A stretch of 64,000 nucleotides of DNA, taken from Pseudo-nitzschia pungens (taxonomy: Eukaryota > Bacillariophyta > Bacillariophyceae > Bacillariales > Bacillariaceae). Shown one piece after another: positions 1-64,000 of this stretch; position 1 is the first letter of the stretch, and every line of letters begins with the position of its first letter. Under the pieces are notes generated by a model, which searched no databases, was not told where the DNA came from, and was given only the letters and a program-made list of their open reading frames with translations. The translations under genes and the position numbers were made by a program. The DNA is taken from assembly GCA_037355855.1 (NCBI GenBank), contig CM074760.1, positions 7,804,501 to 7,868,500 on the forward strand, given 5' to 3'.

Positions 1-32
1 AGGCAAAGGACAAGAACAAGAATACGAAGACC

Positions 33-3000
33 GTGGATCCGGAAGAAGCAGGGACGATGAACAAAACCGCCAGAAAGGAACCGGCTCATTGCAACGGTTT
101 GAGGAGCTTTTTCTTTTGGGCCAGGGTTGTCTTCTCCTTGGGAGTGCTGGGATTTGCCTTTGCCGTCACGCTCTCGGCGTTGTTTCGGGGCCAAACGACC
201 ATGTGGAAGAGCGTGCCCAAGGCGGTCTCCGTCGTTTTGTTTTTCGTACTCATGTGCTTTGTGGGAATGATGGAGGGCATGCAGATTGCTTTTTTTGCGG
301 TCCTCAACTATCCCGAGGAACGACTCGCCAGGCAAAGGATTGCTTCAAACAACTGCCGGTTGGCCTTTCGCGGAGAAAACCTCCAGTCGTTTCTGATCGG
401 GAGGCAGATTTGGGTTACGATTGGCACGTTTCTCATAGCTCGCATCACCACGCTGGACGTCGCCGTCGGAGCAGGGGGAGGAGGAGGCACCGGCGAGAAC
501 ATTTTTGGGGTTTCGGACGGGTGGCAGACCTTTTTCAACACCGGTCTCCTTGGTGCCGTCATAACGACCATTGTCTCGTCCCTGGCCTGGCGGATAGTCG
601 CGTCCTCCTTCCCGCTCGCCTTTCTGTCGAATCCCCTGGTGAACGTCGTTCTTCGATTGTGTCTGCTCTTCGAGGCTTCCGGAATTTGTTCCTCGGCCTG
701 GGTTCTGGCGAGATACCACAAGATGATTGCGGGATATCAGCCAGATGAAGTCTACCTGGAGACCACGACCGCTGCCGGCGCCGCGGAACGTCCCACTTTG
801 TCTTCGGATGCTGCCGCTGTTTCCACAACAACAACGCGAGACAAGGACATTGATCGATTCGTGACAGTGCTGCGATTCACCTTTTCGCTGGCATTGTTCG
901 TCTTTTCGGTGGTGTTGGTCACGGCCTGCATCTTTACCAAGCAAACCCGCACGATTGCCGACAAGGAAAGCGAGGAATGGTGGTATTCGCTTCTGGTCTG
1001 CGCTGCCTTTTGGTTCCTGATCGCTTGGTTGTCCATGGTGGAGGGAAGCCTTGGATGTCTCATGGGGCTCAAAAGCGTAGACAACGTCCGGTACGGGCTT
1101 TCTCACAAAATTACACACAAAAATACCGAGATGGTGCACAGGGGAGACAACTTTGAACGATTCATCGTCGGGCGCCAGTTTCTGGTGCTGGCCATCGTTT
1201 TTGTGTGCACGTGGCTCACCGAGCCGGTGGTGGATGCCTCCGTCCTGGGTCTCCCGGACGCGGTGAACAAGATCTTTCTCTCTTCGGGTGTCGCATTGAG
1301 CGTGATTGTCAGTGTTGCGGGCCAGCTAACGGCGGAGGTCAATGCCGCCAGTTGCATGCTGGACTTTGTCAACAATCATTTTGTGCTCTATTTTGTCACC
1401 TATCTGTCGCTGGCCATCGAGTCTTCGGGACTCCTTCATTCCGTCTACCTGTTTCAGATAATTTTTTCCAAGATTTCGGGGAAAGCGATTCAATCCAACG
1501 AGCCCACACGGTCGATCATTCAGCGACTCTTCTTTTGGGGTCGGGTTGTCTGTTCGTTGTTGATTCTGGGATTTGCCTTTGCCGTCACCGTGGTACCCTT
1601 GGTATACGGAGAAGCTACGCTGTGGAAGGGTCTGCCCGACGCAGCGTCGGTCGCAATCATAGTGCTATTGATGTGTCTTGTTGGAATGATGGAGGGAGTC
1701 CAGATTGCGCTCTTTGGTTTAAGCAACATTTCCGAAGAATCCCTCGCGTCCCACAAAATGGCATACACGAATTACAAATTGGCCTTGTCGGAACAACACC
1801 TGCAGGCCTTTTTGATCGGGCGTCAGATTTGCGTGACGTGCTTTTTCGTGCTCATTGCGAGAATGTCCACCCTCAATGTCGCAGTGGGTGTCGACGACAA
1901 CGTGTTTGGTGTTTCGGACGGCGTGCAAAGGTTCTTCAACACCGGTGTGCTTGGGGCTCTGCTCACCACGATTATGGCGTCCCTGATATGGCGGTTGTTC
2001 GCATCTTCGTTTCCGGTCACCTTCATGTCCAATCCCGTAATTTACGTGATCATCTGGCTTTGTTTGATGGTGGAAGCTTCTGGGGTTTGCTCCGCCTGCT
2101 GGGTGTTTGGAAGATGGACCAAGCTGGCTGTGGGTTATCAGCCCGACCCGGTATACCTGGAAGGCGCACCGAAGGAAGGAGCAAAACCGATTACCCGACG
2201 AGACAAGGACATTGACGTGACGAGCACCGTGATTCGATACATTTTCTCCAGCACTCTTTTGTGCTTTGGAATCGCCGTCACCATCTCGTTGATTTTTACG
2301 AAACAGACGGAGCTATCATCGAAGTCGCATCCTGGTGTCGCCTTTGCCTTGTTCTGGTTCTTGCTGGTGTACTTAGGGACGATGGAAGGAGGCCAGGGTT
2401 GCCTTGTTGGATTGCAGGGCGTAGAGAAGGAAAGATACAAGGATAGTCACGGTGTGACTCTTAAAAACACCAAGATTGCCCACCGAGGGAACAACATGCA
2501 GCGATTCATTGTCGGGCGACAATTTCTAGTGGTCTTGGTGGTGTTCATCATCAATCTCTGTGGATCTCCCATTCCCGGCTCGAAAGTATTCCGGCTTCCA
2601 GACTCCATCTCTGCCGTCTTTGTGGATTCGGGAGTTTCGCTGATTTTGATCACGGTCATTCTTGGACAGCTGGCGGCACAAGTCAATGCTGCGAGTTGCA
2701 TGCTCGACTTTATCAACAACTGCTTCATGCTGTACTTTGTGACGTACGTTTCGATGGCCATCGAAATGTCGGGTTTGTTGCACTGTGTGTATCTGGTGCA
2801 AATTCTTTTCTCCAAGATCAGCGGAACGGCTGTCCAAACGAACGAACCCCCCAAAAGTCCTTTGCAAACCATTTTTTTCTGGGGACGAGCGACGGTTTCT
2901 CTGGCTATTTTGGCATTCGCCTTTGCGGTCACCCTGGCTGCGCTATTTGATGGCAAGACTACGTCGTGGGAAAGCGTGCCGGGTGTGGTCTCCGTGATTA

Positions 3001-3632
3001 TTTTCTTTGTCCTCATGTGCATCGCTGGTCTGATGGAGGGCATGCAGATCGCACTGTTTGCCGTAGTGAACCTTCCCAAGGAAGAGGTGGCCGAACACAA
3101 AATGGCCAAGGCATCGTGCCAACTGGCATTCAGTGGCAACAACCTACAGGCCTTTTTGATCGGGAGGCAGATTTTTGTCACGCTCTGCACGTTTGTGATA
3201 GCCCGCCTCACAACCCTCGACGTGACAGTTGGCACGGGTGACAATATTTTTGGAGTTCCCGATGGCGTACAAACGTTTTTCAATACGGGGCTTCTGGGAG
3301 CCATCATCACCACCGTTGTGGGGTCTTTGGCATGGCGAGTTATCGCCGCATCTTTCCCGGTGGCGTTCCTTTCGAATCCGTTGGTTTATCTCATATTGCG
3401 GCTTTGTTTGATCTTGGAGGCGTCCGGCATCTGTTCTGCTGCGTGGTTGCTGGCACTCATCAACAAGCAAATGTTTGGATATCAACCCGATGAGATTCAT
3501 ATCGGTAGGACTCGGAATTCGAGAGAAAAGTCTCTCGTTGACGCCGACGAATCCTTGAGTAATAGAGAAAAGAGGAAAACGGAAGCAATGGATTCTCTCG
3601 ACGTCATGGAATCGCAAGAGATAGATGCATAG
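33..3632 (+). CDS. SIT: Fused (tandem) silicic acid transporter, possibly 5'-partial
   Basis: Plasma-membrane sodium-coupled silicic acid transporter of the diatom SIT family, which supplies silica for the frustule. A single intronless frame holds five alternating five-helix half-units. Type A halves (about 108-770, 1520-2170, 2870-3520) carry EGMQ or EGVQ and then GRQ. Type B halves (about 840-1500, 2210-2860) carry a degenerate EGSL or an EGGQ, then GRQ, then the SIT-specific CMLD motif (codons at 1353 and 2697). A normal SIT of about 550 residues is B then A, so this is A-B-A-B-A, about 1190 residues. The tail after the last A half is short and charged. The first ATG is at 57, but the frame is open from there to the left edge, so a first B half may lie upstream, making a triple SIT. 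The family call is firm; the true N-terminus is not known. Confidence 0.93.
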   Translation: MDPEEAGTMNKTARKEPAHCNGLRSFFFWARVVFSLGVLGFAFAVTLSALFRGQTTMWKSVPKAVSVVLFFVLMCFVGMMEGMQIAFFAVLNYPEERLARQRIASNNCRLAFRGENLQSFLIGRQIWVTIGTFLIARITTLDVAVGAGGGGGTGENIFGVSDGWQTFFNTGLLGAVITTIVSSLAWRIVASSFPLAFLSNPLVNVVLRLCLLFEASGICSSAWVLARYHKMIAGYQPDEVYLETTTAAGAAERPTLSSDAAAVSTTTTRDKDIDRFVTVLRFTFSLALFVFSVVLVTACIFTKQTRTIADKESEEWWYSLLVCAAFWFLIAWLSMVEGSLGCLMGLKSVDNVRYGLSHKITHKNTEMVHRGDNFERFIVGRQFLVLAIVFVCTWLTEPVVDASVLGLPDAVNKIFLSSGVALSVIVSVAGQLTAEVNAASCMLDFVNNHFVLYFVTYLSLAIESSGLLHSVYLFQIIFSKISGKAIQSNEPTRSIIQRLFFWGRVVCSLLILGFAFAVTVVPLVYGEATLWKGLPDAASVAIIVLLMCLVGMMEGVQIALFGLSNISEESLASHKMAYTNYKLALSEQHLQAFLIGRQICVTCFFVLIARMSTLNVAVGVDDNVFGVSDGVQRFFNTGVLGALLTTIMASLIWRLFASSFPVTFMSNPVIYVIIWLCLMVEASGVCSACWVFGRWTKLAVGYQPDPVYLEGAPKEGAKPITRRDKDIDVTSTVIRYIFSSTLLCFGIAVTISLIFTKQTELSSKSHPGVAFALFWFLLVYLGTMEGGQGCLVGLQGVEKERYKDSHGVTLKNTKIAHRGNNMQRFIVGRQFLVVLVVFIINLCGSPIPGSKVFRLPDSISAVFVDSGVSLILITVILGQLAAQVNAASCMLDFINNCFMLYFVTYVSMAIEMSGLLHCVYLVQILFSKISGTAVQTNEPPKSPLQTIFFWGRATVSLAILAFAFAVTLAALFDGKTTSWESVPGVVSVIIFFVLMCIAGLMEGMQIALFAVVNLPKEEVAEHKMAKASCQLAFSGNNLQAFLIGRQIFVTLCTFVIARLTTLDVTVGTGDNIFGVPDGVQTFFNTGLLGAIITTVVGSLAWRVIAASFPVAFLSNPLVYLILRLCLILEASGICSAAWLLALINKQMFGYQPDEIHIGRTRNSREKSLVDADESLSNREKRKTEAMDSLDVMESQEIDA

Positions 3633-3719
3633 ACGGGATGAAGAAATCGGTTGCTACGGTACGATCTTCGGTCTGTTGGAGTGTCTTTGGCCCATTGGAC
3701 AAAATTGTTTCAGTACACT

Positions 3720-3909
3720 AGACGGCATTCACGATGATCAACTTGTTAACGAACTGGATGACAGTGTAGAATCATTATTTTAGAAAACACAGCGCAAAAG
3801 AGAGCATCGACTAGTAAGAATACTGACGAAATACATGCGAGACAACATTCATGATGATCAAATTTATTGGAATAGAGAAATAGATCACAAGTTATTTTAG
3901 AAGAGACAG
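3720..3909. repeat. Diverged direct repeat, period about 120 bp
   Basis: Two related segments of about 70 bp start near 3720 and 3840. Both hold ACATTCAYGATGATCAA-like and TTATTTTAGAA-like blocks. They lie just downstream of the SIT stop codon. The rest of 3633-4373 shows no convincing gene, only short AT-rich open frames. Confidence 0.5.
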
Positions 3910-4373
3910 TTACACACTGATCTTTTTTCCAAATTTAAGATTGTTGGCGAAAAACATCTTAGTATCCACTAAATATTTTTCCCAGGAGAACAAACGAACT
4001 TGATGGATCCGACACATACAATAGAGCTGAGCGCAGAGTTTGGGTTCCGAGTTTATTTCTTCTCGCCGAAAGAGCTCGGTTGGTTGATTTGGCAAAAAAT
4101 GCAAAAAATCCATTCATTAGCCCATCCGATCACCAATCTATTGCAATTGTTCTACTTCGTTTCTTCCGGTGTTTCACTTTAAGTTGTGTTCAAGTTCACG
4201 AAGCCGCAAAGAAAAGCGTTGTGGACTCCATACTTGTCGCTCGCGACTATTATCCCGCTTCCATCTACATATTTTATCCGTATCCAGATGAAGTCCCGAT
4301 TGCATTTCATATCTCATACGTATCTGTGTATAATATATTTACAAATTTATTTCATTTACAGTTCCATTTGTTG

Positions 4374-5072
4374 TTACATCGCGTAGGCACCTCCGAGAGA
4401 TTTTCCCTGTGGCTTTTGCGAACTGTCGCCTCCCGCCGCCTTGACACGCTTGCAGGCATCACCCCTGGCTGATCCACTCTGACCGTACTTGCAGAGCGCT
4501 TCGTCGGCATTCAGTTTCGGTATGCATTTGGGGTCGCGCTTTGGATCGCAGTTCTTGATATCCGCTTCGATCTGCGTGTTCAGTAGTTCAGTGTCGTTTG
4601 TTGTGTGTCGTGTGTCGTGTGTCGTGTGTCGTGTGTCGTGTGTCGTGTGTGGTGTATCGTATGTCGTGTGGTATGATGCGGTAGGAAAATTGGCGCGTAC
4701 GGATTTCGAATCGATTCGAAAGGAGTGGGTTAGTTTGTAGAAGGATTCATTCGCATTTTCTGGTCATCGGACAGCAACACAGCACGCTTGTCGTGAAACA
4801 TTGTAGACCATTGCAATTCTTACCTGGGCATTCGCAAAGGCGTCCATATCCAGAGCGTTGGCAGCGACAACCGGCGTAAGTGCTACAGCAGCGGCAAAGG
4901 CCCCGGCCCTCTTGAACATGTTTCTTCTGCTCGATACAATGTCCTCATTTGATGTTGCAGAGAGCTGTGTGTTTGTTCGGGCAGACGGCATCGATGCAGA
5001 CGTTGTAAATGCCTCGGTTGAGGAAACGGCGAAGAACGCCAAGAGCATGCTCAATCGCTGAAGAGTCATCAT
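4374..5072 (-). CDS. Small thylakoid-lumen protein, two exons
   Basis: Predicted 148-residue protein from exon 1 at 5072-4824 and exon 2 at 4571-4374, joined in phase 0 across a 252-bp intron (CAG|GTAAG donor, CGCAG acceptor). The N-terminus is a signal peptide ending at a TEAFTT junction, resembling the diatom ASAFAP plastid motif. It is followed by a twin-arginine segment (SSRRNMFKRAG) and a hydrophobic stretch ending in ANA, as in lumen proteins exported by the Tat route. The mature part is only about 75 residues, with cysteines in KNCDPKRDPKC, EALCKYGQ and DACKRV contexts. I infer a small lumenal photosystem-associated subunit but cannot name it. Exon 2 is found only by splicing; the frame continues cleanly to a TAA stop. 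Confidence 0.8.
4597..4675. repeat. Heptanucleotide microsatellite inside an intron
   Basis: About nine copies of a TGTCGTG unit, the last ones degenerate, lie wholly inside the intron of the lumen-protein gene, close to its 3' splice site when read on the minus strand. Confidence 0.9.
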
Positions 5073-5883
5073 GGTTTAAAGTTTTCGTTGCTTAGACTTT
5101 GTGTGAGTGTTGTGAGATTGTGAGAGAAGATGGAGATGGAAACAGGAGAGCAACTCCGCTTGATGCACCTTGAAAGCAACACAACCGACTGCAATACTGT
5201 ACCGGTAAGGTTACGGTAATACGAAGTATTGTAAAGTCACCCTTTGCAGAAATTGCGCTGGAAAATCGAGTCAGTCATCAACATCATAAAAACATCAGAC
5301 GCATTCCCACATCACCATGCAAGATTATTGATGACCATGTTCTCATTTTGTGGGATGTTCCTAGAAATCACGAAGTTCGTACTTCGTACTTGTAGGTACT
5401 CGTTAACTGGTACCGGTGACTTACTTGTAACGGTATGTGGGTAAAGATAAAAGATACCTCGTAGTATATCAGTATCATACGTGTTGCCAAAGTACGTCTT
5501 ACTGTTTCACAATTTCAAATTCCATTTGTATTCAGTCTGTCTGTCTGTCTATCTGTCGGCCTCCAAATTACATACCTTTGTTTTGTAAAAGCCACCCAAA
5601 TTCTTTTCTTTTTCTTTTTTACCGCACAAGAGATGATTAAGGCTTACCGTACGGTAGGTTGGAGGATAAACCTTACTGATATGATCACAATGCATGCAGT
5701 TGGTACAGATGGTAACTTAGTCGGTAGTCGGTTCTACAGATCCGAACGAGATTGGTAGAACATCCAAGAAAGAACATCGTCGACAATCAAACTCAGAAAA
5801 GAATACATACTCAAATTCACATTCGTATTCATAGTTCATAGACGTTCAGAGCCTGAGCTGTCGTACCATATACAAGTAAAGTC
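5073..5883. other. Divergent intergenic region
   Basis: Shared upstream region between the minus-strand lumen-protein gene and the plus-strand ZCCHC9-like gene. It contains several GGTAAGGTTAC- and ACCGGT-type words, a short (GTCT)n run near 5537 and a pyrimidine-rich stretch near 5600. No open frame here looks coding. Promoters for both genes should lie here, but no element can be assigned confidently. Confidence 0.5.
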
Positions 5884-6648
5884 ATGGCGGCTGCGGAGAC
5901 AACAACTGCGAATACTACCGGGAAGGGAAGAGGCCCCCGCAAGGGAGCGGCGGGACGCGGACCGAAACCCAAAATGACAAAGGAAGAGCGACGAAAAAAA
6001 TACACCGACATTGCCCGGAAACGACGACAAAAACAAAGCGGAATGCGGCGAGGAAACAACGGCAACGGCAACAGAAATTCCGTTTGCTACAATTGCCGAC
6101 AACCCGGACACAATGCTTCCGACTGTCCGTTGCTGAACGGGGGGGAGGCAAGCAACAGCACGGTGTGCACCGTCGTGGGTTCTTCTGATTCGAAGGACGC
6201 AAGAGGAGGCTCTTCTGCCACGCTGTGTTACAAGTGCGGGTCTACCGAGCACGCCCTCCACAACTGTCCGAAGCGACACAGGGGCGATCCCACCGATCTT
6301 CCGTACGCGACCTGCTTCATCTGCGGCGAAAAGGGACACCTCGCATCTGCTTGCTCCCAAAACAAGCACGGGATCTACGTCAATGGTGGATCGTGCCGGT
6401 TCTGCGGGTCGTTGCAGCACCTGGCGACGAATTGTCCCGAAAAGAAAAAGCGAAGGAAAGAACGGGAAGCAAATGCCGAAAACCAAAATGGCAGAAACGA
6501 CAAGGAGCAAGCTCTGTTGGACGAGGCATTGCAGGTGGACGACGATCCGAGCAGCACTGTTTCCAACACAAAGAAAACAATCCAAGACGAGAAGAAAAAG
6601 TCGACGTCAAGAGAACCGAAGAAAAAGAAACGGGTGGTCAATTTCTAA
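5884..6648 (+). CDS. ZCCHC9: CCHC zinc-knuckle protein, ZCCHC9-like
   Basis: Intronless 254-residue nuclear protein. After a basic, Gly/Lys/Arg-rich N-terminus there are four CCHC knuckles: CYNCRQPGHNASDC, CYKCGSTEHALHNC, CFICGEKGHLASAC and CRFCGSLQHLATNC. The spacing and the sequence between knuckles 3 and 4, including the GIYVNGGSC segment, match eukaryotic ZCCHC9, a nucleolar RNA-binding protein linked to rRNA processing and RNA surveillance. The C-terminus is acidic and then strongly basic (SREPKKKKRVVNF), a likely nuclear localisation signal. The last codons are copied in the tandem duplication downstream. The start is the first ATG after stops in frame. The family call is strong; the exact role in diatoms is inferred. 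Confidence 0.88.
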   Translation: MAAAETTTANTTGKGRGPRKGAAGRGPKPKMTKEERRKKYTDIARKRRQKQSGMRRGNNGNGNRNSVCYNCRQPGHNASDCPLLNGGEASNSTVCTVVGSSDSKDARGGSSATLCYKCGSTEHALHNCPKRHRGDPTDLPYATCFICGEKGHLASACSQNKHGIYVNGGSCRFCGSLQHLATNCPEKKKRRKEREANAENQNGRNDKEQALLDEALQVDDDPSSTVSNTKKTIQDEKKKSTSREPKKKKRVVNF

Positions 6649-6853
6649 CGGTTCTTTGCGATCGAGCCATCGGTTGGTCGGTTAACGTCGCCACAAACAC
6701 AACTTCTTCTTCGGGAACTGCCAACACTTTTGCGGTAACTTGAAACGGGTGGTCAATTTCTAACGGTTCTTTGCGATCGAGCCCTCGGTTGGTCGGTTAA
6801 TATCGCCACCAACACAACTTCTTCGGGAACTGCCAACACTTTTGCGGTAACTT
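6628..6853. repeat. 115-bp tandem duplication over a gene 3' end
   Basis: Copy 1 (6628-6742) starts in the last codons of the ZCCHC9-like gene and runs through its stop codon and 3' flank. Copy 2 (6743-6853) repeats it with a few substitutions and a 3-4 base deletion. The second copy therefore carries a silent duplicate of the C-terminal codons and stop. High identity suggests a recent event. Confidence 0.95.
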
Positions 6854-7185
6854 AATACGTAGTACCTATTAAAAATACACGGAAGATGTAAAACTATTCC
6901 AGGTCTTCAGGGCGTTTCTAATTTTACAGCATGTGGATACAGTACGTGTAAGTGTACATGTACGTACTCGTCGAACGCGAACGAATAAAAGATAATAGAA
7001 GGAAATGAAAGCCAGATTCTTTCGCGCCGAACTCTCGACAATTTTCTAGTCGGTCTCGTTGTGAACTTGGGGAGAGATGGTGGTATCGGCATGCATTACT
7101 ATGGCACTGATTCCTTTGAATTGAAGACGCGAAAAGAGACAGGAGTGCCTGCCTGCTAGCTAGCTAGGTATTCCGTCGTTTGGCC

Positions 7186-9300
7186 CTAAACCAATTCCAT
7201 GTTAGGCTTTGCGTTGAATTCGTAGTCGTCGTAGTCGTTGCCGTCGTGGGGATGTGGAACAAGACCCTCGTGTTTCCCTCCACTCTCCTCGATGTAAATG
7301 GCAACCTGTTTGTTCTTTTTTCGACGGAAAAACTTTCGCCTCGATTCATTGAGTCGCTTGAGAATCGCCACGAGTCGACGCTTCCTATTTTTTGGTCGGA
7401 CGTAATCGGGCAAGGTTTCGGGCATAAAGAACGCGTACAGCAGCAAGGGCACCAACGACAATGCCCCGAGCGATATAAAGGCCATCGCGTATCCAAAATC
7501 TTGTGCTATGGATTGACCAATATAACTGGACACGGTGGCACCGAGACACATTGCACTCGAGGTGATTCCCATCATCAAAGAAAATCGACCGGACCTGCTG
7601 CTTATATCATTCGTTACAAGAATGTGCATGGTGCCAAAGATCCCAGCCCCAACAGAATCGAGGAGTTGAGTTGCAACAATCATGGATGTTACGGCCTTTG
7701 ATTGCATCGGTGTGGTAACCTGTTCTTTCGCAACCATCAGTACCGTCAGGGATAGACATCGTATTGTCAGGGAGGATAACGCAACCAATATCAAACCTTT
7801 TCTTCCCCACTTTGGCGAATAGTCACCGCACAACTTTGCAAACCAGGACATGAACCCTTGACCGATAAAAATGCACATGCCGGAAAGAAGGATCCCAGAT
7901 TTCTCGTCTTCGAGTGCCAGACTCTGCATAACCAATGGCAGCACAGAGGAATTTGCCATGTGAAAGCAAAAGACAATTATCGTAAATAGCACGAGTGTTG
8001 GATCCAGTAACACTGCAAGCGGTGTCCTGGGTTGATTGAGTTCATTTTTGTTTCGATTTCTTCCCCATCCAAATCTGAAACTGGGCATGCTGCCATTGGA
8101 TGCAGGCTGGGTTGTTATGGCATATGCTTTGTGGATTTGAGCCATTTCTTCCGACCTGGCCGCATCCGGATATCCCGGGTCATCATGACTATCATGAATG
8201 GGTACATTGGGGGCGCTTGCAGTGGGTGGTACATACATATCATTTTCGTTTGACGAGTCTGAGGATGAGGTCGTACCTGCCGCAATGTACTCGTTTCGTT
8301 CGTGGCTCATGTCCGGTAGGTGTGACCCCATTGATTGCTGTGTGTCCAAGTGTTCGTATTCCGTCATTGTCGGAGATTCAATGATCAATGCGCGCGCTGC
8401 ATCCCGATCTATATGATTCGGTTTGATACGAACCAGGTTGAAATACACACCGATCATGGTCAGAGGGCTGACGATGAACAGGGCGCCGATGTTCGGATAC
8501 AAAAGGTAGGCGATCAACGAACCAGCAGCAACAATCAATGATGTTCCAATGTGGTTCATGGTTCTGTTCTTTGCTACCTGAATGGTAAATCCGGTGCTCC
8601 CCACAATTCCTAGTGTCACACTGTTGAAACCGGGAGGCAAGATCGCGGATGCTCCTCCCTGCAAGATCTTCAGCAGAACCATTAGCCCCATGTTGCTCCC
8701 ACCCTCGTGAGCTGTTAGCACGGATGTAACGGTAAGAAGAGAAGTCATTAGCCCCGACCAATTCACCCAATCTATTTTGTGATTGGAATAATCTAAAAAG
8801 TATCCAGCCGGTGTCATGCAGAAAAATTGCGACAAGCCAAACGCTAGAAACAAAACCCCTATTTGTTTTTCCGAGAAATTTTTGGAACACATTAGAAAGA
8901 CAGCCTGCATGTTCAACTGCAACGGAAAAGTTACACGAGCAACAAAACGAACCGTGAGTCCATTGATCCATGACGCCCTTTTCCAAGGGGAGATCTCAAT
9001 TCCGCTATTGCAAGGCGTCATCTCGGTTGTTCGTACCATCGGCAACCCATCTCGGATATCGCCTATGAAAAAGGCGGCTCTCGGCAGCAACGGACGTGCA
9101 TCCTCCACCTTTTTTTCCCAAGATGTTTGCTCCATGAAGCTACCGGCAAAAGTTCCGACCCCAGCGAAACTGAGCGAAGGCGACAACATCTGCGCGGGCC
9201 GCTCTTCTGCGCAAGAACCATGATCCGATAATGGGCCTGTGGCACCGTGATCACTAGTTTCGTGTCGTCTGTCTTCGTCGTTGTTGTTATTCATCTCCAT
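7186..9300 (-). CDS. Major facilitator superfamily transporter
   Basis: A 704-residue multi-pass membrane transporter with no visible intron. The hydrophilic N-terminus of about 110 residues is followed by six helices. The loop after helix 2 has an MFS motif-A-like AGYFLDYSNHK. A long acidic/serine-rich cytosolic loop follows (about residues 310-430), then a second six-helix half with a clear second motif A, GDYSPKWGRKG. The C-terminus is basic. The first ATG in frame is at 9300; the open frame upstream to 9432 begins with TTG and crosses a GGAT microsatellite. The substrate cannot be read from sequence. The gene is divergent from the GNAT gene, with about 800 bp between the start codons. Confidence 0.85.
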   Translation of the reverse strand: MEMNNNNDEDRRHETSDHGATGPLSDHGSCAEERPAQMLSPSLSFAGVGTFAGSFMEQTSWEKKVEDARPLLPRAAFFIGDIRDGLPMVRTTEMTPCNSGIEISPWKRASWINGLTVRFVARVTFPLQLNMQAVFLMCSKNFSEKQIGVLFLAFGLSQFFCMTPAGYFLDYSNHKIDWVNWSGLMTSLLTVTSVLTAHEGGSNMGLMVLLKILQGGASAILPPGFNSVTLGIVGSTGFTIQVAKNRTMNHIGTSLIVAAGSLIAYLLYPNIGALFIVSPLTMIGVYFNLVRIKPNHIDRDAARALIIESPTMTEYEHLDTQQSMGSHLPDMSHERNEYIAAGTTSSSDSSNENDMYVPPTASAPNVPIHDSHDDPGYPDAARSEEMAQIHKAYAITTQPASNGSMPSFRFGWGRNRNKNELNQPRTPLAVLLDPTLVLFTIIVFCFHMANSSVLPLVMQSLALEDEKSGILLSGMCIFIGQGFMSWFAKLCGDYSPKWGRKGLILVALSSLTIRCLSLTVLMVAKEQVTTPMQSKAVTSMIVATQLLDSVGAGIFGTMHILVTNDISSRSGRFSLMMGITSSAMCLGATVSSYIGQSIAQDFGYAMAFISLGALSLVPLLLYAFFMPETLPDYVRPKNRKRRLVAILKRLNESRRKFFRRKKNKQVAIYIEESGGKHEGLVPHPHDGNDYDDYEFNAKPNMELV

Positions 9301-10098
9301 CGTGCTCTCCTCCACATTGTGGTAGCCTCTATCATACAATATCCTCCTCCCTTTTCGTGACGGAAGCTTCCGAGTGAGTGAATGAACCAGTCCGTCAGAC
9401 AGTCTCGATGGATGGATGGATGGATGGATCAATTGATTCTTATTTCTGGCGGGTGAGGAGCGGAATGGCTTTTGGAATGCTCTTTCGTCGTCACAACTAC
9501 TAAACCCGACTGCAGCAAAGTATTGGAATCCGTGTCCGAATAATGAGTTTTTGAAATGATAGCGTAACCTTACCGGTACGTAATGAGTACAAGTACCGTA
9601 ATAGGAATTTGGAATGCAATAACGATTTGCCGTTGAACTCCAATCAATTTGTTTGTTTCACGATTTGATACCAAATCAAGTGACTATTCGGTCTATCTTC
9701 CAAAAAGGAGGCAGAGCGCCGTTGTCGCCGGGCGAGCTTTTAAAAATATTAAAAATATCTCACAAGTTTCAATTCTTAGTTTTGAAACTACGGGACTGAA
9801 CAATAATTGAGTCCTGATTATCCCGCGCGCATCGAGGATCGATCGTCATCGGCGCGGAACGATCATCAAAGGCAACTTCAACGAATCATCAATCATCACC
9901 GCAAAACTACATACATGTACTTCGAGCTACGGTACATTACATCATATCCCATCATATCTCGTACAGGATACTGAAACTTCCAGTAAACCTTATCAACGGG
10001 CACTCATAGCGGCATTCCACAATCGAACGAGCTTACTTCACATCTTTTGGCCATACCCTTTGTCTTGTGTGAACCGTTACTGCATTGCATCCGATACC
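9301..10098. other. Divergent intergenic region
   Basis: Lies between the MFS and GNAT start codons. It contains a (GGAT)n tract at about 9411-9429, several TTACCGGTA-type words and an ATCGATCG-rich patch near 9836-9845. No gene is seen. Confidence 0.5.
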
Positions 10099-11482
10099 AT
10101 GACTATCACAACCCAATCGACTCGCCTATCGACGGGTTTGCTGTTGGCGCTTGTTTCTGTTTTCGCAACCTCGTCGTCGGATGCCTTTGTGACAACCCGG
10201 GGCGCAGCTTTGTCGAAAGCCTTGCACGCCGAAGCGCTGGACAACGATGTCACCAAGAGCAGCGCTGATTTCATGGTGCGGGTCGTCGAGGGAGGAGAGG
10301 ACGACTCCACGGTGGTCGATGTGGCTGCCTACCGAAACAACCTGGTCAGTCCGCAAATGATGGTCGACCGAGCCCAAAAGAAACGCGATGCAATCGACAC
10401 GACCAAGGCAGCCATCGACGGTCTCAAGGTCGGTTTGTTGTACGTGGGACCGATCATCGGGGTCGGGACGTATTTCACGACGACGGGTGACAATCCACTG
10501 AACGAAGCTCTCGGAAATTACGGTGAGTTAGTGGGATGCTAATGTTGCACACGAAGCGGTGGTCAAGAAAGGAACGATGACGCCGTTATATAGATTGTTT
10601 TTTCGCAGAAAAAATCAAACGACAAAACAATAATTGCAGTGACGGCGAGAACGGCAATGGCAATGACAATGGCAATGATGCACAGTGAAAGAAACTAACG
10701 AACGAACCATACCTTTTGTTCTCTGAACAGGACTGTTCGGCGGTGCCCTCGGAGCCATTCTGGCCGGAAACAACTACATGGGTCGTGGAGTGCACGTCCC
10801 CGATCTGCCCGAGGCCACCAACCGAATCGTGGTCGACTTGTCGGAGGGCCTCCTGCGACAGCAGGACATGGGATTCGTGGCGGTCTCGACGAGCGACGAC
10901 ACCGTGGACCAACGCATCTACGCCCCCACCAACGGGATCATCGCGACCGTCGACGCACAGCTCCGGAATTCCCCAAACAGCCCGCCGGGGGTCCGAACCG
11001 TCGAGGGTCTCCCGTCGCACCTCCACATCAAAAACATGGACGTTCATTACAAGAAACGGCGGCAGGGGGTGGCGAATGCCCTGATGGAATTGATCATCGA
11101 CCACGCCAAGACGCAAACCGATGCCAAGGTTCTGACCCTGTGAGTGAAATGAAAAATGATGAGTGGCGTGATGTGATGTGATGTGATACGGAATGGCATG
11201 ACATGGCATGACATGGCTCGTCTGTGGTGCGGACTTGGGTTTCGAACGACCGCGATCGCTTCCCGTCACAAATACTACTAGAAATGAAGACAATGATCAC
11301 GTCACGGATGCTGTTTCCTAACGTTTTGTTGCATTTTCGTGTTTTCCTCCATTGTATACGACAGCGAGGTGTTGGGAGCGAACCAGCCTGCGGTGCAACT
11401 CTACCGCAAGTTTGGCTTCGAAGCGAGGGAGAATCCAAATCGAAGAAGCAAAAATGAATTCATGGTGAAGGAGCTATACTAA
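10099..11482 (+). CDS. Plastid-targeted GNAT family N-acetyltransferase, three exons
   Basis: Exons 10099-10522, 10731-11139 and 11365-11482 join to 316 residues. Donors are GTGAGT and acceptors are AACAG and GACAG; phases 1 and 2 are kept. The N-terminus is a signal peptide ending SSSDAFVTT, an ASAFAP-like plastid junction. A hydrophobic patch (LKVGLLYVGPIIGVGTYF) ends exon 1, and a glycine-rich hydrophobic patch (LFGGALGAILAG) opens exon 2. The GNAT fold is in exons 2-3: strand 4 (LHIKNMDVHYKKRRQG), the acetyl-CoA motif A RRQGVANA, and motif B (NQPAVQLYRKFGFE). It transfers acetyl from acetyl-CoA to an amine; plastid GNATs act on protein N-termini or lysines, but the substrate here is not known. 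The ATG at 10099 is chosen because it gives a proper signal peptide. Confidence 0.85.
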
Positions 11483-11876
11483 TGTTGAAAAAAGTTAATA
11501 ATGATAGCAATAAAAAACGATGAGAGTGAGCAGCGGACGGGACGAGATCGTCGCACAAATTCGCAACAATCTTGACGTAAATGGAGCATTGCACAGCCAA
11601 AGGACTTGATTTGCATTCATATTATTTATTTATTTGAACTTTTTTGTTTGGGTTCATAATGCTTTTGTTTTCATTACGGTATTTCATGAATCAATGACTT
11701 TCGAGTAGACAAAAAGCAACAACGGTTTGTGTATTCACTATTCTCTCTTGTCTGCCGAGAAGAAGAATAAGAATTATGTTTTTGATGCATCCCACATGGA
11801 TGCATCCTACCAATGTCATACTAGCGTATAGTTCGTTTTGTGTTTCTTCTATCCAAAATCATAATCACACTCACAC
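11483..11876. other. Convergent intergenic region
   Basis: A 394-bp AT-rich spacer between the 3' ends of the GNAT and methyltransferase genes. It contains an imperfect GATGCATCC repeat near 11785-11806. No gene is seen. Confidence 0.5.
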
Positions 11877-14235
11877 TCACATCGACATGCCGGAGTCAAA
11901 GGCTTCCTCTTCTTCGGGAGACAGAGTGATTTTGGGCGAACGGTGAACCTGCCGCAAATAAAATTTGGAATCGACGCAGTGAGCGACTTCTTCGGCAAGT
12001 TTCTGGGGTATGGCTGCCGCGTTGAACTGCTTGTGAGAACGCGTGCCGATCGGATGTTTTTTTCCGTAATAGGGACATTTCCCCTCGGTGCAACGAAAGA
12101 GGCCGAGATTGGACCGTAGATCGTGACACTGGCATTATTTTTGGTCGTCACCGGATTCAAGAATGACAACGAGAACAGAAATAATAGTGAGACGATGAAT
12201 TGCAGACGGCAATCGCTGCTTGAAACAAAAGAGCAGTGATATTGTGTGTGCTTGGATTCACGAATCGATCCACACAGGGTGCAAAACATAACTCAACTCA
12301 ACTCAACTCAACTCAACTCAACCCAACTCAACTCACATTGGTCCAGAGATTGGTGGGCTTCTTGTCGAGACGCCCAAATGCACAATAGTCGACGGTCACT
12401 AGTTCCAGACGAAATGATTGCATGAATTCTTTCATCACGGGCAGCTTCTGCATCTGCCCCTGTGGATTTTCGATCACCACGATCAAATCGGGATTTTTCT
12501 TCTTGGCCCATCGCATGATGTACATCATCTGCGCCATCAATTGGTTGTGTTCGATCGCCTCTGGTGTCTTTTCGAATTCTCCCGTTTTGCAGTTGCGATG
12601 GAGGCCTCCGGCAAGATTGCTGCACGTTGTGCAGGGAGGAGAAGCCCAGATAAAGTCCGGGACAAACCCAATGTCCTTGTACCTTACATCATTAATGTCC
12701 AGGATGTGTGTCGCGTACGAGTCGGGGCGGTTATCCATGGACTTGACCGACCACTTTCGTTCCGCGAATTCTTGCGTAACGATGCATTCCCCGGCAAAGA
12801 GTTCCAGTGCGTAAAGTGTGCGGCCCCAGCGGTCGTTTCGGACGATGGGTCGATTGGCGCGGTATCGGAGGAGCTCGTGCCACTCGTAGTGTTCCACCGT
12901 GTTGTCGTCGTCGAAGGTGACCTCCCAAAAGTTCACCGGCCTACTGCTACTAGATTCTCCCTCCGGCTTCATTTTTGTGGGACCGCTGGTAATGGTTCCG
13001 TGATAGTTGGATCCTCCCAATGGGACGCGAATCCGCATTCCGATTTCGGGGTGGAATCTCGTCCCGAATGCAGCACCGTCGTCGTCGTCGTCGAAACCTC
13101 CCGCCAATGAACTCTGCTTCTGTTCTCTTCGTTCGTGAATAAAATTGATCACTTCGTTCTGGCGGTATGGCGGTGACAGTTCGTTGAGAGCAAAGTCGAT
13201 CTCTTCCTCCGCGATGCCAATCTTGAACATGAGAACATTTTTCATTTCTTCTCTGGTGTTCTTGTTAACGCCCGAATTAGCATTGGTGGCCTTTTTTTTG
13301 TTGCCACCACGACCACGACCACGACCACGACTACGACTACGACTACGACCACCACCACCACCACCAGCAGCAGCAGCAGCTTCCGTCGTGGCTGGTGGTT
13401 TCTTCTTGATGGATGTTGGAGAATTGATTTCCGCGGAAACAGCCAAAAGGTAGTGATCGGTTGGTTTTCTAGACCGCTTGCTGCACCTGCGACCGTCGTT
13501 GTCGTTGTCATTGCCGTCCGTGATGGGACTGTTGGGGTTTCGTTTTCGGGAACGTTGCGTGGGAGATGGCGTTGCAGGTATATTGGTCTGTGTCTGTAGT
13601 TCTGTCTCCTCGTCTGCGGTCAAGTCCGAAACCGAGAGACACTTTTGAGATTCATCTGTGATTTCGGCGTGAATAATGATTAGTTTCTCCCCTCCTTTCT
13701 CGTCGCTATAATCATCGTCATCCTTGTCATCCTTGTCGTCATCGTCATCATCTTCATCGTCGTCTACGGGAAAATCAGGAAACGAGAGAGACATTGCGGT
13801 ACTTTCTGTCCTTTGAGAGTCTGTTTGTTTCTCCCCTTTTCTGTCGCAACTGTTGTCACAATTGCCATTGCCATTATTGTCATTATCCCTATTTCCATTG
13901 CCATTATTGCCATTATTCTCATTGCCATTATTGCCATCATTGCCATTCCCATCACCATCGCCATCACCATCGCCATCACCATCGAAATTGTCGTCGCGTA
14001 TGAAAATGTTCGTTTCGACGTCGTAGGCCCAGTCGTTCAATTGATCCTCATCGGCCCATTCTTCTTGTCCGTCCTCGTAGTATTTGATTTTGCGAGAAAG
14101 GATCATTTTGCGTCTTTCTTCGTCAAAGGCGAGGATTGGTTCCGTCATGACTCGGGCAGTGTACCAATTCCCATCGTCGAATTGTCTTCGCACGGTGAAA
14201 CCAATGTGGAATTCCGATATTGGGATCCGGGGCAT
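11877..14235 (-). CDS. Tudor-like domain / cytosine-5 DNA methyltransferase fusion, two exons
   Basis: Exon 1 is 14235-12337 and exon 2 is 12128-11877; they join in phase 0 (AAT|GTGAGT, GCCAG acceptor) to 716 residues. The N-terminus (about 5-75) has a Tudor-like pattern, FDDGNWYTARV then YYEDGQEEW. An acidic Asn/Gly/Asp tract follows, then a basic region with an Arg/Ser/Gly run. A second Tudor-like module, FHPEIGMRIRV to FDDDNTVEHYEW, lies near 410-480. The C-terminal methyltransferase has motif I ALELFAGE, catalytic motif IV ASPPCTTCSNL, motif VI IENPQG and the late motif KKPTNLWTN. ENP and PTNLWTN are typical of phage-type C5 enzymes rather than DNMT1 or DNMT3. Exon 2 adds a segment with conserved cysteines (FRCTEGKCPYYG). 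I infer nuclear DNA methylation guided by chromatin readers. The start is MPRIPISEF. Confidence 0.85.
12285..12335. repeat. Pentanucleotide array at an intron donor
   Basis: About ten ACTCA/GAGTT units begin immediately inside the 5' splice site of the methyltransferase intron. Read on the minus strand, the donor GTGAGTTGAG is itself the first unit. Confidence 0.93.
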
Positions 14236-15431
14236 CTTCTTCGAGGGGTATTTGTTTGCCTGTTGTCTTCGTCTCTGTGGAAAGAATGTATAAAACAATC
14301 GATACAGACCGGTTGGGGTGCCGGTCCGACGAGTATGCTCGAACGTCTGAGACCTTTGATGCTTGGTTTGCGGTTACTTCACAACAATGATGTGAGTGAT
14401 GGGATGTGAAACTTCATACCGGTATGGAAAATACGTGGAACAGGCTGCCGGTAAGTTACATGTGCTTGGATCCTCGAATTTCACATTAATTTAGGATCCA
14501 AAGAATTGACACCTCGGAAGGCAAGCTTCGGTTTCAGTTGCATCATCTATTATTAGGAGTGTAAAAAATAAATATCAGGAAGAAATAAATACTGCACATT
14601 GATGCATGCTCGCTCATTGGTCCTCGCTCACATCGAAGTCAGACCTTTGTCACGCATGCTTTCCTTCTATTTAGTGATCATGACTAGTAGTAGTAGTAGT
14701 AGTAGTAGTAGTAAGATTCTTACTCGTAGTGGTCCCCTCTTCTTATCTTGGCATCACTTCTCTAATAAACCGGAAGTAGAGAAGGAGCGAGCGGGACGCA
14801 CTAACTCTGGGTGCTCGATAAAATAGTAGTAATAAATTCAAGTGCGAATACAATGTTAACTTACTTACAACCTCAAAAGGTTGCGTACCGGTACGGTAAG
14901 ACTTACCGGTAAGCCTTAGGACAAATGCTATTCATAACCCATGCCGTTACGGTACAGTAATAGGATTAAGGTTAAGCAACTCAACCAATCGGGGCGCCCT
15001 TAATTTTCTACAAATGGAAAGGGATGATGAGAATGAATGAATGAATCATGAGAATCGTGGTTGGGATCGATCAGATCCAAAATCGTCATCGGCATATCTA
15101 TGAGGATTGAACAAACTAACCTTACCGAACTTGTGTCGTCTGCTATCTCTTGTACCGAATGCCGTAATTGTATCCTGCGGGCTGTTTCCTGTCTGCTCTT
15201 TCTCTACGGTATCGTACATCTTGCGAGTAAGGTTACGTAACGGTACAACGAGTGCTCTACTTTTGCAACGCCTCATACCTCTAGCGGTACGGTACTTGCA
15301 AAGGATAGAAGCTTTGTCGTAGGTTCATATTCATATCGTGAGATTGATTTTGATTGATTTGTTGATTCATTCATTCATTCATTGAGCAACCCAAAATAAG
15401 ACCATACTGAATACGGTATTAGAGTTGCACC
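14236..15431. other. Divergent intergenic region
   Basis: About 1.2 kb between two divergent genes. It has a (TAG)n run at 14684-14714, an ATTCATTC run near 15366-15382, and clusters of TTACCGGTAAG- and GTAAGGTTA-type words at 14870-14960 and 15115-15300. No coding frame is supported. Confidence 0.5.
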
Positions 15432-16972
15432 ATGATGGTTCTGTCGAGATCTCTTTTGTTCCTGTGCATGATGGTCGTCGGGGAAGCCTTTTTGGCTCCA
15501 ACAACGAAGACAACATCTACAGCGTCCTCACTGTCGACGAGGCACATGGTGGATCCCTCCAGCATCGTGACGGCAGAACTCTCGGACGACTTTACCAAGA
15601 GCGTCATCATCGCCCTTGTTCTGGGAGGCGGATTGATCCCCGCCACCATCTCGGCAAACTCCATCATGTTTTCCACTCTGTCGGGACGCAAGGGATACAT
15701 CCCGGAGGGCGAGGAACCCGGCCCGGGCGTCGAAACCTACGAAAACTACGACCCCAACAACACCTTTGATCCGACCATGGGGGATCCCAAGAACATCCCC
15801 TACCGCGAATACGTGCTGGACTCGGGCGCGACCGGACCCGAACTGCCGAGCAGCCAGCTGTTGTTCGCCGCGGACAAGATCCCCATCGCCGATGTCGTGG
15901 CCGTCCTCGGGCGGATCGAGAGCAAGGACAGCCTCGCCGACTGGGCCAATCTTCCCTCCGCCACGCGGGGGACCACCACGCCGGGGCAGGCGCCGCCCAT
16001 GTGGCTGCCCCGCAAGGCCTTCAAGGTGCAGGTCCGCAAGAACAAATTCCTGGGCTGGCCGAACGACTCCAAGACGGGATTGCCGGTGGGGGGAGAAGAG
16101 CTGAAGCGGGCAGAGGAAAAGCGGATCGCCAAGAAGGACGCCGTCATCGGGGATGCGGCCCTCGATGCCGTCTTTGACTCGTGGACTGGGTGAGTGACGA
16201 GTCGAGTCGAGTTGAGCCGAGACGTGTCGTGTCGTGTCGTGTCGTCGCATGCAAATCGTTGAGAATGAATAATGATTCCAAAAAAAAATGCAAAGTGTGC
16301 ATTGCAATGTGCGCCAGTGGTCGAGTGAAATCCGGTGTTGCGGTTGTTGATGTTGGATGCCATGCAGACTTTTGGGGCATTCAATATCAATAGCCCTGCA
16401 GGGGATCTTGATAAAAGCGTTGTTGCTGCTGGAAAACCCCCCGGGATGGTGCTGTTTTGTTGTCTTCAACAGAGATTGATACTGTATTCAATATCGATAC
16501 GGCATAGCTCGTTTCTTTGGCACTCATACTCGCTGTTGGATGTTGTTTCTTTGTTTGTTTTTTCTTTGTTTCGCACAACAATGCTTTCCGGCTGCGATTG
16601 CCAATCGATCACGATACGACCGAATGTTTCCGGCATCTCCCCGTAACATTTTCTCGAATCCAATTTCACACGGCACGACACCAAACTCAACATCAACTCG
16701 ACAAACCCAATGCACGAACCCACATCATACTATTATTTTATACATACTATATATTCAGCGGAGCGAGTGTCGCCACCCCCGACAAGGTCGAACAAGTTCT
16801 GGGGAAGGTGAAACCGACCCCCGGATCGAACGAGGTCGACCTGGACGCCTTTGTGCAGGCCGCGGTGTTGGGGCGCGCCAACACGGCGTTTGCTGCCCTC
16901 ACCTTTATCGCCATCCAGGCGATTGCCTTTGGGGCCCTCTTTCTCCGTCCTTTGTTGGAACAGCTTTCGTAA
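15432..16972 (+). CDS. Plastid-targeted membrane protein of unknown function, two exons
   Basis: Exons 15432-16189 and 16759-16972 join across a 569-bp intron (GTGAGT donor, TTCAG acceptor) to 323 residues. The leader MMVLSRSLLFLCMMVVGEAFLAP ends in GEAFLAP, a diatom plastid-targeting junction. One hydrophobic segment (KSVIIALVLGGGLIPATI) lies near residue 60. A long soluble middle has proline/glycine-rich stretches and PSSQLLFAADKIPIADVVAVLGR. A second membrane helix (TAFAALTFIAIQAIAFGALFL) lies near the C-terminus. Base composition is more GC-rich and codon use more biased than in the neighbours, suggesting strong expression. I do not recognise the family; a thylakoid protein is the likeliest reading. 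The segment FDSWTG/GASVATPDKV reads smoothly across the splice. Confidence 0.8.
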
Positions 16973-16995
16973 CCGACGTGTTCATATTGTTTTTT

Positions 16996-17032
16996 AACTC
17001 GATCGGATCGGATCGGATCGGATTGGATCGGA
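16996..17032. repeat. (GGATC)n microsatellite in a 3' flank
   Basis: About six pentamer units directly after the stop codon of the plastid protein gene. The remaining 16973-17400 shows no gene. Confidence 0.85.
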
Positions 17033-17400
17033 CTTGATTTTTCAAACTTCGATGTGATGTGAACAATGAATACTCGCAAAGTACCTTTGAATACGAAGAA
17101 GTGAAGTTGTAGTTTATGGTTGACAACACGTGTGCTTGTTTTAATAATTACACATGACGTGGTATACGAGGACTTCTATCGGCATCTATTGATTTCTATA
17201 TGTTACATGTTGTAGTCTGCCCGTACACGAAGGACATTAATTCATCTCACATAATTGTTTCATGATCGCGTTCGATGTCACACGAGTCACTCAAAACAAA
17301 CTCCACAATTCGGGCCTCCTCCATTCCGATCCACTCCACTCCAAACTCAATCCGACGACGAATGAATCAACTAAAATCGATATCGATACCGATATCGAAA

Positions 17401-17740
17401 TCAAAACAACACGGCGCACACCGAGAGCGTGGGAATCAGCGCAAGCACCACCGCGATCACGACCGGGGCTCCGTCCGGTTGGTAATTGACACAGTCTTCG
17501 CTGTCACCCTCGCAGGAATTCCAGGTGTATCCCGTCATAGCGCACGCTCCAAAGACGGAAACCAGGAAACAAATCCCGAGCGTCCATCCGAGCATCAAAA
17601 GGACAAACAATGCGCTGCAGGAGGGACAACGACAGGTCCGTTTTGTGGTAGCAGCATCGTTATCGTTTCCGGAGTCGGCGGCCGTCGCCGGAATTCGACA
17701 TGGACATCGATATCGTCGTGGTCCCGATCGAGGATGGCAG
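17401..17740 (-). CDS. Possible two-helix membrane segment, start or splice unresolved
   Basis: An open frame, different from that of the adjacent membrane-protein gene and overlapping its 3' end by about 80 bp. From about 17640 it reads CRCPSCSALFVLLMLGW, a hydrophobic helix continuing LGICFLVSVFGACAM, a cysteine-bearing loop (TWNSCEGDSEDCVNYQ), a second helix (VVIAVVLALIPTLSVCAVLF) and a stop. The pattern is protein-like, but no ATG fits. It may be a further exon of the upstream gene, joined by an intron or frameshift I could not place, or a separate small gene. Confidence 0.35.
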
Positions 17741-18814
17741 CGCTGCCTCGTCGTAGTCGTCGTAGTTCTGGGACGGCGTTAATTGGGACGTCACCGAGAC
17801 CGTATCTGCTGTGCTGCTGTGATCGTCTTCGTGATTGTCGTGATTGTTGCTGTTGTTGTTGTTGGAAACACCACTGCGGCCTCCCGAAGCCCGCTGTCGC
17901 CGCCGCCGTTGCCGCCGTCGTCGTTCTTCCTTTTGCAACTTCTTGTACCAGAGCGTGTCGGCAATGAATCCCGCCGAGTGCCCGGTCCAGAATCCCAGGG
18001 CCCACTCCATTCCGTTGTTCATGTACGACGACGTGGCAAAGGTCTCTGCGTTTCGGATGCACCGCTTGACAAAATTGTAAACGGGATAGATCGTGAAGCA
18101 GTACGCCGCAATGTTGACGACGCTCATGTCGGGGGGAGTCGCACCGCACCGAAACTCCGGCGCCCAATAACGATGATAATCATCGTCGTCGTTGTTATTG
18201 TTGCTGTTGTCGGCACCGCTGGCAACAGTCGCTCTATGATCTGCATCCGAATGTGTGTTTGTGTTTGTGTTTGTGTTTGTATTGGAATGTGTATTTGCAC
18301 TTGAATTATATGAGTTCTCGTCCTCGCACCGTTGGTATCCGCAATTGCAGTACCAGCACTTGACCCGCGACAGAAAGCTGGCGAAAAAGCCCTGGATAAA
18401 GTGCCCGACCGAGCTAAAGCCGCCTCCCAGAAAGGAAATGTTGCTCACGTAGGTTTCGAAATCTCCCTTTTTGGGTCCGAATTCCAGGAGAGCCGGCATG
18501 GTGAAAAAGTGGTCTCTCGAAAACAGGCGAATCAGCAGGAGAATCGAAAGAGAAAAGCCGGGCGCAAAGATAAGCAGGTATTCGACCGTCTTGTACCGAC
18601 TCTTCGTTGTATTGGTCCGGTAGATTGTGAACCGGGACTCGTAATATCCCATAGAAATGGCCAGCAAACAAAGGGTAATGCTCAGGATGAGAATCATCGC
18701 GAGGGGTCCGTTCACAAAGGGAAAGGTTGGAGATGCCATGACTGAAATCATAAATCCACCCAGGACGAGCACCATGAACCTCGGGGACTGCATGATTTGT
18801 ATCAAGAACGGCAT
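17660..18814 (-). CDS. Multi-pass membrane protein of unknown function
   Basis: A 384-residue frame from MPFLIQIMQ at 18814. Helices appear at about residues 12-30, 38-58 and 70-92, then an amphipathic glycine-rich segment (FLGGGFSSVGHFIQGFFASFL), a cysteine group (CWYCNCGYQRC), an Asn/Thr-rich low-complexity stretch, and two more hydrophobic segments (VVNIAAYCFTIYPVYNFV and EWALGFWTGHSAGFIADTL). The C-terminal third is basic and then Asn/Ser-rich, ending GRRLRKR. No family is recognised. An earlier in-frame ATG exists, but the region upstream of 18814 is a poorly protein-like (GTTGTC)n tract. The C-terminus may be incomplete, because another frame with membrane helices continues just downstream. 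Confidence 0.6.
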   Translation of the reverse strand: MPFLIQIMQSPRFMVLVLGGFMISVMASPTFPFVNGPLAMILILSITLCLLAISMGYYESRFTIYRTNTTKSRYKTVEYLLIFAPGFSLSILLLIRLFSRDHFFTMPALLEFGPKKGDFETYVSNISFLGGGFSSVGHFIQGFFASFLSRVKCWYCNCGYQRCEDENSYNSSANTHSNTNTNTNTNTHSDADHRATVASGADNSNNNNDDDDYHRYWAPEFRCGATPPDMSVVNIAAYCFTIYPVYNFVKRCIRNAETFATSSYMNNGMEWALGFWTGHSAGFIADTLWYKKLQKEERRRRQRRRRQRASGGRSGVSNNNNSNNHDNHEDDHSSTADTVSVTSQLTPSQNYDDYDEAALPSSIGTTTISMSMSNSGDGRRLRKR

Positions 18815-19941
18815 GGTTTGTGTGTCGTTGTCGTTGTCGTTGTCGTTGTTATTGGTGTTTTGCTGTCGTTCTTGCTGTCGTCGTGGGTGTTTCTTGGTCC
18901 TGTCGGGCAATACTGCATAGAACGAACTGTGCGAGAGGAACGGCTTACTGCACCTACGGTTTTTTTCTCTCTTTCGGTTGGTATGTGCTTTAAGTTCCTT
19001 TGCCCCACTCTGAAAAGGTAGTTTTTCGACTTCCAAGGGTGGACCCAATGATAGTCGAGCGAGTGAGTCGGTCGGTTCGTCTCTGGGTATGAGGTAACTT
19101 ACGAGTAATCTTTGGGGACGTTCGGTTTGATTGTCGGTATGATACTGTACCAGCAGTCTTGGGATCTGGGAGTCGGAGTCTTCTTCGATATGAAAGACGA
19201 GCAATGGAGGCAGTACCGTGGTCCCAGATTTCAGTTTTCACTTGTCAGATACCTTCGTTTCGTACGCTTAAAGCCTAACTCATACAAAGTAAGATTACAG
19301 TAAGGTCCTTAATTGATAACGATGATACGGGATACGAAGCAATTCCCTTTTTTTTGTTACGCGTACCTCGTAGTTTCATACATCCTCTATCCATCTTCGC
19401 TCATCAAAAACATTTACAACTAGAGATAAGGTACGTAAGGTTACCGGTAAGCCTTATCTGGTATTGGCAAGTCCCATTTTTTGTCTCTTTGGTCTTAGAG
19501 AGAACCTATTCGAAAGCCTGGTACTACTACTTCGTACATAAGAATTCGCACGACTACTTAATCCTTCGCCTCGTACGTGTTTCGTGTTTTTCAAAGCATA
19601 GCCCTTTCACTTGTCGACATTATTATTTGATACATAACGAATGGTGTTTAAGGTGTTAATCTACGTAAGGTAATCTTAAGGGTATGAATAATTACTCGTA
19701 CTTCATCAATATTACGATTCTACGGTACATACCGTATTCTCTTGTGGACCATGAAAGAACATGAACACGGTGCGTACGATACAACGTGAATGCTTCGAAA
19801 CGGTAGAATGACGAACTGACAACATACCGGTGCGAGTATTCTTGCCTAACCTTACGAGTAAGGTTACAAATAATGCAATCTCTTACCGGTAAGGTTAACC
19901 TTACTTCGTACTCGTAAAGTTACGGTAATTAACTTAGTGGA
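18815..19941. other. Intergenic region with dispersed short words
   Basis: Upstream of the membrane-protein gene. It begins with a GTTGTC/TGTCGT run at 18820-18850. From 19240 it is AT-rich with many GTAAGGTTA, TTACCGGTAAG and CTTACGAGTAAGG words, densest at 19830-19925. No gene is seen. Confidence 0.5.
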
Positions 19942-20492
19942 CCTGGAACATTATGGAAAAACGTTTTTTTGAGAAAATTTCCATGTTCACGCGCGTGTTG
20001 CGCGCGATAAAATTAACGTATATTTAACGTCTATTGTTCGCTGTATATCCACTTTAACGGCTGTAGGAGAACTTAGAGTGTCCTCAAAACTGTCCTCAAA
20101 ACGTGTCCTCAAAAAGTGTCCTCAACGATTTTGTCCTCAACAGACTGTCCTCAACGATTTTGTCCTCAACAGACTGTCCTCAACCATTATGTCCTCAACC
20201 TCTATGACTTCAACATTGAGGTTGAGGACAAAATGTTGAGGACATAATTGTTGAGGACATAATGGTTGAGGACAGTCTGTTGAGGACAAAATCGTTGAGG
20301 ACACGTTTTGAGGACAATCGTTTTTTGAGGACAAAGATGACGGTTGAAGACCGTTAAATTATGGTCGCTCTTTTTTAATTATTAATTAAAAATATAGAAG
20401 AGCCGTTATTGCCCTAAGATTTTTTTGAGAGTAGTTGCGCGCATGAAAATGGAAATTTTCCAGAAAAGTTTTTTTTTCCATAATGTTCCTGG
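19942..20492. mobile_element. 551-bp foldback (MITE-like) element
   Basis: The ends are inverted copies. The left end (CCTGGAACATTATGG, then poly-A/T, then TTTCCATGTTCACGCGCG) matches the reverse complement of the right end over about 55 bp with few differences. Inside is a second inverted array: about nine TGTCCTCAA-type units on the left (20080-20200) and eight TTGAGGACA units on the right (20220-20332) around a centre near 20213. No coding frame is present, so it is non-autonomous. No clear target-site duplication is visible. Confidence 0.8.
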
Positions 20493-21705
20493 AGAAGGAA
20501 TAAATTACGAACTTTTCGTTAATCTTTTTTAAGTATTCTATCGGTAGGAATACTTCTACTCGTAAGATCTTGCGGTGTTTCGTTCTCTCTCAAAATCTCA
20601 ATCTATCAAAAGCAGTCGACTCTTGGTAAGTTTCTCCTGTTGTACTGGTAAGATCTTACTCCGGTACGAACTTCTTTCAAAAGTTCTTTACCGCATTCTT
20701 GTTAGTGGGCAGTATTACTTCTACTAGTAATACTAGTAAGGTTAGTACCCGAAGCATCGTGTTTGTCCCTCAAGAAGTTCTTTCTCCGCTTCTTGCACCA
20801 GCAGTGGGGACACTGGTAAGTACCGGGATTGAATAGCAGCAGGAAGTACTTGTACGAAGTACAATCAAATACTATTATCTTACATTGTTATTATCACTTC
20901 CTCCTCCTCCTCCTACTGCTACTAAATTGTTGCTGATTGCGGATCCTCTATTACTACTACTACTACTAGCAGTAGTAACAGAGTGCCAACATCAGCTAAC
21001 ACAATTGGCTATTCACGTGCTGCCGCACTTCTTTTTCTTCCAAGATCTCACCAAGGACCATACTACTCAACAACTTCTACTAGTTGCTCTGCATAGATGC
21101 CAGTATAGTAGTAGTACTAGTAGTACTAGTACTAGTAGCTACTGGTAGACTGGATGGATCTTTTCCACGGTGCACCTTTGGTCATACTACTACTACTACT
21201 TCTACTAGTGGTACTAATATCATAGATCAGTTGGTGGTTATATTGATCTTTTTACTCTTTCTTGCCCTGGTTCGAATATGCTACTATGCATTACTACTAC
21301 TGGTAAGTTCTTCTTTGAAGTATTGTTGAGAACCAAGTAGTACTACTACAACTGCTATGGTTCCCAGGTTTCGTAAAAATTTTATGCACAAGAAATCTAC
21401 CAGCATGATACTATGGTACAAATTCTGCCCACCAGCAACTTGTTGTTGGCGTCCAATAGAAACAGCTTACTCCATTATTGAGTTTCTGTCGTCCAAAAAG
21501 ATTTTTTGATTGGAGTTACCATTTGTAAATGACTGGCAACAAAAGCAGTCGAATTGCTAGTAGACTTCTTATGATGTTGTGAGGACAGATTTTCGATAAA
21601 CCACAAAATGAAAGCCGGTGAGTGCGCACGGTACCAGACAAACGAATACGGTGAATAACAGTCTCGTAAATGCCGTGCACAATTCTGAACAATGTCTCCG
21701 CATAC
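20493..21705. other. Intergenic region rich in ACT/CTAG triplets
   Basis: Contains (TAC)n/(ACT)n tracts at about 20905-20970, 21100-21140 and 21185-21220, and GTAAGATCTTAC-like words. Open frames here are driven by the triplet runs and are not credible genes. Confidence 0.5.
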
Positions 21706-21710
21706 AAAAA
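21706..21710 (-). terminator. RNA polymerase III T-run for tRNA-Ala
   Basis: Five T residues on the minus strand about 10 bases after the tRNA 3' end, the usual Pol III stop. Confidence 0.75.
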
Positions 21711-21720
21711 GTTTACCGTA

Positions 21721-21793
21721 TGGAGATTGCCGGAATCGAACCGGCGACCTTGTGCATGCTAAGCACACGCGCTACCAACTGCGCCAAACCCCC
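21721..21793 (-). tRNA. tRNA-Ala (AGC)
   Basis: A 73-base cloverleaf: 7-bp acceptor stem with two G-U pairs, D arm GCGC/GCGC, anticodon stem TGTGC/GCACA with loop TTAGCAT (anticodon AGC), 5-base variable loop, T arm GCCGG/CCGGC with TTCGATT loop, and discriminator A. The internal A box (TGGCGCAGTTGG) and B box (GGTTCGATTCC) fit nuclear Pol III transcription. There is no intron and no encoded CCA. Confidence 0.95.
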
Positions 21794-22102
21794 TTCTTTC
21801 GATGGTGAGGTTGTATATCACTTACAATGAATTTCACATCATACACTAGGGTTGAGGATCCCGGGACACTCGGCATTCAATGTTCTCGTTGAAGTTTGAA
21901 AAGATCGCGAGAAATTTACGTTTCTTTTCTTCGAGAGTATGCGCGAGATTGAGGTTCATTGGACGTAGACGTGTGGTATCCATGCTATCGATCAGCTCAT
22001 GAGCAACGTAATCTCAGACAGGGTATCTATCCTCTTGTAAACCGCAATTCACCCCTATGGTTTCATAATTCCAACAAATATAAATTATCATTACCGTACA
22101 CC

Positions 22103-22754
22103 ATGAAGACTGCTATCTTTGCCTCCCTCATCGCCGCCGCTTCGGCCTTTGCCCCTGCCAAGCAAGCCTCCACCTCCTCTGCCCTCAAGGCCTTCGAGAG
22201 TGAGCTCGGTGCCCAAGAGCCTCTTGGATTCTACGATCCTTTGGGATTCGTTGAGGATGGTGACCAAGCCAAGTTCGACCGTCTCCGATACGTTGAACTC
22301 AAGCACGGACGTATCTGTATGCTTGCCTTCCTCGGACAAATCACCACCCGTGCCGGAATCCACCTTCCCGGAAGCATCAACTTGGCCGGAGACTCCTTCG
22401 ACTCTTTCCCCGATGGAGCCGCCGCCCTTTTCGGACCCGATGCCATCCCTGCTGCCGGATTCGGACAAATCATTGCCTTCATTGGAGCTCTTGAGCTTGG
22501 TGTCATGAAGGATGTTACCGGAGAAGCCGAATTCGCCGGAGACTTCCGAAACGGAGCCCTCGACTTCGGATGGGACACCTTCGGACCTCAAACCGTAAGT
22601 TCATGTTTGCTTTGACCGTATGGAGGAAACAAGAGAAGAACTCAGTGTTGTTGCCCAACCATGGTTGCCACACATGCGGATAACTCACTCAAAACTCCTT
22701 GTTTCACAATTATCATCATACACACTACAGAAACTCCAAAAGCGTGCCATCGAA

Positions 22755-22786
<32 letters not shown>

Positions 22787-22853
22787 CCTCGGACTTATGG
22801 TCCACGAACAAATCGACGGAAACCCAGTCATCGGACTTTTCTTGGACTACTAA
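22103..22853 (+). CDS. Lhcf: Fucoxanthin-chlorophyll a/c-binding protein, two exons
   Basis: Light-harvesting antenna protein of the thylakoid. Exons 22103-22594 and 22731-22853 join in phase 0 across a 136-bp intron (GTAAGT donor, TACAG acceptor) to 204 residues. The leader MKTAIFASLIAAASAFAP is a signal peptide with the exact ASAFAP plastid junction. Helix 1 has the chlorophyll-binding LRYVELKHGRICMLAFLG. The middle helix is near GFGQIIAFIGALELGVM. Helix 3 is in exon 2, KRAIELNNGRAAMMGILGLMVHEQI. Codon use is highly biased (GGA, GCC, CTT), as in strongly expressed genes. Length and motif spacing match the Lhcf class. Light and circadian control are known for the family but not visible here. 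Confidence 0.96.
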
Positions 22854-24523
22854 GTTGACGATTTGATTTGATTTGCAAGGACGCGTGCGTTGCATTGAAA
22901 GTCTAAAACAATGCTAAATAGAAGCAGGGACGGGAGACGGCGCCATAGAAGGCTTCTCCTTCTTTTGATAAGAGGTAGAGAAGTGGCACATGACCTCTGT
23001 AATAATATTTTATATTTAGGACACTAAATTTTGCCTTCCCACCATAGTCTCCGTTCTCTAGTTACAAAGTTCACATCGTGGAATGTGTCGAGCATCATGG
23101 TGTAACATATATTATGTCGACACGACACTTCAGTCCGCTTCGTCGGTTATTCTTTCTTACACGGCGGATTGTTCGTCTACTTCCCTCTTCCACCACTCTT
23201 CGAGCGGTGTTGCATCGGATCCGGTGTTGTTTCACCGTCTCTCGACGGCTGTTTGGAACTTTCCTTCTATCCTCCTACCCTCGCTCTTCGTGTTGCTGAA
23301 GTGGCTGTAATTTACGTATGCGATAACAATCGCCTGTATTTTTTAGTAAAGAGTGAGGTGGTTGTTCACTACTAGTAGCTTTCGGGGTTCATCCTCACAA
23401 TGGTGCTGTGGTGTTGCCCCGAGACAATTTGGGTGTTAGTAGTACAGCTGAACTTTTAAGTGCTGTTGTACTACGAAGTAAGTCATGTGGCATCGTTGTT
23501 TCCGAAGACTTCTCTCGATCTCTAACAGTTACCAGTTCTTCAGCATGGTTTTCTCCGATTAAAATCGATGACTGCGTGAGAGTCCTGGTGGTGGTTCGTG
23601 TCATCAAATAATTGGAAGATACAGTAAGTAGTAGTAAGTAGTAGTCAGCAGCAGTTCAAAGTTGCAATTCCTTCACTGTTAGAAAGGAGAACACAGTAAG
23701 TACAAAGCGCCTGATTCCTGATAGCTTTGTGTGAGGATGGTTGGAAGAAATTTGCTTCACACAGTACAAAATACAGAATACCACGTACTACATACGAAAC
23801 GTGTTTTGAATACAACACTAACAAGAATAATACTAGAACAATACTATAATATCATCACAACAATCACAACAGACAATCCATCACGATTTCTTTGGTTGGC
23901 AACCGCAAGTGCTTTCTTGAGTCAGAGTTCGTCCAATCAAATACTGTAATCAATAATACAACAAATGTGTCTTTGTAGTACGGTAGGACAGTTCTGTCCG
24001 ATGAAAGTTTCTACCGAGAATACTACCGTACAGTATCTTTCCCGGACGGATGATACTATTGATAATGGCTATGCAGTAAGTTACGATCATTCCGACATCA
24101 AAGGCAATCTGCGGGTAAGGTTACGCCAATTACCGGTACCATCCTCTTCCTAGTCCCTGCGAATACTAATCATCTTTTGGTTCACACCAACCAGGAGCTC
24201 TGGGAGATGAGTCGGCTTTTGTATTGCTCTATCGGTGTTTCGTCAACACACTATACGAAAAGACACTGTCAATGTTGGTGTGTGTGTGTGTGTGTGTTTG
24301 TTTGTACGTATTTTGTATGTGTTTGTTGGCATCTATGTTAAATTTGTTTGTTTGTTTGTTTGTATTTGTATCTGGAGTTCGTACGAGTAATGAAATAATG
24401 ATATTCTTCCGCAGAGCACTTGTCTTTTACAATGCTTGCATCCCACGTGTCATTGCCCCACTCCAATACCGCAATGGATGATGGACTCCGGAGAGAGATA
24501 GTAACGAAACAATACTTTTTGAT
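22854..24523. other. Convergent intergenic region
   Basis: About 1.7 kb between the ends of the FCP and eL39 genes. It has (TG)n at 24279-24297 and TTTG runs near 24340-24365, and some AGTAGTAAGTAGTAG stretches near 23626. Only short, unconvincing frames are found. Confidence 0.5.
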
Positions 24524-24676
24524 CTAGAGTCCCAACTTGGTGCGGCGCCAGTGGCGACGCTTGGCGTTCCACTTGATGGTGTTGTCGGTTCGCAGACGAA
24601 CCCAGTGGGGCAGGGGGCGGTTCTGCCTTTGCTTCTTGGCAAGCGTGCGCTTTGTTCGGAAGGTCTTTTGGGAAGG
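24524..24676 (-). CDS. RPL39: 60S ribosomal protein eL39, main exon
   Basis: Fifty codons from [15 protein letters not shown] through [19 protein letters not shown] to [13 protein letters not shown] and TAG, matching eL39 along its whole length. eL39 lines the nascent-peptide exit tunnel of the large ribosomal subunit. The exon starts right after a CGCACAG acceptor, so with an initiator Met the protein is 51 residues, the family's standard length. The first exon must supply only the ATG plus 5' UTR. An ATG followed by GT at 25058 is one candidate, but its donor (GTGGTG) is weak and I could not settle it. A (CA)n tract lies just before the acceptor. Confidence 0.93.
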
Positions 24677-26093
24677 CTGTGCGTGCGTGTGTGTGTGTGT
24701 ATTTGCAAATCGGGAAAGAAACGCAGACAAAGGATGGTGAGAAACAGTCGATCGTGACTACAATTCGATGCAGTTCGTACCAAAAATGGAACATGGTAAA
24801 ATGCACAACCAAGTCGCAAATTTCCTCCGAGAGGGTGAAGCCGAGCCGTGACCGTTGTTTCTCGCCGATGGATGGATTTCCCAAACATTATACTTTCCTC
24901 GAGACATAAACCGTGAGCGAGAACTGATGCAGCGGTCGAACCAATGTGCTCCACGATTGCTGGCGACGTCGGTCTCCGCTCCTCCATCCCTCAACATCGT
25001 TCGCACTCCATCTACGTGCGACGTTCATGCTTCCGGTATCCGAGATAAGCACCACCATTCCTCCTCAAGCTCCACCCTCGATACTCAGCATCAGGCTCCT
25101 CATGGCTAACAACAATCGTTGACGGCACTTTCATGGTCGTATCCCATCACCATCACCATCACATCACCATCACAATTACCATCGCAATCGCAATCACCAA
25201 CGTACCATCGTGAACAGTTAACGTCTATTGTGCTGAAACTATTAGGTCGGAAAGCCAAGACAGGAAACACCGATGGGTCGACGCTCCGTACCGGTAGGTG
25301 AGGTGAGGTTCGGTCCTGGGCCTGGGTGTGCTCGTAGGCGTTCACTCAAACGAACTGGTCACGAGATCCTATGGTACAATTCCAGTACGAAACTACGTAG
25401 AAAAAAACTAGTAGCGAGCGGTAGAGCGGTAATGAGTAACGAGTAATAATTCGACTCACTCGAACGAGAAACTCCAGGGGAGTCGTCTGCCTTCGACCGT
25501 CAGTCTAGCCGTCAACCGTCCAGACCGAACATCGTTCTCCACACCAACAAAAAACGACGGACGATATTGTGTTATTTTTTTGTAAAACCTTGATTTCATA
25601 TCACTTCTAAAATCCTATCATCTCATCCAATCCTACCGGTACTCGTAATTAGAGACCCAAGAAGGTCTTGTACGGTAATCTTAATTATTCTTTCAACTTT
25701 CATCTCCATCGCTCTCAAGTTTTTCTGTACATGCAAGTAAGATTTACGAGCGCTAGTACGAGTAAGCCTTACCTGCTTCCGCATTCTTTCTGCAACAACT
25801 GCAGCGCCGTGACTTGTCACCATTGAACCAAGTCTGTGCTGGGACAAGTCCATCGTATTGCACCGGAATATTGTGTGCATAGCAACTTACCATACGGACG
25901 AATCAATCCGATTACTTCTACGTGTACTATTTCTTTGGTCACTCCTTCCGCTTCGGTTCGGTTACTAGACCCGACCCACGTCTTATCCCTCCCCGTTGCA
26001 TCCCTCGGACCATTTCAGTCGACCAATCCTCCGTTGCTTCCATTCCTTCATTTGATTCATCGATTCCATTCCTTCATTTGATTCATCGATTCC
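24677..26093. other. eL39 leader/intron and divergent intergenic region
   Basis: The part up to about 25100 probably holds the eL39 intron and 5' UTR. A CATCAC/GCAATC-type run lies at 25145-25200. A 26-bp unit is repeated in tandem at about 26041-26093, ending just before the Nop4-like start codon. No further gene is seen. Confidence 0.45.
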
Positions 26094-28025
26094 ATGATGC
26101 AGAAATCCATGGAAAACACCGTGTTTGTCCGCTTCGAGCCGACGCCGAAGCACAGGGTGATGCGGCATGAGCTCGAGGACATTTTTTCCCAGGCCGGTCC
26201 GATCAAGAAATCCTCGTGGATCAACACCAAGGGGGCGACCGCTCCGTCGGGAGATGGCGCCGACTACCAGCGGGGGATTCCCTCCCGATCGTCCAAGGGG
26301 TACGGATTCATCAAGTACCTCTCCGAGGAGGACGCCATTGCCGCCCGGACCGATCTGAACAATTCCAAGATCCAGATGGAGGGAACGACGTACACGCTCA
26401 AGGTCGAGCTGGCATCGGCGTCGGCAGCCGCGAGCAGCAAACAAGCCAAGGCGGGATTTCGGACAAAATCAAAACCAAAACCAAAACCAAAACCAAACAA
26501 CGAGGACCAACGCGAAGGCAACGACAGCGGCGGCGGCGACGCACAGAAACAACATCATCATCATCAACAACAACAACAACAGCATCAACAACGCGGTGAA
26601 TCACCGGACGAACGAGAACGAGAACAAGAACAAGCGGCGCTGCTCAAAAAGAAATCCCGCATCATTCTCCGCAATCTCTCCTTCTACGCCAGGGAGAACC
26701 ACATCCGAAAGGTCATGGAATCGAACTACGGAAGGGTGTCGGACGTTCACGTTCCCAAGGTCAAAAACAATCTGCACGTTGGCTTTTGCTTTGTCACCTT
26801 TGAGGATCCCACGGACGCCCAAAAGGCCGTCGACAGCCAAACCGTCGACATTCAGAGGCGGACCGTCCGCATGGACTGGAGTCTCCCCAAAAAACACCAC
26901 CAGCAACAGAAACAACAACAACAACAACAACAACAACAAGGGCAGAGAAGGCAACAAACCGAGGAACGATCAACACCGGATGAAATCGTAGCCGACAAAA
27001 CAAACGACGACGAAGACAGTGGCAGCGACAGCGACAGTGATAGCGATAGCGACAGTAGCAATGGAGATAGCGACAGCGACGATTCCACAGACAAAAACGA
27101 TGCAATGGAAGAAGATAGCGACAGCGACAACGACAGCAACGACGAAGATGACCAAGAGGATGAACCCGTGGACGATTCGGTCGGGAAAAAGTGCTGCCTG
27201 TTTCTGAGAAATCTGCCCTTTGACGCGACGCGGCACGACGTCTTTCAGCTCCTCTACAAGTTTGGTCACATCAAGGGAATCTATCTGGTCCGGGACAAGG
27301 ACACCGGCATGCTCAAGGGAACCGCCTTTGTGACCTACTCCAAGCCGCAGGGGGCGCGACGAGCGATGGACTTTGCCGCCTCTTCGTCGTCCTCCACCGG
27401 AACCCCGTTTGTATCGCAGCGACAGAGTGCCGCGAGAACGACCATCAACCGCGACAGCAACGATAACGGTGACGGTGACAATGACGACGATGCCATTCCT
27501 ACGAGGGGATCGCTGACGCTCAAGGGGCGAACCATTCTGGTGGACATGGCCGTCGACAAGGAAACGGCCGCGACCTTTGATTCCAAGGAGTACAAGATCC
27601 CGCACGCGGACCGCCGCAACCTCTACCTGCAGGCCGAGGCGCGGGTCGAGAGCAGCTCGACCGATCCGGGCGCCGACAACACCGACACCTGGGACGACCT
27701 GCCGCAGCAGGACCAAAAGAAGCGACAGACCGCCCTCAAGGACAAGACCGCCAAGCTCCAGTCCCCCATCTTCTTCATCAACCCCAACCGGTTGTCCTTC
27801 CGGAACATGGGGAAGCACGTGGACGAGGCCGGCTTGCAGAAACTCATCGAGCTCGCCACGAAGCGGGGGCTCGAGAAACGACTCGTCGGCGCCGAGGACC
27901 AGATTGCGCACTGGAGGGCCCTCGGGGAGCTGTCGACGCGGGAGATCCTGGCCAAGGTCCAGGAGATCGAGGGAAGTGACCGCGACGTGGTTCCCGCCTG
28001 GAACTACGATCAGCGAGAGGACAAT

Positions 28026-28058
<33 letters not shown>

Positions 28059-28940
28059 CACAACAACGACCGGGAGGGCGGGGACGACGAGACGACCGCC
28101 ACGACAAAGAAGCGCCGCAAAAAGCCCAAAACGATCAAGGACTACGTGCCCTCCGTGTACATCGATCGTGACTTTGGACCCTCCGGCAAAAAGACGGACG
28201 CTCCGAGCCGCGGATTCGGTTTTGCCGAGTTTGCGCACCACGCACACGCCCTGGCGTGCCTCCGGGAGCTCAACAACAATCCGGCATACAGCAAGGACTA
28301 CGCCGCCGGAGGAAAAGCCGCGGCCGCCCTCAAGAAGCAATCCAACAAACACCACAAAAAGGGCAAATCCTCAGGGTTCAGCGCCGGAGATTACCGGGAC
28401 GAGGAAGGGAAGGTTCGCGTTCCGAGACTGATTGTCGATTTCGTCGTCGAGAACAAAGTCAAGGCCAAGAAACAGGCCGAGCGCCGATTGCAGCAGCAAC
28501 TGAACCAATCGAAACAGCAACTGGAAACACTGGAAAAGAAAAAGGCGGCAAGGAGGCAGGCCGGAGACGACAACGATGCTCCCGCCACCAAGAAACGGGG
28601 ACGCGGGGCCATCCAGCGTGAAAAGAAACGACTGAAACGAGAGTCCGGCGAGGAAGAACGGGAGCGACAGGCAAAGCTGCAAAAGAAGGCACTCTACGAG
28701 GCTAAAAAGGAACTTCGGAGGGAGCGAGCCGAAGAAAAAAAGAAAAAGGCCGAGGAACTCAAGCGAAAATCCGTGAAACCTCCCAAGAAGAAAAAGAGCC
28801 AGCTCAGAAAGATCGAGGACGACGAAGAATTCGAGAGCATTGTTCGATCGTACCAGTCGAAACTGGAGTCTGCGAGAGAAGAAAAGGCACCCAGGGCGAA
28901 TCCGCGAGAGACCGTCAAAGATAAGCGATGGTTCGAGTAA
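26094..28940 (+). CDS. NOP4: Nop4/RBM28-type nucleolar RNA-binding protein
   Basis: Intronless 948-residue protein needed, in yeast Nop4 and human RBM28, for 60S pre-ribosome maturation in the nucleolus. Four RRM domains can be read: RRM1 about 8-105 with KGYGFIKY, RRM2 about 190-270 with RNLSFYARE and HVGFCFVTF, RRM3 about 365-485 with LFLRNLPFDATR and KGTAFVTY, and RRM4 about 555-780, starting FFINPNRLSFRNM with RNP1 RGFGFAEF and the family segment ALACLRELNNNP. RRM1 and RRM4 carry long inserts. Between domains are poly-Gln, Asp/Ser acidic and Asn-Asp repeat tracts encoded by GACAAC or CAACAA runs. The C-terminus is long, basic and probably coiled coil. The start is the first of two adjacent ATGs. 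Confidence 0.9.
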
Positions 28941-30036
28941 TTGCAATCTATAATAGTACAAGCACAGCGAATCCTAGAGTATCGTAGGCGTTGATCCGAT
29001 AGCGTAGTTTTTAGATTGCCAAGTTATAGTGGAGATTGGTTTCGTTCACCATCAGATTGGTCCCCCAACCAGCCACCTGCTGCTCGTGTGATTTTCTTCC
29101 TTGCCATTGGATCCCTATCCGATTGCAATACGGGTGCTGTTCCAATTTCGTGTTGTGCTTTGAGAGGGGGGGTTTTGCTGACACGGGCTTTCGTGAACGT
29201 TTTCAGACCACACTTCCCGGCTCCACGGTTAGTGTTCGAAGCAGAACAAAGAAAAGTTACCACAGCACGCAGGATGCTGCTGCTCTGGTCGCTTCCGCAT
29301 GTGCCCAACATTGTACTAGGACCTTATGCGGTGCGAGGATTTGCGGCCCCAAGACGAAAATTTCTCGGATTCTTTTGTTTCTGCATCTGCGAGGCAAGGA
29401 ACTATCCAATACCAGGCTCGAGGAGCGTGTCTGCAATGGATGCATTTGCGTTGAATTTGATTGCAACAACCATTTTTTCTGCCCAAGCAGCGAGAGAGTA
29501 GTAGAACATTCCTAGGTTGGTGATCGAAACCTACACGGCACAAAAATAGGAGAAAGAAGCGAAGCCACAGGAAAACCAAGGCATTGCTGATGGGATGATT
29601 GTAACACCAGCAGGAAATGCAGGAGGGCATGGCTTGGTGAACTGCTGCTGGTATCCCTAGAGAAAAACAATAGGAGGGCAAAACTATGTTTCTCCACGAG
29701 GGGTTTCCTCTATTAAGTGGAAGATGGAGGTATAAATAATTACAAATGCACACCAACAATGTCCCATATTTGGAGAGAAATTCTGCACGGATCTTTATTA
29801 TGAGGCAGGAGTGAGAGGTGCCTTCTGTCTTCACGTCAGTTTGTTTTGCGGATCTTTCTAATGGTGCTCTACTATTACTAGAGACTGTTCCCAATTCTCT
29901 TCGTGTTGCTGGTTAATCTCTACTCTTCATCTGTTCACGACGATTCTAACAATACGATTCTCGTTTTCCATAGTAGTAGTACTAGAAGAAGATGCATACC
30001 GTAGTAAGAAGAAGTACAGAACTACGAATATTTGGT
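28941..30036. other. Intergenic region without a supported gene
   Basis: Downstream of the Nop4-like gene. Open frames of about 160-190 codons occur on both strands at 29016-29894 but show no domain, biased composition or splice support. A decayed gene cannot be excluded. Confidence 0.4.
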
Positions 30037-30222
30037 TGATGCGATGGAGGTGTGGAATCGGTGGACGACGCGAAAGAGGTGCAGGATAGAGGTGAGGATC
30101 GGTCGACGCGATAGAGGTGCGGGATGGAGGTGCAGATCGCTGGACGCGATAGAGGTGCGGAATCGGTGGACGCCGTAGAGGTGAGGGATGAAGGTGCGGG
30201 ATAGAGGTGCAGATTGGTCCCG
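30037..30222. repeat. Imperfect minisatellite, about 20-40 bp unit
   Basis: Repeated blocks of GACGCGATAGAGGTGCGGGA type, about seven to nine degenerate copies alternating with TCGGTGGACG-type blocks. The whole array is purine-rich on the plus strand. Confidence 0.8.
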
Positions 30223-30299
30223 TGTTGAAAGAATGTGAAGAACTGAGGTGCTATTAAAATTTTGATACAAAGATGACGATTGACATTTCATACACGTTG

Positions 30300-30394
30300 T
30301 ACTACAATATTCCTATCAGCTGTCCCCCGGTTCTACATCCTCAACTACTCATTTCTACGGAAGCCCGGGGACAGCTGATAGGAATTCCGTAGTA
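30300..30394. mobile_element. 95-bp MITE-like element, copy A
   Basis: Inverted ends of about 28 bp: TACTACAATATTCCTATCAG at the left, and the reverse complement of CTGATAGGAATTCCGTAGTA at the right, both bordered inside by a G/C run (CTGTCCCC / GGGGACAG). A second copy of identical length lies at 34573-34667. There is no coding content. Confidence 0.8.
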
Positions 30395-30623
30395 AACTAC
30401 TGTAAATCTTACCGGTACCCTGACAGAGAAGGTTCGGTCGAAATTCTGATATATACGAAGTACATATATCAGTTTCTAAAAATGAAAATCATCATTTAAA
30501 AAATGATCAAAGACGCGATGAGAAGGTGACATCATAATAAGAGATGTTCAATTGTGACACCGAACGCGACGTCTCTGGCATGTTTCCATCCCCGTGTTGA
30601 ACCAGTGAGACTTTCAAAGCCTC

Positions 30624-31202
30624 GAACCGAGAGTATTGCGTTTACCTGCCCGACACCGCTTAACCTTACTTATCTTCCTCTTCTTTTACTCCATTTGGAA
30701 ACGGTATCTTAATTACCAGGTACGGATATTACTCGACCCAGCGTGGGAGCGATCCTAACCCAGTGTGGGAGCGATCCTCCATGCTTCTATCGTGGGTTAG
30801 GTTTCTCTTCGCTACAAGTAGTCTTACCGTAATTGAACCGTACGGTAGGCCCAAGATGTTTCCATTACTTCCATCAACAATTGTGCTGCGTCACATCGAA
30901 ACTCTTTTTGAACCGAGAGTATTGCGTTTACCTGCCCGACACCGCTTAACCTTACTTATCTTCCTCTTCTTTTACTCCATTTTCAATTTGGAAACGGTAT
31001 CTTAATTACCAGGTACGGATATCACTCGACCCAGCGTGGGAGCGATCCTAACCCAGTGTGGGAGCGATCCTCCATGCTTCTATCGTGGGTTAGGTTTCTC
31101 TTCGCTACAAGTAGTCTTACCGTAATTGAACCGTACGGTAGGCCCAAGATGTTTCCATTACTTCCATCAACAATTGTGCTGCGTCACATCGAAACTCTTT
31201 GT
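30624..31202. repeat. About 290-bp tandem duplication
   Basis: Copy 1 is 30624-30909 and copy 2 is 30910-31202, nearly identical except for a 7-base insertion (TTTCAAT) and a few substitutions. Each copy also holds an internal doublet of GTGGGAGCGATCCT. A shared 80-codon frame (MWERSSMLLSW) is simply part of the repeat. Confidence 0.95.
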
Positions 31203-31949
31203 GAGGCAGGTCGCAAGTCAAACTGGAACACAGTTGTTGGCGTGATTCATTCGGAATACGGTACTAGGTTCTTCGTTCTTCTCCTTCTCCCTCTCACCGA
31301 ATTTTTCGCGAATGTTTCGCGTGGCAATGCCCAATGTAGCTGAACTCTCCCTTCCGATTTGGAATCGGGCATCAGCCGTAACGACATCCGTACTATTGAT
31401 ATCCATCGTGGACGGACACCGGCTGTGTGGGCAGATTGCATCACACCTTGGGTCCGTGGTCATCTCTAGAATTGAATCGAAATCGTTCTGCTAATGATTA
31501 CGACACTGTAACTGTAGCTATTAGATTAGTTTGTAGCTGATGATCACATAGGTTTGTACGAAGTAAACAATTACGTGCTGAAAATTGATTCTATGTACTG
31601 TTCAAAAAATTGTTCCGAGTTCATTGGTGCTAGTTGCAAGGTGTAGGTAGGTAGGTAGGTAGGTAGATAGATAAATAGGCAGTGCTTGTTCTCCATCCCG
31701 TTCATTCAGTCCAGAAAACTTAACGACACACGTATCGCACCAGTATGTACTGCGTCCAGATCTCATGGCAAAGGCAGAGCGCAAGACAAGACAATCGAAG
31801 GAGTTGATGGGGTAAACGAATAGGTAGTACTGGTAGTCGAAATTGCAGCGCTGCGGCGTATTTCGATTCTGCTCGGCGTTGTTTAGGTTCAGTTTCGGTT
31901 CTGCTTTGCTTGGTAGGCAAGGTTGGCTTGGCTTCTCGTGAATCTCGGC
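31203..31949. other. Intergenic region
   Basis: Contains a (GTAG)n run at 31645-31672. The frames here are short. The 31720-31949 segment lies directly downstream of the minus-strand stop at 31950. Confidence 0.45.
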
Positions 31950-33038
31950 TTACGCCGACGCAGCGGGGCTGTCCTTGGCCATGAGCCTCAGCGCCGTGTG
32001 GAAAAAGCGTTCGATCGAGCTCGCGTTGTTGGGCTCGATGGGTTCGGTGCGTTCCGGATTCCCGACAACGAACTCTCCCCGGTCGATCAGGTAGACAACA
32101 ATCGACAAGATGTGCTGCATGCACAGCTCGGTCTTTTCGGGGTGTCCCAAAACCTGATGGACGTGCCCCACATTGTTGGCGAGGGCCATCGAGTGGACGG
32201 CAGGAACCAGCGTCAGATGCTGCTTGCGGATGAGCTGGTGGGAGTACTCGTAGAGCGACAGGGCCTTGTGAAGGTAGATCGTTCGAAGGCAGCCGGTGAG
32301 CTCCTCCGATTTGAGGTGGTGCGCCACCGCCAGGTTGTAAATGACGGCGTAGCTCAGGTCCTCGCAGGTTTCCACGTCTAGATGCACCGGGGGGCGATCT
32401 CCCCCCTGGACGACAATGGGATCTCCAAAGACGGAAATCAAAGGGGAGTTCGCGTCGTCCGCGAGGGCAGATTGGCGCGAGCAGCCGCTGGTGCTGCGCT
32501 TGTGTTGGGATCCACAATCGCGCTGACTTCCGGCAGACGCGGAGTTTTCCTCGTGGCACGGACGGTTGGAGGTGCAGCTACTGCCATTGCCACTGCCACT
32601 GCCACTGCCACTGCCACAACCGGTGCTACCGCGCCTCCAGGGTTGGCTGCTGGTTGTAGAAGCAGAAGCAGAATCCAGAGCGGACCCGGTCTTGTGCGGG
32701 ACCACTGAGGTGTCCCTGGATGTGCCTTCCAGCCACAACGAGGAGGATGCCGACTCGGGAGAACAGCACGAAAAGAAATCGTACCGGAGTCCGTTGCTGC
32801 TGCTGCTGCTGTTGTGGTTGTTGTTGTTATGCTCTTGTTGGTGAACCGAAGAGGTCTCATTCGGGGAAGAGGATTCTTCGTCGTCAGATTCCTCTGTGCA
32901 CATCATGGTGATTTTGGCATCGCCGGAAATTGCGTGTTGCAAGACCTTGAGGGTGCTCGTGAGGGATTCGATGGCTTGGTCGTAGTTCCCGCCGGCGATC
33001 TGGCAGGAGATATGGTTGATTTGTTGTGCGGGATGCAT
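31950..33038 (-). CDS. Diatom protein of unknown function, TPR-like C-terminus
   Basis: A 362-residue frame from MHPAQQINHIS. The N-terminal 35 residues form a helix (NYDQAIESLTSTLKVLQHAI) like a first tetratricopeptide-type repeat. About 150 residues of Ser/Asn/Gly-rich low complexity follow, including a GSGSGSGN run. The C-terminal 170 residues are well ordered: AVIYNLAVAHHLKSEE, LRTIYLHKALSLYEYSHQL and NNVGHVHQVLGHPEKTELC read as helical pairs with TPR-like AxxYNLAxxHxxxG spacing. I believe such proteins form a family in diatoms, but I can assign no role. The upstream in-frame extension to 33173 starts at a non-ATG codon or within a repeat-like leader and is not included. Confidence 0.7.
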   Translation of the reverse strand: MHPAQQINHISCQIAGGNYDQAIESLTSTLKVLQHAISGDAKITMMCTEESDDEESSSPNETSSVHQQEHNNNNHNSSSSSNGLRYDFFSCCSPESASSSLWLEGTSRDTSVVPHKTGSALDSASASTTSSQPWRRGSTGCGSGSGSGSGNGSSCTSNRPCHEENSASAGSQRDCGSQHKRSTSGCSRQSALADDANSPLISVFGDPIVVQGGDRPPVHLDVETCEDLSYAVIYNLAVAHHLKSEELTGCLRTIYLHKALSLYEYSHQLIRKQHLTLVPAVHSMALANNVGHVHQVLGHPEKTELCMQHILSIVVYLIDRGEFVVGNPERTEPIEPNNASSIERFFHTALRLMAKDSPAASA

Positions 33039-34572
33039 GGTTTGAGTGTGAGTGTTTGTGTTTGACTTGAAGAGTGCCGTAGGTGAGCGGAGAATAGAGT
33101 GGAGTTGGTAGCGCTCGAGTCTGTTCTTGGAAAGAGTTGGTGTGGACGGGCGGAGGAAATTTCTATGATCCACAAAGCGGATGGTTCTGCTCGGTACGTA
33201 GCTCGTTTCGTTGTTCTCGATTTGTGAACGTTTGAATGAGTATGGTGGTGGTGGAGGTGTAGGTGTTGGAGGTAAGATCTTAGTGATTGTTCTCGAAAGC
33301 TTTGTGATTACTCAATGGTGAAATCGCGAAGTTGGAAAAATGTGCAGAAAAATATGAAACCGATGATAATACGAAGTATTTGTTTATGATCTACTGGGCC
33401 TATGGAAGAGAGAGAGAGAGAGAAGACCCCGTTGTCAATCGAAAGCGACGATGACAAGTGTTCTTGTGATATGAGTTTGGCAGTTGGTTGGGGAAAGCTG
33501 TTATGCTACCGGAAGAACGTGGGTTGTGCATAAGATCTATCAACGACACATAACAAGCATCTATTAGTTAGTACGTGAAGTTTTCACAACTTCTTGATAA
33601 ATTTTACCGTAAGATTAATCACTGTTTTCAACAAACAATCCAAAAAGAAAAAGCACAACTGCGACTCTGATGTTCAATTTAGGGTGTACCGGTGCACAAG
33701 TACGGTAACTTACGTACCGGTACACGCGGATGTGTAGAGGTGCCAAATAATGGTGATACGGTAGTGAGCTCGGTTTTCAGTTTGGTACGGTAAGATTAAA
33801 GATTATGCAGACTGTCAACGCCTTGGGGCACGAGCACCAGTACGGTAACTTACGTAACTTACTCGTACAAATTTCCTCGAATGTCAATCAGAGACTGATT
33901 CATGCACTTCGAAAAATGTCAAGCCCGAACCTGCAAAGAACAATTGGAATGTTATTTAAATTGTTATGTACAAGCGGCCTCTAATTCTTAAAAAGGGTTT
34001 ATTGTAAGAGGCTGTAATATTTTGAAATGATTTGAATGGGGGAAGCATTGCGATGGAAGAGAAAAGTATTCTGTGATATTCTTCTTCTATCACATCGCCC
34101 ATGTAGTTTTGAGGGTAGCGTCCGCGATGCATCAACAAAAGGGTTTTTAATTGTGTATCAACAAGACATCCACTTTGTGCAATGCGATCGATAATGCAGC
34201 TGGCTTTTCTTTCGTCAAAGATGTTTGAAAAGTGGCATGATGTTCGTCGATGCTGTCAATCATTTGACGAACAATAAATCATGTTCTACGGTATTATTGG
34301 TTGAATATCGTATTAGGGAAATCAAAAAGAAGAATTTGAATGCCTTTCGCAACCAATTTTTTAATTTAGCGTTCTTCTAAGTAGTTCTTCTACCTGGTAG
34401 CGCGAAATTGGATGGAAGCTCGTTGAAGCTCTTTGCTGGTAATGAGTCATACCGGTAGTCTCGGAAACGGTATTTTTCGAAGTTGCGCGGTATTGTTCCA
34501 AAACAACTGTGGTTAAACCTTACTTGTACTTCTTTTACGGTGGATGTACTTATTGCAAATACCCTTTTCCTT
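33039..34572. other. Gene-poor region, part 1
   Basis: Upstream of the minus-strand TPR-like gene. It has (GA)n at 33409-33422 and clusters of TACCGGTAC and GTAACTTACG words at 33690-33865. No gene is supported. Confidence 0.5.
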
Positions 34573-34667
34573 TACTACAAAATTCTTATCAGCTGTCCCC
34601 CCGTTCTACGTCCCCGACTACTAATTTCTACTGAAACCCGGGGACAGCTGATAGGAATTCTGTAGTA
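34573..34667. mobile_element. 95-bp MITE-like element, copy B
   Basis: The same inverted ends as copy A (TACTACAAAATTCTTATCAG at the left, CTGATAGGAATTCTGTAGTA at the right) and the same length. The central 30 bp differ from copy A by a handful of bases. The flanking GTACGGTGGATGTACTTATTG word appears on both sides in slightly different form. Confidence 0.8.
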
Positions 34668-36738
34668 CGGTGGATGTACTTATTGTAAACGAGCCTTACC
34701 CTTTTCCTTTACGAAGATGAACACATACCGGCTTCAATGCGCGAATAACTAAGTGGAAGTGGGCAAGACCCAACGAGAACAAAGGAGGAATCAATCTCGT
34801 TAGATCGAGCGCATCTTACGCCTGATTCATTCGAATTCGATCGAAAATCCTTTGCATCCGTTGATCGAATTTCTCTCCCATGGACGCTGTCCACGTCCTC
34901 GCTTGGTGGCGTTGAACAACTATCCTTTTGATAATAATTTCGTAATTATAAATAAGATTACTGACGCACTGTACATACGGTACGTGTACATTCAACAAGA
35001 GAACTAAAGTGCCAGGATCAACGCACTAAGTTCGTGCTACGGTAAGGTTATCTTTGATTGAGCGATCCATTTCCAACAGCGACGTCACATGCCTCACAAA
35101 ATCGGATTTTCGCGTCCATTCTTCTTCCCCAAAGGTTCGAGATTACCGATTTGTGGGAGGTCTAATTAGCTTTTTGATCCCAATCTCAAATTCCATTCTT
35201 CTCTAGGAGGAAAAGAACGCAAGCTTTTTTTCCCTCCTCCATCTCAGAGGATCCGCTCGTATCTTACTCTACTTACAGAGAGAGTCGACCATGAAGAAGT
35301 ACCGTATTTCAACAAATAATTGTAAATTGGTGGTCCGACGAAACTTTACTTATACTATTCATGCGCATTATGGAATAAAAGCAGATGCAATCCTATCATC
35401 AATCAATCATGCGCTGTAGTTTTCGTTTGTTGATTTTCTGTTCCTGTCATCTGGTTTGCGTCGTTTCGCACGTGCCACCACCGTGATGTGCTTGCTAGTG
35501 CGCCCGATGATTCTTCTTTATCCGCTCGCAGCAGCAGTTGCTGATGATGATCGGCTCAAATCTCAACCTACCGGTACCGTAACGTGACCTTCCCTTACTG
35601 CACGAGTAACCTTACCAAAGCAAACCATTCTCGAACCGAAAACCGCAACACCGGTACTTCATGCTACGACGACTGCCCGTAGTTTTTGGTCCCATCGAGG
35701 TACCGGTCCCTTCGATCGTGGCTCGTAGAATGAATTCATCCATCCATCCATCCCACCATCATCCTTCCATTCTTTCTTCACGCCTACAGCGGTTGTCACC
35801 GTGTATTGTATTAGAATTACTTTCTGAAAAGCCGGAATTCAAATGCAGTGTTGCTTTCTTACGTTGTTGTTTCATAATTATAAGGTGCGTAAGGTTTACC
35901 GTACAAGTACAAATAATAATAATAATATGATGCAGAACCGCTTTTCATTTTTTGAGGAGCCCGTTCTGCACACATCAGGAATGAATGAATCCATCCTTTG
36001 GAATTCCGTACACGTAGTATTGTTACTTTGTAGTTTCGATTCGCAGCAAGCAACACCCGCGGTGACGGAAAACACGAATCTATGCGTGAGTTCGGGGTGA
36101 TGTTTCTTAAGTCCAAGAATCAGAATGGTGATAGTAACAATAGTGGAAATCAAGACCTGATGGAATAATTAGCATTTGTAGTTTGTTGAACGTAATCGCT
36201 AGCAAGGACGAAGTAAGAGTCTTTCATGCGATGCACGCATGCAAGCATGACATTGGACTGTAAATCATCGATCGATTGCATCAAAATGCAATATTGCTGT
36301 ATTACTTCGTGCGTGTACACAATACAAAACGATTCTCTCATCGTCGGGATCCGCGGTGTTTTTGTCTTGCGTTGTCTTCCGACCTATCCTTACGCATCCA
36401 GCGTCCAAACGGTGGAGATGGCATGGCATCGTGCTATTGCGATGCGGTCCCGGGCGGGTTGTTGTACCGTACAAGTAAGTTAGTGTGTTTTTTGGGGTTT
36501 TACCTCCATTAAGGTTTACTGATACGAGAAATAATATTCTTTGCTAGACTGAATGAATGAATGAATCATCGATCAATCAATCTCCGTCTGCTACGTGTAG
36601 ATGATACCCGTAAGCCCAAGCTGTCAATCAAACCTTCCGCATGATCCCAATAGCAGGTACTGTATTATTGAGCGTAAGATTACCTGGTACACGTAAGGTA
36701 ATTACCGTACCGTAATACGAAGTATTATGTGTACCCAA
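34668..36738. other. Gene-poor region, part 2
   Basis: Short frames only. There are (ATCC)n at 35728-35750, AATAATAAT near 35911 and ATGAATGAATGAATC near 36551. Dispersed GTAAGGTTTACCG words are common. Confidence 0.5.
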
Positions 36739-36905
36739 TTCCTTTCAGTGTTTTTGATCTCAAAGCTTCATTAAATAATGGTTCCTTTCAGTAGTTTTTG
36801 ATCTCAAAGCTTCATTAAATAATGGTTCCTTTCAGTGTTTTTGATCTCAAAGCTTCATTGAATGGTTCCTTTCAGAGTAACCTTAGTTGATTTCAAAGCT
36901 TCGAC
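36739..36905. repeat. 43-bp tandem repeat, about 3.9 copies
   Basis: Units start at 36739, 36782, 36826 and 36866, each beginning TTCCTTTCAG and containing GATCTCAAAGCTTCATT. The last copy is partial and diverged. Confidence 0.92.
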
Positions 36906-39900
36906 TTATGGAACTCTGCGCTCGAATAGTAATTATGGTATGCGTATTACGAAGAAGCAGAATACGGTAATCTTATCTCGCGATGATCGGGAACAGCAAT
37001 GAAACAATGTCGATGTTGGACAAGTTCAAGCAAGTTACCGGCACTTGGTGGTATAATTGTGTTGCAGATACGGTAGAGCCTACGGATCGATATTATTAGC
37101 CCAGGATCTCGGCCTCCGGAGGAAAAAGATAATTTACCGAGTGAGCCAAAAGAAAACCGGATTTAACCATCCCAACTTCGATCTTTCTGGTGATGGGATA
37201 AAGAAACAGTAGCAGGTAAGTTATCGGATTGAACCAAAGAAGAGAATGTTGTAAGATTATTACCAGATGCCCGTGGCGTCGTGGCGTGGCGTCGTGGTGT
37301 GGCCATAAGGAATCAAAGAAATCGGTTGGTCCTCCACGTTTGTTGTACGGTAGTTGTAACCTTAGATATAGTTGTAGTTGCGTACAGTATGTTATCATTG
37401 CCACTTGTTTTTGCAATCTTTGCATGTCGTTCGGGTCCCCGGGATGTAATATTTTTGTGATTCCTGTTCTGTATTCTGGGAACAGTACTAAGGATTGTGC
37501 CGTGTATGCCAATCCAGCAATTCTGATCTTGTCTCTCTACCGCGCCAAAAAGTTGATGTTAGCCGAGTCCGAGCCTTGCACGAATCACGCCTACATGTCC
37601 AACGATGTGACAAGGCGATCTAGTAACGTGAGGAACGATGCCCTGGTTACGGACTCTAGTACGGATGACGCTGACGCCGATTGCCACGAGTTACTTTACG
37701 GATGACGCTGACGCTGATTGCCGCAAACTGTGCATCTAGCGTCTGCTGCAAATCGCGTTGCTATCGCGTCTAGCGTCTGTCGCCTGCTGTGGATCCACTC
37801 GTTTAGCGTCTGCTGGGGTATCGGTGTAAGGACAGGAATGTATCAATCCCTTCACTTTGCTATCGATCCGACTATTGATCTGTTGCTGTCAAGAGCTTTG
37901 TATCTAGCTAGTGTGCTCATGGTATATGCAACAGTGTGTGAACTGTATCCTCTGTAGTCTAACTATTTGCCAGCACTCCGTGCTGTACTGTTGTTGCTGC
38001 TCTCCCTGTTTTGCTGACGAGCGAAATCTTTACACCAACGAAACTCCACTGGATGGTACCGGTGGAGACTTCGTCGACGACGGCATCGTTTTTTGTTTCT
38101 GCTTATCTAGCATAGTTTTTTTGGGAACGACGGCGGGGTTGATGGCGGAATTTGGGAGAGCACCACCGGTGCGATAGTGTTGGAGGATGATTCGATTTTT
38201 GATTTCGTACGTCCTGTTTGGTTCGATGCGCCGTACACGTACATCGTACGAGTACAGCAGGTTTCGAATTGTCTCTCTCGGACCCCACCCCACCCCACCC
38301 CACTCCGCCCCGCACCATCCTCGCCGATGCAGAATGAATATTGTCTTGGATGCAGTCGTGGTCCCAATCTGTTTCCATTGCGTTGGAATGCGTCGGAATG
38401 CATTGGATTGGATTGGATTGCAATGCGTCCCATCGTTTTCCTCGTTTTAGCTGAGTCTTGGCGTTCGCAGCAACTTGTTTATCGTTCCATTCGTCTCGTG
38501 CCTCGTCTCGCCCCTCCCCGCCTTATCATCCCCCGGATTCGTCGTCCTGGAACTCCACACAAACGAAAATGAATGAATGACTGAATGAATCCATCCACCC
38601 ATCCAAGCGCCGATGATATGATATTGTGCTCGATGGGTTTCGTTTCGTTTCGTTTCGTTTCGTTTCCCAATCGGTTGGGTCATTTCGAAACGGACACCGC
38701 ATTCCTAGTAGATTCGAGATGATGGTAATGGCAGCAGCAGATGCGGACACGGAGCATTTGATTCCGCCGTCCAGGCACAAGCCAAGACAAGCCAAGCCAC
38801 GACACGACGCGACGTTTGTGATTTGGAGCTTTGGGGGCTCGGATCAGCGGAAAAAGGCCTCAACCGCTACCGTTTCTTGCGGAGAGAGTATAGAGTAGTA
38901 TTGTGTTGGTTGATGTTGATCACATACATTCACACACACCACGTGTGCGCGATTTTGGTGCTGGGGTTGGTTTCACCTTTGCCTGCAGACCAAGCCACGG
39001 TCCATCCGCTCCCTACCGAAGGAACAATTATCCATCCAATTGTCCCGGGGGAAGAGCGAGCAACTTGCGTATTTTTGTTTGGCTCGGGCTATTTCGCTTC
39101 ACCGGAACAATGCGATCAATCAACAAACATATACTTCGTAATTGAATTGAGCATGATCCACCGCCCGGGTTGGAGTTGGAGTTGTAGTTCTTCTTGATTC
39201 TGCTGCCGGGAAGGACACGGTCGAAATCTGATCCGATCCAATTGAATCCAATCCAATCCAATCAATCCAATCCAATCCAATCCAATCGAATCCACACCAC
39301 GGTGCGGCTTCCCAGCCAAGGACCGCAAGGCATTTGAATTTGCAATTTGACTTCCTTGCCACCCCGACGTCCTGATCCTTCCTCGAAGCCATCAATCAAT
39401 CAATGATTATACAAAACCTAGACGGATTCGCTTTGGTCTGATTTGTCCTGTCCCATCCAACCAAAAACCAAACACAAACAGACACCCAAAACAAACCCTG
39501 TAACATATTTCACTCCCTTTTAACTAGTCTTCCGACCCAGTCGGACCGGAGGGAATCAATTGCGTCGGTAGATTCCAACAGATGTGTTCCGACAAGAACA
39601 AGCAAACTCCCTATTACTACGTACTTGCTGTAGAGCGTCCCTGTGTCTCTTTCAAGGAGTGATTGAACCGAGTCAGTCCCCCCTGTGACTGTGACTCGCC
39701 CAGCCGATTCGACTCGTCTCCTCTCGTCTAGTCTCACTTCGTCTCGTCTCGCCTCGCCTCGCCTCGCCCCACTTTACCTCACCGCAGTCCATCTGTCGCT
39801 CTCTGTACCCAGCATCCCCGAGGGCAACCCGTTTTGTTCCCATCCACTGGGTATCCAAGGCATTCCTTCGTTCCTCCCGGCGGACAGCAAAACTTCTCGT

Positions 39901-41769
39901 TCTCCTCTTGGCAACGTGCGGATGGTATTATTCTGGGAGCAAGATGAATTAATGGAACGAAATGAAACGAAATGAAACGAAAGGGAACGACGTGCAATGC
40001 TTTCTCGTTCCCGGTGGGTGGATAGATCGATCCAGCAATCCATCCCAATCCAGCAATCCATCATTGCCGTGCTGCGTTGCGTTGCGTTGCGTTTCGTTGC
40101 GTTCGGTTTCGTTGCGTTACATTTCGTCTCGTTCTTCTACATTGCGTACCGGTACGCGACAAGCCGTGAACTCGGGTTCCGATATTTGTTCCGTATGTGG
40201 AATTCTTTTCTCTGGAAAGGACTCAAATTTCGTCTCGTCTCGTCTCGTCTCGTGTCATCGAGTGTTGTCTGTTGTCCATAGAGTATTCGGGATGTGTACT
40301 ATGATGTACTAGGTAGGACTAAGGTACCGTGCGAGAATTCCCACAGATCTGGTGATCTTGATGGACTTGATAGATCTGTGTTCCTTCATGTTCCCTTCTG
40401 TTCCTCTGGAATGACTGGAATGGGTTGGCAATTACAGAAGCGAAACGCCAGCATTCAGATTCAGATTGTTGATCGAGATTGTTGAGATGATTCATTCTGA
40501 TTGCCATTCACCATTCACAACGTAAGGTTTACCGTTCGGTTACGTACAAGTACCGGTACCTTACAACAAACAAGGGTTGCCCGTTCCAAACTTTTTGCTT
40601 CTGATGCCGATGCCGAAGTCGGAAGAAAGGAAGGAAGAAAGGAAGGAAGGAAGAAAGGAATGGAAGAAGAGACAATCATCCCCAAGGGCAGTGAAGTAAG
40701 ATTACGAATACGAGTAAAACTTAACTAAGCCTTACCTTCAGTAGTAGGATTTTAACAACAGATTTTGGTGTGAGTTTGGGAATCAATCATCATCATCATC
40801 ATCATCATCAATCCAGTGTCTCAGGGTCACACGATGGGCATCAGGGGTCATTTCAAAAATTAAATACGAAGTACGTAGTACTTCGTACGGTACGTGTACT
40901 ACTTGTACGAAGTAGGTTCACTTCTACGTAGTACAGTAAACCTTACTTCGGAATACTACCGGTACGGTAGTACTAAGGTTACGTACCGGTATTTTCTTAC
41001 TGGTAAGATCTTACATTATTTTAGAAAAATGACCTCTTCTGGTCGGCAGGCAGAGTACTGGTACCGTACGTACATCCAGTGGGTACTAGGAAGTAGCGGT
41101 AGTATATACGTACATACTAGACGTACGAATACGTAACCTTACTTCCTGCATGTTGTGTGATAGTGGAAAGAGGACGGCACATACGTACGAAGGTCAGACA
41201 AAAAAGTCTATGGATCTGACGAGTTCGTAAGGTTACGACTTTGTTCATACCGGTACGAACGTACCCGTACAGAAAAGTGCGTAGCAGGTAAAATCTTATT
41301 CGTAGGTTTGTACACCGATAGATCGGACTAAAATGGTATGCTACCATACGTCCCATACGTAAGGTTACCCTTACGATCCGTTGTTACGCTTCGTTGAATT
41401 GGTTGTTTGGTGATTGATTGGATATCGGATACTCAAATACAGTTATGGTACGTGTAGTAAGATTACGAACTGTACAATTACCCGGTACTCGTGGTGCCAT
41501 GCCTGGCATGTCGAAAGCACAAAACATTCGGTAAGCCTTACGTAAGATTACTTGTATCGGTACTTGTAACACTTGCATGTGTAGTAAGCTTACGAGTAAC
41601 CTTACGAAGTACAAGTACATCACATCGTTCAGCTCATTGTTTCGACGACAGGTTATCGCAAGCAACGATCACTAAGGCACCACAAAAATTCAAACAGAAC
41701 CGATCCAAGGTGATCCAAGAGATTGTCATTGAGTATTTCACAAGGACAGAATTGAAGCCAATCCAAGTG
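36906..41769. other. Gene-poor region, part 3, dense in period-5 repeats
   Basis: A pair of GGATGACGCTGACGC blocks lies at 37663-37712. Pentanucleotide arrays follow: CCCCA (38283-38306), TTTCG (38637-38667), ATCCA (39239-39291), CGTCT/CGCCT (39710-39768), AAACG/GAAAT (39957-39980), GTTGC (40075-40112) and CGTCT (40229-40254). A (GGAA) purine tract is at 40620-40665 and (ATC)n at 40789-40809. From 40860 to 41620 nearly every line has GTACTTCGTAC, TACCGGTAC or GTAAGGTTAC words. Open frames exist but follow the repeats; I see no credible gene. Confidence 0.55.
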
Positions 41770-41870
41770 AATCCAAGTGAATTCAATTCAAATCAATTCA
41801 ATCCGATCCGATCCGATCCAATCCGATCCAATCCGATCCAATCCGATCCAATCCGATCCAATCCGATCCA
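41770..41870. repeat. (GATCC/AATCC)n array abutting a start codon
   Basis: About fifteen pentamer units of ATCCG/ATCCA type end exactly where the ATG of the DUF4239 gene begins; that ATG is a one-base variant of the repeat (ATCCAATGCAATCC). Confidence 0.93.
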
Positions 41871-42843
41871 ATGCAATCCACTGCAATGAAGAAAGAGTGG
41901 TCCTCCCGTTATCACAGACAAACCGTCGGCACCAGCTGCGCACTGTTGATCCTGCTTGCGGCGAGCAGCCAACCGACCGGGGTATCGGCATTCCAGGGAT
42001 CGAGGCGGCAAAAAATGGAAACCGCAAGGTCCGTTCGGCCCCTGCACCTACCTCAAACAACGAACCAAAACGGGGAAAAGCGCCACCATGCCGGAAACCC
42101 TTGCGTGTCTCTTCGACTCTCCCCGCTGGCCATGACGAAGCATTCGAGGGGGAGGCATGATCATCGTCATGATCATCATAATGATCATGATCATCATCCC
42201 CTCCGACGACACTCGCAACGCCGTGGTAGGTTCTCGTCTCTCTTTGCGTCGTCCGACGGAAGCACGGCTGCTGCGATCAATGCCAACACAAACACCAACA
42301 CCAACACCAACAAGGGAGCCCGCGCCAGGCTGGCCCTTTCGACGATCCTGCGGGTGGCGGTTCCGTCGGTCCTGGCGGGAGTCCTGGCCTTTGTTTCCTT
42401 TCCACAGCTCAGCCTGTGGCTCTGCTCCCTCTTTCGGGACCAGGGCGTCTTCGCCGTCCTGTCGCAGGACTCGTCACAGTTTGTGCAAAACTTTCTGAGC
42501 GTCTCGAGCCTGCTTTTTTCCATCCTGGTCGGACAGACCTATTACTTCCTGTACCAGCAGCAGGAAATGGTCTACTACGCCCTCTTTGACGAGGTCACCG
42601 AGGCCAAGTCGCTGCTGGAGCAGGTCGCGCTCGTCAGTCAGGGCCGATCCATGTACCAGCGGGTTCTCAAGTGCATGTCGACGTACGTTCAGTCGGATCT
42701 CAAGGCGCTCGACAAGGACCCGGCCGTCCTACTCAGTTCCCGGCCGATGGACGATCCGCTGGAAACTATCATGTACCTGGTGAGTCGGTCACGCAACGCA
42801 ACGGAAATGCAACGGAAACGCAATGGAAACGCAATGGAACGGC

Positions 42844-42880
<37 letters not shown>

Positions 42881-43618
42881 AAACACATCACAAAACGCAG
42901 TATGCCATAGCATGCCATGCGATTGCAAAAAATACGGGGCAACCACCGGAGCGAAGCGAACTGCTGGAATTTTTTGTTATCGATCGATTCGATCGATCGA
43001 GTTTGGGTTGCATGGACCACCAATGGTTTGATTAGTTGATTGATTGATTGATGTTCTCACGCTCGTTGATTTATTATCTCGCGTCTCCTTTCCTCTCTAC
43101 TCCCTTCTTTGTTTTTCTTTTTTTTCGCCTTGTCGGTCCGTCGGTCTATCGGGTTGTTCTCGAACAACTCAACGCAACGCAACTCAACGTAACAGACCTC
43201 CGTCGGCGTCCCGTCCACCGTCTACGAGACGGTCCGCTCCCTCCGCCAGGCCCGGGCCTCCCGACTCGGTGCCCTCCAGCGCAAGCTCCCGTCCATCCAC
43301 TTTGCCATGCTCTGGATGCTGGCGGCCCTGGAACTGGTCAGCTTCCCGCTGCTGGGAGCCGGAACCCAGACCATTGGCGGCTACAACGTCCTGACCATCG
43401 AGGGACTCCTCTTTGGCGTCATGACGACCGGGATCGTCCTGACTTTGCGGGTGGTCGGAGAGCTGTGGCGGCCGGCCGGTGGGGCCTATCAGGTGGACTC
43501 GGTGCTCCGGGTAATGGTCCGGGGACTCGAGAAGGAACTGGAGGCTACGCACCAAGGGGGCCATCGTACGGGCCCAGAACGAAAACTTTCCGTCGTCGTC
43601 GTCGCAATGAACGAGTGA
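41871..43618 (+). CDS. DUF4239 (bestrophin-like) membrane protein, two exons
   Basis: Exons 41871-42779 and 43196-43618 join in phase 0 (CTG|GTGAGT, AACAG acceptor) to 443 residues. A signal peptide ends SQPTGVSAFQGS, resembling the diatom plastid junction, so an organelle envelope location is possible. About 110 residues of low complexity follow, including HDHHNDHDHH and (NT)n tracts. The conserved part starts with helices (TILRVAVPSVLAGVLAFVSF and LFSILVGQTYYFLYQQQ). The DUF4239 hallmark ALFDEVTEAKSLLEQVALV and the helix GRSMYQRVLKCMSTYV follow. Exon 2 has two more helices (FAMLWMLAALELVSFPLLG and LLFGVMTTGIVLTLRVV). The family resembles bestrophin anion channels, but its transport role is unproven. 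The start may instead be the ATG at 41886, outside the repeat-derived codons. Confidence 0.85.
42844..42889. repeat. (AC)n microsatellite in an intron
   Basis: A run of CA units inside the DUF4239 intron, preceded by repeated AACGCAATGGAAACG blocks close to the donor. Confidence 0.9.
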
Positions 43619-44490
43619 GCAAGTGAGCAACAAGCAAGAGAGTGGCCGACAAATCCAATGGATCGATCGCGTCGCGGTATAACTACTGGATTGATTATCG
43701 TGGTACGTAGGCAACGCCAACAAGTCGATGACTATTTTCGGTTGGTCCTTTGAATGGCAGCGCAGCCGGTGACGACACTCCATGACGCTTGGCTACTGAT
43801 GAGAGGATCGGAGGCCGGAGTAGTTACCGGAACCACCTCCTTTTCTCTCTTGATGCAGGCAGTCATTTATACCATTTCCGAGGCTTTCGTCGTGCATTGT
43901 GTATTGCGTAAGGTGTTGAACTGCGTTGAATTGCGTTCAATTGTGCTTTCCGAGGAAATTTGATTCGTTCTGGTTCGATTCCAGTATTTGTTTGCCTCGC
44001 TTGATCTCCGTCTCACCCTTCTGGTTCGAATCAAATTTGCTCCAAATCCATGCAGTGATACCCTTACGACCCAGCTTGCGTTTTGTGCCTGGATTGACAA
44101 CCGAAAGAAGTGACTTTCTGTGCTCTCCATTCTTTCACAATATCAAGTTTTTCAAATTTTTACACTACAGACACTGAACGCGTGCACTTATTTTGTCTTT
44201 CAGACATGTACACATAGCACACGTATTAAAATAATATTAATGCGTGTATTCGTTGTCTTTTTCTACTTTTTTGTATCAAGATGACTTTCTGATGTACACT
44301 ACTCTGCAAGAACCACGGACGCACCGGTACATGAAACCGCGGAAGAAAACGAGGGAGAGCAAAAGAGCAGACCTTCTCTCGGTTCCGGCGTTTTTACCGA
44401 TTCGTTCCAAGCTCGTGGGGAAGTAATCAAAGATACTACTACAGAGATAAGCTTTGTTTCCAGAAGTCGCAACGCAACCATTCTTTTGGG
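43619..44490. other. Convergent intergenic region
   Basis: Between the DUF4239 and GH2 stop codons. It contains TTGCGTTGAACTGCG-like repeats at 43906-43940. No supported gene. Confidence 0.5.
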
Positions 44491-47400
44491 TCACGAAAAA
44501 AAGTTCACGGGTCGGCCCGCCTCCCTGGATGCTACGGCCAGCACTGATGCCTCCCTCCGAGAGGTGGAGGTCGGAATGTAAAGCCGGGTCGGCGACAATC
44601 CCGGAGACGTGGCCTCGATCACAATGTCCCGATCATCGTCCCAGGACAAGGACTTCGCTTCTGTTGTCGTCTCTGTTGTTGTTGTTGTTGTTGCTGCTGC
44701 TGCTGCAAGGGATCCCTCCAGTGGGCACTCGCGGGGGCAGCGGTCGTCCACCTCCATTTCCCGTAGGAGGCGCTTCTCGCGAGCGGACAGTCCCGCGGCG
44801 GAGGTGACCCGCACCACAGCCCGAACCAATCCGTGGTAGGCTGTGTGACTCGGGGAGGTGTGTGACTGGTAGGACTTAGGGTCCCCGTTCGCCGTTCCCT
44901 GGATCGTCCCGGGACCTGAAACGATCCGAAAGGTGACGTTATGGGAGGCAAAGTGAAGGGTGTTTCTGCCTGAGGCGTCACGGATCGTGGCACGGACCAG
45001 TGCGGCGTCCTTGCCGTCCAAAAAGAGAGCCGTCCCGGTGCCCGTGAGCGGGGAGGGACAGTCGAGGCTCAGCTCCAGAACGGCTCCGTCTCTGAGCGGG
45101 CGATTGGTTTCCTTGCTGGTTCGCGCAAGTTCCGTGCCATCTTCTGATTGTGCTAGGGCCGTGAGTATTCCCTCTCTCCAGGGAACATCGATCCACTCTC
45201 CATAGGTCCCTCCATCGCCGTCGATCATGGGTTGTACCGATCGCCGTCCCTGCGAGACTCCGTTGACAAAGAGCTCGATGAAGGGTGCGTTGGAATACGC
45301 GTGGATGGTACGAGCAGTTTTGCCCCTCGTTTCGTTCCAGTGCTCCGGAGATTCCCAGCTCTCGACAATGTGGACCTCCACCGTGCCCTCCGTTGGGAAC
45401 GGTCTTCCGTTGGAGATTCCTTTCGCTGCAGTCTCTTTTCTCGCTTTAGCAGTTTTGTTGCGGATTGGTGACGGAGGAGGGAGCAACCATTGGGTCCGGA
45501 ACCAAAATGCCGACGACTTTGGAAATCCGCAAAGGTCAAACTGTCCGTAGGTGGAACTCACCGTCAATGGTCTGGACGGAGGTTCACCTGGCCAACAGAC
45601 AAAGAGGGCAAAATGTCATGCACTTGCATCAGAAAGCAGCACAACACAGTCGCCCGGATAGACATCCATGCTTCGGAGCGAAAGAGCGTAATGCCACCCA
45701 GCAGCAAACTTTTGCGGGGATCAACTGCATCGTAGAATGCAATGCATTGCGCAATGTGCAACACAATAAAATAATATCACTCACCATAGTAATCAAAGAG
45801 CGTCCAGACATACGTCCCAGAGGTGTAGTCCGTCCCATCGCTGGCATTGACCAATCGTTCGAGGCATCTCGCATTGAAGGCCTTCTGGTTGCACTCGGTG
45901 TGGGGATTGTCGTCGGTCGTTTCGCACCCCTCGTCCTCGCTCCGCATCGTGTTGCACGAGCAGCACTCCGATTGTACGATGGGCTTGTTGGGGAGCTGAG
46001 AATGACACTTTTCGAGAACGTCCCGGTGCCGATGGGAAAATCCTTGGACATCGATCGTGTCTGACAATAAGTCATGAAAAGTGAACATATTGGCGAGAGT
46101 CGGCCGAGTCCCGTCCAGCGTGTTTGTGACGTTCTGGAAAGCCGGTCCTCCGGCTTCGTGGGAATCCTGGCACCCGAGTTCGTTGCAAAAACTCCACAGG
46201 ACAACGGAGGGATGATGACGGTCCCGCATCACCAGGTCACCCATGTTTCGAACGTACCTGGAGTTGTTGGCAAACAGCCGGTTCTCGTCGATGACCAGCG
46301 TGCCCAATCGGTCGTAGATGTCCAGGTGGATCGGATCGGTTGGATTGTGCGACGTCCGGCGTGCGTTGCCCCCTATGCTCCGGGAGGCCTGGGCCTGCCG
46401 GAGTTCGGGACAAAGGGAGGGCAGAGTAGAGCAAAACACAGCGAGATAGATCCAAGAGCGGTGAGCAATGGAACAATATCACTGAAATAACAGTAGCAAT
46501 CATAGCAGCAGCCAAGGTGCTAATGTTTCCAAACCGGCGTCTCTTCGAACGAGAATTTCGTTCCACACAAGACCAAACCATCGCATAGAATCCTGCACCG
46601 AGACCATCGCGTAGCCATGCACGCATGCATACACAGCGCAGAACACTGCAACTAACCACGCAGAAAACTGAATGGCTCGTCGAGATAGACAGATAAACAG
46701 TTACAAACAATGAAACAGACATATATAGATAGACAACAAACACAATAACAAACAAAAACCCACCCGGAACAAGTGGATTCTATCGGGAATGGCCATCCCT
46801 ACCACCGCAAAGGCATCGTGGTCGCAAAAGCCCCGGATTTTGTAGGGTTCTTCATTCCATTGCACTCCCTTGTCGGGATCGAAGCGCAGCATTCGGATCC
46901 CGTGGGAGACCTCCACCGAATCCACAAGTACGCGCTGTGGTTGTTGTCGCTCTTCTTGTCGTGGATTTTGCTGGGTTCGATCGTAGTTTTCGCAGTGGTC
47001 GAAGAGCTCGGCCCGGATCGTGTAGAGGTGGGGCTGGGAAGCGGTCCACAACTGGAGAAAGGGCTCGAGCAGCGTCACGTTTTCGTTCACAACAATGGTG
47101 GCAACCGCAGCAGCAGCAGTAGCAGCAGCAAAACCATCGGTGGGAGTTGTTTCGGCAGCGTCCGACAAGCTACCGGGTGGCAAGCTTCGGAGGGGGGTGA
47201 CTACCCTGTTTCTCCGGGTTTCGTGCTGGTTGTCGTCGCCGTCGCCGTCATCAACGTTGTCCTCGATGACGAATCGCAAACAGCGCGTGAGTGGTTGCTG
47301 CTGCTGGAGTGGTTCTAGTTCGATCTCCACGGTGGCTTCGAGTTCGAGGATTGCGGTAGCGGTTCTTTTTGTTGTTTGGCTTTGTGCCGGTGGAGTGGCA

Positions 47401-48395
47401 CGCAGGGTACGAGAGACCGACGCCTGTAACTCGTCGTCGGTTTCGTTATTGTCGTTGTCCTGCTTTCCGTAGCCAATGGCTCTGGTCCGGACCACGAGCC
47501 CGTTATGCGCAATCCGGGCCGAAGCCGGAAGGAGCTCCAACCAAACGTTCCGGTACAATCCACCTCCCTCGTACCACCATCCCGAACCCCTGGACGGACC
47601 CCCTCCATCGCCGTGGTTGGGATCAACAAAGACGGCCACCGTAATTAATCTCGGTACAGTGCTTGGCAACGGCTCGTGCTCCGGCTCCGGGTCGAGATGG
47701 AGCTCGATCCGGAAGGGGGTATACCCACACTCGTGTCCGCTCAGCACCCTCTCACCATTCACATAGACGGTGGTATTGCGGAAGGATCCTCCGAATTCCA
47801 GGAAGAGCTTATGGGTTCTTCTTGGTTTTCTTGCGAGGGCTCGTCGGCGCCAGGAATCGGGCAGGTAAAACTCCTTCCTGTACCACAATCCGTTGTGGCG
47901 GGGTATGTAGGATCGGCCCGAACAACCGTCGGGACAAGCCCTTCGGCTTGGTTGGTTCCCGTAGGGATTGGACAGAATCCCGTCGTGGGGCAAACGAATG
48001 TCAATCCAGTCGCATGGAAGATAGTCGGGCAGAGACTCGGGGGGAGACGGCCCCGGATCGATTGGCGAGTTGTAGCTGCTGTAATTGTTTGCATTAGAGT
48101 TGGAATGGTTCGCAAAAGGCGGCGCGTACGGATCGACCGGCCATCCGTGGAGTCCAACGCGATGCTTCCATCCAAAATCGAGGGGGAGGCGTTCGCGAGA
48201 CAATTGTTTTGGTGGTGGTGGTGGTGGTGGTGGTGGTGGTTGTCGTTGTTGTTGTTGCTGCTGTTGCTGCTGCTGTTGCGCTGGTGGTTTGCGCGCGAGT
48301 CTCGTTGACGCAAGAACGCGAACTCCCGGTAGATACAGAAACGAAAGTAGAAACAGCAGCAGCTGCGGCTGCAACTGGCGAGACCTCACCAACAT
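44491..48395 (-). CDS. Secreted glycoside hydrolase family 2 (beta-galactosidase-like), three exons
   Basis: Exons 48395-46764, 46394-45785 and 45587-44491 join to 1112 residues (phases 0 and 1; donors GTGGGT and GTGAGT). A signal peptide (LLLFLLSFLYLPGVRVLA) implies secretion. A poly-Gln and poly-Pro tract follows. The sugar-binding jelly-roll domain shows LPLDFGWKHRV, WIDIRLPHDG and GLWYRKEFYLP. The TIM barrel starts KIRGFCDHDAFA; exon 2 has GGNARRTSHNP, the acid/base VLWSFCNELGC and the nucleophile IVQSECCSC. Exon 3 carries YGQFDLCGFPKSSAFWFRTQWL and then Ig-like domains (DUF4982-like) with TIHAYSNAPFIELFVNG. It hydrolyses terminal beta-glycosides outside the cell or in an endomembrane compartment; galactose specificity is the family default, not shown. 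Asn-, Gln- and Thr-rich inserts interrupt the fold. Confidence 0.88.
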
Positions 48396-51300
48396 GGAAT
48401 GTTGAGCTGTTTGTGTATCTGTATGTGTAGTCCTAACTCAATGGATATTGGATATGGAGCAGAGACCAACGACGAAAGATTGCACCTCTGGTGGACCTAC
48501 GAAAACGGCTGTTGTTGTAGATGCTGTTGATGTAGATGCTGTTGATGTAGATGCTTCTTCACATTTTCCATTCACGGTGACCAGCAAAATGCCGTCTCAA
48601 TCATGATGTTGTAAGATCGTAACCTTACCAGTACCATTAGTACAAAATGCGCGTAGGGTATGTGATAGTAAGATCTTACCAGGTAAGGTTTATGATGTGA
48701 TGTTGTGATGAACAATAAGATTAAACCTTACTCGTATCCAAAAAAATTATTCTCTAAATTCATTCGAAAAAGGCAACAACTTGTAAACGTAAATTTAACA
48801 GTCTGTTGACTCGGTGACTAAGCTTCGAGCCCCCTTAATTAGCCGTCCCGTGGCCGACTTGCCAAAATATTTTTCATTTCCAACGTACGGTAATCTTAAG
48901 ATCTTACGCCGTCCCAGAACAAATTCTAGAGAATTTGATGATTGACAGTGAAGAGTAGAGAAGATATCAAACAGTATACCGGGCTATGTGATTGGCTGAT
49001 TCCAGGACCCACCCGTGAATCGGGCTATGTTACTAGTAGTCACGAGCTTATTTAAGGGGGGAAGATTGAAAAGCAATGTCTGTAAGAGGGTCGTAGAGAG
49101 TAACCTTGAGAAACTAAAAGAATGTGTCGTCACAAATGGGTGGGGGTGTCGAGATATGCGCCTTCGAATTCTTATGTGTCACGAATATTGTTTATTTCCG
49201 ACCAAATTGTTAACCAAGTTTTTTTACTGGTAACCTTAGTTAACGAGAACGAAGTCCATATTGCGGCCCCTTTCGACAATTTGCAATTTTAGTGAGGTTG
49301 AGAATGAGCCGCTTAACAACACTTTCATAGAACCTCCTTGGGGCGAATAGAATATGACCACTATGTAAAGGGCTGTGGTGATGCGGGTCTGGTAAGGTTC
49401 TGCAGACATTTTGAAAATTGCCACGGAGGTCCCGAATCGACACCTTTTTTGCTGGGACGGGATCTTGAAATAAGAAAGACGCCCAAGAGTAATACGAAGT
49501 AAGGCTTACGAAGTAATCTTGAGGATAAGTTACTTCGTAATTACTTTTACGAAATACTGTGAAACCTTACGACTTCGTATATTCCGGTCCAAAATACGGA
49601 AAGGTTCTCTGGAGCGTCTATTGCGTATGCCTTACCGGCATTATTACTTATGCAAGATACTTCGAAGTATTTGTGAGTAACCTTAGGCAACGGTCGACCA
49701 GATACCTGAGGCAGTAGAATTTTTTTGTCACTTGGGAAGAAAAATAAAATAACACCGGTAAGATTACCTACCGTACGCTCCATAGTTCATGATCACCGTT
49801 CACCTCTATCGCACTTCGCACTCCAACTGAACTTTCTTTTTTAATTCCGACCGAAAAAATCCGACCGAAAATGGCGGAAACGTATCTTTGTATCAACAAT
49901 CAATGAAGATTAACGATCCATCGGGTAAGTAAACAAAAGAAGCGTTGTTCTCTGTGAGAAATCATCAATGCCATCCATCCTACGTGTAGTCCTGCAGGCG
50001 GTCTGGGTTCGTTTTCGGGGACGTAACAGTACATACAACGCTGGATTTTGAATCCGAACAGGACTTTCCGATAGTCGGGGCCAATGTGGCGAGGATATCC
50101 GGATTGTCAACTGTCATGACAGCATCAACAACTGATGCAATCAATCAATTTTTGCGACCAAGAAAGACTACGCGTACGCGTAACCGTAACGGGAAGAACG
50201 TACCCGATGGGATGGTTAGCAAATGAAGCGACAATCACGGATAATTTTCCCGCTTTTGATCCAAGGATGTTCACAACGATAGCTGCACGTAGCCTTACTA
50301 GCAGCATCCGAACTAGGGGAGCAACGATTCGTCGCGTGCAAGTGATGGAACTACCTCCACCACCTACCACATCCAATATCTTGCACAAACAACAATAAAA
50401 GAAATCGACGCAAACGACGCAAACGACGCAGGGCAACAAAAGCACGGCGCCACTCAATGCTATGCGATACCCCCGGAATATTTTTCAGCCTCATGTTTTC
50501 AGACCGCCAGGATGACTCGGGAGTCAAACCTTTCCGAGCTTGATTCCAAATCAGATTTGATTCGATCATCCAGGAAAAGGCCATGTACGAAACCACGTTA
50601 TCGTAGCATCCGACGAATCTATCTTTTCCGATAAGCAAAGCCGAGGTTTATGAATGGGTTTTCTTGCTGCAACGCTGTTGCTGATATTGCGTCGATCAAA
50701 GTGTTTCGGAACAAACGAAGAAGTTCGGATGGAACGCAACGCGCCGGATTGACCGCAGTATAGTGTGGCACCGAACGACGAAGGAAAGCCCGGTTCGCCA
50801 GAGAATCTAAAAGATTGCCACGTAACTGCGGAGTAAAGTACCTGATAGACAGGAGATGAACACGAAATGCTCCTTCAACAAAAGGACCCACGGCACACGA
50901 AACGGCAGATAAAATGCGGCGGTCAGATTCACATGGCCCGATTTGATACGAAGTCAAGACAGTACGACTCAGATACAAAATTGCTCAGCGAAACAAACGC
51001 CATGATTCGGTCCGGAGACAAAATCTCCAAGCGACAGCACTTTTGCTCGGCGCACATTAGTAGAACCGACGGTTTGTTTGTTTGCCCGGCGGCGGCAAGA
51101 AGAATCGATTGAAATTTGCACAACACGCTCCGGAAATACCACGAGATATTTACCATGTGCTCAACACCACGCCGTCGAATACAGCGGAGGATACCGTGGT
51201 CCACGTTTTACGTACATCTCGAATCTTGGCGCTGATGATGGAACGGCAACACCCTTCCCATTCCATGCCGCCAATTTTGCTGGCGCTGTTGTTCAGTCCA

Positions 51301-51540
51301 CACATTCATTTTCGTAGAGAAGCCATCCTCGATCCTGCGACGGTAATGAGTTCTCTGGTCAAACTTTTTGGCGACGTCGACCAATGGCAATCTCCAGAGA
51401 TTTGGAACGTCTCGGTCGTCAACGTTCGCATTTCTGTTGCTCGTATGCTATATCTTTCATTTTTGTGCACTGCACTTGCTTGTTCTCACTCTGCAATTAT
51501 TTCATTGCTTTTCTTGGAATCTCTTACCAGAGGTAGAACC
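48396..51540. other. Intergenic region upstream of the DUF285 gene
   Basis: About 3.1 kb. GATGTAGATGCTGTT repeats lie at 48517-48552. TAAGATCTTAC and GTAACCTTAC words are common at 48610-48910 and 49480-49770. The frame at 50135-50398 (87 codons, ATG start) and minus-strand frames at 50619-51204 are uncertain and unrecognised. From 51082 to 51540 a frame is open without stops into the DUF285 gene and may be a 5' exon or untranslated. Confidence 0.45.
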
Positions 51541-54438
51541 ATGAAGTTTGTATTGATTCTCCTTGCCACAATTGCTACCATCGTCACTGTGTGCACCAAT
51601 ATTGATAACAATTATGGATATTTTTTCAACGAAATACTGCACTGGAAAATCGTCTCCATTTTCGATGCAAATCCTGCTCCTCTTGGTGATGTTGCGACAA
51701 CACGCAGCTTTGAAAGCCCAAACCGCAATCGACACTCCGTTCCTTTCAGTGATGATTTTGTTGGAGACACAGGACACTTTGAGCACTATCTCGATCTCAG
51801 TCACCAGAATGCAGATGCCAAATCAAGTACTAGTTCAAAAGATTGGTGGAATTCTTCGCGAAACCAACCAGAGCTTCGTGATCACAAACTGCCACGTTCA
51901 TTGAGCAGTTCTGATCATTGTATGTCTCTCTGTCCTGACCCACGGCCTCAAATTGTAGAGTCTGGGACTGCATTCAAAGGTTTGATTACGAGTTGCCTTG
52001 GTGGTTCCTGTCCCTACAACCTACCATTGAACTGTTGGGATACCTCCAGTGTCACAAATATGAAAGATGCATTTGCATGGCGCCAAACTTTCAATCAGCC
52101 TCTGGAATGCTGGGACACATCCCAGGTAACCAACATGTATGGAATGTTCTTTGAAGCAAGATTATTTAATCAGCCAATTGGCAACTGGGATGTGTCAAGG
52201 GTGAAAGAAATGGTTTGGATGTTTGGATATGCTGTAGTTTTCGACCAGCCTATTGGAATGTGGAATCTTGCAAGTGCAACCTGGATAGAATCCATGTTCA
52301 AGCATGCTTATGCTTTTAATCAGCCCATTGACAGCTGGAACACGGCAAGGGTGACTAACCTATCAAGAATGTTTGAAAATGCAATTTCTTTCAACCAACC
52401 TTTGGATGAATGGGATGTGTCAGCTGTCCTTTATGCAAATGATATGTTTGACGATGCATCTGCCTTCAATCAATGCCTTGCTTCTTGGGCTCAGAAGACT
52501 CCAGATTATGTTAATGTTGATAGAATGTTTGCATTCAGTGGTTGTCCCATTACCTCTGATCCAAGTAAAACTCAGGGACCATGGTGTCAAGATGCTACAT
52601 CTTGTGCAAATCAACCATTTCATAAACCCTCTATGTTCCCGAGTGGTCTTCCAAGCACATCCCCTTCCCTTCAACCAAGCTATAAACCCTCTATGTTCCC
52701 GAGTGGTCTTCCAAGCACATCCCCTTCCCTTCAACCAAGCTATAAACCCTCTATGTTCCCGAGTGGTCTTCCAAGCACATCCCCTTCCATTCAACCAAGC
52801 TATAAACCCTCTGTGTTCCCAAGTGGTCTTCCGAGCACATCCCCTTCCATTCAACCAAGCTATAAACCCTCTGTGTTCCCGAGTGATCTTCCGAGCACAC
52901 CCCCTTCTCTTCAACCAAGCTATAAACCCTCTGTGTTCCCGAGTGATCTTCCGAGCACACCCCCTTCTCTTCAACCAAGCTATAAACCCTCTGTGTTCCC
53001 GAGTGATCTTCCGAGCACATCCCCTTCCATTCAACCAAGCTATAAACCCTCTGTGTTCCCGAGTGATCTTCCGAGCACACCCCCTTCTCTTCAACCAAGC
53101 TATAAACCCTCTGTGTTCCCGAGTGATCTTCCGAGCACACCCCCTTCTCTTCAACCAAGCTATAAACCCTCAATGTTTCCCAGTGATCTTCCAAGCACAT
53201 CCCCTTCCATTCATCCAAGCTATAAACCCTCAATGTTCCCGAGTGGTCTTTCAAGCACATCCCCTTCCATTCATCCAAGCTATGAACCCTCAATGTTTCC
53301 GAGTGGTCATCCAAGCACATCCCCTTCCACTCAACAGAGCGCTGCTCCAAGTGGTGAACCAACTGGTGGGCTAAGCGATTGTGAATCCATTTGCTCAAAC
53401 CCACGCCCTCTTATTACACAGTCTGGTAGTTTGTTCAGAAGTCTAATTTCAACTTGCCTTTCGGGCTCCTGTTCCTATAGCCTACCAATGAACTGTTGGA
53501 ATACGTCATTGGTTACGGACATGAAATTTGCCTTCTCACAGCAGTCAAATTTCAATCAGGATTTGCACTGCTGGGAAACATCCAAGGCAACGAACATGGC
53601 AGGAATGTTCTATCAAGCAGGATTGTTCAATCAGCCCATTGCCAGCTGGAATGTGGGACGGGTTCAAAAAATGTCAGGCATGTTTCGTGAAGCAAGTTCC
53701 TTTGACCAGCCCCTTCAAGCCTGGGACGTGTCCAACGTTCAAGCCATGACGAATATGTTTTGGAAAGCAAGCACGTTCAACCGACCTATCAACAGTTGGG
53801 ACATGGGAAAGGTCCAAAAGATGCAAGGCATGTTGGGATGGGCTCAAGTTTTCAACCAACCCCTCCAGAACTGGAACGTGGTAAGTGTCTCGAGCATGAC
53901 CAAGTTGTTTCACTCTGCCTCTGCTTTTGACCAGCCCATTGATAGTTGGAATGTTAGCAAAGTTCAAAGGATGCAGGGCATGTTTCAAGGTGCACAGGCA
54001 TTCAACCAACCCCTCAACTGGAATGTAGGCAGTGTCACGAGCCTGACAAGCATGTTCAAGGATGCGGCGTCGTTCAACCAGCCCATTGGCAGCTGGAACA
54101 CTGGGAACGTGCAAAAGATGTCGGGCATGTTCTGGGGAGCGTCATCGTTCAACCAGCCCCTCCAAAGCTGGGACCTGACCAGCGTTGAGAGCACAACCCG
54201 CATGTTTGCCGCATCGGCATTTAACCAGCCCATTGACAACTGGAATGTGGCAACCGTCCAAAAGATGCCGGGGATGTTCGATAATGCTGCCAGTTTCAAT
54301 CAGTGCATGTCCGGATGGGCAAACACGATTTCAGATACCACCAAGGTGGCTAACATGTTCCGGCAAACAAGTTGCGTCTCCAAACAAAATCCAAGCAAGG
54401 GAAATCCAAGCAGCTGGTGTCGAGATGATTGCTCCTGA
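51541..54438 (+). CDS. Secreted DUF285 (BspA-type repeat) surface protein, two modules with Pro/Ser spacer
   Basis: A 965-residue intronless protein. The chosen ATG gives a signal peptide or anchor, MKFVLILLATIATIVTVC. Two homologous modules each open with C-x-N/D-PRP and GSC-x-Y-x-LP-x-NCW and end with FNQC and a WC motif. Between these are DUF285 repeats of the form MFxxAxxFNQPIxxWDxSxV: about six in the first module (52000-52500) and eleven in the second (53500-54350). Separating them are twelve 60-bp units (52621-53340), each about YKPSMFPSGLPSTSPSLQPS, a rigid O-glycosylatable stalk. DUF285 repeats occur in bacterial BspA-like adhesins and in stramenopile cell-surface proteins; adhesion or wall binding is inferred. 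The frame is also open for 153 codons upstream, so a longer N-terminus is possible. Confidence 0.85.
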   Translation: MKFVLILLATIATIVTVCTNIDNNYGYFFNEILHWKIVSIFDANPAPLGDVATTRSFESPNRNRHSVPFSDDFVGDTGHFEHYLDLSHQNADAKSSTSSKDWWNSSRNQPELRDHKLPRSLSSSDHCMSLCPDPRPQIVESGTAFKGLITSCLGGSCPYNLPLNCWDTSSVTNMKDAFAWRQTFNQPLECWDTSQVTNMYGMFFEARLFNQPIGNWDVSRVKEMVWMFGYAVVFDQPIGMWNLASATWIESMFKHAYAFNQPIDSWNTARVTNLSRMFENAISFNQPLDEWDVSAVLYANDMFDDASAFNQCLASWAQKTPDYVNVDRMFAFSGCPITSDPSKTQGPWCQDATSCANQPFHKPSMFPSGLPSTSPSLQPSYKPSMFPSGLPSTSPSLQPSYKPSMFPSGLPSTSPSIQPSYKPSVFPSGLPSTSPSIQPSYKPSVFPSDLPSTPPSLQPSYKPSVFPSDLPSTPPSLQPSYKPSVFPSDLPSTSPSIQPSYKPSVFPSDLPSTPPSLQPSYKPSVFPSDLPSTPPSLQPSYKPSMFPSDLPSTSPSIHPSYKPSMFPSGLSSTSPSIHPSYEPSMFPSGHPSTSPSTQQSAAPSGEPTGGLSDCESICSNPRPLITQSGSLFRSLISTCLSGSCSYSLPMNCWNTSLVTDMKFAFSQQSNFNQDLHCWETSKATNMAGMFYQAGLFNQPIASWNVGRVQKMSGMFREASSFDQPLQAWDVSNVQAMTNMFWKASTFNRPINSWDMGKVQKMQGMLGWAQVFNQPLQNWNVVSVSSMTKLFHSASAFDQPIDSWNVSKVQRMQGMFQGAQAFNQPLNWNVGSVTSLTSMFKDAASFNQPIGSWNTGNVQKMSGMFWGASSFNQPLQSWDLTSVESTTRMFAASAFNQPIDNWNVATVQKMPGMFDNAASFNQCMSGWANTISDTTKVANMFRQTSCVSKQNPSKGNPSSWCRDDCS
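52621..53340. repeat. Twelve 60-bp coding repeats
   Basis: Exactly twelve in-frame 60-bp units, several identical. Units 5-7 and 8-10 share a three-unit order (two with TPPSLQ, then one with TSPSI), pointing to a 180-bp higher-order duplication. Confidence 0.97.
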
Positions 54439-55255
54439 GGCACAACCAGGAGAACTGGATCGTAGGCCTACTTTTGATTGAGGTCATAGCCATTCCGGAG
54501 AATCTGACATAATGTTGTACAATCCCAGCAGGAGCACCGCTGGAATATCGATTTTCCAAAATCGGTTGAATATGTGGTGATGTTTCTTTGCCGGTCCGTT
54601 TATCCCGAAACAATTTTTGCGTCACGCCCTTTTCTAAAGCTGTAAATAAAAGTGTCAATCCGAAAACAAATAATAACAGTTTGTTTTGTGATCCGCCTCC
54701 TTGGAATCGAATCAAAAAAGTGTTCCGTTGTGATGATTGATTCGTTGGATGGAGTATAACCATATTGATAAAAATCATAGTTATTAAAGGAATTGTACGT
54801 GTACGTGTAGTCGGATTCGTCGGAAGTTTTGTTTATAACGCGCATGGGGAGCATCATCATCGCCGATTTCCGTCCCACTAGTTCATGCTCGAAAGGAACG
54901 TACCGTAATTTACAAGTACGAGTAACCTTACTCTTGTGCTAATGCGTGTACGTGTAGTAAATAGAAGTAGGACTAGTACGAGTACTTCTTAGTATTAGTA
55001 GTATCACAATTCATTTAGGCTTTGGCGAGACTTTGTGTCAAGTCACACTCCCTCGCAATCGGTATGGATGCAAACACGATTGTCATACTTACGGCAACCC
55101 AACGGCTAGTAGAATATACGAATAGCAGTGCCACCAAATAAGATAGATTACCGCAGGCCAGCATTACATCCCATTGCATCCCACCACATCCCACCACATC
55201 CCATCCCTTTCCTTTCCTTTCCTTGTTCCCCCCTCCCTTCTCATCGGATACCATC
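54439..55255. other. Intergenic region
   Basis: No supported gene. CCCACCACATCCC-type repeats lie at 55168-55204. A minus-strand frame at 55015-55320 ends in a hydrophobic stretch (LSYLVALLFVYSTSRWVAV) but has no other support. Confidence 0.45.
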
Positions 55256-55798
55256 ATGCCGCTCTGCCACCTGCACCGGGGAGCGGCCGGAATCGTCTTC
55301 CGGGGAGTGACACGGGTCACAACCGGTCTGATCTATTTAAGCGCCTACGGCCAATCCCTCGGGAAGACCACCACCACTACCACCAGTGCTGCCACCGCTC
55401 AAAACGGCGCCACGACCGAGGCATCAGCAAGCGCCGAAAATATCGAGGACAACAACTACACGTACGACAACGACAACGACAACGGCAACGACAACGGCAA
55501 CGGCAACGGCAATGGCAACCACAACACTCCCTGGCACCCACAACAATACCGCGAGATCTTGTCGTGCCAATTATCAACATCCCCGAGATCTCTCGCGGTG
55601 TCCCCGGCTGTTCGCTATTGCCGAGCTCCGGTGATCCCAGCAGCAGCATCATCCACATCCACATCCACATCCACATCCACATCCACATCCACATCAAAAC
55701 CCACATGGTGTCGATTCTGGGGTCGAAGGCGGAGCGTGAAGGAGAACTCCAACCCCAACCCCAACCCGAACGAGAACGAGAACGCGGCAATGAAATAG
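55256..55798 (+). CDS. Low-complexity open reading frame, doubtful
   Basis: An ATG-started 180-residue frame. The first 35 residues (MPLCHLHRGAAGIVFRGVTR, then VTTGLIYLSAYGQSLGK) look protein-like and could be a helix or organelle leader. The rest is Thr, Asn-Asp/Asn-Gly, Ser-Thr and Asn-Pro runs encoded by simple repeats (GACAACGACAAC, CCACAT). An overlapping frame at 55174-56235 is equally long. It may be the start of a spliced gene or no gene at all. Confidence 0.25.
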   Translation: MPLCHLHRGAAGIVFRGVTRVTTGLIYLSAYGQSLGKTTTTTTSAATAQNGATTEASASAENIEDNNYTYDNDNDNGNDNGNGNGNGNHNTPWHPQQYREILSCQLSTSPRSLAVSPAVRYCRAPVIPAAASSTSTSTSTSTSTSTSKPTWCRFWGRRRSVKENSNPNPNPNENENAAMK

Positions 55799-56690
55799 CA
55801 CGAGCCATGCATGACATTGCGCCCTGCGACACCCGTTTCTCTCGAAACGATAGGAAACAAAACGCTACAGCTGTAGCTACAGCAGCTGCCTCGAAAAATC
55901 GCTACGCACTAGAGCACAAACTAACACAGGCCACGACACGCCACGCCACGACACCACACGACACCACACAAAACGCTATACAACCAACCAACCAACCAAG
56001 CAATCTATTTCACTCAAATCACACCAGCTACCGTGGACGCACGGAACACAACTTAAAAAACAAACCTAGAATACAAGAACACAAGAAACTATACGCTACC
56101 ACCACTCGCACACGCCCTATCTGCCGAAGTTCTACCTCTACCCCAAAAAACGAATCCACGAACCGAGAACACATCCTACCGGACGAGAAAGAAATCCCGT
56201 ACCAAAACCGAAGCAAACCGAACCAAACAAAATAAACGGATGGAAAAATGAATGAATGAATTGCGTCCAAACAACGGACGGCCATGGCATCCACCCTGTC
56301 GAATGCGATGACAAAAGACGAACGAACAACGACTTCCGTCCGGAGGGTTGGAAATCGCAATCGATAACCCATCTATCGATCAACGATCTACCTATCGATC
56401 GATTGATCCGAGTATATATCAATCGATCGATCGATCTATCGATCGACAACTCGGCAGACTGGCTCACTCGTCTCGCACAAGCAGTCGTCGAGACGAGTCG
56501 TGGTTGTTGTTCCGAACACGAAATTCTCGCTCCAACACCACCATCGGCCCATTTCAGCCATCCGATTCTTTTTCCGTCCCATCATGCACTCCGTGTCCGC
56601 ATGGTGATGATCATCGTTTGTCATCCTTCTTGTTGTTTATTCTTTTCTTTTTTTCCCCCTTTCTGCATTGGATCTCTCCTGGAGGGTCGT
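55799..56690. other. Repeat-rich spacer
   Basis: CACGCCACGACACC runs at 55930-55970, CCAACCAACCAA at 55982-55998 and ATCGATCGATCG arrays at 56375-56450. No gene. Confidence 0.5.
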
Positions 56691-57130
56691 CGTCCTACTA
56701 GTATTACTATTAGTAGTAGTATTTTTATTTTATGAATGCATGACGTTAAGGAGTTAGTACTACTAGCAGTATTAGTACATGATGGTGAGGCACAGGTAGC
56801 TAGTAGTATCATATGACCACGTGCATGATGAAGATGTCTCTACAATACGTCACTCCTGGTGCTAGTAAAGGGGATAAGGACTACTAGTATGCATGCTGAT
56901 GCATGATGCATTCGCCTGTGTTAGTACTGGTGCAACGATCTACTACTAGTAGTATGATCTGCTGCTACTAATTGTACTAGTACTACTAGTACTAGTACTA
57001 GAAGTACTAGTAGTACTAGTAGTACTAGTACTACTACTACTAGCTAGACTGTACAGATCCACCAAATGATTACTATTATTACTACTACTAGTAGTAGTAC
57101 AGCGCCAGTAGTTCAGTATGATGCAGGTAG
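56691..57130. repeat. ACT/AGT triplet and CTAG-rich patch
   Basis: About 440 bp dense in TACTAGTAGTACTAG-type strings, with many ACTAGT hexamers, partly self-complementary. It resembles the patch at 20.9-21.2 kb. Confidence 0.8.
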
Positions 57131-59423
57131 TAGAAGTAGTATTGTTTGAGAGCAACACAAACACCCAGCAATAATGATGTTCTTCCTCGTTTTTCGTTTC
57201 AGTCAAAATTTGTTTTGTGATCCGAGTCCGGAAGAATAAGCAAAAAATACGAAGTAAAAATCTGTTGGGCCGGAATGACTCAACAAGCCTCGAAACCTTC
57301 AACGGTTCGATAAAATGTAAGTATCATTCATCGGTAAGATTATGAATCAATCATCAATCTGATAGTAATCTTACCGTACAAGTAAAATTCATGGTCATGG
57401 AATGTCTGGAAGAAGGACAGTTGCATTACGAGTAAGTTACGAATATCCGTAAGATTACGGTATTGAATAAGGTTACTCGTGCTAGTAATTAATTAACGCA
57501 CTTTCAAGTACTAAGGTCTTCGTATCTCGCTCACTGTTCACATCGTCATCGTGAGATTCCGTTGCAAAAATTTGGTACGTAGTGTTTACATTTAAAGAAG
57601 GATTTCAGGTAACCTTGCCGGTATGTAGCGCGCCAAAACCGAAACCGCGGGAAAGATGATTTTGGGATTCTTGATTGATCGATTCATTCATCGATTCATT
57701 ATTTATTCTCCTTCATTCTGAATTCCTTCCGTCTGATATCATATTACGAAGTAAGATTAACCTTACGAAGTATCATACAAGTTAGGTAACCTTACTGGTA
57801 TTTGTAGTGGTATAATGTCTTGTTATAGCCACCAGGGTTGTGATATGTTATTTGACATTATTATTATTATTATTATTGGATCGGATCGGATTTGATCGGA
57901 TTGCTTTTGCTTCGATATCGATCGAGGATCGATCAATTGAGGTTTCAATGTGGATTTGGATCTGGATCTGGATCTGGATTTGGATTTGAATCTGCGGGAT
58001 CTGGATCTGGATCTGGATCTGGAGCGAGTTCGCAGTCCGCGGCGGAAGAATCTGTAAACGATGGATGCCTGGTACCGTGCGAGTACTCGTACAGTCACAC
58101 GCAGGTATTATGTATTGCGCTGTCGGTGCGGTACAGAAGTGTTGCGATGGGATGGGATGGATGGGATGGGATGGGATGGGATGGGACCCTATGCGATTCT
58201 GCCATCTTATCCTATGCCATCCTATCCTATGTTTTCCTGTCATCCTGTCCGAAATTTCGATTCTCAAAATGGATCGATTGATTTCATCGAGATTGATCGA
58301 TGGAACCGAATGAATCACTGAATCAATCAACAATCAATCAATCAATCAATCAATCCATCTCGATCGATCGATCGATCGATGGCCCTTCCTTCCAACCCGG
58401 TAATTGTATAGAACAAACGAAAGGAACGAAGTCCCGAAACCCAAAATTACACGTATTGTCTCTTGGATCGACGGAAATTTGTTCTCTTCAACACAAATTT
58501 GAAATGGAAGAATGGATCCATATGCGGGGCAAGACCAACAATAATGATGATCACGACGGATACGATACAGCACGGAAGGAATGACATGAAATAGAACGAA
58601 TCGAAACTGAACGGTATGGAACGAAGCAAGATGAATCGGATGGTATTGTGCGGTGCGGTCTGTTGTGGTGGTCTGTTGTGGTGTGGTGTTGTGGTGTTGT
58701 GCTATTGGCGACGTGACGTGACAGAACTCAACGTGATGTGACGCAACTCAACGTGATGTGATGTAAGGCGACGCGACTCGACTGCGAGTTCTACCACATT
58801 CCTTTCCATTTGATTCGGAGCGAGCACGAGGTGAGCAGGTACAGAGGTGTTTGTCTTGCGTTTCCCAAACCAACTCTTTGCCGGTTCCGGTTTTTGTTTG
58901 CTTCCTTGCTTGCGCGCCTCACGCTCCACCAATGCGGCGAGCTGCGAGTGAGATGTAAGATGAGGGATGCGATGCGATGCGATGCGACGACAGAGATGGT
59001 GGTGCAGTTGATAATGATAATAAGAATGATAATGCTTTTTGTGATGATGACGAGGTTGATGGCGACGACGGCGATGGTAGTGGTGATGACGAAGATGATG
59101 ATGACGACGATGATGATGATGATGATGATTAACGTGGAGATGTTAGATTCGGAGAAATGCCGAGGCAATACATGCTTGTCAGTCCAATCGGCACGGCACA
59201 AATGCATCGGAACAACGTCTTTCGAGCCCCACCGCACCATCCGTCCGTCCACTCTTTGGGTTCCTTCGATTCCGTTCCGTTCGGTTCGGTTCGGTTCGGT
59301 TCGGTTCGGTTCGGTTCGGTTCGGTTCGGCAGCGGGTCAAGTATCAATCTGCTCGTTCAGGGATTCCGTGACGCAGCGCAAGATCCGAGTCGGCGTCCAG
59401 CAGCCGAGCTCTGATATCTTTGG
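57131..59423. other. Repeat-rich spacer
   Basis: ATT triplets at 57858-57880, (GGATCT)n at 57957-58023, (GATGG)n at 58145-58187, (AATC)n at 58318-58350, GATC runs at 58361-58380, GTGTTGTGGT runs near 58668-58700, (GATGAC)n at 59060-59130 and (GGTTC)n at 59277-59331. GTAAGATTAC words cluster at 57330-57790. Frames here are repeat products. Confidence 0.5.
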
Positions 59424-60335
59424 ATGGAAGATCTGCTCCCTCGCTCACTCACTTATTTCGTAGGACTTCCGGAAGAAACGAATGACGCGATAGGGAGCGT
59501 GGATGCTCATAAAGATACACATATACATATGCATATAGGGCAGAGAGAACGAGAGAACGGAGACTCTTGCCAAACCATCCATCGGCATGCAGTAGCTGCA
59601 GTGGCAGGAACAGCAACAGCTACAACAAAAGGTTCCTGGGAGGAGCTTCACGAGGCCGAATCTATTCCCAACGATACCGGTATGAGAAATCACTTGCTTT
59701 TCTTTTCTGTTCTTTTCTTTGCTTTGCTTTTGCAGTGTCGTTGGACCAGCAGGAAATCGATCATACCCGCACCCCAATCCGTGATTCTTATGGGTGGGTT
59801 GGCGGGTAGGTCCCCAGCAATGGATTGATCGCACAGAGATGGATTGATTGATTCATTCGTTCGAAACGGGAATGCTCTCGTACAGAGGAACGGGCAGAGG
59901 TTTGCAACGAAACGAATATAGCACCGGGACCGTGAACGAAAGGAAATGCTTGCACTTGAGAGACGAGAAGAGCATGGTTACGCGGAGCCAAGAGTTGCGA
60001 AAAGCTCTGGCATTCAACGACGAGTCTACAACTAATTATGACAATGACAGCATTAACGAAACAATACAAGTGTAGCAGTGTAATGCGAAGGAGCACTAGT
60101 TGTTCGTGTAGATGGATAATCACTTCATTAGTATAATGTTTTAGTTATCTCTTAAACATATAATGGTTTCATCATTTCTATCATTTCACTTGACAACGAA
60201 CATTGGTGTGCCGTTGTATTTTGTTGTGGTTGTGGTTGTTTCGCTCTGTCCCGTGAGCAATCAGGTTACGTTGCTGCGCGTTCCTCGGCTTTTGTTTCTT
60301 GCCGGTACGGGCATTGACAGCTCGGGTTCCTTGCC
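59424..60335. other. Spacer with weak open frames
   Basis: Plus-strand frames at 59424-59828 and 59848-60075 are ATG-started but unrecognised. If joined by an intron they could be a small gene, but no convincing donor/acceptor pair was found. Confidence 0.3.
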
Positions 60336-61259
60336 TTAATTTCCGTACAACATGGTAATGGGAGAGGGAACCGGAGCCGTGGGTACCTTGGTGGGAGCCG
60401 GGGTAGGAGCCGGAACGGGGGCCTCGGTGGGGGCGATAACGAGGTTGGCAACGGGATCGGCATCGATGTTCTTGTTCTTGTTCTTGTTTTTGTTCTTCTG
60501 TTTTGAGTTGGCCTTGTCCTTGGGGAGAACAAGGTTGCTCATCTCGTAAATGTTGGCGTTACAGACGCGAACAGGCTCGCCTGGGTGCTCGAACTGAGGA
60601 GGAAAGACCTTTTGGGAGGTCTTGTCGGATCCGCGCAAAAAGGTGACGGGTTCTCCTGCGACATCGCTCTGGCAGATAATCTTGGGGGGCTTGATGTTTC
60701 CAGCAAGAAGGGTGGTGGTAGTGGAGTACTTTTTCTTGCACCAGAGCTTGTTGGGTTCGTAGATGCTTCCCTTGATGTCGTGGTATTCGAGGATGGGGAC
60801 GAGTTTTTCGTAAGGGACCTCGGGAACGCGGGCGACCTCGGTGTAATACTTGATGAAGCCTTGCCTGGTAGGGGCGAAGATGGTGAAATGATCGGCGCGG
60901 TTTGCGTACCGGAAGATGAGGTTGGTGTCCATGAGGGACTTGCACCAGACGTACAACGGCTCGTTGTCATTTGTGAGGGACATGCAGTATTCGGCGACGG
61001 TGATGGATCCGGGGAGGGAGCAGGGATCTTCCTCCACCTTCTTGCCGATCATGGCTTCCTCCGTGGCCTCCTCAACGACGTATTGTTGGTACTCCTGAAT
61101 CTTTTGAGCGGCCAGTTCCGCGAGCTCTCCGGGGTGGCTTTCGTCGAATCGGTCCATACTGAACGAACCAACCAGGTTCAACTCTTCTTGGCCCAACACG
61201 GTTTGGGACATGAAGCCGGCGAGGGCGAGGGAAAGAATCGATTTGTTCATCATCATCAT
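60336..61259 (-). CDS. Secreted FAS1 (fasciclin)-domain protein
   Basis: A 307-residue intronless protein starting MMMMNKSILSL, with a signal peptide ending near VLGQEEL. After a helical linker (ELAELAAQKIQEYQQYVVEEATEEAM) comes a single FAS1-like domain: WCKSLMDTNLIFRYANRADH, then the hallmark FTIFAPTRQGFIKYY, then KLVPILEYHDIKGSIY and VCNANIYEMSNLVLP. The C-terminus has a Lys-Asn run and a Pro/Ala/Thr-rich tail (PTEAPVPAPTPAPTKVPTAP), likely glycosylated. FAS1 proteins act in cell adhesion and extracellular matrix; in diatoms a wall or mucilage role is plausible. Codon use is strongly biased (GAG, AAG, GGA), suggesting high expression. Which of the four adjacent ATGs is used cannot be told. 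Confidence 0.82.
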   Translation of the reverse strand: MMMMNKSILSLALAGFMSQTVLGQEELNLVGSFSMDRFDESHPGELAELAAQKIQEYQQYVVEEATEEAMIGKKVEEDPCSLPGSITVAEYCMSLTNDNEPLYVWCKSLMDTNLIFRYANRADHFTIFAPTRQGFIKYYTEVARVPEVPYEKLVPILEYHDIKGSIYEPNKLWCKKKYSTTTTLLAGNIKPPKIICQSDVAGEPVTFLRGSDKTSQKVFPPQFEHPGEPVRVCNANIYEMSNLVLPKDKANSKQKNKNKNKNKNIDADPVANLVIAPTEAPVPAPTPAPTKVPTAPVPSPITMLYGN

Positions 61260-63787
61260 TATTGAAATTCTTGTGAAAATGTCAAAGCTTTGTGTCGCTA
61301 GGTTTTTATTGTTTGTTTGTTTGTTTGTTTGTTTCGAGAGCCTTTAGACTTTGCGAGATCGAGTGTTGTGAGACCAAGATGCATCGAAGCCATAAAGGAC
61401 TAGAATCCTTTCTATCACTCGCTTTTGTCTTGTCGCTCCGATATCGGAAGGTGCATCGCAAGGATGTGTCCCACGTACAAAAGCATCGTTGTGGATCGTC
61501 GAAATTGGCTGGGGACTTTCGGCGGGGAAGGGTGTGTGTGGGCAATCTGTTAAGATAGATTTATTCGACCCCGGAGGTTTGCAACAACCTTGTGACACTC
61601 TTCTCAGGACTGAATGAACGGAACAAAGGATCGGTGACTCACTGTGATAGTTTCGGAACCTTCCAAAAACCAATAAATGCAGCATGAGGCAGAGACTTTG
61701 TGGCCTGCAGAGTTCGGGATCTGGTAAGCATTATGGCCGTCAATCATCGGATGCAAAAAGCAATTAATGTGTTGTGACTCTTTGTTTACGACTAAAAAAT
61801 ATATCGTGACCCGAATATTTGTGTCGCGGACTGCGATGGGCATATTCCAAGACAACACTTATGATGTTTACAGGTCTCAAAATTCAGTCGTTCCCGCAGA
61901 GCACTGATTACGACCGCGCCTCGGTGTCTCGGTGCCGAGGGATTGAAATACTTGTACCTTTTTTTAATCGGAGTGGATCGTCCTTCTGTCACATTTAAGG
62001 GATATGTCGGTTTGTTTCAGAATACCGGTACTTCGATAGTGTTCCAGGCTCCGTCAATCCTGACTGCATCCTCACTTGTACGGTAGGTGTTCGTTCATTT
62101 CCACTACAATGTACTACGGATCACAATTCATACTTGTAGTTTGTCTTCGTGTATCATAAGTTACCGGTAAGTTACGTATCTGGTATTCAATTCGAGTAAC
62201 TTAACGAGTTAATACTGGTAGACCGTTGGAATTACAAAAAAGTCAAGGAGTTAAAAGACGGTTCAGGAATCGTCACAATGCCTAAACAGATATCACTATT
62301 TCAACGGATGCCATGACAAAATTTTTGAGATGGTTCGTTTGCAGAGGGTGATGACATCATGATACTGGTATTCGGAACTCTTAAAATCAAAAAGACTCAC
62401 TCTCATCACAATCAAAAAATAAATAGTACTACGGTATTACGAATAAGTATGAGTAAAAATTACGTGTACTATCATGCATTTTTAGTCATTTTTGGTTTCG
62501 TTTTTGTAGTATCCAAATAAAAACAAAAAATTAATGATAATAGTGCCTCTCGTTCCATCGCACGCATCACTTGGGGACTAAACCTTACATGTACTAGTAG
62601 GACGTCTGATCGGAATGACGTTGCGTGATTTTCCGTAGTAAGGTTACCAGAAAGGGTTATCTGTCTCGCTATCTAATCTGGCATACCGGTATGGTAAATC
62701 TTAACCTTACATCAAGTCGGTAATGATATTTTTGATCCGATTTTTGATCATGAGGTTCACAAGTTTACAAGTAAACCTCAAGACCTTACCTGTAACTGGA
62801 ACGAAGACATACGACAATTCTTTCGAAAGTAACCTTACCTTGTACACGTAATTACTTCGCCTTTTTCACCTGGCTTCATTGTGTGCTGTCATCTCTTGCT
62901 AATTGAGGATGGATGACCAACAGAAGTGATTCATAGATTGAGAATCCAAAGAGAACAAATGAATAAATTACCGTACCGTAGCTCTGGAAGATTGCACGGC
63001 GCGCATACCTCGTTGTGCAACGGCATGCACGAAACGAGTCCAGTGACGTGATGCCAAGCACTCCGGCGCTGTGACGCCCTGTCCAGCAAGTGGGGCAGCA
63101 CGAGGCGATTGATTCGGACGTACGGTAGCCTTGAATGGAAACAACAAAAATTGCTGTTGCTGTCCAACGGTGTGTCACGTCTGATATGTTATTCGTGTCC
63201 GCGATTCGAGCAAGCACAGCCGCACCCTTGGACTGACATCGATCTTCCCCGGCGGTTTCCTGCCGTTGCCGTGCCGTCCGTAAGACTGCGCACCCCCTGG
63301 TTCTGGTTTTGTCCTCATCGACACAACCTATGTTCCATCTGCGTCTTGCACACGCATGGATGGATACGCGCATGCATACAAGCGGCTTGATCCGTGGCAC
63401 ACACAGCAACGAAAAAGAGAAATCGTTCTTTATCTTTGCTGTGCTTTCGAAGGTATGATCGAGTTGTTTGGTGAAAAATCGCTGTTCATAGTCACGTCGA
63501 TGACAAAACTGATCGAACGAGACGGTGTGTCGTTTGGGTACCATTGATGATAGTCGTACGGCGTGTAAATGTTGCAGCATTTTCTGCATTCTTGCAATGA
63601 TTGTTGAATGAAACAATTTATGGGATCCAATCCAAAATGATTCTTGCAGTGTTCTGTTGTCATGTCGTGCCATGCCATGCCACAGACATTTAAATGCTCG
63701 GCTTTTTGGAGTGCACGGGAGCAAGCACCTCCTCTGCACTCGTAGTTCGTAGTTCGTAGCTGCTCCTTTGGTATTTTGATTTGCGCA
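61260..63787. other. Intergenic region upstream of FAS1 and downstream of the sulfatase
   Basis: (GTTT)n lies at 61309-61333. The 62030-62860 part is AT-rich with many GTAAGTTAC, TACCGGTA and AACCTTAC words. A 287-codon minus-strand frame at 62876-63739 has no recognisable domain. A cysteine-rich minus-strand frame lies at 63430-63760, directly after the sulfatase stop. Confidence 0.4.
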
Positions 63788-64000
63788 TCACTCCAGTAGC
63801 TCCCGGAGCCGCTTCTCGTACCGTTGGATCTGGACGCTGCTAAGGGTGTGGTAATCGTTTCCGAGCTGGTGCGGATTCTTGTTGAGGTCGTAGTACTCGA
63901 CAAAGCGCTCATCGTCTTGAAACATGCAATAGATGCTATTTTCGCCGGTGCTTGCGCTCTCGTCCCCTCTCTCGCCGGAGTTGCGCAGGAGCCGTGCTTC
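63788..64000 (-). CDS. Sulfatase C-terminus, 5' part beyond the window
   Basis: Seventy codons open from the right edge to a TGA at 63788-63790. The reading NSIYCMFQDDERFVEYYDLN followed by KNPHQLGNDYHTLS and RYEKRLRELLE matches the C-terminal subdomain of formylglycine-dependent sulfatases, especially the N-acetylglucosamine-6-sulfatase/arylsulfatase type (YYDL-x-x-DP-x-QL-x-N pattern). The catalytic N-terminal domain with its Cys-x-Pro-x-Arg site must lie to the right. It probably desulfates extracellular polysaccharide or is lysosome-like. Relatives often end with a CxGxxC pair. Here CRGGACSRAL occurs 40 bases downstream in another frame, so the last exon may be spliced differently than drawn. 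Confidence 0.7.
   Translation of the reverse strand, partial: EARLLRNSGERGDESASTGENSIYCMFQDDERFVEYYDLNKNPHQLGNDYHTLSSVQIQRYEKRLRELLE

What the first reader, a model, noticed from the sequence alone, without database searches (positions are those of the whole stretch)
1..3632. Silicon transporter polyprotein with an unpaired half
The visible frame is A-B-A-B-A, where a normal SIT is B-A. Either a triple SIT starts left of the window, or the protein really has 2.5 units. Fused SITs have been reported in pennate diatoms, but an odd half-count would change how the pore is built. The first B half also has EGSL in place of EGxQ, so the transport sites may not be equal.
Basis: partly seen in the sequence, partly recalled or inferred. 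Interest (0 to 1): 0.75.

Follow-up and report, generated by a model that had tools for sequence, protein, structure and literature searches.

The report
Triple silicon transporter, altered middle unit
The gene is a complete diatom protein made of three silicon transporters joined head to tail, a known kind of protein, but in this lineage the middle transporter has lost one of the four glutamines thought to matter for transport while staying otherwise well conserved.

Summary
The reading A-B-A-B-A in window 3-3632 is right, but the "unpaired half" is only the window edge. In the parent genome the frame continues upstream: one ATG-to-stop ORF of 1668 codons holds three complete SIT units, (B-A)x3. 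Triple SITs with the same linker motifs (YQxDxVYL, DxDID) are published, so the fusion is a new member of a known kind. EGSL is no private change: in 10 of 10 members of this lineage (this one included) whose middle unit can be read, the first EGxQ has lost its Q (L in nine, M in one). In the same ten a second glutamine (TM4 xQxxxQx) is E and a phenylalanine is V. In 53 of 53 other rows of a tree built on unit 3 alone, the middle unit keeps that Q; the carriers form one clade (SH-aLRT 99). The middle unit is otherwise conserved and gives a confident structure model. Alanine at this glutamine in PtSIT1 was benign for folding but diminished transport (PMC4912633). Best reading: two canonical transport units and one conserved, probably transport-impaired middle unit with a structural or regulatory part. 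The pattern is shown; the function is inferred.

The parts
1..3632 (+). 3' part (residues 460-1668, from base 3) of a 1668-codon triple SIT ORF; the ATG lies 1375 bases before base 1 (L009 2127-7133, contig C3 of G000)
93..749 (+). unit 1, C half; EGMQ at 273-284, GRQ at 399-407; its N half (EGGQ residue 290, GRQ residue 340, SMLD residue 401) lies upstream of the window
735..758 (+). YQPDEVYL linker motif, end of unit 1
   Evidence: motif described in PMC6114903
834..2147 (+). unit 2, the complete middle SIT unit
   Evidence: AlphaFold2 model of 798-2195 with pLDDT 89.1, pTM 0.88
840..854 (+). DKDID (DxDID) motif, boundary of units 1 and 2
   Evidence: motif described in PMC6114903
1041..1052 (+). 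EGSL in place of EGxQ in the N half of unit 2; Leu809 codon at 1050-1052
1170..1178 (+). GRQ of unit 2, N half (kept)
1335..1337 (+). Glu904: second Q of the TM4 xQxxxQx motif is E; same in 10 of 10 readable lineage members
1692..1703 (+). EGVQ of unit 2, C half (kept); GRQ at 1818-1826
1848..1850 (+). Val1075 where the other 212 units compared have F
2136..2159 (+). YQPDPVYL linker motif, end of unit 2
2196..3494 (+). unit 3, complete SIT unit with all four canonical motifs (EGGQ 2385-2396, GRQ 2514-2522, EGMQ 3036-3047, GRQ 3162-3170)
2202..2216 (+). DKDID motif, boundary of units 2 and 3
3495..3632 (+). C-terminal tail and stop codon

Best explanation
This is a complete triple (multi-)SIT gene of a pennate diatom close to Pseudo-nitzschia and Nitzschia: three SIT units, each of the ten-helix Na+-coupled silicic acid transporter kind, in one reading frame, after an N-terminal extension of about 228 residues. 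Units 1 and 3 keep the four GXQ motifs. The middle unit was remodelled once, in the ancestor of this lineage: the first EGxQ glutamine was lost (L or M), a second glutamine in TM4 became E and one F became V, and this state has been kept since. I think the middle unit still folds but transports poorly or not at all, and serves as a built-in structural or regulatory protomer for its two active neighbours (or, if the chain is cut at DxDID, as a separate modifying subunit). Shown: the triple structure, the conserved substitutions, their single origin, and constraint similar to that on the other units. Inferred: loss of transport, and the structural or regulatory part.
For: Triple ORF. P0003, labelled a complete transcript ORF of MMETSP (1592 aa), is 67% identical over 100% of the query, which speaks for a fused mRNA in a relative. 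Middle unit: L or M at the EGxQ Q in 10 of 10 readable members, E165 in 10 of 10, V335 in 10 of 10 and in fragments P0090 and P0094. On a tree of unit 3 alone (66 rows) the carriers with those two fragments are one clade (SH-aLRT 99), one change explains the trait, and 53 of 53 other readable middle units keep Q. Stem branch of unit 2 is 0.40 against 0.20 and 0.11 for units 1 and 3, trait columns masked, yet within the lineage mean identity is 77.1% against 80.0% and 83.8% (7 members, 21 pairs), and 72 of 83 positions at least 95% conserved in 212 other units are unchanged in all ten. Model of the middle unit: pLDDT 89.1, pTM 0.88. In PtSIT1, Q62A (the same place by motif spacing) was relatively benign for folding, while all mutants showed substantially diminished transport (PMC4912633, passages). 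The TM4 xQxxxQx motif is suggested to have a structural or oligomerisation role (PMC5100055 section 17).
Against: No transport data for any unit. Q62 was tested as A, not L or M, in a single-unit SIT. The other residues mutated in PtSIT1 appear to be kept in unit 2 (R98, Q104, D166 by exact spacing; the others by motif, E184 one position off), so partial activity is possible. The Q is lost in isolated units elsewhere: 8 of the 18 losses in 371 readable units (P0054 unit 1, P0057 unit 3, P0078 unit 2 of two, P0109, P0121, P0169, P0174 and this genome's own divergent SIT), and PMC5100055 reports K, M or H for this Q in some other groups. Middle units of triples in general are not the most diverged: over 44 other triples p = 0.18. 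Westerns in Synedra found about 64 kDa and no larger bands (PMC6114903), which speaks for cleavage there and against an intact triple.
Confidence: 0.5

Rival explanations
1. Plain triple SIT in which all three units transport; the Q-to-L/M change is tolerated because Q165E or other changes compensate, and the triple exists for dosage.
For: 72 of 83 near-invariant positions kept; the other four motifs of unit 2 (GRQ, CMLD, EGVQ, GRQ) are kept in the query; the Q is lost now and then elsewhere. PMC6114903 proposes that each unit is a complete SIT.
Against: Q62A diminished transport in PtSIT1; three substitutions shared by all ten at sites conserved at 98.6-100% in 212 other units.
Confidence: 0.27
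2. The middle unit has a changed transport function (kinetics, solute or direction) rather than a lost one.
For: Long stem branch followed by constraint; E165 and V335 fixed as single residues in all ten.
Against: Nothing here points to any particular solute or mode.
Confidence: 0.17
3. Decaying unit under relaxed constraint, kept only because it is in frame.
For: Unit 2 is the lowest-scoring unit in 6 of 6 lineage members scored against a profile of 73 single SITs (the query itself was not among the full triples scored).
Against: Mean identity within the lineage 77.1% against 80.0% and 83.8%; the same replacement residues throughout.
Confidence: 0.05
4. 2.5-unit SIT: the protein really starts near the window edge.
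For: None beyond the window edge itself.
Against: Full N half in the same frame upstream; the far-upstream N-terminus MSTND is shared by P0002 (MSTND) and P0003 (MSTDD).
Confidence: 0.01

Closest known systems
Multi-SITs (SIT-TRI and kin) of Synedra/Ulnaria, Pseudo-nitzschia and other diatoms (PMC6114903)
   Same: Three PF03842 units in one frame; YQxDxVYL and DxDID at both boundaries; P0041, named Ulnaria danica silicon transporter 3, is 54% identical over 86% of the query.
   Different: That paper says that each monomer of the merged SITs holds four GXQ motifs; in all ten readable members of this lineage the middle unit has three. In P0041 units 1 and 2 are near-identical (end branches 0.006 and 0.027); here the three are 53-60% identical.
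Triple SIT of Nitzschia inconspicua (P0028)
   Same: Groups with the lineage, with P0011 and P0012, in each of the three units (100/99, 100/99, 100/100); shares part of an N-terminal motif.
   Different: Its middle unit keeps EGGQ and has neither E165 nor V335, though it too is strongly diverged (513.9 bits against 654.6 and 650.1).
Single ten-helix SITs such as PtSIT1 (PMC4912633)
   Same: Same kind of unit, same spacing from the first GXQ to the second and to CMLD.
   Different: One unit; the four GXQ motifs are called absolutely conserved in that paper's alignment.
SITs with varied EGXQ outside diatoms (PMC5100055)
   Same: The Q of EGXQ can be replaced (K, M or H) in some stramenopiles, tunicates, rhizarians and Rhodococcus (passage).
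   Different: Not described there as fixed in one position of a multi-unit SIT in the passages seen.

Membership tests
SIT family (PF03842) | Match to the family model above its cut-off | tested here: met
   (whole protein 1528.2 bits, cut-off 26.8)
SIT family (PF03842) | Two EGxQ-GRQ pairs per unit | tested here: not met
   Met in units 1 and 3; in unit 2 the first EGxQ is EGSL. That unit 2 belongs to the family rests on its full-length homology (477.9 bits).
SIT family (PF03842) | Na+-coupled silicic acid transport | not testable with these tools
   needs expression and an uptake assay
Multi-SIT (SIT-TRI) | Several complete SIT units in one reading frame | tested here: met
   residues 229-708, 737-1174, 1191-1623
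Multi-SIT (SIT-TRI) | YQxDxVYL and DxDID between units | tested here: met
   both boundaries
Multi-SIT (SIT-TRI) | Four GXQ motifs in every unit (as stated in PMC6114903) | tested here: not met
   unit 2 has three
Multi-SIT (SIT-TRI) | One continuous mRNA | not tested
   no transcript of this species; a relative (P0003) is labelled a complete transcript ORF
CNNM/CorC membrane domain (PF01595) | Match above the curated cut-off | tested here: not met
   19.3 bits (unit 2) and 25.5 bits (unit 3) against 28.4
CNNM/CorC membrane domain (PF01595) | Same fold as the SIT C half | tested here: inconclusive
   [not shown]

The most novel reading that the evidence does not exclude
In a diatom lineage close to Pseudo-nitzschia multiseries the triple SIT is an asymmetric transporter: two working silicic acid transporters covalently linked to a third that was converted, once and lastingly, into a non-transporting regulatory or sensing protomer.
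Probability: 0.35. Interest if true: 0.75.

Novelty: new variant of a known kind. Interest (0 to 1): 0.45.

Why it matters
Why diatoms fuse SITs is open; the published idea is cleavage into mature SITs that each transport (PMC6114903). A lineage in which one fixed position of the triple has lost a transport glutamine, and kept that state, argues that the units are not interchangeable. It makes a direct test possible of whether multi-SITs work as assembled heteromers: assay, swap or replace the middle unit.

Tried and rejected
Rejected: 2.5-unit protein (upstream N half found). Rejected: recent copy or assembly artefact, because the three units are 53-60% identical to each other and line up with independent relatives. 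Rejected as a general rule: the middle unit being the most diverged in triples (the lowest-scoring unit is 3 in 23, 2 in 22 and 1 in 5 of 50; p = 0.18 over the 44 outside the lineage). Solved structures: unit 3 gave two weak hits, both envelopment polyproteins (E 0.017 and 0.084, taken as chance); a profile of alignment A1 gave none at E up to 10. Foldseek gave no PDB match at E <= 0.001. The 1200-residue model (C half of unit 1, units 2 and 3) has pLDDT 84.3 and pTM 0.77; contacts between units cannot be read from the output.

Limits of sampling: the protein searches scored only about 8000 candidates sharing most words, and one search listed 120 of 422. Trees used parts of what was found: 7 lineage members, 16 of 41 other full triples and 10 single SITs, 15 proteins, 8 triples and 4 singles, 66 rows. 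P0053 and P0056 have two units only; the first is taken as the middle unit by identity (73% and 72%) and by its linker.

Full report
What is there. Window 3-3632 is the 3' part of one reading frame of 1209 codons. The parent genome (66.9 Mb in 28 contigs; the window is C3:7804501-7868500) shows that the frame runs on upstream. L009 2127-7133 is one ATG-to-TAG ORF of 1668 codons, and L009 3502-7133 is identical to window 1-3632. A profile search divides the protein into three complete units, residues 229-708, 737-1174 and 1191-1623; PF03842 is the only Pfam family at E <= 0.01 (1528.2 bits). So the order is B-A-B-A-B-A, and the odd half was the window edge.

Is the fusion known? Yes. PMC6114903 (abstract, parts 2 and 3 of 5 of the text, and passages) describes multi-SITs in two Synedra and counts 48 full-length ones from 17 diatom species, with YQxDxVYL and DxDID between units. 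Both motifs are present at both boundaries here. A protein search found 87 relatives of multi-SIT length, most with three units or parts of three; a second search with the middle unit as the scored part gave 88, one of them new. P0003, 67% identical over 100% of the query and labelled a complete transcript ORF of MMETSP, speaks against a spurious fusion.

Which halves pair? In a tree of 56 half-units (eight triples and four single SITs) the 28 N halves and 28 C halves separate completely (SH-aLRT 100). In a tree of 45 units from 15 triples, units 1, 2 and 3 of the lineage each form a clade (100/100, 100/100, 100/99), each joined to the same-numbered unit of P0011, P0012 and Nitzschia inconspicua P0028 (100/99, 100/99, 100/100). 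Units 1 of all 15 proteins group at 95/91, units 3 at 100/100, units 2 only at 81/73. Whole B-A units were therefore multiplied before these lineages split. The wider tree is less tidy: in P0041 (Ulnaria), P0016, P0022 and others, units 1 and 2 of one protein group together, which suggests conversion or separate duplication there.

The middle unit. The six half-units read EGGQ/GRQ, EGMQ/GRQ; EGSL/GRQ, EGVQ/GRQ; EGGQ/GRQ, EGMQ/GRQ. Of the 87 relatives, nine more belong to this lineage with a readable middle unit, and all nine lack the Q: P0001, P0005, P0006, P0014 and P0056 EGGL; P0002, P0003 and P0004 EGSL; P0053 EGGM. Against 212 other units, twelve positions conserved at 90% or more differ in most of the ten. 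The strongest that differ in all ten are Q70 (98.6%) to L or M, Q165 (100%) to E and F335 (100%) to V; F314 (98.6%) differs in nine. With 121 further proteins and the four single SITs of this genome, 371 units are readable at the EGxQ site in both sets together; 18 lack the Q, ten of them these middle units and eight scattered. E165 occurs besides only in the fragments P0099 and P0137, which match the query from its middle unit on at 60 and 62%; V335 besides only in the fragments P0090 and P0094, which match the lineage at 82-85%.

Is the group defined by the trait? No. On a tree of unit 3 alone (66 rows), which holds none of the middle unit's sites, the ten carriers with P0090 and P0094 form one clade (SH-aLRT 99), the trait needs one change, and all 53 other rows with a readable middle unit keep Q. 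P0099 lies outside that clade but has E165, so E165 may be older than V335. P0134, a Pseudo-nitzschia multiseries gene model by its name, matches the query's unit 1 at 70%; it was not put on a tree and its middle unit was not seen. No call names the organism of the window.

Decay or design? The stem of unit 2 is 0.40 changes per site against 0.20 and 0.11 for units 1 and 3, trait columns masked. Within the lineage, mean identity over 21 pairs is 80.0, 77.1 and 83.8% for units 1, 2 and 3, and 72 of 83 near-invariant positions are kept in all ten. A burst followed by constraint fits a changed role better than decay. AlphaFold2 gives the middle unit pLDDT 89.1 and pTM 0.88. Against a wider claim, over 44 triples outside the lineage the middle unit does not score significantly lower than its neighbours (p = 0.18).

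What would the change do? In PtSIT1 eight residues were changed to alanine; [quoted passage not shown] Motif spacing puts Q62 at the lost glutamine: Q62 to R98, Q104 and D166 are 36, 42 and 104 residues in PtSIT1 and land on R, the Q of GRQ and the D of CMLD in units 2 and 3 here. PMC5100055 (passages and section 17) suggests a structural or oligomerisation role for the TM4 xQxxxQx motif, whose second Q is E904 here, and cites homotetramers. Hence the proposal of two canonical transporters and one folded, conserved, probably transport-impaired protomer. That loss and that role are inference.

Results that pull the other way. PMC5100055 reports K, M or H for the EGXQ glutamine in some other groups, and eight scattered units here lack it too. 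PMC6114903 reports that westerns in Synedra found about 64 kDa and no bands of multi-SIT size, so the chain may be cut, and then the middle unit would have to act on its own or reassemble.

In print? PMC6114903 states that each monomer of the merged SITs has four conserved GXQ motifs. In the listings of five searches and in the parts and passages read of three papers I saw no mention of a lost GXQ in the middle unit of a multi-SIT. Those papers were not read whole, supplements were not open, and the paper of Durkin and colleagues on multi-SITs, cited there, was not seen.

Verdict. The odd half is the window edge, and the triple SIT is a known kind. The conserved, single-origin loss of a transport glutamine in exactly one of the three units is the part worth following.

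Noticed in passing
G000 contig C6:1752054-1753656 (L011): A further SIT copy whose frame is interrupted just after the second EGxQ (one TAA inside the first match; two frames): pseudogene or assembly error.
   Followed up: no
G000 contig C6:2268433-2269965 minus (L012): A very divergent single SIT (570 aa) with EGGL, EALQ and SMLD in place of EGxQ, EGxQ and CMLD; longest end branch in the unit tree.
   Followed up: partly
[not shown]
   Followed up: partly
L009 about 2343-2453 (upstream of the window): The N-terminal extension carries a stretch like YYKPLPVADQMGR found in all seven lineage members with an N-terminus and, in part, in Nitzschia inconspicua P0028; a candidate regulatory or targeting segment.
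   Followed up: partly
residue 401 of the triple SIT (L009, upstream of the window): CMLD reads SMLD in unit 1 of this protein, while P0001-P0006 have CMLD there.
   Followed up: no
window about 4595-4665: Short tandem repeat of tgtcg/tgtgtcg units, seen by eye.
   Followed up: no
window 4374-5075 minus: Two adjoining frames that look like exons of a small organelle-targeted precursor (stretch SRRNMFKRAGAFAAAVAL); no Pfam match at E <= 0.01.
   Followed up: partly
window 5857-6648 plus: 263-aa protein with zinc knuckles (PF00098, 65.2 bits).
   Followed up: no
P0042: A triple SIT whose record names Tiarina (a ciliate, recalled); more likely from diatom prey (inference).
   Followed up: no
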